The notes under the pieces were generated by a model. That model ran no database searches. It had not been told where the DNA came from and saw only the letters and a program-made list of their open reading frames with translations. Shown here in pieces: positions 1 through 45,347 of a DNA stretch of 45,347 bases. The stretch's first letter is position 1. The number at the start of each line of letters is the position of its first letter. Position numbers and translations under genes: made by a program. Source of the stretch: Acidobacteriota bacterium (lineage in GTDB: Bacteria; Acidobacteriota; Vicinamibacteria; Vicinamibacterales; 2-12-FULL-66-21); assembly GCA_003223835.1 (NCBI GenBank), contig QHWR01000108.1, positions 1 through 45,347 of the forward strand, written 5' to 3'.

Positions 1-366
1 GAACTCGGCGTAGAAGACCTGCTCCCACGGTCCGAGGTCGAGGGTGCCGCCGGTAATCGGCAGCATCACCTGATGGCCCACGATCGTACGCTTCAGGTGC
101 GCGTCCGCGTTGTCTTCTCCCGTCTGGTGATGTTTGTACGGCAGGCCCGCCGGCGCGAGCTTTTCGAGCCACGCCTGGAAGTCCTCAATCAGCCCGTCCT
201 CCCAGTCGTTCACGTACACGCCCGCAGTAATGTGCATCGCCGAGACGAGCACCATGCCGTCCTTGACGCCGCTCTTCTTGACGATGGCGGCGACCTCGTC
301 CGTGATCCGGACGACCTCGCGGCGCTTCCTGGTGTTGAACCAGAGGTAGTCGGTGAGGACGATCAT
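1..366 (-). CDS. YjbQ/UPF0047 family protein (secondary thiamine-phosphate synthase family), C-terminus cut by window edge
   Basis: Reverse-strand translation from ATG at 366: [72 protein letters not shown]...[44 protein letters not shown]; typical UPF0047 motifs. Confidence 0.88.
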
Positions 367-1495
367 CGCTGTACTGACGCTGACGCTGACAATTCAGCGT
401 CCAGTCTGCCGTCACTCCCGCGCGCAACCGGCGCAGGCCGGCGGCGCCGATCATCGCGGCGTTGTCGGTCGAGAGCGACAGCGGCGGCACGAAGACGGGG
501 ATGCCGTACCGCGCGCCGCGCGCCCCCGCGTCGGCGCGCAGGCGGCTGTTCGCCGACACGCCGCCCGCAATCCCGATGCTCCGCGCGCCGAGCCATCGCG
601 CGGCTTCGAACGTGGGATCGAGCAGCGCCTCGACCACCACGCGCTGGAAGCTCGCGCAGATGTCGGCGACGTCCGCGTCGGACAGCCGGGCGCCGGTCTT
701 CCCTCTCACGAGTCTCAGGACCGCCGTTTTCAATCCGCTGAAGCTGAAGTCGGTGCGGTGCTCGAGCGCGGGCGGCAGCAGGCCGGCGGGCGCGGTCCCC
801 TCCGGCGCGTTCCGATCCGCGTGCGTCATGCGCGGCATCGGCAGATCGTACGCGTCGTCGCGCCCGGTCTTCGCGAGACGATCGATCACGGGTCCGCCCG
901 GGTACCCGAGCCCGAGCAGCTTCGCGACCTTGTCGTACGCTTCCCCCGCCGCGTCGTCGCGCGCGCGGCCGATGAGCTGATACGTTCCCGGCTCGCGCAC
1001 GAGATAGAGGCTCGTGTGCCCTCCGGAGACGACGAGGACGACGGCGGGCAGCGGCAGCTCGCCGTGGTGCAGCACGAGCGACTCGATATGGCCCGCGAGG
1101 TGGTGTACCGGCACGAGCGGGACGCCGAGCGACCACGCCAGCGATTTGGCGAACGCGACGCCGACGAGCAGCGAGCCGACGAGACCCGGACCCTGCGTCA
1201 CCGCGACCGCGCCGACGTCCGAAAAGCCGATGCCCGCATCGTCCAACGCGCGCTCCACGACACCGCAGACGTCACGCACGTGCTGGCGCGACGCCAGTTC
1301 GGGGACGACCCCGCCCCATTCGCGATGGATCGCGGCCTGCGAGGCGACGACGTTCGATCGCAACGCCCACGGCCGCGCGGCGTCGCCCGTTTCGGCGACG
1401 ACGGCGGCTGCCGTTTCGTCGCAGGAGGTCTCAATCGCGAGGAGTTGAACGAGATCGGGCTTTGGGCTTTGGGCTTTGGGCTTTCGGGACGTCAT
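185..1495 (-). CDS. tsaD: tRNA N6-adenosine threonylcarbamoyltransferase TsaD; ORF runs about 60 aa past the expected C-terminus into yjbQ
   Basis: [66 protein letters not shown] motifs. N-terminal [11 protein letters not shown] is encoded by a (GGGCTTT)4 array. Confidence 0.93.
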
Positions 1496-1502
1496 CCAAA
1501 GC

Positions 1503-2561
1503 CTATGTTTTCAGCGCCGCGCTTTCGAACGCCTGGCGCAGCGACTCGCTGTAGGGTGGACGGAAGATGCCCCGCTCCGTGATCACGCCGGCGATGTACC
1601 GGTAGGGCGTGATGTCGAACGCGGGGTTGCGGATCTTCGCGCCTTCGGGGGTCAGCCGCGACGCGCCGAGGTGCGTGACCTCGCGTTGATCGCGCTCCTC
1701 GATCGGGATGTGGTCGCCGTCCGGCGTCGAGAGATCGATCGTCGAGAGCGGCGCCGCGACGTAAAACGGAATGCTGTGCTCGTGCGCCAGAACGGCCACG
1801 GTGTACGTTCCGATCTTGTTGGCGGTGTCGCCGTTGGCCGCAATGCGATCGGCGCCGACGACGACGAGATCTATCTCGCCGCCGCGCATCAGCGGACCGG
1901 CCATGCTCTCCGTGATGACGGTGGTGCTGATGCCCTCGCGGACGAGCTCCCACGCGGTCAGGCGCGCACCCTGCAGGAACGGGCGCGTCTCGTCGGCGAA
2001 GACCGCGATGTGCTTTCCCTGCTCCACCGCCGCGCGGATTACGCCGAGCGCCGACCCGTAGCCGGCGGTGGCCAGCGCGCCGGCGTTGCAGTGCGTCAGG
2101 ACGCGCGCGCCGTCCGCCAGGAGCGCGGCGCCGTGGCCGCCCATCGCGCGGCAGCTCGCGACGTCCTCGTCGTGGATGCTGCGGGACTCGCGCTCGAGCC
2201 GCGCCGCCAGCTCCTCGGGGGATTCGCCGGCCTGCGCTCCCCGCGCGAACGCCTGCTTCATCCGGTCGATGGCCCAGAAGAGATTGACCGCCGTCGGCCG
2301 CGTCGCGGCCATCAGGTCGCATATCTTCTGGAATTCGACCGCGAACTGGCGCGTGCCCTTGGCGGTGCTGCGCCGCATCCCGAGCGCGATGCCGAGCGCC
2401 GCCGCGACGCCGATGGCCGGCGCGCCGCGGATCACCATCGTCCGGATCGCCTTCGCCACCTCAGGCGCGGTGCGGCACCGCACGTAGATCTCCTGGCCGG
2501 GCAGCTTGCGCTGATCGACCATGACGATCACGTCATCCTGCCATTCGATGGTCGGGAGCAT
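1503..2561 (-). CDS. mtnA: S-methyl-5-thioribose-1-phosphate isomerase
   Basis: [24 protein letters not shown]..., [16 protein letters not shown]-like region, [56 protein letters not shown]; start ATG at 2561 in frame. Confidence 0.93.
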
Positions 2562-2659
2562 ATCGGTATTGTATCGGATGGGGGATGACGGATGACGGAT
2601 GACGGATGCTGAAAACGTCGGATCCATACGACGCGTGCGCGCCCAGCGCGCACGTGTCC

Positions 2660-3256
2660 TTAGTCGTCCAACAGACGTGAATCGAACGGCAGCGGGAGCA
2701 GCGCCGACAGTCTGAACCGGCCCCTTACTCCGGACAAATTGGCGAGCACGATTTCGATGTCGCCGCAGAATTCCCAGAGGAGCTGGCGGCAGGAGCCGCA
2801 CGGCGGCGTCGGCTCGGCCGTATCGGCGACGACGGCGATGCGGGTGAAGAGTTCGTTGCCGTCCGAGAGCGCTTTGTAGAGCGCGACGCGTTCGGCGCAC
2901 ATGGTCAGGCCGTAGGTCGCGTTCTCGACGTTACAGCCGGTGATGACGTCGCCGTCGAACGTCTCGAGGGCGGCGCCGACCTGAAAGTGCGAGTAGGTCG
3001 CGCGCGCGCGCGAGCGGGCATCGATCGCGGCGGCGATGAGCGCGCCTTCGTCTCTTGCACGCTTCGACGCCGGATCGATCGCGACCGTCTGCCAGCCCGC
3101 TTCGTCCCGGCGGTCCTTGCCGGAGCGCCGTTCCCCGACGCGACGCTCCGCGGGGCCACCCGTGCGCGGATCCTTCCTCGAACGCCGATCGCCCCCGGAT
3201 CGCCGCTCCGCACGGCGGCGCTCGCCGCTCCAGCCTTTCTTCTCAGAGTCGCTCAA
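2660..3256 (-). CDS. cdd: Cytidine deaminase with an unusual basic RR-repeat N-terminal extension
   Basis: Zn motifs [24 protein letters not shown] and [16 protein letters not shown]-terminus [50 protein letters not shown]. Confidence 0.88.
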
Positions 3257-4058
3257 GGATGCCCCCCAGCAGCGACGCGAACGTGCCGCGCACGCGCCGC
3301 GCGACCTCCATCACCTCTTTGTGATCGAGCGGCTGCGGCAGCACGCCCGCCGCCGCGTTGCTGATGCAGGAGATGCCGAGCACGTCGACGCCCATCTGGC
3401 GGGCGACGATCGCCTCCGGCACCGTCGACATGCCGACGGCGTCGGCGCCGATCGTCCGCAGGTACCGAATCTCGGCGGGAGTCTCGTAGCTCGGTCCGTG
3501 GAGCGCGACGTACACGCCGTGGCCGATCGCGATCCCGAGCGCCTGCGCCGCGCTTGCGGCCAACCCGCGAAGGCGCCTCGAATACACCTCGGTCATGTCC
3601 GGAAACCGCGGGCCGAAGCGGTCGTCGTTCGGCCCCACGAGCGGGTTGCTGCCGAGCAGGTTGATGTGATCGTCGATGAGCATCAACGTGCCGGGCGTCA
3701 GGCTGACGGTGATGCCGCCCGCGGCATTGGTGAGGATCACCACCTTCACGCCGAGCCGTCCCATCACGCGCGTCGCGAAGGTGACGGTGCGAAGGTCATG
3801 GCCTTCGTAGTAATGCGCGCGCCCGGACAGCGCGGCCACGCGCTGACCCGCCATCAGGCCGATGGCGAGCCGTCCTTCGTGTCCGACGACGCGCGACGCG
3901 GGCCAATGCGGGAGGTCGGCGTACGGAAACGACACCGCGCCGGTGAGCGTGTTCGCGAAGTCGCCGAGGCCCGAGCCGAGGACGATCGCCACGTCGGGCG
4001 TGCCCGCGCGTTGACGGATGAACCCAGCGGCTTCCTCGACTTGATCGAAGTAATCCAT
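3243..4058 (-). CDS. Purine-nucleoside phosphorylase (PNP type I family)
   Basis: MDYFDQVEEAAGFIRQRAGTPDVAIVLGSGLGDFANTLTGAV..., LSGRAHYYEGHDL, VVILTNAAGGI, LIDDHINLLGSNPLVGPND, VGMSTVPEAIVARQMG; overlaps cdd by 14 bp. Confidence 0.92.
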   Translation of the reverse strand: MDYFDQVEEAAGFIRQRAGTPDVAIVLGSGLGDFANTLTGAVSFPYADLPHWPASRVVGHEGRLAIGLMAGQRVAALSGRAHYYEGHDLRTVTFATRVMGRLGVKVVILTNAAGGITVSLTPGTLMLIDDHINLLGSNPLVGPNDDRFGPRFPDMTEVYSRRLRGLAASAAQALGIAIGHGVYVALHGPSYETPAEIRYLRTIGADAVGMSTVPEAIVARQMGVDVLGISCISNAAAGVLPQPLDHKEVMEVARRVRGTFASLLGGILERL

Positions 4059-4064
4059 CGCACA

Positions 4065-4082
4065 CCCGACCTGAAGGTCGGG
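4065..4082. repeat. REP-like hairpin CCCGACC-TGAA-GGTCGGG
   Basis: Perfect 7-bp stem with TGAA loop between PNP and nupC. Confidence 0.6.
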
Positions 4083-4087
4083 CCTAC

Positions 4088-5467
4088 TCACAACAAAAAC
4101 CCTGCAATCGTCGCGGTGACGAAGTTCGCGAGCGTGCCGGCGAGCATCGCGCGCAGGCCGAGGCGCGCCAGGTCATGACGCCGCGTGGGGGCCAGCGCGC
4201 CGATGCCGCCGATCTGGATGCCGATCGAGCTGAAGTTCGCGAACCCGCACAGCGCGAACGTGGCGATCGTGAACGATTTCGGATCCAGCGTCGCCTTCAG
4301 CGGCCCGAGCTGCGAATAGGCGACGAACTCGTTGAGCGCCATGCGGGTGCCGAGCAGGTTGCCGATCGTGGGCGCGTCGCGCCACGGGACGCCCATGCTC
4401 CAGGCGATGGGCGAGAACACCCAGCCGAAGATCTGCTGCAGGCTCAGGCCCGCGAGACCGAGCAGGGCGTTGACCAGCGCCACGAGCGCGAGAAACGAAA
4501 TCAGCATCGCGCCGACGTTCAGCGCAAGCTGAAGCCCCTCGCCGGTGCCGCGTCCCGCGGCGTCGATCACGTTGACGTCCGTCTTCTCGATCTCCAGCCG
4601 CACCGTGCCGAGCGTCTCGGGCACCTCGGTCTCCGGCACGAACATCTTCGCCATCATCAGCGTGCCCGGCGGCGTCATGATGACGGCCGTCAGCAGGTGC
4701 TTCGCTTCGATGCCGAACAGGATGTAGGCGGCCATGATCCCGCCGGAGATGTGCGCCATCCCCGACGTCATCACGGTCATCAGCTCCGATTCCGTCATGC
4801 GCGGCAGGTACGGACGGATCGTCAGGGGGGCTTCGGTCTGACCCATGAAGATGCTCGCGGCGACGTTGAGCGACTCGGCGCCGCTCGCTTTCATCATGCG
4901 GCGCATCACGATCGCGAACAGCCGGACGACGATCTGCATGACGCCGAAGTAATAGAGGATCGCGAACAGCGCCGCGATGAAGATGATCGTGGGCAGCACC
5001 TGGAACGCGAAGATGACGCCGTACCTCGCCCCTTCCGGCCCGAGGATCTTCGTCATGATCTGCGGCCACACGACCTTGTCGCCGAGCGGGCCGAAGACGA
5101 AGCTCGATCCGACGAACGCGAAAGCGAGAAGGCGGTTGATGCCGGCGCCGAGCGTCTGAAAGACGCGCTGGCCCGCCGCCGTCTTCAGGACGAGCAGGGC
5201 GAAGACGATCTGCAGCGTCAGGCCCCACGCGACGGTCCGTCGATCGATCGCGCGCCGGTTCGTGGAGAGCGCGTACGCGATCGTCATGATGGTGATGAGG
5301 CCCGTGAGCGGCTGCAACCGCGCCAGCCCGGGCAACCGCGCGGCCCCGGCGCACAGCGCCGCGGCGACGATCGCGGCCGCGACGACGAGCAGGTCGCGCC
5401 GGTCGTAGGGGACGCGGCCCGGGGCCGGCCGCGCGGCCTCGGCCGCGGGCGCGTGGGTCACCATCAA
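4088..5467 (-). CDS. NupC-family (CNT) nucleoside transporter
   Basis: Multi-TM protein with FGPLGDKVVWPQIMTK, FAFQVLPTIIFIAALFAILYYFG, FMGQTEAPLTIRPYLPRMTESELM, MAHISGGIMAAYILFG, RMALNEFVAYSQL, ALCGFANFSSIGIQIGGIGALAP. Confidence 0.92.
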   Translation of the reverse strand: MMVTHAPAAEAARPAPGRVPYDRRDLLVVAAAIVAAALCAGAARLPGLARLQPLTGLITIMTIAYALSTNRRAIDRRTVAWGLTLQIVFALLVLKTAAGQRVFQTLGAGINRLLAFAFVGSSFVFGPLGDKVVWPQIMTKILGPEGARYGVIFAFQVLPTIIFIAALFAILYYFGVMQIVVRLFAIVMRRMMKASGAESLNVAASIFMGQTEAPLTIRPYLPRMTESELMTVMTSGMAHISGGIMAAYILFGIEAKHLLTAVIMTPPGTLMMAKMFVPETEVPETLGTVRLEIEKTDVNVIDAAGRGTGEGLQLALNVGAMLISFLALVALVNALLGLAGLSLQQIFGWVFSPIAWSMGVPWRDAPTIGNLLGTRMALNEFVAYSQLGPLKATLDPKSFTIATFALCGFANFSSIGIQIGGIGALAPTRRHDLARLGLRAMLAGTLANFVTATIAGFLL

Positions 5468-6780
5468 GCGCTCCTTTTCTGAATGCGATCCAGGATCAGC
5501 GGCCGTCGTTCGCGCGGCGCGTCGCCGACTTCGATCGCGGCGTCCAGCAGCCGCCGCGCGTCGGCGAGCCCGGATCCCCCCCGGTGGTGCACTTCGAGCA
5601 GCGGGTCACCCTGTTTCACGGTCGTGCCGACCGGCGTCAGCACGATCAACCCCACGCCCGGATCGATCGTCGCGTCGATCCGATCGCGTCCGGCGCCGAG
5701 GAGCACGGCCGCGCGCCCGATCGCTTCCGCCTTCAGCGCGGTCACGACGCCGGCGCGCGCGGCACGCACGTACTCGCAATCGGGCGCCGCCGGCAGCCGC
5801 GTATAGTCGTCCACGACGGCGGGGTCTCCTCCCTGGTTCTCGATGATCTCGCGCAGCTTCTCGAGCCCGGCGCCCGACGCGAGCGCCTTCCGCACGCGCG
5901 CGGTGGCTTTGGCGCCGTCCGGCTCGACGCCCGAGACGGCGAGCATGCGCGCGGCGAACTCCACCGACAACGATTCGATGTCCGCCGGACCGCGTCCCTT
6001 CAGCGTCTCGAGGCACTCGATGATCTCGACGGCGTTGCCGACCGCGCCGCCGAGCGGCGCGTCCATGTTCGTCAGCAGCGCCTCGGTGCGGACGCCCGCC
6101 GCTTCGCCGATCGAGACGAGCGATTCGGCCAGCCGCCGCGCATCCTCGTCGGTCTTCATGAACGCGCCGTCGCCGTACTTCACGTCGAGCACGAGACCGC
6201 CGATCCCTTCCGCGATCTTCTTGCTCATGATCGACGCGGAGATGAGCGGGATGCTCTCGACGGTCGCGGTCACGTCGCGCAGCGCGTACAGCTTGCGGTC
6301 GGCGGGCGCGATCTCGGAGGTCTGCCCGATGAGCGCGCACCGGATCGATTGCACCGCGCGGCGCAGTTCCTCGAGCGACAGCGCCGTCCGAAAACCGGGG
6401 ATCGACTCGAGCTTGTCGAGCGTGCCGCCGGTGTGCCCGAGCCCGCGGCCCGACATCATCGGGACGTACGCGCCGCACGCGGCGGCGAGCGGGGCGAGCA
6501 CGATCGACAGCTTGTCGCCGACGCCGCCGGTGCTGTGCTTGTCGACGGGCACGCCGTCGAGTCCGGGATAGTCCACGCGGACGCCGGAGCGCACCATCGC
6601 GTCGGTGAGCGCGGCCGTCTCCTCGGCGGTCATGCCTTTCAGGACGATCGCCATCAGCAGCGCGGACGCCTGGTAATCCGGGAGCGTGCCGTCGGTCACG
6701 CCGGCCACGAAGAAGTCGAGGGAGGCGCGGTCGAGGCGTCCGCCATCCCGCTTGGTGCGAATGAGATCGACCGCGCGCAT
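5464..6780 (-). CDS. Thymidine / pyrimidine-nucleoside phosphorylase
   Basis: MRAVDLIRTKRDGGRLDRASLDFFVAGVTDGTLPDYQASALLMAI..., VPVDKHSTGGVGDKLSIVLAPLAAACG, PMMSGRGLGHTGGTLDKLESIPGF; start at 6780 in frame. Confidence 0.93.
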   Translation of the reverse strand: MRAVDLIRTKRDGGRLDRASLDFFVAGVTDGTLPDYQASALLMAIVLKGMTAEETAALTDAMVRSGVRVDYPGLDGVPVDKHSTGGVGDKLSIVLAPLAAACGAYVPMMSGRGLGHTGGTLDKLESIPGFRTALSLEELRRAVQSIRCALIGQTSEIAPADRKLYALRDVTATVESIPLISASIMSKKIAEGIGGLVLDVKYGDGAFMKTDEDARRLAESLVSIGEAAGVRTEALLTNMDAPLGGAVGNAVEIIECLETLKGRGPADIESLSVEFAARMLAVSGVEPDGAKATARVRKALASGAGLEKLREIIENQGGDPAVVDDYTRLPAAPDCEYVRAARAGVVTALKAEAIGRAAVLLGAGRDRIDATIDPGVGLIVLTPVGTTVKQGDPLLEVHHRGGSGLADARRLLDAAIEVGDAPRERRPLILDRIQKRSA

Positions 6781-6826
6781 GAAAGGCCCAGAGAGTATAA
6801 TTCGGGCCGCTCCCTCGTTCCAGACA

Positions 6827-9043
6827 ATGGCCGACGTCCCGACCCTGCCGCCGGAGTTGTGCCGGAGCGTCGTATCCGTCGCACGCACGCTCGTCGCCGC
6901 GGCCCGGAGCTGGACGTTGTATCCGTCCGAGCATCCCGCCGTGCGCGGCTCGCTCGATCGTCTCGCGAGCGCGATCGCCGGCGCGGCGGCCGGCGGCGTC
7001 TTCTCGTTCGGCGTCACGCCCGACGATCTGCTCGTCGAAGGCATTCCGGTCAAACGCGAACGCGTGACCGCGGAAGCGGCGGCGTGGCTGCACGCGCGCG
7101 ACATCCTCCAGATCACGGTCGCGGGCGACGTCGCGCCGCGCGCGCTGCAGCCATTCCTCGCGCTGCTCGCAGAAGACCCGGCGTCGGTGCGCCGCCGCGG
7201 CGGCCCCGCGGCGGTCTGGGCGGAACAGCGCGACCGATCGATTCTGATCGAGCAGATCGATTTCAGCCGCGTCCTCGAGGAGCGCGACGTCGAGCACCCG
7301 GCGCGGCGGAAAGACGACCTGTGGCGCGCGATCGTGCGCGCCGTCCTCGAGAAGCGCCGCGCGCTCGACGAAACGGCGCACGCGCGCCTGCTCGACATCG
7401 CGGGCGACGTCGTCGCGATCGCCCAGCTCGCCGGCGATGTCATGGCGCCGCATTACGCCGCCGACGGATCGCCGATGCTCACGTCGCAGGCCGCGGCGGT
7501 CGTCGCCGCCTATCGTCATCTGACCGGCATCATCGAGGTCCTCGCGCCCGACCGGCGCCAGGAAGTCATGCAGAACCTCGCGGCGGCCACCGCGAGCCTC
7601 GATCCGCACGTCGTCATGCAGATCCTGCACACGGCGGAAGACCCGCGCCGTGAGACGGCGAGCGTCGGCGGCGCCGCGCCGATGCTCGGCGGGCTCGTCG
7701 CGGCGTTCGACGACCTGAAGGTCGCGCAACTGCTCGCGACGACCCTCGCGATCGACGGGCAGGCGTCGGAGCGGCTCGCGAGCGTGTTCGACACGATCGC
7801 GCCCGACGCGCAGCGCAAGCACCGCGTCCTCACGCTGACGAAGTCGTTGCTCGGCGAGATGGATTTCGGCCGCCGCGATCACTTCCAGACGCTGTGGTCG
7901 TCGATGGAAGAACTCCTTCTCACCTACAACGAACGGCCGTTCGTGTCCGCGTCGTATCGCACCGGCCTGGACGGCGTCGCCGCGCGCGCCGAGGCGATGG
8001 CGGGCGGCGACCTGCCCGAGGACCTCGTCGCGCTGATCGACACGCTCGGCCAGGAAAACGTCCGCCGTCTGTCGGTCACGCTGCTGATCGATCTGCTCCG
8101 CATGGAGCAGGACGCGACGCTGGCCGGCGGCGTCGCGCGCGATCTCGCCGCGTTCGCGGAGGATCTGCTGATGGCGGGCGACTACGACGCGGCGCTCACG
8201 GTCGTGACCGCGCTCGGCGGGCACGCGGGCGATCCCGCCTCCATCGCCGGCGAGGCGTGCCGCGTCGCGCTCGACGGCATCGTGGCGACGGCGGCGTTTC
8301 ACGACGCGGCGGAACTGCTCGGCGAGATGAGCGACGCGGAAGCCGAACGGTTCTCCAGGGTGTGCGAGCGCATCGGACCGGCCGCCGCCGACGCGCTGCG
8401 GGATCTGCTCGAGGCCGAGGAGCTGACGCCGGGACGCGGACGCGCGAGCGCGATCATCGCGCGCTACAAGGAACGCGCCGTCAGCCGCCTCGCCCCGCTG
8501 ACGTCGTCGCCGCGCTGGGCGGCGCAGCGCAACGCGGCCGATCTGCTCGGCGAGATTGGCGCGCCGGACGCGGTGCCGCTGCTCCATCCGCTGCTCCGCG
8601 GGAGCGACGCCCGGGTCATCCGCGCCGCCGTCCGCGCGCTCGCGACGATCAAGAGTCCCGTGGCCGCGCGCGCGATTCATACGGCGCTGCGGGCGGCGAC
8701 CGGCGAGCAGCGACGCGCCGTCGTCGAGGCGCTCGTCGCCGAACGCGACGCCCGCGTCGTCCCCGTGCTCGTGCGGATCGTCGAGGAGAGCAACCCGTTC
8801 GGCGCGGATCACGCGATCGTGCTCGACGCGCTCGCCGCGCTCGCGACCGTCGGCGACGATCAGGCGATCCCGGTGCTGACCGCGACGATGCGGCGGAAGA
8901 AGCTGTGGGGCGGGCGCAAGCTCAAGACCGTCAAGCAGGCGGCGGTCGCGGCGCTGCACGCGATCGGATCGCCCGCGGCGGCGGACGCGCTGCAGGACGC
9001 GGCGCAGAACGGCGACCGGCTGCTCCGGCGACTCGTGCAGTGA
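6827..9043 (+). CDS. HEAT-repeat protein (HEAT-1) with N-terminal 'LYxxxHP' domain
   Basis: MADVPTLPPELCRSVVSVARTLVAAARSWTLYPSEHPAV...; C-terminal HEAT-like repeats (WAAQRNAADLLGEIGAPDAVPLLHPLLRGSDARVIRAAVRALATIKSP...). Confidence 0.8.
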   Translation: MADVPTLPPELCRSVVSVARTLVAAARSWTLYPSEHPAVRGSLDRLASAIAGAAAGGVFSFGVTPDDLLVEGIPVKRERVTAEAAAWLHARDILQITVAGDVAPRALQPFLALLAEDPASVRRRGGPAAVWAEQRDRSILIEQIDFSRVLEERDVEHPARRKDDLWRAIVRAVLEKRRALDETAHARLLDIAGDVVAIAQLAGDVMAPHYAADGSPMLTSQAAAVVAAYRHLTGIIEVLAPDRRQEVMQNLAAATASLDPHVVMQILHTAEDPRRETASVGGAAPMLGGLVAAFDDLKVAQLLATTLAIDGQASERLASVFDTIAPDAQRKHRVLTLTKSLLGEMDFGRRDHFQTLWSSMEELLLTYNERPFVSASYRTGLDGVAARAEAMAGGDLPEDLVALIDTLGQENVRRLSVTLLIDLLRMEQDATLAGGVARDLAAFAEDLLMAGDYDAALTVVTALGGHAGDPASIAGEACRVALDGIVATAAFHDAAELLGEMSDAEAERFSRVCERIGPAAADALRDLLEAEELTPGRGRASAIIARYKERAVSRLAPLTSSPRWAAQRNAADLLGEIGAPDAVPLLHPLLRGSDARVIRAAVRALATIKSPVAARAIHTALRAATGEQRRAVVEALVAERDARVVPVLVRIVEESNPFGADHAIVLDALAALATVGDDQAIPVLTATMRRKKLWGGRKLKTVKQAAVAALHAIGSPAAADALQDAAQNGDRLLRRLVQ

Positions 9044-9150
9044 AATTGGTGAATTCGTGAATTGGCGAATTGGTGAATTGGAGGGATGACATTGAATTCA
9101 GGCACGAGGAGAATTCACCAACCCACCAATTCTGCAATTCACCAATTGCC
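9042..9150. repeat. Octamer array with inverted partner: (GTGAATTG)n at 9042-9081, complementary array at 9111-9149
   Basis: GGTGAATTCGTGAATTGGCGAATTGGTGAATTGG ... GAATTCACCAACCCACCAATTCTGCAATTCACCAATTGCC, filling the HEAT-1/HD-GYP-1 junction. Confidence 0.85.
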
Positions 9151-9164
9151 TGGGACGACCGTGC

Positions 9165-10520
9165 ATGGCTGACGTCGCGACGCTCGACGATCTCGTCCGT
9201 CGCATGGCCGCGGCCACCCGCGGCGCGACGCTCTATTCGCCGTCGCATCCGCTCGTGCAGCGCGGCGTCGACGCGCTCGCCGCCCTGTGCCAGACGCTGC
9301 TGGAGCAGACCGACAGCCTGGTCATCGGCTTCCTCGGCGACGACGTCGTCGTCAACGCGCAGCGGCTCCCGCGATCGGCATCGGCGCTGGCCGGGTTCGC
9401 GCGCGATCTGCGGGAGCGCGAGATCGAGAAAATCAGCGTCGCGCGCGGCGTCATGAAAGAGGAGCTGAGCACGTTCGTCTTGGAGCTGGCGGATCGGCGG
9501 TCGCCGCTCGCGTTGTCGACGCGGCTGGAACAGAAAGGCGTCAGGAACATCACGATCGGCCGCATCAACGTCGAGCAGGATCCGCCGGCAACGCCCGGAA
9601 TGGCGGCGGTGAAGCAGGTCTACGACACCGCGGTCGCCACGGCGGAGGAGCTGTGGCACACCGCGAAGGCGGGAGACAAGCCGGACCCGAACGCCGCGAA
9701 GAAGATCATCGAGAGCCTCGCGCGGCTGGTCGGGCAGGACCGCACGTCGCTGCTCGCGCTGACGGCGCTGAAGCGCTACGACAACTATACGTTCACGCAC
9801 ATGGTGAACGTCTCGGTGCTGTCGATGGCGCAGGCGCGCGCGCTGAACCTGCAGGGACCGCTCCTGCGCGAATTCGGTTTCGCGGCGCTGATGCACGACA
9901 TCGGCAAGGTCAACACGCCGCTCGAGGTCTTGAACAAACCGGATCGGCTGACCGCCGAAGAATTCCGGATCATGCAGCAGCACGTCGTGGACGGCGCGCA
10001 TATCCTGCGGCGGACGCCGGAGATGCCGGCGCTCGCCCCTGTCGTGGCGTTCGAACATCACCTGCGGCAGGACCTGTCGGGCTATCCGGAAAAGATTGGG
10101 CGGCGGAGCTTGAATCTCTGCACGCAGATTGTCAGCATCGCCGACGTCTACGATGCGCTGCGCAGCAAGCGCGTCTACCGCGACGGGCTGTCGAGCGAGC
10201 GCGTGCGCGCGATCATGACGGAGAAGGACAGCCCCGCATTCAACACGAAGCTGCTGCGCCGCTTCGTCAATCTGATTGGCCTGTTTCCGGTCGGCACGCT
10301 GGTGCGGCTCAACACGGAGGAAATCGCGGTGGTCGTCCACGAGCATCCGTCCGACCCGTTCCGGCCGCAGGTGAAGATCGTGCGGGATCGCGCGGGCGCG
10401 GCGATCGAGGAGCCGTTGGTGGTCAACACGTGGGAATCCGGCGGAGGCGATGCGCCGTGGGCCGTCGTCGAAGCGGTCGATCCGGAAGCGGTCGCGATCG
10501 ATCCGCTTCAGTACATGTAA
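9165..10520 (+). CDS. HD-GYP domain protein (HD-GYP-1; putative c-di-GMP phosphodiesterase) with N-terminal 'LYxxxHP' domain
   Basis: MADVATLDDLVRRMAAATRGATLYSPSHPLVQRGVDAL...; NYTFTHMVNVSVLSMAQAR, LMHDIGKVNTPLEVLNKP, FEHHLRQDLSGYPEKI, IADVYDALRSKRVYR. Confidence 0.9.
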   Translation: MADVATLDDLVRRMAAATRGATLYSPSHPLVQRGVDALAALCQTLLEQTDSLVIGFLGDDVVVNAQRLPRSASALAGFARDLREREIEKISVARGVMKEELSTFVLELADRRSPLALSTRLEQKGVRNITIGRINVEQDPPATPGMAAVKQVYDTAVATAEELWHTAKAGDKPDPNAAKKIIESLARLVGQDRTSLLALTALKRYDNYTFTHMVNVSVLSMAQARALNLQGPLLREFGFAALMHDIGKVNTPLEVLNKPDRLTAEEFRIMQQHVVDGAHILRRTPEMPALAPVVAFEHHLRQDLSGYPEKIGRRSLNLCTQIVSIADVYDALRSKRVYRDGLSSERVRAIMTEKDSPAFNTKLLRRFVNLIGLFPVGTLVRLNTEEIAVVVHEHPSDPFRPQVKIVRDRAGAAIEEPLVVNTWESGGGDAPWAVVEAVDPEAVAIDPLQYM

Positions 10521-10528
10521 CCGTGTCA

Positions 10529-10575
10529 ATGCCGAATGCCGGATGCCGAATGCCGAAGGTGCCTTGTGTCGGCAT
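10529..10575. repeat. Heptamer array (ATGCCGA)4 plus one inverted unit
   Basis: ATGCCGA ATGCCGG ATGCCGA ATGCCGA at 10529-10556; TCGGCAT at 10569-10575. Confidence 0.85.
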
Positions 10576-10592
10576 TTGGCTACGACCGTTCT

Positions 10593-12800
10593 ATGCCTGA
10601 TGCTCCGGTACCGGCGCTCGACGCGGCCCTGACGGCAAAGCTCGCCGATTTCGCGCGAGGCTGCAAGGCCGCCGCGCGCGCGGTGTCGCTCTACCCCGGC
10701 GGCCACCCCGCGATCGCGTCGACGCTGGGGCGCCTCACCCAGCTCACCGCGTCGCTGACGGAGGGTGGGCCGTTCACGCTGCAGGTGCGCCCGGGGACGC
10801 TGCACGTCGGCGACGCCGCGCCGGCCAAGCCCGATCCGGCGATCGTCGAATTGTCCGAACTGCTCCGCCGTCAACTGATCGGCCGGCTCACGCTGACGAC
10901 CGGCGCGGACGCCGAGTCGTGGCGCACGCTGCTGATGCTGCTGGCGCGTCCGCCGGAAGAAGTACGGGCCGACGGCGGCATCGCGCACCTCTGGGCGACG
11001 GCCGGGGGACCGAGCATCGAGCTGCAGCAGATCGATTACGCCGAGGTGCTGCGCGACAAACGAGGGGACGCGGCCACGCTCGATCGGATCATCGCCGCCG
11101 CGCTGGCCGGCCCGCAGCTCGAGCTCGACGACTCCGCCATGCGCACGCTTCTCGAAATCGTCGGCGACCCGGCGCGCTTCGACGAGCTGATCACGAAGCT
11201 CGAGACGGAGACGGGCGATCGCGGCGTCGAGGTCCGCATGGCGGCGTTCCTCAACCTGCTGCGCGGCTTGACGGAGTACGTCGGCCGCGCGGCGCCGGAG
11301 AAGCTCGAAGGCGTGCTGCGCCAGATGAGCCAGGCCGCCGGGCGCCTCACCGCCGACGGCATGCTCGAACTGCTCGACCGCAGCAGGAAGCCCGAAGCGA
11401 TGGCGGGATCAATCAACGTCGTCAACGCCGTCGTCGATCGAATGACCGACGCCACGGTGGCGCACTTCGTGTCGTCGTCCGTCATCCAGGAGCGCGGCGC
11501 GTCGGAGCGGCTGGCCCAGGCGTTTCAAACGCTCGTGCCGAACAACGATCGCCAGCGCCAGCTGCTCGCCCTGGCGGAGCAGGACGTGGCGGCGTCGCCC
11601 CTTGGCCAGGAGGCCATGTTCGCCGACCTCTGGACGCGCGTGGAAACGATGTTGACGTCGTACTCGGACGCGAGCTTCGTCACCGACGCGTACGCGCGCG
11701 AGCTGTCGAACGCGCGGACGCGCGCGACCGAGGTGGAAGCGACGAACGACGACCCGCCCGAACGCATCGGCGCGTGGGTCTCGACCGTGAACGACAGCGC
11801 GCTCCGGAGCCTCGATCAGCAGGTGCTCGTCGACCTGCTCGCGCTCGAGATGGATCCGTCCCGATGGCGCGACATCGCCGACACGGTCGTCGGGCACGCC
11901 GAGGATCTGGTTCGCGTCGGCTATTTCGACACCGCGTGGTATCTCGCCGAGCAGGTGGCCACGCAGTCGGCCGAGCAGGACGGCCGCCGCCCGCACGCCG
12001 CCGCCGCGCTCGAGCGCTTCGGCCGCGGCCCCATGATGAAACACGTCGCGAAGCACCTGCGCAGCGTCCACGACGAAGGCTACGAACGCTTCGGCCGCGT
12101 CTGCCACGCGATCGGACCCGCGATCATCCCGCCGCTCGCCGAGGGGCTGTCGGCGGAGCAGGACGCGCGCTCCCGCCGCCGGCTGCGCGACATCCTCGTG
12201 GGCTTCGGCGCGGCCGGGCGCGAGTCGGTCCAGCAACTGATGAACGCGCCGAACTGGGAAGTGCGCCGCACCGCCGCGTATTTGCTCCGCGAATTCGGCG
12301 GGACCGAGGGGCTGCGCGAGCTGCAGCCGTTGCTCAGCGACAGCGAGCCCCTGGTCCAGCACGAAGCGATCCAGGCGCTCATCCTCAACGGCAGCGACGC
12401 CGCGTCGCAGATCCTCGTGCAGGCGCTGACGGCAACGACCGGCCGTCCGCGTCAGACGCTCATCAAGGAGCTGACGACGACGCGCGACGAGCGCGCCGCG
12501 CCGCTCTTCTGCTATCTGGTGCGCCACCTCGATCGGCGCGCGTTCCCAGCCATCCATCTGGCCGCCGTCGAGGCGCTCGGCACGTTCGGCGGACCCGATG
12601 CGGTCGAAGCGCTCAAGGACGCGCTGCAGAAGGGGGACTGGTGGGCGCCGCTGAAGACGCGCCGCGTGCGCGCCGCGGTCGCGCAGGCGCTCCGCCGCAT
12701 CGGCACGGCGGCGGCGATCGAAGCGCTGCGGGACGCGTCCGAGCATGGCGCGTTCGGCGTCCGTTCGGCGGCAAAGGCCGAGTTGACGAGGCTGACGTAA
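10593..12800 (+). CDS. HEAT-repeat protein (HEAT-2), paralogue of 6827..9043
   Basis: MPDAPVPALDAALTAKLADFARGCKAAARAVSLYPGGHPAI...; IELQQIDYAEVLRDKRGD; C-terminal HEAT repeats (WEVRRTAAYLLREFGGTEGLRELQPLLSDSEPLVQHEAIQAL). Confidence 0.8.
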   Translation: MPDAPVPALDAALTAKLADFARGCKAAARAVSLYPGGHPAIASTLGRLTQLTASLTEGGPFTLQVRPGTLHVGDAAPAKPDPAIVELSELLRRQLIGRLTLTTGADAESWRTLLMLLARPPEEVRADGGIAHLWATAGGPSIELQQIDYAEVLRDKRGDAATLDRIIAAALAGPQLELDDSAMRTLLEIVGDPARFDELITKLETETGDRGVEVRMAAFLNLLRGLTEYVGRAAPEKLEGVLRQMSQAAGRLTADGMLELLDRSRKPEAMAGSINVVNAVVDRMTDATVAHFVSSSVIQERGASERLAQAFQTLVPNNDRQRQLLALAEQDVAASPLGQEAMFADLWTRVETMLTSYSDASFVTDAYARELSNARTRATEVEATNDDPPERIGAWVSTVNDSALRSLDQQVLVDLLALEMDPSRWRDIADTVVGHAEDLVRVGYFDTAWYLAEQVATQSAEQDGRRPHAAAALERFGRGPMMKHVAKHLRSVHDEGYERFGRVCHAIGPAIIPPLAEGLSAEQDARSRRRLRDILVGFGAAGRESVQQLMNAPNWEVRRTAAYLLREFGGTEGLRELQPLLSDSEPLVQHEAIQALILNGSDAASQILVQALTATTGRPRQTLIKELTTTRDERAAPLFCYLVRHLDRRAFPAIHLAAVEALGTFGGPDAVEALKDALQKGDWWAPLKTRRVRAAVAQALRRIGTAAAIEALRDASEHGAFGVRSAAKAELTRLT

Positions 12801-12841
12801 AGGCAGAAGGCAGAAGGCAGAAGGCAGAAGGCAGAAGGCAG
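12800..12841 (+). repeat. Heptamer array (AAGGCAG)6
   Basis: Six perfect AAGGCAG units, starting at the last base of the HEAT-2 stop codon and ending 8 nt before the ATG at 12850. Confidence 0.95.
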
Positions 12842-12849
12842 AGAACACT

Positions 12850-14616
12850 ATGACCGAGCCAGCTTCGCGGATTGGGGTGTACGAAGAGCTGCTTCGCCGT
12901 CTGGCGTCGGGGGTGCGCGCGGCGCAGCTCTACGCCCCCGATCATCCGCTCGTCGCGCGCAACGTGGACGGACTGCAGGTCGCGCTCAAATCGCTGCTCG
13001 CGCAGCAGCCTTCCGTCGTCGTCGGCATCGTCGGCGAGGACCTCGTCGTCGGCGAGACGCCGCTGCCGAAGGTCAGCGGCGGCATGAGCGAGTTCATCCA
13101 CCGGTTGACGGACCATCACATCGAACGCATCGCGTTCGAGCGGGGCGTGACGCAGGACGAGCTGGTCGCGCTGATGCAGAAGATCTCGAAGCTCACCGGC
13201 CGCTCCACGATTGACGCCGAGAAGGATCTGTCGAGCGCGCACGTTCGCATCGGACGCCTGAAGGCCGAGGATCGGCGGCAGGACGGCATCGCCAGCGACC
13301 TCGCCGCGATTCGCCAGTTGTATTCGAACGCCGTCTCGGCGGCCGAAGTCGCGTGGGAAACGGCCGCCGGCGAGGGCATGCCGGACGCGCCCGCGGCCCT
13401 CCAGGCGGTCGAGGGGCTCGCCGAAGCCGTCACGCAGAACCGCACCGCCCTCGTCGCGCTCACCGCGATGCGCAACTACGACAACTACACGTTCACGCAC
13501 ATGGTGAACGTCTCGATCCTGACGATGGGGCAGGCGCGTGCGCTCGGGATCGACGGACGGCTGCTCCGCGAGTTCGGGCTGTCGGCCCTCATGCACGACA
13601 TCGGAAAAGTGCGCACGCCGAAGGAAATCCTGAACAAGCCCGACAAGCTGACCGACGAGGAGTTCACGGTCATGCGGCGCCACACGGTCGACGGCGCCGA
13701 GATTCTGCGGCGCACGCCGGAGATGCCGATCCTCGCGCCGGTCGTCGCGTTCGAACATCATCTGCGCATCGACGGGAGCGGTTATCCTTTCAAGGTGAAG
13801 CGCGCGAGCCTCAACCTCGGGACGATGCTCTGCAGCATCTCCGACGTCTACGATGCGATGCGCTCGCAGCGTGTGTATCAGCAGGCCCACCCCACCGACC
13901 GGATCCTGGCCGTCCTCAAACGGAACGACGGCACGCAGTTCGATCAGCACCTGGTGCGGCGGTTCGTGCAGCTGCTCGGCATCTACCCGCCGGGCAATCT
14001 CGTGAAGCTCAGCTCCGGCGAGGTCGCGGTCGTCCTGCACGTACACGCGCCGGATCCGTACCGGCCGCGTGTGAAGGTCCTGTTCGGCCGCGACGGCGTC
14101 CGCCTCGACCTGCCCTACGAACGCAACCTGTGGGAAACGCGGCCGGAACCTGAGACCCGACGCGTGAGTGAAGCGCTCAGAACGGTCGTCGTCGCCTTTG
14201 GCGCGCTCGCGCTCGGGTTCACCTGGCAGGCCGTCCGGACGGCCGCCGTGCCGACGTCGTCGCCCGAGCGGCTCGTCGCGGAGCTGCGGCTGGCGCAGAT
14301 GGCGGCGCTCCTGCTGGTCCTCACGGCCGGCGCGTACATCGGCTTCGCCGCGGCGCACGAGAATCGGCCGGGGGTTGGATTCGACGTGGCGTTGTCGATC
14401 GGCTTCCTGCTCGTCGCGGCGGTCACGATCGTCCGCGATCCCCGGCAGGCCCTCACGATCATCGCGCTCGGCTTCGCCGCGCACGCCGTGCTCGACGTGC
14501 TCCACCGTCCCGGATGGCTGCCCGACGGGCTCACGCCGCGCTGGTATGCCATCGGGTGCGCCGTGTACGATGTCTACGTCGGCGCGCTGTGCTATCTCCC
14601 GATCCTGAGGCGTTGA
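12850..14616 (+). CDS. HD-GYP domain protein (HD-GYP-2) with N-terminal 'LYxxxHP' domain and C-terminal multi-TM domain
   Basis: AAQLYAPDHPLVARNVDGL; LMHDIGKVRTPKEILNKPDKL; FEHHLRIDGSGYPFK; C-terminal hydrophobic segments TVVVAFGALALGFTW, MAALLLVLTAGAYIGFAAA, DVALSIGFLLVAAVTIV, GCAVYDVYVGALCYLPIL. Confidence 0.9.
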   Translation: MTEPASRIGVYEELLRRLASGVRAAQLYAPDHPLVARNVDGLQVALKSLLAQQPSVVVGIVGEDLVVGETPLPKVSGGMSEFIHRLTDHHIERIAFERGVTQDELVALMQKISKLTGRSTIDAEKDLSSAHVRIGRLKAEDRRQDGIASDLAAIRQLYSNAVSAAEVAWETAAGEGMPDAPAALQAVEGLAEAVTQNRTALVALTAMRNYDNYTFTHMVNVSILTMGQARALGIDGRLLREFGLSALMHDIGKVRTPKEILNKPDKLTDEEFTVMRRHTVDGAEILRRTPEMPILAPVVAFEHHLRIDGSGYPFKVKRASLNLGTMLCSISDVYDAMRSQRVYQQAHPTDRILAVLKRNDGTQFDQHLVRRFVQLLGIYPPGNLVKLSSGEVAVVLHVHAPDPYRPRVKVLFGRDGVRLDLPYERNLWETRPEPETRRVSEALRTVVVAFGALALGFTWQAVRTAAVPTSSPERLVAELRLAQMAALLLVLTAGAYIGFAAAHENRPGVGFDVALSIGFLLVAAVTIVRDPRQALTIIALGFAAHAVLDVLHRPGWLPDGLTPRWYAIGCAVYDVYVGALCYLPILRR

Positions 14617-14624
14617 GGCGAATC

Positions 14625-16259
14625 ATGAAGCGACTACTCTTCTTCTGCGCGGGCGCGGCGGTCGCGCTGCTGTCCGGTCCTTCTCCGCGCGCGGCGTCCC
14701 CGCAGGCGGCCACGGCTCCCACGACGCCGAAGCTCGTCGTCGTTGTCGTCGTCGATCAGATGCGCGCCGATTACCTGACGCGCTACGGCGACCTGCTCGG
14801 GCACGGCCTCACGCGCCTCACGCGCGAGGGGGCCTGGTTCCGCAAGGCCGCGTATCCGTACTTGAACACCGTCACGTGCGCCGGCCACTCGACCATCGGC
14901 ACCGGCGAGCTGCCGTATCACCACGGAATGGTGCTGAATCAATGGTACGACCGCGCCGAGGGGCACTCGATCGCGTGCACGGAGGATGCGTCGGCGAAGA
15001 ACATCAGCGTCGGCGCGCCCGCGGCAGGGGGCGACAGCGCGAGCCGCATGCTGACGCCAACGCTCGCGGAAGTCATGCGCAAGTCCACGCACGGACGCGT
15101 CGTCACGATCTCGCTGAAAGCGCGGTCGGCGATCGGGCTCGCCGGACATGGAGGCGACGCCGTGGTGTGGCTCGGGCCGATGGGCGCGCTCACGACGTCG
15201 AGCGCGTACGCGTCCGCGATCCCGGAGTTCGCCGCCGCATTCGCGAACGCGCATCCGCCCTCGCAGGACGCGGGCAAGGTCTGGGATCGCTCTCTCCCGC
15301 CGGCGAAATACGAGTACGTTGACGATGGCGTCGGCGAGCGGCCGAGCGGCGGCTGGACGGCGCTCTTCCCCCACCCGCTCGGCGGCGACGGCGGCGCGCT
15401 GACGCCGGCGTTCTACGCGCACTGGGAACAGTCGCCGTTCTCGGATGAGTACCTCGAACAACTCGCCGAAGCTGCCGTCGACAACATGCATCTCGGAAGC
15501 GGCGACGCGCCCGATTTCCTCGGCATCAGCTTCTCCGCGCTCGACATCGTCGGCCACGCGTTCGGCCCGCGCAGCCACGAAGTGCAGGACGTGCTCGTCC
15601 GGCTCGACGTCACGATCGACAAGCTTCTGAAGCATCTCGATTCGCGGATCGGCGCGGGCAAGTATGTGCTCGCCCTCAGCGCCGACCACGGCGTCGCGGA
15701 CATTCCGGAGCAGATCCAGAACGCCGGGCGCCAGAGCGCCCAGGACATCGCGCAGGCGATCGACACGTCGCTGCAGCCGTTCTTCGGCGCCGGCCCGTAC
15801 CTCGCGGCCAGCGCGTACACCGACCTGTACTTCAAGCCGGGCGTCTACGATCGACTGAAGGCGGACGACAAGGCGATGAAGGCGGTCGCGAAGGCGCTCT
15901 CGGCGCTGCCCGGCATCGAGCGCGTGCTGCGCAGCGACGAGTTGACGTCGCCGAAGGCGCGCGAGTCGTCGGACAAGGCGGTGCGCGCCGCGGCCCTGAG
16001 CTATTACCCGGGACGCAGCGGCGATCTGATCATCATCCCGCGCGACAACTGGCTGCTCGGCGGCGGCGGCACGACGCACGGCACGCTGCACGACTACGAT
16101 CAGCGCGTCCCGATCATCTTCTTCGGCGCCTGCATCCGATCGGGCGCATACGACGACGCGGCGGCGCCGCCCGACATCGCGGCGACGCTGGCGTCCATCG
16201 TCCACGTCGCGCTGCCCGCGACGGACGGGCGGGTGCTGGCGGCTGCGGTCGCAAAGTAG
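14625..16259 (+). CDS. PafA-like alkaline phosphatase / type I phosphodiesterase-nucleotide pyrophosphatase family, signal peptide
   Basis: MKRLLFFCAGAAVALLSGPSPRAAS..., LVVVVVVDQMRADYLTRYG, YLNTVTCAGHSTIGTGELPYHHGMVLNQWYD, ALSADHGVADIPE. Confidence 0.87.
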   Translation: MKRLLFFCAGAAVALLSGPSPRAASPQAATAPTTPKLVVVVVVDQMRADYLTRYGDLLGHGLTRLTREGAWFRKAAYPYLNTVTCAGHSTIGTGELPYHHGMVLNQWYDRAEGHSIACTEDASAKNISVGAPAAGGDSASRMLTPTLAEVMRKSTHGRVVTISLKARSAIGLAGHGGDAVVWLGPMGALTTSSAYASAIPEFAAAFANAHPPSQDAGKVWDRSLPPAKYEYVDDGVGERPSGGWTALFPHPLGGDGGALTPAFYAHWEQSPFSDEYLEQLAEAAVDNMHLGSGDAPDFLGISFSALDIVGHAFGPRSHEVQDVLVRLDVTIDKLLKHLDSRIGAGKYVLALSADHGVADIPEQIQNAGRQSAQDIAQAIDTSLQPFFGAGPYLAASAYTDLYFKPGVYDRLKADDKAMKAVAKALSALPGIERVLRSDELTSPKARESSDKAVRAAALSYYPGRSGDLIIIPRDNWLLGGGGTTHGTLHDYDQRVPIIFFGACIRSGAYDDAAAPPDIAATLASIVHVALPATDGRVLAAAVAK

Positions 16260-16338
16260 GTTCTAAGGTTCTAAGGTTCTAAGGTTCGCTGCCGCGAGCG
16301 CAAACGCGAACCTTTTAGAACCCTAGAAGCCTAGAACC
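16260..16338. repeat. Octamer array (GTTCTAAG)3 with inverted partner array
   Basis: GTTCTAAGGTTCTAAGGTTCTAAGGTTCG ... CGAACCTTTTAGAACCCTAGAAGCCTAGAACC immediately after the phosphatase stop. Confidence 0.88.
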
Positions 16339-16346
16339 ATTGTTGT

Positions 16347-16697
16347 ATGGCGTCTTTCCGCGATCGTGTCCTGTCCGCCGTTCGCCGCGTCCCGGCGGGA
16401 CGCGTGGCGACGTACGGCGACATCGCGGCGGCGGCGGGACAGCCGCGCGCGGCACGGGCGGTCGGCAACATCATGCGCGACTGCCGGACGCCCGGCGTCC
16501 CCTGTCATCGCATCGTCGCGGCCGGGGGGCGGCTCGGCGGTTACGGCGGCAACGAGGGATTGAAGCGATCGCTCCTCCGGGCGGAGGGGATTCCGGTCGC
16601 CGGCCAGCGAATTCGTCGGTTTGGCGCGCTCCGCTATCTGCCGAAGGGATCGAAGGTTCGGACACGGGCAACGCGGCTGACCCATGACCGCGTCTAA
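16347..16697 (+). CDS. MGMT/Ogt-family methylated-DNA-protein-cysteine methyltransferase, short form (116 aa)
   Basis: RVPAGRVATYGDIAAAAGQPRAARAVGNIMRDC...GVPCHRIVAAGGRLGGYGGNEGLKRSLLRAEGI; PCHR active-site motif. Confidence 0.92.
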   Translation: MASFRDRVLSAVRRVPAGRVATYGDIAAAAGQPRAARAVGNIMRDCRTPGVPCHRIVAAGGRLGGYGGNEGLKRSLLRAEGIPVAGQRIRRFGALRYLPKGSKVRTRATRLTHDRV

Positions 16698-17289
16698 GCT
16701 GACGGTGCGGCCCACGGCGCCCGCGGCGGCCGGGTCCGGGCGGATGGCGGAACTGGCCCTCGTCGAGCGGGTCCGCCGGGGCGAACTGGGCGCATTCGAG
16801 GAGCTGTACCGGACGCACGCCGGGCGGCTGTACAGCCTCGCGTGCCGCATGCTGGGCAATCCCGCGGATGCCGAGGATCTGCTGCAGGAGATTTTCCTGG
16901 CCGCGCACCGCAAGCTCGACGGGTTCCGCGGCGACGCGGCGCTCGGCACGTGGCTCTACCGGCTCGCGACGAACCAGATCCTCGACCATCTGCGCAGCCG
17001 TGCCGCACGCGCGGGGCAGTTGACGGACGCGCTCGACGACACGGGCACGATTGCCGACACGGCGAGCGGACGGCTGGGCGATCGCGCGGTAACGAAACTG
17101 GATCTCGAGCGCGCGCTGGCGCAGTTGCCCGAAGGGTGCCGCGCGGCGTTCCTGCTCCACGACGTCGAGGGGCTGGAGCACCAGGAAGTCGCGCACGTGC
17201 TCGGGATCGCGGAAGGAACGTCGAAGTCGCAGGTCCACAAGGCACGGCTTCGGCTGCGAGCGTTGTTGACGCGTGGATCTTCCGCCTGA
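16684..17289 (+). CDS. ECF-type RNA polymerase sigma factor
   Basis: FEELYRTHAGRLYSLACRMLGNPADAEDLLQEIFLAAHRKLDGFRGDAALGTWLYRLATNQILDHLRS (sigma2) and LPEGCRAAFLLHDVEGLEHQEVAHVLGIAEGTSKSQVHKARLRLR (sigma4). Confidence 0.95.
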   Translation: MTASKLTVRPTAPAAAGSGRMAELALVERVRRGELGAFEELYRTHAGRLYSLACRMLGNPADAEDLLQEIFLAAHRKLDGFRGDAALGTWLYRLATNQILDHLRSRAARAGQLTDALDDTGTIADTASGRLGDRAVTKLDLERALAQLPEGCRAAFLLHDVEGLEHQEVAHVLGIAEGTSKSQVHKARLRLRALLTRGSSA

Positions 17290-17373
17290 AGGCGGAAGCC
17301 ACCTTCTTCTAAGTAGAGTTCGTGGCTTCTAAGTAGAGTTCGTGGCTTCGTGGCTTCCGCCTTCAGGCGGAAG
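17279..17373. repeat. Pair of perfect 24-bp inverted REP-like hairpins flanking a 20-bp x2 tandem repeat
   Basis: CTTCCGCCTGAAGGCGGAAGCCAC (17279-17302) is the exact reverse complement of GTGGCTTCCGCCTTCAGGCGGAAG (17350-17373); between them TTCTAAGTAGAGTTCGTGGC x2 (17307-17346). Confidence 0.95.
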
Positions 17374-17384
17374 GACAAACGAAC

Positions 17385-18125
17385 ATGCCGTGCGCCCGTT
17401 ACATCACGTCGCTTCAGGAGCTGGCCGACGGCACGATCGGATCGATCCGTCGCGCCGAGGTCGAGCAGCACCTCGAGACGTGCGAGGACTGCCGCGCGGC
17501 GCTCGCCGATCTGGAGAAGATCCGCGACGCGGCCGCATCGCTCGACGAGCTGCAGCCTCCCGAACGCGTCTGGCTGCAGATCGCGGGGCGGCTGCGCCAG
17601 GAAGGACGGATTCAGGAGGCGGCGGCGCCCGCGCCGCCGCGACGGTATCTCCACGCGTTCGCGCTCGCCGCCGCGCTCGTGATCGCCATCGGCGGATCGC
17701 TGCTGTTCATCGCCTCGCGCAACCGGCAGGTCCCCGCGACGGCGCCGGCAACCGCGACGGCGACGCCGCCCACGGGCGTGCCGGACGCGGCGGAGGTGCA
17801 GGCCGCGGCCACCGCCGTCGAGGAAGCGCAGCAGAAGCTCGAGGCGGCGATCGGACGCCTGCAGCAGGTCGCCGACGCCAGCCTGCAGGCGATGGACCCG
17901 AAGACCGCCGCGACGCTGCAGAAGAACATCGGCATCATCGACCAGGCGATCGCCGAGGAGCGCGCCGCCGTCAAGGCGGAGCCGATGAACGTGCCGGCGC
18001 GCGAGAGCCTCTTCGAAGCGCTGAAACGGAAGGTCGTCCTGCTGCAGGACACGATCGCGCTCATGAACGAGATGCGCAAAGGCAACCCGTCGGGTGCGGC
18101 GGAGATTGTCGGCGGCAAGGGATAA
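17385..18125 (+). CDS. Zinc-finger (zf-HC2-like) anti-sigma factor, one TM segment
   Basis: RRAEVEQHLETCEDCRAALADLEKI motif, TM segment LHAFALAAALVIAIGGSLLFIAS, coiled-coil-like C-terminus; directly downstream of the ECF sigma gene. Confidence 0.85.
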   Translation: MPCARYITSLQELADGTIGSIRRAEVEQHLETCEDCRAALADLEKIRDAAASLDELQPPERVWLQIAGRLRQEGRIQEAAAPAPPRRYLHAFALAAALVIAIGGSLLFIASRNRQVPATAPATATATPPTGVPDAAEVQAAATAVEEAQQKLEAAIGRLQQVADASLQAMDPKTAATLQKNIGIIDQAIAEERAAVKAEPMNVPARESLFEALKRKVVLLQDTIALMNEMRKGNPSGAAEIVGGKG

Positions 18126-18127
18126 CA

Positions 18128-18151
18128 GAAGACGGAAGACGGAAGACGGAA
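18128..18151 (+). repeat. Heptamer array (GAAGACG)3
   Basis: GAAGACGGAAGACGGAAGACGGAA between the anti-sigma stop and the next ATG (18167). Confidence 0.88.
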
Positions 18152-18166
18152 ACAAGAAAACAGAAA

Positions 18167-19189
18167 ATGCGCGGACTATTCCCGGTCGCTCTCGTCCTCG
18201 TTGCCGTCGCGGCGCCACAGGTGGTGGACGCGCAGGTCTACCCCGAACGGATCGCGGTCAAGATCAAGCGCGTCGAGGCGTACCAGCGGCGCGGCGAGCG
18301 TGCGGAACAGACGGAACGCAAGACGGTGCAGTTGAGCGGCATCACGTCGCTCGACGTCGGCAACATCTCCGGCGACATCACCGTCACGCGCGGCAGCGGA
18401 TCGGACGCCACGATCGAGGTGATCAAGACGGCGCGCGCCGGCTCCGACCAGGCGGCGCGCGAGATGCTGCAGTCCGTCGAGGTCGTCAGCAGCACGCGGA
18501 GCGGCCGCGGCGATATCCACGTGCAATACCCGAACGACAGCGTGTGGCGCCACCGGAACGTCAACGTCTCGGTGACGTTCAACGTGACGGCGCCGGCCGG
18601 CGTCCGGCTCAGCGCGAAATCCGTGTCGGGCAGCATCAAGGTGTCGGATATCAAAGGCGAGCTCTCGGTCGAGACCGTGAGCGGCAACGTGCGCGTCGCG
18701 TCCGCCGGCCGGCTGGCGACGGCGAAGTCCATCTCGGGGAACGTCGAGGTCGTCGACACGCAGGTGGACGGCGCGCTCGAAGCGTCGAGCGTGAGCGGCA
18801 ACGTCATCCTGCACCGGCTGAACGCGCGGCGCCTCGACCTCGGATCGGTCAGCGGCGACGTGCGGCTGCTCGACATCCAGAGCGACCGCGTGGACGCGCA
18901 GTCGATCAGCGGCACGATCGAGTTCAGCGGCGCGCTCGCGCGCAACGGCCGCTACGACCTGAAATCGCACAGCGGCGAGATCCGCGTGACGGTCGCCGCG
19001 GGCGGCGGCTTCGAGCTGAACGCGACGTCGTTCTCCGGCGAGGTCCGCTCCGAGCTGCCCATCACCACCCACGGCGTCGAAGGAGACCGCGGCCGGCGCC
19101 GCCGGACGCTCTCCGGCACCTACGGCGACGGCAGCGCCGTTCTCGATCTGACCACCTTCAGCGGCTCCATCGTCATCACAAAGAAATAG
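18167..19189 (+). CDS. DUF4097-like beta-strand repeat protein, signal peptide
   Basis: MRGLFPVALVLVAVAAPQVVDAQ...; repeated SGDI/SGNV/SGSI turns (GNISGDITVTRG, SVSGSIKVSD, TVSGNVRVAS, SVSGDVRLLD, SISGTIEFSG, TFSGSIVITK). Confidence 0.85.
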   Translation: MRGLFPVALVLVAVAAPQVVDAQVYPERIAVKIKRVEAYQRRGERAEQTERKTVQLSGITSLDVGNISGDITVTRGSGSDATIEVIKTARAGSDQAAREMLQSVEVVSSTRSGRGDIHVQYPNDSVWRHRNVNVSVTFNVTAPAGVRLSAKSVSGSIKVSDIKGELSVETVSGNVRVASAGRLATAKSISGNVEVVDTQVDGALEASSVSGNVILHRLNARRLDLGSVSGDVRLLDIQSDRVDAQSISGTIEFSGALARNGRYDLKSHSGEIRVTVAAGGGFELNATSFSGEVRSELPITTHGVEGDRGRRRRTLSGTYGDGSAVLDLTTFSGSIVITKK

Positions 19190-19363
19190 TGCTGGGGGCT
19201 GGGTGATACGCGTGCTGGGGGCTGGGTGCTGGGAGGGGGTGCTGCGGTCGGAGGTGCGGCGTTCACGCGTGCGGCCCGGCACCCTCTCCGGGCACGCTCT
19301 CTTAGCACCGCCGGCAGCACCTTCTTCCCCGGCACCCTGTCCCTGCACCCAGCCCCCAGCACC
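19189..19363. repeat. Heptamer array (GCTGGGK)n with a distal 18-bp perfect inverted copy
   Basis: GTGCTGGGGGCTGGGTG at 19189, GTGCTGGGGGCTGGGTGCTGGGA at 19212; 19345-19363 GCACCCAGCCCCCAGCACC. Confidence 0.85.
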
Positions 19364-19517
19364 AGCGATAGCTCATCATTGGCACCGAGCTTGCTTCGTG
19401 ATGAATAGGTCCCGCTCCGGGTGCGGCCGACCGATATAATGCGTGCATGAGATGGGCGCCGACGGGTCCCGGGACCCGGCCACGGCTCACCGTCACGAGT
19501 TCACGTTGGAGGCGAAG

Positions 19518-20114
19518 ATGAAGCAGTGGGTCATTGCGGGGATGCTCACCGGCTCGCTGGCGTTGGCGGGCGCGGCGAGCGCGCAGCAAAAGCAGCCGCC
19601 ACCGCCGCCCAAGAAGCCGGCGGCGACCGCGGAGCAGCCGGCCAACCCGCCGGCCACGAAACAGGCGACGAAAAAGCGCGCCCCCAGGGGGGACGCCGCG
19701 AACGCCCAAGGCACGCACCAGGCGCCGAAGCCGCAGCCGAACACCGCCGGCACCCCGAATGTTTCCGATACGGCGATGGCGCTCGGGACCGTACACATCC
19801 CGAAGGCCGTGAAGGCGGACGGCAAGCCGCTGGCGCCCGGCACCTACCAGGTCCGGTTGACGTCGGAGCAGGCCAAGCCGGACGCGGTCGGCACGACCGG
19901 CAAGCTCGAACGCTGGGTGGAGTTCGTGAAGGGGGGCAAAGTCGCCGGCCGCGAGGTCGCCACGATCGTGCCCCAGAGCGAGATCGGACTCGTGCAGAAG
20001 GACGCCCCGCCCCGCGCGAACGGATCAAAAGTGGAGATGCTGAAGGGCGGCGACTACCTGCGCGTGTGGATCAACAAGGGCGGCAATCACTACCTGGTGC
20101 ATTTGCCGGTGTAA
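19518..20114 (+). CDS. Hypothetical secreted protein, Pro/Lys/Ala-rich linker plus C-terminal globular domain
   Basis: MKQWVIAGMLTGSLALAGAASAQQ signal peptide; ORF continues to 20114. Confidence 0.75.
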   Translation: MKQWVIAGMLTGSLALAGAASAQQKQPPPPPKKPAATAEQPANPPATKQATKKRAPRGDAANAQGTHQAPKPQPNTAGTPNVSDTAMALGTVHIPKAVKADGKPLAPGTYQVRLTSEQAKPDAVGTTGKLERWVEFVKGGKVAGREVATIVPQSEIGLVQKDAPPRANGSKVEMLKGGDYLRVWINKGGNHYLVHLPV

Positions 20115-20132
20115 CGCGCGCGGCGCGCGTCA

Positions 20133-20231
20133 ATGCCGAATGCAGAATGCCGAAAGCATTCTCATTCGGCATTTTGCTTTTGTGGACGCTTTCGGCATTC
20201 GTCATTCAGCATTCGGCATTCGGCATTCGTC
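20133..20231. repeat. Heptamer array (ATGCCGA)3 with inverted (TCGGCAT)5 array
   Basis: 20133-20153 direct units; 20192-20226 inverted units TCGGCAT/TCGTCAT/TCAGCAT/TCGGCAT/TCGGCAT; fills the convergent junction and ends at the rng stop codon. Confidence 0.9.
20146..20181 (+). terminator. Putative Rho-independent terminator built from the heptamer repeat
   Basis: AATGCCGAA (20146-20154) pairs with TTCGGCATT (20165-20173), followed by TTGCTTTT. Confidence 0.6.
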
Positions 20232-21843
20232 AAATCGCCATCACGTCGAACTGCTCGTGGTGCAGGTGGACGTCGGGGCGGATCGTGATCGGCTTGCGCA
20301 GCGTGTCCTGCAGCTCGCGCATCAGCGGGCTCTCCTCCTCTTTCAGCGCCCGCGCGATGTCGGGGTTGACCCGGAGCACGACCCCCTGCCCGTCCAGATC
20401 CTGACCGATCTTCTTCAGCTCCGACAGAATCTCGTAGCAGATCGTCGCGCTCGACTTGATCGAGCCGGACCCCGAGCAGTACGGGCACGGTTCGGTGAGC
20501 TGGCGCTCCAGGCTCTGCTTGACCCGCTTGCGCGTCACGATGACGAGGCCGAAGTCCGACACCTGCAGCGCCTTTGACGGCGAGCGATCCTTTCGCAGCT
20601 CCTTCTCGACTTCCTGGAACACGCGCTGGCGGTTCTTCTTCTCCTCCATGTCGATCAGGTCGAGGACGATGATCCCGCCGAGGTCGCGCAGCCGGAGCTG
20701 GCGGACGATCTCCTTCACCGCTTCCAGGTTGGTCTTGACGATCGTGTCCTCGAGCCGGCCGGTGCGCTTCCCGACGTAGCGTCCGGTGTTGACGTCGATC
20801 GCGACGAGCGCTTCCGTCTGGTTGATCACGAGGTAGCCGCCCGACTTCAGCCACACCTTGCTGCGGAGCGCCTTGTCGATCTCCGCCTGGACGCCGTACT
20901 CCTCGAAGATCGGAAACTCTTTCGTGTAGTGCTTCACCCGCGGCAGCAGGGTCGGCATGATCCGCTCGACGAGCGCGACGACGCAGCGGTTGTCGGGTTC
21001 GCTGTCGATCCGGATGGCGCTGTAATCCTCGGTGAGCAGATCGCGGAGCAGCTTGGTGACGAGGCTCTGCTCCTGGAACAGCAGCGCCGGCGGACGCCGC
21101 GTTTCCATCTTCTGGCGGATCTCGGTCCAGATCTGGTGGAAGTACGACAGGTCGTTGACGATGTCCGCCTCGGAGCGGCCCGCGGCGGCGGTCCGGATGA
21201 TCACGCCTCCCGTGAAGCCGTGCTCCTCGCGGAACTGCCGGACGATCCCGCGCAGCCGCGACCGCTCCTCGCGCGACTCGATCTTGCGCGAGACGCCGAC
21301 GTGGTCGACCGTCGGCATGAACACCAGGAACCGTCCGGGCATCGTCACGTGGGAGGTGACGCGGGCCCCTTTCGTGCCGAGCGGCTCCTTGACGACCTGG
21401 ACGAGGACCTCCTGGCCTTCCTTGAGCAGGTCCTCGATCTTGGGCTGGGGCTTGTCTCGATCCCGATCCCGTTCTCGATCCCGCGATCGCCTGTCCGGCC
21501 GCGCGGCGGACGGACCGGCGTCGCCCGCGGCCTCCGGAGCGCCGTTCTGCGCGCTCGCGGGACGCGCCTCCGCTTCGTCCTCGTCGCCAGACTCCAGGTT
21601 CTCGAACGCCTCGAGGGTGTTGACGACCTCAGAAACGTAGAGAAAGGCGTCGCGCTCGAGCCCGACGTCGACGAAGGAGGACTGCATGCCCGGCAGCACC
21701 TTCGAGACGCGGCCCTTGTAGATGTTGCCCACGACGCCGCGCTGCGCGGCGCGCTCGATGAAGACCTCGACGACCTGATCGTCCTCGAGGATCGCGACCC
21801 GCGTCTCGTGATCGCTCGAGGAGATGATCATCTCCTTGTTCAT
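20230..21843 (-). CDS. rng: Ribonuclease E/G family (RNase G)
   Basis: MNKEMIISSSDHETRVAILEDDQVVEVFIERAAQRGVVGNIYKGRVSKVLPGMQSSFVDVGLERDAFLYVSEV...; LVAIDVNTGRYVGK; CPYCSGSGSIKS. Confidence 0.93.
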   Translation of the reverse strand: MNKEMIISSSDHETRVAILEDDQVVEVFIERAAQRGVVGNIYKGRVSKVLPGMQSSFVDVGLERDAFLYVSEVVNTLEAFENLESGDEDEAEARPASAQNGAPEAAGDAGPSAARPDRRSRDRERDRDRDKPQPKIEDLLKEGQEVLVQVVKEPLGTKGARVTSHVTMPGRFLVFMPTVDHVGVSRKIESREERSRLRGIVRQFREEHGFTGGVIIRTAAAGRSEADIVNDLSYFHQIWTEIRQKMETRRPPALLFQEQSLVTKLLRDLLTEDYSAIRIDSEPDNRCVVALVERIMPTLLPRVKHYTKEFPIFEEYGVQAEIDKALRSKVWLKSGGYLVINQTEALVAIDVNTGRYVGKRTGRLEDTIVKTNLEAVKEIVRQLRLRDLGGIIVLDLIDMEEKKNRQRVFQEVEKELRKDRSPSKALQVSDFGLVIVTRKRVKQSLERQLTEPCPYCSGSGSIKSSATICYEILSELKKIGQDLDGQGVVLRVNPDIARALKEEESPLMRELQDTLRKPITIRPDVHLHHEQFDVMAI

Positions 21844-21959
21844 GAATGGAACTCCATCGGCTGGACGGATCCGTCCCTCGCGCGCGAAACCGCGTAGTCA
21901 GCGCGGCCGCGACCCACTCGACGAGGACGATGACCGCCAGTCCAGCCATTGATGAATGG

Positions 21960-23069
21960 TCAGTTCGTAAAGCGCCTCATCCTGACATTCAGGATGAGGC
22001 CGAAGCCCGCGAGCGTCGCGATGAGGGACGACCCGCCGTAGCTCATGAGCGGCAGCGTGATCCCCTTGACCGGCGCGAGGCCGGCCGACATCGTGACGTT
22101 GTAAATCACCTGAAACGCAAAACCTCCGATGATCCCTCCCACCAGGTACGCGCCGAGCCGGTCCTTGGCCAGGCGCGCCGCCTCGAGCGACCGGAGAATC
22201 ACGAACAGATACAGACCGAGCGCGGTGAGCACGCCGAGAAAGCCCTCCTCCTCCGCGAGGACCGAGAAGATGAAATCGTTGTGCGCGACCGGCAGGAACT
22301 TGTATTGCCCCTGCGTGCCCTGCCGGAAGCCCTTGCCCGTCAGGCCGCCCGACCCGACGGTGATCCGCGCCTGGATCGTCTGGTAGCCGGCGCCGCGCGG
22401 ATCCTGTTCGGGATCGAGAAACGTCTGGATGCGCTGCTTCTGGTAGTCCTTGAGCGCGTAGTGCCACGCGATCGGCGCCATGAGCGCGGCGATGATCGCG
22501 AACACCGCGAGCAGCCGCAGGCGCAGCCCGGCGAGGTACGCGACGCCGAGGTAGACCGGGATCAACGTGACCGCCGTCCCCAGATCCGGCTGCTTCGCGA
22601 TGAGCGCCAGCGGCACGATCGTGAAGACGCCGGCGATGATCAGATCGCCGGTGTTCCGCGCGCCGCGCCGGTTCTCCCCGAAGTACATCGCGAGGATGAG
22701 CGCGACGGCGATCCGTCCGAACTCGCTCGGCTGGAGGTGATACGGCCCGACCGGGATCCACCGCTGCCCGCCCATCTGCGTCTGCCCTTTCAGCAGCACG
22801 AACAGCAGCATGACGATGAGCGAGCCGTAGACGAGCAGCGAATGCTCCGCCAGCACCCGGTAGTCGACGACGAGGCAGATGAGGAGCGCCACGAGGCCGA
22901 GCGCCAGCGCGTAGGTCTGGGTGCGGAAGTACGCGCCCGGATGGCCGGGACCGTTGGGCACCGTCACGTACGTCGTGCTGTAGATCATCGCGACGCCGAT
23001 CGCGCAGAGCAGCAGGACGGCGCCCACGAGCAGCCAGTCCACGTGAAAGAAGAGGCGTCGTTCGAACAT
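21960..23069 (-). CDS. rodA: Rod shape-determining protein RodA (SEDS)
   Basis: Multi-TM with GGQRWIPVGPYHLQPSEFGRIAVALILA, KQPDLGTAVTLIPVYLGV, GLTGKGFRQGTQGQYKFLPVAHNDFIFSVLAEEEGFLG, LPLMSYGGSSLIATLAGFGLI. Confidence 0.95.
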   Translation of the reverse strand: MFERRLFFHVDWLLVGAVLLLCAIGVAMIYSTTYVTVPNGPGHPGAYFRTQTYALALGLVALLICLVVDYRVLAEHSLLVYGSLIVMLLFVLLKGQTQMGGQRWIPVGPYHLQPSEFGRIAVALILAMYFGENRRGARNTGDLIIAGVFTIVPLALIAKQPDLGTAVTLIPVYLGVAYLAGLRLRLLAVFAIIAALMAPIAWHYALKDYQKQRIQTFLDPEQDPRGAGYQTIQARITVGSGGLTGKGFRQGTQGQYKFLPVAHNDFIFSVLAEEEGFLGVLTALGLYLFVILRSLEAARLAKDRLGAYLVGGIIGGFAFQVIYNVTMSAGLAPVKGITLPLMSYGGSSLIATLAGFGLILNVRMRRFTN

Positions 23070-23070
23070 G

Positions 23071-24984
23071 CTACTGCTGGCCGCCTCCGGTCACGACCGA
23101 GCCGCGCGCGTACGGATCCTTGTAGTCGAGCCGCAGATCCTCGTGCGTCGGGGGCGGCGGCAGCGGCTTGCCGTCCTGCTTCGCGAAGAACGTCTCGAGG
23201 ATGTGGTGCGCCACCGAGGCGGCGTTCGGTCCGTGGATGCCGTGCTCGAGCAGCACGACGCCCGCGATCTGCGGGTTGTCCCTCGGCGCGAAAAAGACGA
23301 ACCAGCCGTGGTCGCGCAGATCCTTTCCGCTGCGCGCGGCGGCGAGCCGTCCCAGATTGGAGATCACCTGCGACGTGCCGGTCTTGCCGCTCACGTCGTG
23401 ACGGTCCACGCGCGCGCGGCCGCCGGTGCCGCCGCCGTTCACGACCATCCACAGGCCGTCGCGGATCGCCTGCAGCTTCTCCGGCGTGACGTCGATCTTC
23501 GATTGCGGCGGCGGCGCGGGCGCCTCTTTCCACCCCGTCCCGTCGTCGACCGCCTTCAGCAGGTGCGGCGTGACGCGCGTGCCGCCGTTGGCCAGCGTCG
23601 CGATGTAGACCGCCATCGAGACCGGCGTGACCGACACCTGTCCCTGGCCGATCGCCACGGAGATCGTCTCGCCCGCGTACCATTTTTCGTGTTTCGTCTC
23701 GCGTTTCCACTCGCTCGACGGCACGAGCCCGGTGAGCTCGTTCGGCAGATCGATGTTCGACTTCACGCCGAGACCGAGCAGCGTCGCCCACTTGTTGATC
23801 CGATCGACGCCGAGCATGTTGCCGACGGTGTAAAAGTACACGTCGCAGGACTGCTCGATCGCGTGGCGGAGATCGAGGGAACCGTGACCCCCCTTCTTCC
23901 AGCACGCGAAGTAATGGCCGTAGAAGGTCGCGCCGCCGGAACAGTTGGCGTGGAAGTCGGGCTTGATGATGCCTTCCTCGAGCGCTCCGAGCGCGACCGC
24001 CATCTTGAACGTCGATCCCGGCGAGTAGCGTCCCTGCAGCGCGCGGTTCTGAAGCGGCTTCAACTCGTCCGTGTTGAGCGCCGCCCAGGTCGCGCGGTCG
24101 ATGCCGGACGCGAACGCGTTCGGATCGTACGCGGGACGGCTGGTGAACCCGAGCACTTCCCCGTTGCGCGGATCGAGGACGACGGCGGCGCCGTTGAATT
24201 CCGCCGCGTCGAACGCATCCTCGACCGCCTTCTGGATGTCGTAGTCGATCGTCAACTGCAGCCGGCGCCCCTCGACGGGCGGCTGCTCGTCGAGCTTCGT
24301 CAGCTCGCGCCCGAGGCTGTTGACCTCGACGATGCGGTTGCCTTCCTTGCCCATCAGCAGGCGGTTGTATGCCTGCTCCACGCCCGCTTGCCCGACGATG
24401 GTCCCCGATTCCACGCCTTCGAAGTCGGCGCGGCTCAGTTGTCCCTCGGTAATTTCGCCGACGTACCCGAACAGGTGCGCCGCCAGGCCCGTCGGGTACT
24501 TGCGCGACGGCACCTCCTGATAGATGACGCCGGGCAGCTCCCATCGCCGCGCCCACATCGCGACGACCTGCTCGAAGCTCGCGTTCTCGATGAGCACGAT
24601 CGGCCGGTAGCTCGGGTCGCGCCGGCGCCGGTTCACCGTGTCGCGCAGCTGCGCGACGTCGACGCCCGTCGCCATCGCGAGCGTGCGCAGCGTCTCGTCG
24701 AGGTTGCGCGTCTGCTCGCGCACGAGCGCGATGTTGTAGACGTTCTGGTTCTCGACCAGGATGCGGCCGTTGCGATCGAGCAGCACGCCGCGCGGCGCCG
24801 GCAGCGGCAGCCGCCGCAGATGGTTGTTCTCCGCCATCTCGCGGAACCGCTCGTGCTGCGCGACCTGAAAGATCCAGAACGCGACCGCCAGCGCCGCGAA
24901 CGCAAACGCCAGCAGGTATTGAACGAACGACAGCCGCAGCGTCAGGCTGCGACGATCGTCCGGCATCAGGGTGGTCGTGCTCAT
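23071..24984 (-). CDS. mrdA: Penicillin-binding protein 2
   Basis: Transpeptidase motifs YSPGSTFKMAVALGALE, VYFYTVGNMLG (SxN-equivalent), SGKTGTSQV; N-terminal TM. Confidence 0.94.
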   Translation of the reverse strand: MSTTTLMPDDRRSLTLRLSFVQYLLAFAFAALAVAFWIFQVAQHERFREMAENNHLRRLPLPAPRGVLLDRNGRILVENQNVYNIALVREQTRNLDETLRTLAMATGVDVAQLRDTVNRRRRDPSYRPIVLIENASFEQVVAMWARRWELPGVIYQEVPSRKYPTGLAAHLFGYVGEITEGQLSRADFEGVESGTIVGQAGVEQAYNRLLMGKEGNRIVEVNSLGRELTKLDEQPPVEGRRLQLTIDYDIQKAVEDAFDAAEFNGAAVVLDPRNGEVLGFTSRPAYDPNAFASGIDRATWAALNTDELKPLQNRALQGRYSPGSTFKMAVALGALEEGIIKPDFHANCSGGATFYGHYFACWKKGGHGSLDLRHAIEQSCDVYFYTVGNMLGVDRINKWATLLGLGVKSNIDLPNELTGLVPSSEWKRETKHEKWYAGETISVAIGQGQVSVTPVSMAVYIATLANGGTRVTPHLLKAVDDGTGWKEAPAPPPQSKIDVTPEKLQAIRDGLWMVVNGGGTGGRARVDRHDVSGKTGTSQVISNLGRLAAARSGKDLRDHGWFVFFAPRDNPQIAGVVLLEHGIHGPNAASVAHHILETFFAKQDGKPLPPPPTHEDLRLDYKDPYARGSVVTGGGQQ

Positions 24985-25003
24985 GACGAATGACCTTCTG
25001 CTG

Positions 25004-25056
25004 CGGGCTGAGTGCTGTGTCAGGGTGCCTGCCCCAGCCCTCAGCCCTCAGCACTA
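25004..25056. repeat. Heptamer array (CAGCCCT)3 with upstream inverted partial unit
   Basis: CAGCCCT CAGCCCT CAGCACT at 25035-25055, running into the mreD stop codon; GGGCTGAGTGCTG upstream. Confidence 0.75.
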
Positions 25057-25572
25057 AAACCGACGTTTGGCAAAGCTCGCCCTCCGCATCCGCCGCCGCG
25101 CGAGCACGTCCGGGCCGTTCTCGACGATCAGGAATGCGGCCACGCCGACGACGCCGTTGCAGACCGCCTGGAGCAGGACGGCCATGTACTGCGGCGCGAA
25201 CCCGCGCGACTGGAGCAGCGCGTCGAGCGCCTGGAACACCAGCTCGTGCAGCAGCGTCGCCGAGACGAACATCACGAACCTCGGCAGCGCGGTCGACACG
25301 ATGAACTGCGCGCCGAGGATGCCGACCAGAAACCCGACCAGCGTCTTCGACAGCCCGCCAATCCCGACGATGGCGCCGGCGAGCGCGTCCTGCGCGAGGC
25401 CGCCCGCGGCTCCCGCGAGCATCCCGGTTACCGGCCCGTACGCGAGCGCCAGATACACGACCGCGACGAGCACGAGGTTGACCGCGAGGCGGCCGCCGGT
25501 CATCAGCCCGGCGAGCGTCGTCTGCAAGACCAGCGCTCCCGCGAGCGCCAGCAGCACGGCCAGCGTCTTCAC
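25054..25572 (-). CDS. mreD: Rod shape-determining protein MreD
   Basis: Small multi-TM protein (MKTLAVLLALAGALVLQTTLAG...LVLVAVVYLALAYGPVTGMLAGAAGGLAQDAL) between mreC and mrdA. Confidence 0.85.
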   Translation of the reverse strand: MKTLAVLLALAGALVLQTTLAGLMTGGRLAVNLVLVAVVYLALAYGPVTGMLAGAAGGLAQDALAGAIVGIGGLSKTLVGFLVGILGAQFIVSTALPRFVMFVSATLLHELVFQALDALLQSRGFAPQYMAVLLQAVCNGVVGVAAFLIVENGPDVLARRRMRRASFAKRRF

Positions 25573-26414
25573 TTCGAGCCCTCGTCGCGCGTGGCCGGCC
25601 GCGGCGGCACCAGCACGACGAGCACTTCTTCGAGGCTCGAGAAATCCACGGAGGGCCTGACCGTGATCGTGCGATACAGGCCGTTGCCCCGCTCGGAGCG
25701 CTCGACCCGGCCGATCCGGAATCCCTTTGGATAAATCCCGTCAACACCCGACGCGATCACCGCGTCGCCGACCTTCACGTCCGCGAGGTTCGACACCAGC
25801 TCCATTCTGAGCGGCGGGTCCGCGTCCATGCCGACGACCATGCCGCCCGCGCGCGCCCGCTCGGTCAGCGCGCCGGCCGCCGCGTTGCGGTCGATGAGCA
25901 GCTGCACGCGCGCGGCGTGGCGCGCCGGCGGTCCGACGACCCTGCCGATCACGCCGGCCGGGCCGATCACCGACATGTCCGCCTGGACGCCGTCGGCGCT
26001 CCCGCGGTCGATCGTGATCGTCCGCATGCCGGGATTCGGGTTGCCGGCGATGACCTCGGCCGCGATCGTCGGCAGGCCCGCCTCCGTTTTCAGATCCAGC
26101 AATTCCTGCAGCTTCGTCGTGCGCTCCGCGAGCGCGTGCTCCTCCTGCAGCTTCACCTGCAGCGACGCGAGTTCCTTCTTGAGCTCGTCGTTCTCCGATC
26201 GCAGCCCGCGCAGCGCGACGTACCGATCCCACACGCCGCGCGTGCCGCTGATTCCCCCCGACGCCGCGCGCTCGAGGTGCGAGAAGGCCTCGAACGTGAC
26301 GAGCGACAGAATCCGGACGCCGGATTTCGACTGCACCTGCGCGGACACGAGAATCACCTGCGCGACCATCACAGCCAGGAACAGATAGCCGGTCCTTTGG
26401 CGGATATCCAACAT
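25569..26414 (-). CDS. mreC: Rod shape-determining protein MreC
   Basis: N-terminal TM, coiled coil (LRSENDELKKELASLQVKLQEEH), AEVIAGNPNPGMRTITIDRGSADGV, DAVIASGVDGIYPKGFRIGRV. Confidence 0.92.
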   Translation of the reverse strand: MLDIRQRTGYLFLAVMVAQVILVSAQVQSKSGVRILSLVTFEAFSHLERAASGGISGTRGVWDRYVALRGLRSENDELKKELASLQVKLQEEHALAERTTKLQELLDLKTEAGLPTIAAEVIAGNPNPGMRTITIDRGSADGVQADMSVIGPAGVIGRVVGPPARHAARVQLLIDRNAAAGALTERARAGGMVVGMDADPPLRMELVSNLADVKVGDAVIASGVDGIYPKGFRIGRVERSERGNGLYRTITVRPSVDFSSLEEVLVVLVPPRPATRDEGSK

Positions 26415-26509
26415 CAGTGCGGCTCGACTCGCTTCGCTCGCTCGCCGCGGCCGCAGGCGCTGCCCGAATTGCCGAAGGCTGCTTTCAGCATCTGCGCGGC
26501 CACGACGCT

Positions 26510-27535
<1,026 letters not shown>

Positions 27536-27550
27536 CGAGGACTCCTCCTC

Positions 27551-28621
27551 TCACTCACCTGCCACGCAGATCCCATTCTTGCCGCGGTCCTTGACGGCGT
27601 ACATCGCCTCGTCGGCCGCCTGGATCAATCCCTCCGCCGACGCGGCGACGTCGGGCAGCGTCGCGACGCCGACCGACGCCGTCAGATGAATGTCCAGCCC
27701 GTCGTCGTGGAGAAACGGGTGCACGGCGAGGCGCTCGCGGATGCGTTCCCCCACCGCGACCGCGCCGTCGCTGCCCGTGTCGGGGAGGACGAGCGCGAAC
27801 TCGTCGCCGCCGAACCGCGCGGCGACGTCCGTCTCGCGCGCGCTCGCGCGGATGAGGGCCGCCGCCTCCACCAGCGCGCGGCTGCCGGACAAATGCCCGT
27901 GTGAATCGTTGATGGCCTTGAACCCGTCCAGATCGACGAACAACAGCGAGAGGGGACGGCCGCTGCGCGACGCGCGCTTCGTTTCCCGGCGCAGCACCTG
28001 CGAGAGATACCGCGAGTTGTAGAGCTGCGTCAGATCGTCGGTCACCGAGAGCGCCTCGACGCGCTGCAGGCGCAGCGCGTTGTCGAGCGCGAAGGCGCCC
28101 GGCTCGAGCGCCGCGAGCAGGGCCGCCAGCGTCGCGTCCTGAAAGCGCGGCTCCCTGGCGGACGGCGCACGATCGAGCGCGACGAGCGCGCCGAGCGTGC
28201 GGTCCCGGCAGTCGAGCGGAAAGGCGACCGCCGCGGAGGCGGGCGCGTCGGTGAAGCGTCGATCGAGCGCTAGATTCATCGCGCAGCAGACATCGCCGTT
28301 GCGCATCACCCACTGGCCGACGGCGTACGCGCCCGCCTCGAGCGACGGCGTCAGCGCGCGCGACGCGAGCACCCGCGTATGTCCCGCGTCGTCGATGGCG
28401 ACGACGAGCCAGGCGGGGGCCGGCACCCAGTCCGCCGCATGGTCAACGAGCGCCTCCGCGACCCGCTCGGGATCCAGCGAGGAATTGAGCGCGCGGATCA
28501 GCTCCGCGAGCGTCTCCGCGCGGCCGAGCCGCGCACGCAACGTCGACTGCACGGGGCGCAGCCGTTCGGCAAGATCGGCGCGCGCGCCTTGCGCGGCCGA
28601 ACGCCGGCGGCTGGCCGGCAT
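27551..28621 (-). CDS. GAF-like + GGDEF diguanylate cyclase
   Basis: SVTDDLTQLYNSRYLSQVL, LLFVDLDGFKAINDSHGHLSGSRALVEAA, ARFGGDEFALVLPDTG; ATG at 28621 in frame (upstream ORF extension judged spurious). Confidence 0.9.
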   Translation of the reverse strand: MPASRRRSAAQGARADLAERLRPVQSTLRARLGRAETLAELIRALNSSLDPERVAEALVDHAADWVPAPAWLVVAIDDAGHTRVLASRALTPSLEAGAYAVGQWVMRNGDVCCAMNLALDRRFTDAPASAAVAFPLDCRDRTLGALVALDRAPSAREPRFQDATLAALLAALEPGAFALDNALRLQRVEALSVTDDLTQLYNSRYLSQVLRRETKRASRSGRPLSLLFVDLDGFKAINDSHGHLSGSRALVEAAALIRASARETDVAARFGGDEFALVLPDTGSDGAVAVGERIRERLAVHPFLHDDGLDIHLTASVGVATLPDVAASAEGLIQAADEAMYAVKDRGKNGICVAGE

Positions 28622-29046
28622 ACGCGCCCCCCGCAATGGACGACGGCCAGATTGTCGACCCGTCCCGGTCAATCGGGTCCCGGTCCCATTGAAATGGCGG
28701 ATCCCTCTAAGTCCTTCTATCCTCCGCAAATATAGCACATGGCATCGGTTTGGACGGGGTGGAAACGGACGGGACAAGGCCGGAGCGGGAAGCCAGGCGG
28801 CAGAAGAGCCGTGAGAAAAACAGGGCGCCGCAGCCACCGGGTGGAGCTGCGCGATTCTGAGCGGCACAACAGCGTCGGCGGGCGCGCGTGCCCGCCGGGC
28901 TGAGGAGGATGAGAGTGCGCGTCAGCTGCCCGTTGGCCGCGGCGCCTGTCGGCGGTCCGTGAGCACGTGCCGTACCACCGCCGACCGCTCGCGACTCGAG
29001 AGGAAAGCGCGACCGGCGTGGCTCTGCGTTCGTACGTCTCGACCGT

Positions 29047-31392
29047 ATGCCGGCGTCGTCGTCGCGCGCTCGGATGGTTTCCATACGACTGCGCATCGAC
29101 AGCCCCGGCGGGTCCGCGATCGCGTCGGACATCATCTGGCGCGAAGTGCTCCTCACGAAGAACCAGAAGCCGCTCGTCGCCTCGATGTCTGACGTCGCGG
29201 CGTCGGGCGGCTATTACATCGCGATGCCCGCGCACGCGATCGTGGCGGAGCCGTCCACGCTGACGGGATCGATCGGCGTCGTCTCGATCAAGTTCGTGAT
29301 CGACGGGACGCTGAAGAAGCTCGGGATGAACATCGAGGGGATCAGCCAGGGCAAGTACGCGGACCTGTACTCGCCGATCCGGCCGTTTTCGCCCGAAGAG
29401 CGCGCGCGCATGGCGCAGACGATGCAGGCGACGTACGACGCGTTCGTGGAAAAGGCGGCGCAGGGACGCAACACGACGCCGGAGCGGATCGACGCAATCG
29501 GGCAGGGGCGCGTGTGGACCGGCCGTCAGGCGAAGCAGATCGGCCTCGTCGACGAGCTGGGGGGGCTGGACCGCGCCGTCGCGATCGCGAAGCAGCGCGC
29601 GAAGATCGCGCAGGACGCCGAAGTGGACGGCCACGAGATCACCGTCGCGCAGTTCCGCCGCATCTACGACCAGCAGATGCGCGCGTACCGCCAGACCTAT
29701 GGCGCGAACGTCGACGAGCGGCTGCTGAAACAGCTCGGGATCGACCAGCGCATCGTGCAGCAGATGATCGACGAAGCGTCCGCCGTCGCTGAAGCGAAGC
29801 GTCTCGGGATCAGCGCGAGCGATGCCGAAGTGCGCGAACGGATCCTCGCGCTGCCCGCATTCCAGGAGAACGGCCAGTTCATCGGCGACGAGCGCTACCG
29901 CCAGCTCCTGCGGATGCAGAACCCGCCGCTGCGCCCCGACGAGTTCGAGGACCAGATGCGCCGCGGCGTCATCGTGGAAAAGCTGCAGGCCGCGCTGACG
30001 AACTGGATTTCCGTCCCCGACGCGGACGTCGATCGTGAATTCCGCAAGCGGAACGAGAAGATCAAGCTCGCCGTCGTCGCGTTCCCCGCGGACAAGTTCC
30101 GCGAGGGGGCGACCGCGACCGACGCGGAGGTCGCGAAGCGCTTCGAGGACAACAAGGAAACGTACCGCGTCCCCGAGAAGCGGAAGATCCGTTTCATCAC
30201 CGTCGATCAGCAGGGGCTGCGCGACAAGGTCACCGTGACGGGGCAGCAGATCGAGCGTCACTACAACGACAACATCCAGCAGTACTCCACGCCCGAGCAG
30301 GTCCGCGCGAGCCACATCCTCCTCAAGACCGAAGGCAAGGACGACGCGGCCGTGAAGAAACAGGCGGACGACCTGCTGAAACGCGCGAAGGGTGGCGAGG
30401 ACTTCGCGGCGCTCGCGACGAAGTACTCGGAAGACGAAATCAGCGCGAAAAAGGGTGGGGACCTGGACTATTTCGGCCACGGCCAGATGCAGCCGGAGTT
30501 CGATCAGGCGGCATTCGCGATGCAGCCGGGACAGATCAGCGATCTCGTCAAGACGCAGTACGGCTACCACATCATCAAGCTGGTGGACAAAAAGGCGGGG
30601 ACGACGAAGTCGCTCGCCGAAGTGCGGCAGCAGATCGAAGAGCAGCTCAAATGGGAGCAGGCGCAGAGCGGCGCGCAGAAACTCTCCGACAAGATCGCGG
30701 GGCAGCTCACGAAGCCGTCCGACTTCGACGCCGTCGCGCGGGCGAACGGGTTGCAGGTCCGCGAGTCGGGGTTCTTCACGCGCGACGAGCCGATCGTCGG
30801 CATCGGGCTCGCCCCCAACGTCGCGGCGCGGGCGTTCGATCTGAAGGAGGGCGAGGTCGGCGACGCGATCAGGACGCCACAGGGCTTCGTCTTCATGACC
30901 GTGATCGGCAAGCAGGATCCCTACATCCCGAAGCTGGACGAGGTGAAGGCGAAGGTGCACGACGACGTCCTCAAGCAGAAGGCAGTCGACGGGGCGCGGC
31001 AGAAGGCGGCGTCGCTCATCGCGTCGTTCAAGTCCGGCGACTTCGACAAGGCGGCGAAGGCGGCGGGCGTCGAGGTGAAAACCACGGAGCTGATCGCGCG
31101 CGGCTCACCGATTCCCGACATCGGCGTCAGCCCGACGATCGACGCGGCCGCGTTCGCGCTGCCGTCGGGGGGCGTGAGCGATCCGATCGTCACCGACACG
31201 GGCGCGCTGTTGGTGAAAATGCTGGAGCGGAAGGACGTCACGCCCGCGGAGCTCACGGCCGGACGCGACGCGCTGCGCACGGAGCTCCTCAACGACCGGC
31301 GGAACAAGTTCTACTCCGCCTACATGACGAAGGCGCGCCAGCGGATGAACATCCGCATCAATCGGGAGACGATCGCACAGGTCGTGGCGTAG
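29047..31392 (+). CDS. Chimeric ORF: SppA C-terminal-half fragment fused to a PpiD/SurA-type peptidyl-prolyl isomerase lacking its normal N-terminal anchor
   Basis: aa LRIDSPGGSAIASDIIW...AKIAQDAEV is identical to part of the SppA at 31405..33150; it continues as DGHEITVAQFRRIYDQQMRAYRQTYGANVDERLLKQLGI and the parvulin motif VRASHILLKTEGKDDAAVKKQADDLL...GDLDYFGHGQMQPEFDQAAF. Confidence 0.8.
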   Translation: MPASSSRARMVSIRLRIDSPGGSAIASDIIWREVLLTKNQKPLVASMSDVAASGGYYIAMPAHAIVAEPSTLTGSIGVVSIKFVIDGTLKKLGMNIEGISQGKYADLYSPIRPFSPEERARMAQTMQATYDAFVEKAAQGRNTTPERIDAIGQGRVWTGRQAKQIGLVDELGGLDRAVAIAKQRAKIAQDAEVDGHEITVAQFRRIYDQQMRAYRQTYGANVDERLLKQLGIDQRIVQQMIDEASAVAEAKRLGISASDAEVRERILALPAFQENGQFIGDERYRQLLRMQNPPLRPDEFEDQMRRGVIVEKLQAALTNWISVPDADVDREFRKRNEKIKLAVVAFPADKFREGATATDAEVAKRFEDNKETYRVPEKRKIRFITVDQQGLRDKVTVTGQQIERHYNDNIQQYSTPEQVRASHILLKTEGKDDAAVKKQADDLLKRAKGGEDFAALATKYSEDEISAKKGGDLDYFGHGQMQPEFDQAAFAMQPGQISDLVKTQYGYHIIKLVDKKAGTTKSLAEVRQQIEEQLKWEQAQSGAQKLSDKIAGQLTKPSDFDAVARANGLQVRESGFFTRDEPIVGIGLAPNVAARAFDLKEGEVGDAIRTPQGFVFMTVIGKQDPYIPKLDEVKAKVHDDVLKQKAVDGARQKAASLIASFKSGDFDKAAKAAGVEVKTTELIARGSPIPDIGVSPTIDAAAFALPSGGVSDPIVTDTGALLVKMLERKDVTPAELTAGRDALRTELLNDRRNKFYSAYMTKARQRMNIRINRETIAQVVA
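29089..29627 (+). repeat. 539-bp inverted repeat, copy 1 (partner 31601..32139)
   Basis: Reverse complement of 31601-32139; one mismatch seen by eye (A at 29496 vs C at 31732 on the plus strand, synonymous GCA/GCG). Confidence 0.95.
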
Positions 31393-31404
31393 GCACGAAA
31401 TGCG

Positions 31405-33150
31405 TCATCTCACGAACACGTTCGGCATCAGCGCGAGCGGCTCGCCGCGGCGGAAGACCTGCAGCGGCGACGCGAGCGTCTGCAGCATGCGCGGGTTGCG
31501 GAGGCCGAGGAGCGCGCCGAGGGTCGCCGCGCGGTCCGCGCTGCCGAAGGGATTCCGCACCAGGTCGTAGAACGACTTGCGCGGCGGATAAATCACCAGC
31601 TCCACTTCGGCGTCCTGCGCGATCTTCGCGCGCTGCTTCGCGATCGCGACGGCGCGGTCCAGCCCCCCCAGCTCGTCGACGAGGCCGATCTGCTTCGCCT
31701 GACGGCCGGTCCACACGCGCCCCTGCCCGATCGCGTCGATCCGCTCCGGCGTCGTGTTGCGTCCCTGCGCCGCCTTTTCCACGAACGCGTCGTACGTCGC
31801 CTGCATCGTCTGCGCCATGCGCGCGCGCTCTTCGGGCGAAAACGGCCGGATCGGCGAGTACAGGTCCGCGTACTTGCCCTGGCTGATCCCCTCGATGTTC
31901 ATCCCGAGCTTCTTCAGCGTCCCGTCGATCACGAACTTGATCGAGACGACGCCGATCGATCCCGTCAGCGTGGACGGCTCCGCCACGATCGCGTGCGCGG
32001 GCATCGCGATGTAATAGCCGCCCGACGCCGCGACGTCAGACATCGAGGCGACGAGCGGCTTCTGGTTCTTCGTGAGGAGCACTTCGCGCCAGATGATGTC
32101 CGACGCGATCGCGGACCCGCCGGGGCTGTCGATGCGCAGCACGATGGCCTTGACCGCGGAGTCGCCGCGCGCCTTCCGGAGGTACTCGATGAGCGTCTCG
32201 GATCCGGCCACCTGTCCCTCCGGCGAGTCGTAATGGCTCTTGCCGGTGCTGATCAACCCGACCGCGTAGATGACGGCGATGCGCGGCCCGCGCTGCAGCC
32301 CGAGGCTCGACGCGCCGACGCGGCGGTACTCGTCCATGTCCAGGTAATGCACGCTGGCCGGCGCCAGCTTCACCTTGTCGTCAAGCTCGTCCTCGTACGC
32401 GAGGTCGTCCACGAGCCCCGCGCGCACCGCGTCCTCGGGGAGAAACGGGCCGTGGTCGATCAGCTGCCGGACGGCGGCTTCCGGCTTGCGGCGGCCGTCG
32501 GCGATCCCTCGAACGAGCTGCTCGTACAGATCGGTGTTGAGCGATTCCGCCATCTCGCGGTGCGCCGGCGTGAACGTGCGCTCCGTGAAGTTGTTCGATG
32601 CCGTCTTGTACTCGCCGATGTGCAGCGCGTCGGGATACGCGCCGATCTTGTCGAGCATGCCGCGGAGGAACAGCTCGTAGCTCGCGATGCCGGTCAAGTC
32701 GAGCGACGCCGTCGGCATCAGGAACACTTTGTCGCACGCGCTCGCGAGGTAGAACTCCTGCTCGCCGCCGTACTCGAGATACGCCACGATGAGCTTGCCC
32801 GACCGCCGGTAGTCGACGACCGCGTCGCGGATCTCCTGGACCTTGCCCCAGAGCGCCGCGGTGCCGGTCGGCTTGAGGATGACGCTCGTGATCCGGCGAT
32901 CGATCTTGGCCTTGCGGAGCAGCTCGACCGTCGAGCGCACCGTCGGCGGCACTTCGATGAACTGGCCGATGACGCCGCCGGGCTCCATCTCCTCGAGATC
33001 CCCGCCCACGCGCAGGACGAGCGTCGAGTTGCCGGCGACCTGCGGCTCGCGGCCGACCGCGGTGTAGAGGAGGAGCAGGCCGGCCACCGACGCGATGACG
33101 GCCAGCATGATGAGCACGATGACGAGCCAGACGCCGCGTCTCACAGCCAC
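31405..33150 (-). CDS. sppA: Signal peptide peptidase SppA (long, two-domain type)
   Basis: N-terminal TM; GEYKTASNNF (Lys region, N-domain) and SMSDVAASGGYYIAMPAHAIVAEPSTLTGSIGVV (Ser region, C-domain); GQGRVWTGRQAKQIGLVDELGGLD. Confidence 0.93.
   Translation of the reverse strand: MAVRRGVWLVIVLIMLAVIASVAGLLLLYTAVGREPQVAGNSTLVLRVGGDLEEMEPGGVIGQFIEVPPTVRSTVELLRKAKIDRRITSVILKPTGTAALWGKVQEIRDAVVDYRRSGKLIVAYLEYGGEQEFYLASACDKVFLMPTASLDLTGIASYELFLRGMLDKIGAYPDALHIGEYKTASNNFTERTFTPAHREMAESLNTDLYEQLVRGIADGRRKPEAAVRQLIDHGPFLPEDAVRAGLVDDLAYEDELDDKVKLAPASVHYLDMDEYRRVGASSLGLQRGPRIAVIYAVGLISTGKSHYDSPEGQVAGSETLIEYLRKARGDSAVKAIVLRIDSPGGSAIASDIIWREVLLTKNQKPLVASMSDVAASGGYYIAMPAHAIVAEPSTLTGSIGVVSIKFVIDGTLKKLGMNIEGISQGKYADLYSPIRPFSPEERARMAQTMQATYDAFVEKAAQGRNTTPERIDAIGQGRVWTGRQAKQIGLVDELGGLDRAVAIAKQRAKIAQDAEVELVIYPPRKSFYDLVRNPFGSADRAATLGALLGLRNPRMLQTLASPLQVFRRGEPLALMPNVFVR
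31601..32139 (-). repeat. 539-bp inverted repeat, copy 2 (inside intact sppA)
   Basis: See 29089..29627. Confidence 0.95.
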
Positions 33151-33195
33151 AATAGAGCCTCCGGAAAGACGGTGACGAATGAGTATAGCGAAAGA

Positions 33196-33263
33196 GGATG
33201 GAGGAGGGATGACGGATGAGGGTCATCCGCCATCCGCCATCCCCCATCCCCCATCCGTCATCA
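33196..33263. repeat. Heptamer array: direct GGATGRN units and inverted (CATCCSC)5
   Basis: GGATGAC GGATGAG (33207-33220), then CATCCGC CATCCGC CATCCCC CATCCCC CATCCGT (33224-33258), in the sppA/ybdK divergent junction. Confidence 0.9.
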
Positions 33264-33294
33264 GTTCTCGGCATTTCGCATATCATCACCTGCT

Positions 33295-34348
33295 GTGTCC
33301 CACGCCTTCACGCTCGGCGTCGAGGAAGAGTTCCAGATCGTGGACCCGCACACGTGGGAGCTGCAGTCGCACGTCTCGGAGCTGCTCGCCTCGAGCGCGC
33401 CGTCGCTCGGCGACCAGATCAAGCGCGAGCTGCACCAGTCGATCGTCGAGGTCGGCACGAAGATCTGCGCCGACGTGCGCGAGCTGTCCGATGAAGTCAT
33501 GCGGCTCCGGCGCGACGTCGTCAGCAGCGCGGAGCGCGTCGGGCTCCGCATCGCGGCCGCCGGCACGCATCCGTTCTCGAACTGGATGGACCAGGTGCTC
33601 TCGCCCGGCGAGCGCTACCAGAGCATCGTCGAGGAGCTGCAGCAGCTCGCGCGATCGCTCCTGATCTTCGGCCTCCACATCCACGTCGCCATCCCGGATC
33701 GCACGAGCACGATCGAGCTGCTCAACGAGGCCCGGTATTTTCTGCCGCACCTCCTCGCGCTCTCACCGGACGACGGTGTTCCGACGCTTTCCGCGCACCG
33801 GCATCCCCGAACAGTTCGGTTCGTGGAGCGAGTACGAGGAGTACCTGAACCTGCTCGTCGAGCTGAAGTGCATCGACAACGGCAAGAAGGTCTGGTGGGA
33901 TCTGCGTCCGCACCCGACCTTCGGCACGCTGGAGTTCCGCGTCTGCGACGTCCCGACGTCGCCGCGCGTGACGATTACGCTCGCCGCCCTCGCGCAGGCG
34001 ATCGTGGTCAAGTTGTACCGGCTGCGGCGCAGCAATCTCGGGTTCCGCATTTATCCGCGCGCGCTCATCGAAGAAAACAAGTGGCGCGCGGCGCGGTGGG
34101 GGATCGACGGCAAGCTGATCGACTTCGGCCAGCGCAAGGAAGTCGCGATGCGCGATCTCGCGCACGAGCTCTGTGCCTTCGTGGACGACGTGGTGGACGA
34201 GCTGGGCAGCCGTCGCGAGATCGAATACGTGAACACGATCGTCCGGGAGGGCACGAGCGCGGATCGTCAGCTCCAGGTGTACCGCGAGTCGGGCGATCTG
34301 AAGGCGGTCATGCAATGGATCGTCGATGAAACGAGGAGGACCGCGTGA
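33295..34348 (+). pseudogene. YbdK/GCS2-family carboxylate-amine ligase, disrupted by an internal deletion and frameshift near 33765
   Basis: Frame 1 MSHAFTLGVEEEFQIVDPHTWELQ...FGLHIHVAIPDRTSTIELLNEARYFLPHLLALS; frame 2 RTTVFRRFPRTGIPEQFGSWSEYEEYLNLLVELKCIDNGKKVWWDLRPHPTFGTLEFRVCDVPT...RRTA. Confidence 0.85.
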
Positions 34349-35292
34349 AAGTCGGGCTGATGTGCGGACGCGAGTATGCCTTCCCGCCGGCGTTTCTCGA
34401 ACGCGTCGACGCGCTCGGCCGCCCGCACGGGATCTCGGCCGAGTTCGTGAAGCTGACGGGCACGCGCATGGGCGAGCCGCCGGACTATCGCGTCATCGTC
34501 GACCGGATCTCGCACGAAGTGGAGTATTACCGCGCGTACCTGAAACACGCGGTGCTCGAGGGCACCTACGTCATCAACAATCCCTTCTGGTGGACCGCCG
34601 ACGACAAGTTCTTCAACTACTCCGTCGCGGCGAAGCTCGGCGTCGCGGTGCCGAAGACGGTGGTGCTCCCGCAGAAGTCGTATCCCGCCGACATCGATCT
34701 GACCGCCGAGTCGCTCCACAACCTGGGCTATCCCATCGACTGGGATGGTCTGCTCGACTACGTCGGACGTCCCGCGATCCTGAAACCCTATTCGGGCGGC
34801 GGCTGGAAGCACGTTTACAAAGTAAATAACCGCGAGGAACTGATCGCCGCGTACGACGGGACCGGACCCTACTGCATGACGCTGCAGCAGTTCATCCACT
34901 TCAATCAGTACGTGCGGTGCTTCACGTTCGGACAGACCGACATCGTCCCGGTCGCCTACGACCCGCATCAGCGGCGGTACCTCGTCGAGCACGCGTACCT
35001 CGATGCCGAGCTGGGGGCACGCGTCGTCCGCGACGCACAGACGCTCAACACCGCGCTCGGCTACGAGATGAACACGATCGAGTTCGCCGTCCAGGACGGC
35101 GTTCCCTACGCGATCGACTTCCTCAATCCGGCGCCCGACTTCGAGCGCGATCGGATCACGCCGCATTACTTCGACATCGTGGTGGACCGCATGGCGCGGC
35201 TCGTCATCGATCGCGCGCTGCACGGCGACGTGCAACACTCCTGGCCTCGCTGGTCGCAGATGGTGGGCCTCGGCAGCCGCACGGCCGTATGA
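34345..35292 (+). CDS. ATP-grasp superfamily protein (RimK/glutathione-synthetase-like)
   Basis: NPFWWTADDKFFNYSVAAKLGVAVPKTVVLPQ, GRPAILKPYSGGGWKHVYKV, YEMNTIEFAVQDGVPYAIDFLNPAPDFE; overlaps the ybdK stop. Confidence 0.8.
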   Translation: MKVGLMCGREYAFPPAFLERVDALGRPHGISAEFVKLTGTRMGEPPDYRVIVDRISHEVEYYRAYLKHAVLEGTYVINNPFWWTADDKFFNYSVAAKLGVAVPKTVVLPQKSYPADIDLTAESLHNLGYPIDWDGLLDYVGRPAILKPYSGGGWKHVYKVNNREELIAAYDGTGPYCMTLQQFIHFNQYVRCFTFGQTDIVPVAYDPHQRRYLVEHAYLDAELGARVVRDAQTLNTALGYEMNTIEFAVQDGVPYAIDFLNPAPDFERDRITPHYFDIVVDRMARLVIDRALHGDVQHSWPRWSQMVGLGSRTAV

Positions 35293-36569
35293 CCGATCCG
35301 ATCGTTTACTGGAACCTTCTCGTCCGCACGCATGCGGCACCGGCGGCGTGCGATGACCTGGCGGACCGCATGCGCGAGCGGCGGCTGACGTTCGGCGGGC
35401 GCCTGCTCTGCCCGTTCCTCCGTCCGTTCTTCCTCACCGACGCGGACGAAGGCCGTGTCGCGCGGGCGGCCGAAACGCTGTGGACGCTCGGCGAGCGGGT
35501 CGCGGCGGCGGCGCTGAAGGAGCCGGCGGTGCTCCGCGAGCTGTGCGTCAGCGGCGAGGAAGAGCGGCTGGCGCGAATCGATCCCGGTTGCCCCATCGCC
35601 AGCACGGCCGCCCGGGCCGACGCATTTTTGTTGCCGGGATCGCTCCGCTTTGCCGAGTACAACGCCGAGTCCCCGGCCGGTCCCGGATATGCGCAGCGCC
35701 TCGCGGAACTGTTCGACGGCGAGCCGTTGATGGCGCGGTTCCGCGAGCGCTTCGACGCGAGGTTCTACACCCCGATCGAGCGCCTGCTCGACGCGCTCGT
35801 CGCCAGCTACCGCGACTGGGGCGGCAAGGCCTCGCCGCCGCGCATCGCCATCGTGGACTGGCGCGACGTGCCGACGTGGAGCGAGTTCGAGCTGCTGCGC
35901 GACGCGTTCACCGCGCTCGGCGTGCCCACCGTGATCGCCGACCCGCGCGATCTCGTGTACGACGGTAAGGCGCTCATCGCTGAGGGATCGCCCGTCGATC
36001 TCGTCTACCGCCGTGTGCTCATCAACGACATCGTCGCGCGCGCGGGCGACTGCCGCGCGCTCGTGAACGCCTATGCGGCGCGCGCGGTCGCCGTCGCGAA
36101 CACGCTGCGCTGCAAGGTCGCGCACAAGAAGGCGTTCTTTGCGGTGCTGACCGACGATGACTACGCGCGACTGTTCGACGCGGGCGAGCTCGAGCTGATC
36201 CGGCGGCACGTGCCGTGGACGCGCGTCGTGCGCGAGCGTCACGTGACGCGCGACGGCCGCCGGTTCGACCTCATTCCTTATCTCCGCGAGCATCGCGACC
36301 GGTTCGTCCTGAAACCGAACGACGAGTACGGCGGAACGGGCGTCACGCTCGGATGGGAGACCGACGCGCGCGCGTGGGACGACGCGATCGCGCTGGCCGT
36401 GAAGGAGAGCGACCGCGGGTGGGTCGCGCAGGAACGGATCGAGATCCGCCGCGAGCCGTTCCCACGATGCGAGGGAGATCGCATCGACACCCGCCTGAGC
36501 GCGACGGGCCTCGCCAACGTGACATCCGGCGGCGGCCAGGTGCCGGCGTTTGTGGTTAGATCTCATTGA
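35289..36569 (+). CDS. Circularly permuted / glutathionylspermidine-synthase-like ATP-grasp protein
   Basis: FAEYNAESPAGPGY, RIAIVDWRDVPTWSEFELLRDAF, RVLINDI, RFVLKPNDEYGGTGVTLGWE, WVAQERIEI, ANVTSGGGQVPAFVV; ATGA overlap with the preceding gene. Confidence 0.78.
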   Translation: MTDPIVYWNLLVRTHAAPAACDDLADRMRERRLTFGGRLLCPFLRPFFLTDADEGRVARAAETLWTLGERVAAAALKEPAVLRELCVSGEEERLARIDPGCPIASTAARADAFLLPGSLRFAEYNAESPAGPGYAQRLAELFDGEPLMARFRERFDARFYTPIERLLDALVASYRDWGGKASPPRIAIVDWRDVPTWSEFELLRDAFTALGVPTVIADPRDLVYDGKALIAEGSPVDLVYRRVLINDIVARAGDCRALVNAYAARAVAVANTLRCKVAHKKAFFAVLTDDDYARLFDAGELELIRRHVPWTRVVRERHVTRDGRRFDLIPYLREHRDRFVLKPNDEYGGTGVTLGWETDARAWDDAIALAVKESDRGWVAQERIEIRREPFPRCEGDRIDTRLSATGLANVTSGGGQVPAFVVRSH

Positions 36570-37603
36570 TGGCCTCGGCTTTCTTCGGTCTCAGCTCGGT
36601 GGAGCTGGAGCCCGGCGCGCGCAACGCGGTCGACGTCTGCCTCGGCATCCGGCCGCGCGAGCGGGTCGCGTTGATCGCCGACCAGGCGAGCCGCGGCGTG
36701 GCCGCGAGCCTCGAGGCGGCGCTCGACAAGGCGGGCGCGAGCGTGGAGGGGGTGCTGGTCGAGGACGTCGCGTCGCGGCCGCTCGACGGCCCGCCGCCGG
36801 CCGTCCTCGCCGCGCTCGAACGCGCGGACGCCGGGATTCTCTGCGTGCAGCCGCGCCAGGGAGAGCTGAGGGCGCGCATGGCGATCGTCGCGGCCGTGGA
36901 GCGCCGCGGCATTCGGTATGCGCACATGGTCGGCGTCACGCCGGAGATCATGCGGCAGGGGATGCGCGCGGACTACCGGCTCGTCGATCGCCTGAGCGAA
37001 CGCCTGTGCGAGCGGATGCGCGGCGCGCGGTCGCTCCGCGTCGAGACGCCCGAGGGCACGGCGTTCACCGCGACGTTCGATCCGGCGCTGGCGTGGATCA
37101 AGACGAGCGGCCTGATCAGCCGGCGCTACTGGTCCAACCTGCCCGCGGGCGAGGTGTTCACGACGCCCGCGACCGTTGACGGCGTGTTCGTCTGCAACGC
37201 GACCGTCGGCGATTACTTCGGGGCGAAGTACGGCGACCTCTCGTCCACGCCGCTGACGCTTCGCATCGCCGGCGCGCGGCTGCAGGACGCGTCCTGCGCC
37301 CGGCACGATCTCGAGCAGGAATTCTGGGCCTATTGTCACACCGACGAGCACAGCGACCGCGTCGGCGAGCTGGCGTTCGGCACCAACCTCGCGCTCGATC
37401 GCATGATCGGCATCCTGCTGCAGGACGAGAAATTCCCCGGCGTCCACGTGGCGTTCGGCGATCCGTACGGCAACCAGACCGGCGCCACCTGGAAATCGTG
37501 CACGCACGTGGACGTGCTCACGCGGAACTGCGACGTCTGGATCGACGACGAGCAGGTCATCATCGGCGGCCGCTACCGGCTCGATCTCCTGGGACTTGCC
37601 TGA
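36566..37603 (+). CDS. Aminopeptidase, M29 family-like metallopeptidase
   Basis: WSNLPAGEVFTTPATVDGVFVCNATVGDYFG, ELAFGTNLALDRMIGILLQDEKFPGVHVAFGDPYGNQTGATWKSCTHVDVLTRNCDVWIDD. Confidence 0.82.
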   Translation: MMASAFFGLSSVELEPGARNAVDVCLGIRPRERVALIADQASRGVAASLEAALDKAGASVEGVLVEDVASRPLDGPPPAVLAALERADAGILCVQPRQGELRARMAIVAAVERRGIRYAHMVGVTPEIMRQGMRADYRLVDRLSERLCERMRGARSLRVETPEGTAFTATFDPALAWIKTSGLISRRYWSNLPAGEVFTTPATVDGVFVCNATVGDYFGAKYGDLSSTPLTLRIAGARLQDASCARHDLEQEFWAYCHTDEHSDRVGELAFGTNLALDRMIGILLQDEKFPGVHVAFGDPYGNQTGATWKSCTHVDVLTRNCDVWIDDEQVIIGGRYRLDLLGLA

Positions 37604-37612
37604 TCGGTCATT

Positions 37613-38341
37613 TCAGGCGCGGCTCAAATACCCCCGCATCTGCAATGTCCAATACGGCCAGTCGTGTCCTCCCTGCGGGCCCCAGTCGTCGAGGTGATGC
37701 CGGACGCCGCGGCTCGCGAGCACCTGGGACAGGCGGTAGGCTTCCCCGCTCTGCTCCCACGGGCCGGTGCCGGTCGCGATGTGGATCTCGCACGTCGCGA
37801 GCTGGCCGAGCGTCCACGGGTCGGAGAGGTTGGCGAGATAGTCCACGGGGTTGTTGAAATAGAAGTTGTCGTCGTACTCGCCGTCCATGAACCGTTTCAT
37901 GTCGTACACGCCGGAGAGCGCGTAGCACCGCTTCACCGCGTCGGGATGCTTGAAGAGCGTGTTGGCCGCATGATACGCGCCGAGCGACGCTCCCATCGTC
38001 CACACGCCGATGTGCGGGTCCTGACAGTGGCCGCGAATGAACGGCAGGAGTTCCTCGGCCACGTACGCGTCGTACTGCCGCTGCATCCAGCTCCGGTGAC
38101 GCGGATGCGCGCGCTCGTTCGCGAAGGAGTCGCGGTGGTTGGTGTTCGCGGAGAAGATCTTCACGCGGCCGGCGTCGATGATGTCGGCGAGCGCGCCGAT
38201 GAGGCCCTGACGTTCGTACTCCCACTCGTCGCCGCCCGACGTCGGAAACGTCAGCAGCGGCGGTCCCCAGGCGCCGAACACGGCCACGCCCATGTCGCGG
38301 CCGAGACGCTCGGAGTACCACCAGTGATGTTCGCGGCGCAT
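37613..38341 (-). CDS. Esterase, alpha/beta-hydrolase family
   Basis: MRREHHWWYSERLGRDMGVAVFGAWGPPLLTFPTSGGDEWEYERQGLI...WTMGASLGAYHAANTLFKHPDAV...HHLDDWGPQGGHDWPYW; GxSxG nucleophile and C-terminal His. Confidence 0.85.
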   Translation of the reverse strand: MRREHHWWYSERLGRDMGVAVFGAWGPPLLTFPTSGGDEWEYERQGLIGALADIIDAGRVKIFSANTNHRDSFANERAHPRHRSWMQRQYDAYVAEELLPFIRGHCQDPHIGVWTMGASLGAYHAANTLFKHPDAVKRCYALSGVYDMKRFMDGEYDDNFYFNNPVDYLANLSDPWTLGQLATCEIHIATGTGPWEQSGEAYRLSQVLASRGVRHHLDDWGPQGGHDWPYWTLQMRGYLSRA

Positions 38342-38390
38342 CGCGTAACCCTATCAGCTTCCGGGCGCCGCGCCGTATCCCTCGCCTGAC

Positions 38391-39134
38391 GTGGAAAGAC
38401 ACACGCTGTCGGTCTGGTCGCCCCAACTGAAAAACCGCCGCGCGGTGGACGTCTACCTGCCCGCGTCGTACGCGCCGGGACGCCGGCGCTATCCCGTCGT
38501 GTACCTCCACGATGGGCAGAACCTGTCGGATCCCGCGACCGCATTCGCCGGGAAGACCTGGCAGCTCGAGGCCGCGCTCGAGCGGCTCGCGCGCGAGGGG
38601 CTCGACGCGATCGCGGTCGGGATTCATAACGCCGGCGACGCGCGGCTCGCCGAATACAGCCCGTTCCTCGACGCGCGGCACGGCGGCGGCGCGGGGGATC
38701 GCTACCTGCGCTTCGTGATCGAGACGATCAAGCCGCGGATCGACCGGCGGTACCGGACGGATCGCGCGCGCGATGCGACGGCGATCGCCGGGTCGTCGAT
38801 GGGGGGCCTCATCAGTCTCTACGGGTTCTTCGCCGCGCCGCGCGTCTTCGGCCGCCTCGCCGCGTTGAGCCCGTCACTGTGGTTCGGCGGCCGGCGCGTG
38901 CTGGACTTCGTCGAGGCCGCGGGCCGTCCGGAAGGCCGCATCTACCTCGACGCGGGGACCGCCGAAGGGGCGGACACGCTGCGCGACGCGCGCCGCCTGG
39001 CGCGCCTGCTGCGGCGCAAGGGGTACCATTCCAAGGACGCGCTCCGCTACGTCGAGGTGGAGCGTCACCGCCACACGGAGACCGACTGGGCCCGCCGCCT
39101 GCCGGGCGCGCTGGAGTTCCTGCTGCGCACGTGA
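38391..39134 (+). CDS. Esterase, alpha/beta-hydrolase family (enterochelin-esterase-like)
   Basis: RAVDVYLPASYAPGRRRYPVVYLHDGQNLSDP...AIAGSSMGGLISLYGFFAAPRVFGRLAALSPSLWF. Confidence 0.88.
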   Translation: MERHTLSVWSPQLKNRRAVDVYLPASYAPGRRRYPVVYLHDGQNLSDPATAFAGKTWQLEAALERLAREGLDAIAVGIHNAGDARLAEYSPFLDARHGGGAGDRYLRFVIETIKPRIDRRYRTDRARDATAIAGSSMGGLISLYGFFAAPRVFGRLAALSPSLWFGGRRVLDFVEAAGRPEGRIYLDAGTAEGADTLRDARRLARLLRRKGYHSKDALRYVEVERHRHTETDWARRLPGALEFLLRT

Positions 39135-39141
39135 CTCAACG

Positions 39142-39239
39142 CTACCTTCTACCTTCTACCTTCTACCTTCTGCCTTCTACCTTCTGCCTTCTACCTTCTG
39201 CCTTCTACCTTCTGCCTTCTACCTTCTGCCTTCTGCCTT
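39142..39239. repeat. Heptamer array (CTRCCTT)14
   Basis: 14 uninterrupted 7-nt units, CTACCTT or CTGCCTT; reverse complement of the AAGGCAG unit at 12800; overlaps the 3' end of the S10 gene. Confidence 0.97.
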
Positions 39240-40839
39240 CCGTCACGTCCGTCGACGTCTTCGGCGTGACCCCGGCGTTCGCGCGGATGAAGCGCGCGAG
39301 GTCGGCCTTGAGCGCTTTGTGCGCCGACGGGCGGATGTAGATCATGTGTCCCGCCTCGTAGTATCCGAACGACACGCGATCCGTGACGCTCGGGTCGTAC
39401 GCGAGGTGCCACATGTTGTACTCGGCGCCGCCGACCGGCGTCGCCATGTCGTAGTAGCCGCACGCGACGAACACCTTCAGGAACGGATTGCGCGCCATCG
39501 TCCGCCGCAGCGGCTCGGTCATGTCCATGTAGCTGTTCTGGAACTGATCCCACGTCCACGGGCGTACGTTGCCGCTCGTCGGATAGTGCAGGTCGCTCGT
39601 CCACTTCAGCTCGTTCTTGACGTAGTCCTCGAAGAGCGCCGTGTACGGGCCCTGCAGCGCCGTGTTCGACGGATCGTATTCCTGCGCCTCGCCCGCGGCG
39701 TCCACGTCGACGCCGGTGAAACGGCTGTCGAGACGGCCGACGGTTTCGCGCTTGTCGCGGAGCAGCTCCTTGCGGAACCGGCCCGGTTCGACGCGCAGGT
39801 TCGCGCGCTCGATGAACTCGGCCGAGAGCCCCGTCAAACGCGCGATCTGCTGCGCCGCGGCGCGCCGCTCGGCGGCGGGCAGCGAGTTGCCCTTCGCGAG
39901 CGCCTGCGCGTACTCGCCGAACGCGAACGCCCGCGCCTGATCGACGACGGCTTTCAGATCGAGCTTCATGAGATCGGCGGGCAGTCGGTGGTGAAACCAC
40001 GCCGTCGCCGCGTAGGTCTGGACGAAGTCGACGATCGCAAGGTCGTTCTGCGGCGACGAGCTGATGGTCTGATACGTGAGCAGCGACGAAACGAGGACGA
40101 TCCCGTTCAGTTCGATCCCGTGCCGCGTCTGCAGCTCCTGCGACAGACCCGCCGAGCGAATCGTGCCGTAGCTCTCGCCGATCAGGAACTTGGGCGACGG
40201 CCAGCGGTTGTAGGCGTCGAGATACCCGCGGATGAATTCTCCGAACGCGCGCAGGTCGCCGCTGACGCCGTGGAACTGCGCGGGGCTGACGCCCTGCACC
40301 GTCCGGCTGTAGCCGGTCGAAATCGCGTCGACGAAGACAAGGTCGCTCGCGTCGATCAGCGAGTTCTCGTTCTCCACCAGCTTGTACGGCGGCGGCGGCT
40401 GAAAGCCCTCGTTCGCCATCTGCACGTGCTGCGGCGCGAACGATCCCATGTGCAGCCAGATCGTCGCCGCCCCCGGACCGCCGTTGTAGAGGAACGAGAC
40501 CGGCCGCGTCTTCGCGTCCTCGCCGTCTTTCGTGTACGCGACGAAGAACATCCGCGCGGCGACTTTTCCATCGTCGAGGCGAATCGGGAGCGTGCCCGCC
40601 GTGGCGGTGTAGCGGATGTCGCGTCCGTCGAGGCGCAGCGCGTGCTGCGTCTGCGAGATCTTTTCTTCCGCCGGTCCGGCGTACTCCTCGCGTCCCTGCG
40701 GCGGCTGGCCACCCGGTTCCGTCCGCGCCGGCTGCGGCTCGGTGGCTTGCTGGTTCGGCCGCTGCGGGCGCGCCTGGCCGTGCGCGGGAATCAGTGCGAG
40801 CGCCAGAAAGACGGCGCAGGTCGTCACTCTTTTGATCAT
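39205..40839 (-). CDS. Serine carboxypeptidase-like (S10 family) secreted peptidase
   Basis: Signal peptide [91 protein letters not shown]-terminal [11 protein letters not shown] from the repeat. Confidence 0.9.
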
Positions 40840-40999
40840 GGGGATGGCTCCTGATGCGCTTCGATGGGGTCGATTTTACACGGCCGCGTATGGCGGCGTG
40901 TCAGGCGGAAAATTCCGTGATTTCACGCGATGGCACACTCGGGATTGCAGGGCTGAAATCCGTGTTCAAAATTGAATGACGAAGAATGGCTAACTGCGG

Positions 41000-41023
41000 C
41001 AAATCCGCCAAATCCGCCAAGTC
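41000..41023. repeat. Short 9-nt tandem repeat (CAAATCCGC)2.6
   Basis: CAAATCCGC CAAATCCGC CAAGTC. Confidence 0.6.
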
Positions 41024-41071
41024 ATTGAGGGTAGGGCGTTGGCCCATCGTTTGTAGACGCTCCCTGGGGCA

Positions 41072-41284
41072 ATGATCTTCTTCTTCGAGCAACGGGGCCG
41101 ATATATGCGCTGCGAGCTGACGCCGCTCGGCGACGGCTCCGCGGAGCTGGTGGTGATCGACCCCGATGGCGCGCAGACGCGCGAGTTCCTGCCCCACTCG
41201 GCCGACATCCCGCGGCGCGTGGCGGAACTGAGCCAGACGCTGCACAACGCGGGCTGGTGGGGACCCGTGGGGCGCGACATCTGA
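41072..41284 (+). CDS. Small conserved-looking hypothetical protein (70 aa)
   Basis: MIFFFEQRGRYMRCELTPLGDGSAELVVIDPDGAQTREFLPHSADIPRRVAELSQTLHNAGWWGPVGRDI; TGATG overlap with the next gene. Confidence 0.7.
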   Translation: MIFFFEQRGRYMRCELTPLGDGSAELVVIDPDGAQTREFLPHSADIPRRVAELSQTLHNAGWWGPVGRDI

Positions 41285-41670
41285 TGGCGCCCGAACGCAT
41301 CCCGTCGGTGCTCGTCGTCGAAGACGATCGCTCGACGTTGAGCGGCTACGTGGACTTTCTGAGCGGCGCGGGCTTCAACGTCGTCGGTCTCGCCGACGGC
41401 GAGTCCGCGGTCGCGACCGCGGTCAACATCACGCCCGACGCGGTCATCACGGACGTTTCCCTTCCAGGACTCGACGGCCTCGGTCTCGCGGCGGCGCTGC
41501 GCACGCACAGCCAGACGCGCGACGTGCCGGTCATCGCGCTCACCGCGCACCGCACCGCCGAAGTGCGCGCGCGGGCGACGAGCGCCGGCGTGACGACGCT
41601 GCTGCTCAAGCCGTGCGTTCCTGCGCACCTCCTCGCCGAGCTGGAACGCGTGCTGCGCCGCACGCGTTGA
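41284..41670 (+). CDS. Single-domain response regulator receiver protein
   Basis: SVLVVEDDRSTLSGYVDFLSGAGFNVVGLADGESAVATAVNITPDAVITDVSLPGLDGLGLAAALRTHSQTRDVPVIALTAHR...LLKPC. Confidence 0.93.
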   Translation: MAPERIPSVLVVEDDRSTLSGYVDFLSGAGFNVVGLADGESAVATAVNITPDAVITDVSLPGLDGLGLAAALRTHSQTRDVPVIALTAHRTAEVRARATSAGVTTLLLKPCVPAHLLAELERVLRRTR

Positions 41671-41687
41671 GCCGCATCCACCAACCC

Positions 41688-43016
41688 TTAAAACGCGTAC
41701 TCGATCCCGATCAACGGCGTGACCTTGTCCCTGAGGCCATGATCGTCGAGCTTGAAGAGCACGTTCACGTCGACGAGCAGTCGTTCCTGCAGGCTCACCT
41801 TGAAGCCAATCGCGCCGTTGAGCAGGTTGAACGAGTCCCGCCCGAACACCACGGTCGGGAACACGGACACGTTGTCGAGCGCGTGAAAGGTCTGCTGTTT
41901 GAGCCGCTCCGCCCGGAGGTCGTAGCGCCCCAGGACGTCGAACGCGAGCGTCAGGCGCGAGTTCACGCTGAGATCCGCACCGGCGGCGTAGCCCCATTGA
42001 TCGGGGAAATCGGCGGACTGACCGGCTGCCGGATTGCCTGCGAGGACGCTCGATCCGTTCCACTTGTAGCTGACGTTCACGTGAGGCGCGACCTTCTCGT
42101 ACACGCCCGACCAGACGGCAAACGGCTGAACGCCTGGCGCGCCGCTGCCGAGCAGATTCATCTCGTCGCCCGTGGGCACGCGCACGTCGACGCCGACCGC
42201 GATCCCGGCCGACGGACTCCGGTACGCTGTCTGCTTCAGACGGATCATCAGATCGCCCAGACCCGTCGCGCTGCCGATCGCCGTGAAAATCCGGCGGTCG
42301 CCGATGTCGCCGTTGATCTGGCGGAAGAAATGCGTGAGGGGATTCGTCGTGCCGAGGCGATGGATGGTCGCGTCGGAGACCACTTTCAGGTTGTTCGCCA
42401 CGATCGGCACCGCCAGGGAGACGTCCAGCCGGTCGGTGATCCCGAGCGTCACGTACGTCGTCGCCTGGCTGACGGTGGCGTCGATCGAGTTGACCGTCGT
42501 CACGACGTCCTGGCGGCCGCCGAGGAGGAACGCGTTGTCGTGCGTGAACACGGAGGGCACGTTGTGAAGATTCAACCCCTCGACCGTGTTGAACGTAAAG
42601 CGCTGAAAACTGAACCCGAACGACACGCGCCGGGCGCCGATGGTGTCGGCGCGATCGGCGAGAATCGGTCCGAAGCTCTGGGTGCTGCGCTGAAACACGC
42701 CGAGCGTCGGATCGAACCGATAGGTGAATCCCGAAGCGGGTGACGGCAGCGGCACGCTGACGAGTTGACTGACCAGCGCCGTGCTGAACTGCCTGAAATT
42801 CAATTGAAAGTCGCTGTTGAAGTGCGCCGAATGCGGCTGCTCACCCGGCAGCGTCGCCTCGCTGTCGACGACGAGCCCCCTGGGACCGTAGAGATCCGTG
42901 AAGATTGTCGCCAGGCTCTTCACGGACGCTGTGACGTTGAATGGCTCCTGCGCGCGGGCCATCGGCGCGATGCCGATCGCACAGAGCGCTGCCGTCGCGA
43001 CACGCCGCGCTGACAT
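41688..43016 (-). CDS. Putative outer-membrane beta-barrel / transporter-like protein
   Basis: N-terminal signal MSARRVATAALCAIGIAPMARAQ, alternating beta-strand pattern, C-terminal aromatic IGIEYAF. Confidence 0.68.
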   Translation of the reverse strand: MSARRVATAALCAIGIAPMARAQEPFNVTASVKSLATIFTDLYGPRGLVVDSEATLPGEQPHSAHFNSDFQLNFRQFSTALVSQLVSVPLPSPASGFTYRFDPTLGVFQRSTQSFGPILADRADTIGARRVSFGFSFQRFTFNTVEGLNLHNVPSVFTHDNAFLLGGRQDVVTTVNSIDATVSQATTYVTLGITDRLDVSLAVPIVANNLKVVSDATIHRLGTTNPLTHFFRQINGDIGDRRIFTAIGSATGLGDLMIRLKQTAYRSPSAGIAVGVDVRVPTGDEMNLLGSGAPGVQPFAVWSGVYEKVAPHVNVSYKWNGSSVLAGNPAAGQSADFPDQWGYAAGADLSVNSRLTLAFDVLGRYDLRAERLKQQTFHALDNVSVFPTVVFGRDSFNLLNGAIGFKVSLQERLLVDVNVLFKLDDHGLRDKVTPLIGIEYAF

Positions 43017-43036
43017 ACTGCACTCCTTGTTGGGCG

Positions 43037-45069
43037 TTACCTGATCTCGACAATGACCCAGCCGGTGCTCGTCCGTGCCAGCGTCATCGTCTGCTGGCTC
43101 TCCGCCGTGTGCTGCTGCCCACCCGCCTGAATCGTGTCGCGCCGCCGCAGCACGACCGACGCGTGCGTGCCGCGGACGTCGATTGAGAGGATGGTCAGAA
43201 CGACCCGCTGCGCGGTGACCGCGCGGAAGCCCTCCTGTAGACGCCGTTCTTCGTCGCGCGAGAGATTCGGCTTGATCGATCGAAACAGCGTCAAGTCCTT
43301 GGTCTCGATCGCCCGCGCGTAGAGCGTGGTCACGCTGCGAATCGCCGTCGCGTCGTCCACGGCGGGCGGAGACGGCGGCGTCTCGCGCGCCTTGGGCTCG
43401 GTCGCGGCCGGTGGGGGCGCCGCGGCTGCTGTCGGAGGAGGCGCGACGGGCTCGACGCGTGGCGCGGGAACACCCGGCGGTGGCGACGCAGGGATGGGCG
43501 TCGCTGGCGGCGGCGTTGTGGCCGGCGTCTCCGCACGCGCCGTGGCCGGCGGCGGTGGCGAGAGATCCGCCGTCGCCGGCTGCGGCTCCCGTGTGCCGCG
43601 AGCGGGATTCCGCTCCGGCCGCTGCACAGCGTCGACCGGCGTCCGTCGCGCTGACGCCGACAACGACGGGGAGGCATGGCCGCGCGGCGTCGCGCGCGCC
43701 GCGTCCCTCGCGCGCATCTGCGCGTCCACGCGCGCCGAGAGATCGTTGAGGTCCGGCGCGGTTGGATCGATGGCACGCGCGGTCTCGAGCGCGCGCGCGG
43801 CTCCGTCGAGATCGCCGGCGGCGGTGCGCCGGTTCGCGTCCGCGATCGCGGCGTCCCTCCTGTCGAGCGTGGCGCGCGCCTGGTCGCGAATTTTCTGCGC
43901 GCCGACGTGGCCGGGATCGAGCGCAAGCACTTCGGTCGCGTACGCAAGGGCTTCGCGATACTTCCTCGCGGCGAGGGTGGCCTGCGCCAGGTCAAGGCGG
44001 CTCCGGATCGTGGCCTCCGAGAACGCGGTGATCCGGCTGTCGTCCGGCGAAGGCGCCGCGGCGCGCGGCCACAAGCGGTAAGCGCCCACCGCCAGTATCG
44101 CCGCGCCGGCCACCGCGGCGGCGATCATCAAACGGCGAGAGGGGCCGCGGGTGGATGTTGGCGTGGACACGACCGGGCTGGGCGCCGCGATGGCATCGGC
44201 GTTGGACGGTTTGGCGCCGAGCGCGATCGCCGACGACGTCACGTCGACCGCGCGGGACGGGCCGGATTCGATATCGCGCCTGACCCGCTTCAAGTCCGCG
44301 CGGATGTCGGCGGCAGACTGATACCGCAGCTCGCGATCCTTCTCGAGACAGGTGTTGATGACTTCCTGCAGGCGCAGCGGCAGCTCGGCGTTCAAGGCGA
44401 TCGGCGCCACCGGCGCGCGATGCAGGATCGCGGCGAGGATGACGGCGGACGTCTTGCCCGGAAACGGGTGACGCCCGGTGGCGCACTCGTACAAGACGAC
44501 GCCGAGCGAAAACAGATCGGTCCGCGCGTCGAGCTCGTCCCCCGTCGCCTGTTCGGGCGACATGTAGGCCACGGTCCCCCGCGTGACGCCTCCCACCGTG
44601 CGATCCGGCTCGTCGGTCGTCGTGCCCGACAGTCCGAACCGCGGCGTCAGCTTCGCGAGACCGAAGTCCAGGACCTTCACGTGCCCGAGCTCGGTCAGGA
44701 AAATGTTGCCCGGCTTGATGTCGCGGTGGACGATCCCCTGGTTGTGCGCCGCGTGCAGCGCATCGGCGATCTCGATGCCGATGTCAATCAACTGATGGAT
44801 CTTCAGCGGCCCGTTCGCGAGGCTGTCGCGCAGCGTGCGCCCGCGCATCAATTCCATCACGATGAAGGGCTGTCCTTCGTGCTCGCCGCGCGCGCTTCGG
44901 ATCGAAGCCTGCGAATCGCCTGTTGGTCCTTCACCAGATCATCGGAGAGGAATTTGAGCGCGACCGAGCGCCCGAGGCGCAAGTCGTCCGCCCGATAGAC
45001 GACGCCCATGCCGCCGGCGCCGATCTGGCCGACGATCCGGTAATGGTGAGAGATGGTGGTCCCGATCAT
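43037..45069 (-). pseudogene. Ser/Thr protein kinase (Hanks-type, TM, Pro-rich linker) split into two frames by a small deletion near 44881
   Basis: 44857..45069: MIGTTISHHYRIVGQIGAGGMGVVYRADDLRLGRSVALKFLSDDLVKDQQAIRRLRSEARAAS|TKDSPSS*; 43037..44860: [GEHEGQPFIV]MELMRGRTLRDSL...GIVHRDIKPGNIFLTELGHVKVLDFGLAKL...GTVAYMSPEQATG. Confidence 0.85.
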
Positions 45070-45188
45070 GGGGGTCCTGCCGCGCAGCCGGCAGGACCGT
45101 CATCATACCCTGTCCGATGCAGACGTGCGGCCGGCGCCCGGGCCGCGCGGCTTCACATCACCGGCTCACGCGCCGCGCCGACGGACGG

Positions 45189-45347
45189 TCACGCGGCGCG
45201 CGCGTCGAGCACGGATTCAAGTTCCTGCTCGAGCCGTTCGACGCCGGCGGATTTGAGGACGATGCGATCGAACGCGTGCGGCGGGAGCTGGCCGACGGTA
45301 CCCGCCGACTGGCCCGTGAACGCGATCACGGGAATGTCGCGCGTCTC
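45189..45347 (-). CDS. Response regulator receiver domain, C-terminal part (truncated by window edge)
   Basis: Reverse translation ETRDIPVIAFTGQSAGTVGQLPPHAFDRIVLKSAGVERLEQELESVLDARAA*. Confidence 0.6.
   Translation of the reverse strand, partial: ETRDIPVIAFTGQSAGTVGQLPPHAFDRIVLKSAGVERLEQELESVLDARAA

Follow-up and report, generated by a model that had tools for sequence, protein, structure and literature searches.

Adjacent HEAT-repeat and HD-GYP genes of Acidobacteriota and a second phylum encode proteins with a common N-terminal domain

Four consecutive plus-strand genes, in the order HEAT-1, HD-GYP-1, HEAT-2 and HD-GYP-2, occupy positions 6827-14616 of a 45,347-nucleotide stretch of DNA (the window) from a Vicinamibacterales member of the Acidobacteriota (GCA_003223835.1, contig QHWR01000108.1), and the first ~150 residues of all four products are one homologous domain, here called the N-domain. 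Viewed from the HD-GYP side, the arrangement of a HEAT gene followed by an HD-GYP gene is near-obligate and nearly a rule. A neighbouring enzyme and scaffold-type protein with the same front domain suggest a two-protein signalling unit, and we consider it an even proposition that the two genes form such a unit, with the N-domains binding as a heterodimer and the HEAT protein serving as regulatory or targeting subunit. Gene order, strand and coordinates agree with an earlier reading made from the sequence alone, and all eight peptide strings quoted in that reading are present. The features are as follows.

6827..9043, plus strand: HEAT-1, 738 aa; N-domain, then helical middle, with HEAT repeats C-terminal
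about 6857-7291, plus strand: HEAT-1 N-domain (profile match E 5e-37)
9165..10520, plus strand: HD-GYP-1, 451 aa; N-domain, helical linker, HD-GYP domain, C-terminal beta barrel
about 9171-9581, plus strand: HD-GYP-1 N-domain (profile match E 6e-38)
9894..9908, plus strand: HDIGK motif of HD-GYP-1, residues 244-248 (H244, D245, K248)
10056..10088, plus strand: HHLRQDLSGYP motif of HD-GYP-1, residues 298-308
10593..12800, plus strand: HEAT-2, 735 aa; N-domain, helical middle, HEAT repeats
about 10629-11063, plus strand: HEAT-2 N-domain (profile match E 5e-39)
12850..14616, plus strand: HD-GYP-2, 588 aa; N-domain, HD-GYP domain, hydrophobic C-terminal extension
about 12877-13284, plus strand: HD-GYP-2 N-domain (profile match E 6e-36)
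14185..14613, plus strand: hydrophobic C-terminal extension of HD-GYP-2, probably four-helix, membrane

An alternative upstream ATG for HEAT-2 is possible at 10536. The HD-GYP-2 extension is a reading frame of its own in close relatives, as seen when the frames were compared, and its similarity to DUF3429/DUF6010 is weak and sub-threshold.

The proposal that HEAT and HD-GYP proteins carry a common N-terminal domain was borne out by profile-profile alignment. With hhalign, the HD-GYP N-terminal profile (22 sequences) aligned to the HEAT N-terminal profile (25 sequences) with a probability of 98.5%, an E value of 3.9e-15 and a score of 93.5, far above the controls: reversed profiles scored 19-20, 30 column shuffles at most 20.6, and either N-terminal profile against the remaining domains of the other protein 16-18. 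Either profile alone retrieves the other protein type from whole genomes, the HD-GYP profile finding HEAT-1 at E 5e-11. AlphaFold2 models of HD-GYP-1 and HEAT-2 (mean pLDDT 90.7 each) both place the elements of the N-domain in the order helix, helix, strand, strand, helix, strand, helix(es), strand, and the domain has a conserved Y..HP turn. No Pfam family rose above noise when 47 N-domains were scanned individually, and in the window's four proteins Pfam found nothing N-terminally, with no known input domain (GAF, PAS, REC etc.) in the first 150 residues of HD-GYP-1 or HD-GYP-2. Searched against PDB sequences, the N-domain profiles gave chance-level matches only, and Foldseek of both full models returned matches to the HD-GYP and HEAT parts only. 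No sequence similarity was seen to the N-terminal domain of Bd1817, in which the match begins at residue 133, and a search for plasmid-borne relatives of the N-domain found none.

Beyond the N-domain, Pfam places several HEAT_2 repeats above the cut-off in the C-terminal part of both HEAT-1 (E 1e-24) and HEAT-2 (E 1e-25), and HD_5/HD in HD-GYP-1 and HD-GYP-2 (E 3e-19 and 2e-20). Full-length identity is 29% between HEAT-1 and HEAT-2 and 50% between HD-GYP-1 and HD-GYP-2. The split between the two HEAT proteins parallels that between the two HD-GYP proteins, the members forming matching groups; the duplication read from the sequence thus stands, and judging by these groups the window's two pairs evidently arose from a single duplication of the whole HEAT/HD-GYP unit. 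Partners showed modest distance correlations, and on the N-domain alone cognate and non-cognate combinations were not separated once locus L033 was removed. Partial correlations were then 0.60 for pair 1 and 0.33 for pair 2, while non-cognate ones reached 0.29, or as much as 0.59 with further loci dropped. A cognate correlation of 0.96 from the first run was discarded as an artefact of L033, a frameshifted locus that lacks the HD-GYP-1 N-domain.

Adjacency was counted over HD-GYP genes whose upstream DNA was readable. A HEAT/helical gene lies directly upstream of every N-domain HD-GYP gene in the source genome (3/3), in the testable Vicinamibacterales-type loci (94/94), in other Acidobacteriota (24/24) and in a second phylum that is probably Myxococcota (23/23, one of them, L220, being a single-chain fusion). 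The source genome has exactly six N-domains, making three pairs, the third of which is on another contig (C206); its six HD-GYP genes without an N-domain have no adjoining same-strand HEAT gene. The expectation that the two gene types co-occur therefore held for every testable HD-GYP gene, but it is one-sided, because N-domain HEAT genes are also found without an N-domain HD-GYP gene (15 entries from Acidobacteriota loci outside the Vicinamibacterales, 8 from the second phylum). Two apparent extensions of the range were rejected. Among 150 genomes around G248, recorded as Alphaproteobacteria, the N-domain was found in G248 alone, on an apparent Acidobacteriota contaminant contig, apart from one marginal match; G250, recorded as Acidimicrobiia, falls among the same Acidobacteriota genomes.

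Lone HEAT proteins and a kinase-HEAT protein begin with the N-domain too, which favours reading it as a sensor for a common ligand and not as a dimerisation module; each protein would then read the same signal separately, and the two would be co-transcribed because both act in one pathway. The Y..HP turn could be a structural or a ligand feature, and N-terminal sensor domains are common in HD-GYP proteins, as with the GAF domain of the Persephonella marina phosphodiesterase PmGH (PMC4159591). This sensor function is nevertheless somewhat unlikely: it does not readily account for the HEAT neighbour, itself with an N-domain, that accompanies each N-domain HD-GYP gene, or for tandem and fused forms. 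One such form, from another Acidobacteriota family, joins the N-domain/HEAT unit to a diguanylate cyclase (GGDEF-AAA-N-N-HEAT, two N-domains per chain) and so links that unit to c-di-GMP. Binding of HEAT and HD-GYP through the shared domain appears to be the best reading, and the pair may have the "c-di-GMP scaffold/effector" role that the sequence-only reading suggested.

Pairing of HEAT with HD-GYP does not by itself account for the N-domain, since in one family the neighbour of the N-domain HEAT gene encodes a small HD-domain protein with neither GYP motif nor N-domain. Such a neighbour would also suit a different (cyclic) nucleotide as substrate, for example cGAMP or one linked to the nucleoside-salvage genes nearby, with the HEAT protein serving HD-type hydrolases in general as a subunit; the matches include the cGAMP phosphodiesterase V-cGAP3, and many Vicinamibacterales loci have genes for a nucleoside phosphorylase, a transporter and a thymidine phosphorylase upstream. 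Those genes are divergent, however, the HEAT/HD-GYP pair is present in many other Acidobacteriota families and in the second phylum, and the GGDEF fusion points to c-di-GMP, leaving the alternative substrate very unlikely. An anti-phage defence system was also considered and rejected, PADLOC giving only weak partial matches to the HEAT and HD regions.

PmGH (4MCW) is the best PDB sequence match to the HD-GYP proteins (family profile, E 7e-48) and also the top fold match, 4R8Z being another. HD-GYP-1 and HD-GYP-2 have the HD fold with an HDIGK motif, and seven of the eight known metal ligands are retained in both: in PmGH numbering H189, H221, D222, H250, H276, H277 and D305 are kept, as is K225, across 39 HD-GYP-1 and 63 HD-GYP-2 sequences (one D305 gap per set). 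D308 and the GYP motif are likewise common to PmGH and these proteins. The eighth position, E185 in PmGH, is Tyr in all sequences of both sets (39/39 and 63/63). Having no carboxylate there, HD-GYP-1 and HD-GYP-2 appear to fit the Y/F HD-GYP subfamily described by Bellini et al. (PMC4159591) and not the trinuclear (E/D-T-G) subfamily. The motif departs from HHExxDGxGYP: GYP is intact, but the Glu after HH, present in PmGH, is Leu in nearly all sequences, and HD-GYP-1 has DLSGYP in place of DGxGYP, with Leu for the usual Gly after D. As GYP mutants of PmGH remained active (PMC4159591), this deviation lowers the exact-motif match and not the functional claim; with seven of eight metal ligands kept, it is therefore plausible that both proteins are c-di-GMP phosphodiesterases.

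The site is degenerate in some distant relatives, so catalysis is not universal in the family. That loss in several members, and the existence of pure receptors such as the Desulfovibrio protein DvhD (9RBZ/9RC0; PMC13090378), would accord with HD-GYP proteins that are c-di-GMP receptors and not enzymes, their shape change relayed by the HEAT protein as DvhD acts in its own system. DvhD likewise has an HD-GYP fold and signals within a small network of proteins, but it lacks the metal ligands and does not hydrolyse, and unlike HD-GYP-1 and HD-GYP-2 it has periplasmic and PAS domains. The window's proteins retain the metal ligands and K225, bar the naturally variable E185, and in PmGH the loss of metal ligands or K225 abolished activity (PMC4159591); a receptor role is accordingly distinctly unlikely here.

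Known systems resemble the pair in part. PmGH has a GAF domain where HD-GYP-1 and HD-GYP-2 have the unnamed alpha/beta domain, and no HEAT partner of PmGH was found reported in the accessible literature. RpfG (REC/HD-GYP) is an HD-GYP enzyme that also acts through protein-protein contacts (PMC4159591), but what it contacts, by way of its GYP motif, are GGDEF proteins rather than a HEAT protein with the same N-terminal domain. HEAT/Armadillo scaffolds of the PP2A A subunit type are long helical repeats too, and PP2A scaffold chains are among the fold matches; TM-scores are low (about 0.2) and no N-domain is common to them; the resemblance is one of repeat type only.

In the unit we propose, the downstream gene encodes an HD-GYP protein, probably a cyclic di-GMP phosphodiesterase with a tyrosine-type two-metal centre, and the upstream gene a long HEAT-repeat protein, both products starting with the same alpha/beta domain. 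An evolved heterodimer would form between the two N-domains, which would make the HEAT protein a regulatory or targeting subunit that tethers the enzyme to a client protein or switches it on and off. The outcome would be a local, regulated c-di-GMP sink, and the two tandem pairs may be separate channels with different clients. More broadly, we suggest tentatively, at a little short of an even chance, that this is a heteromeric second-messenger module in which a paralogous heterodimer domain couples a dedicated HD-GYP phosphodiesterase to its HEAT regulatory subunit, widespread in the Acidobacteriota and the second phylum and with several insulated copies per genome.

No description of a HEAT/HD-GYP pair with a shared domain was found in the accessible literature, papers on HD-GYP and HEAT repeats being judged by title and abstract. 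The N-domain is newly defined, in proteins that Pfam now sees merely as HEAT repeat or HD domain. To our knowledge, it is still an open question how a single c-di-GMP phosphodiesterase can serve one target and leave the pool of the cell at large undrained; dedicated partner proteins have been proposed as one answer. These genomes appear to mark the partners directly: enzyme and scaffold-type protein have a domain in common and are kept together across two phyla, and the three pairs in one genome offer a ready test of insulated signalling.

The window holds, on its plus strand, four adjacent genes that alternate between HEAT-repeat and HD-GYP proteins:

6827-14616, plus strand: array HEAT-1, HD-GYP-1, HEAT-2, HD-GYP-2, with products of 738, 451, 735 and 588 residues, respectively

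No terminator-like site was found between the four genes. Pfam finds HEAT_2 repeats over the last third of HEAT-1 and HEAT-2 and HD_5/HD in HD-GYP-1 and HD-GYP-2, and has no match to the N-terminus of any of the four. End-to-end identity is 29% for HEAT-1 and HEAT-2 and 50% for HD-GYP-1 and HD-GYP-2. A hydrophobic C-terminal extension (14185-14613) lies in frame with HD-GYP-2; in close relatives (L014, L016, L017) the HD-GYP frame ends earlier and the extension has a frame of its own, overlapping the HD-GYP frame or downstream of it, so that either this genome carries a fusion or its assembly a frameshift. Divergent from the array, on the minus strand at 3243-6786, are genes reading as purine nucleoside phosphorylase, nucleoside transporter and thymidine phosphorylase, syntenic in many relatives.

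Relatives were gathered from 76 GTDB loci, and N-terminal profiles were made gene by gene. All four HEAT versus HD-GYP combinations gave hhalign probabilities of 97-98%, and the pooled HD-GYP profile matched the pooled HEAT profile with an E of 3.9e-15 and a score of 93.5, whereas the controls (reversed profiles, 30 column shuffles, off-target domains) all scored 20.6 or less. In genome searches the HD-GYP N-domain profile recovers HEAT proteins and vice versa. AlphaFold2 models of HD-GYP-1 and HEAT-2 (mean pLDDT 90.7 each) show the same order of two helices, two strands with a short turn, a helix, a strand, one or more helices and a strand; the most conserved motif, R-x(3)-LY-x(3)-HP, lies at the turn joining helices 1 and 2. 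No Pfam family rose above noise in 47 individually scanned N-domains, and the profiles matched no solved structure. The N-domain is therefore real, homologous in HEAT and HD-GYP proteins, and without a name in Pfam and solved-structure libraries. Gene order, this significant profile-profile similarity and the models confirm the duplicated array with a common N-terminal domain described in the sequence-only reading, on firmer ground than the sequence by itself could give.

Pairing was scored for every N-domain HD-GYP gene in all fetched loci where upstream DNA exists; loci were chosen by N-domain or HD-GYP-2 peptides, not by pairing, with some regions picked by eye from match lists. In every testable case a HEAT or helical gene lies immediately upstream on the same strand: 3/3 in the window's own genome, 94/94 in the GTDB relatives (in seven of these cases the HEAT gene is present but its N-domain is out of frame or beyond the contig end), 24/24 in other Acidobacteriota families, and 23/23 in the phylum around genome G247, probably Myxococcota, one of these as a single 1182-residue chain (L220). 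By a broad profile, 84 of 141 genomes of that phylum and 48 of 149 Acidobacteriota genomes carry the N-domain. The window's genome has exactly six N-domains, making three pairs; the third (L010, contig C206, 5182-8899) is a 770-residue frame with an N-domain, its remainder helical and not called HEAT by Pfam, followed by an N-domain HD-GYP gene. The other six HD-GYP genes of this genome lack the N-domain and have no adjoining same-strand HEAT gene. Loci L074 and L022, in bins titled Myxococcales and Acidobacteria (nzgw250 and nzgw77), are near-alike, with gene coordinates equal up to an offset and almost equal scores, probably through cross-bin contamination; the same seems to hold for L083, from an Alphaproteobacteria bin.

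Co-occurrence of the two gene types thus holds from the HD-GYP side but not from the HEAT side, as some N-domain HEAT genes have no N-domain HD-GYP neighbour. At four examined loci of one Acidobacteriota family (L150, L151, L153, L178) a gene for a 223-226-residue HD-domain protein lies directly upstream of the N-domain HEAT gene and overlaps it. In the second phylum, that of G247, lone N-domain HEAT genes (L208, L218, L221, L223, L230) lie near recA-, cinA- or ruvX-like genes (named by eye), a context that recurs there. Two genomes have the HEAT unit at the C-terminal end of a larger protein:

L155 582-4859, minus strand: single protein of ~1430 residues with GGDEF, AAA_16, two tandem N-domains and HEAT repeats
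L156 5933-10219, minus strand: single protein of ~1430 residues with GGDEF, AAA_16, two tandem N-domains and HEAT repeats

A protein kinase domain is fused to an N-domain/HEAT protein once (L234 2746-6102), with an N-domain HD-GYP gene following shortly downstream. Given these alternative neighbours, the N-domain/HEAT unit is a building block of signalling that is most often partnered by the N-domain HD-GYP protein.

HD-GYP-1 and HD-GYP-2 sequences form two separate groups, with single-pair loci placed at several points within the HD-GYP-2 group, and HEAT-1 and HEAT-2 split likewise, which bears out the proposal that the pair was duplicated. These groups are most simply read as one duplication of the whole unit, after which several lines lost the first pair. 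The array location is old: many of the 76 loci also have the nucleoside genes upstream of the array and phosphatase-type and sigma-type genes downstream of it.

Metal ligands and mutants have been described for PmGH, the Persephonella marina GAF/HD-GYP phosphodiesterase (PMC4159591). HD-GYP-1 and HD-GYP-2 keep seven of its eight ligands together with K225 and D308, except in one gapped sequence per set, but the position of PmGH E185 is always Tyr, which places both in the Y/F subfamily of that study. The HD-GYP-1 motif is a variant, HHLxxDLSGYP. Judged from the conserved ligands, K225 and D308, the catalytic site looks competent. Some distant family members lack active-site residues and, by analogy with the Desulfovibrio HD-GYP receptor DvhD (PMC13090378), may be receptors.

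The findings are best explained if the homologous N-domains of HEAT and HD-GYP proteins bind each other, in which case the HEAT protein would be the subunit that regulates or targets its HD-GYP enzyme; the substrate would be c-di-GMP, and the two window pairs may serve separate clients. The earlier suggestion of partner recognition through a common domain, possibly in a c-di-GMP system, is partly supported: the domain itself, adjacency, gene order and duplication as a unit speak in favour of a pair, and the conserved ligands of an enzyme, while the one-sidedness of the adjacency, with N-domain HEAT genes also occurring apart from N-domain HD-GYP genes, speaks against. Coevolution of the N-domains did not set cognate partners apart from non-cognate ones. 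No description of the HEAT/HD-GYP pair was found in the accessible literature, which mostly excludes subscription papers. HD-GYP signalling is already known; the new part would be a HEAT partner dedicated to it through a common, unnamed domain.
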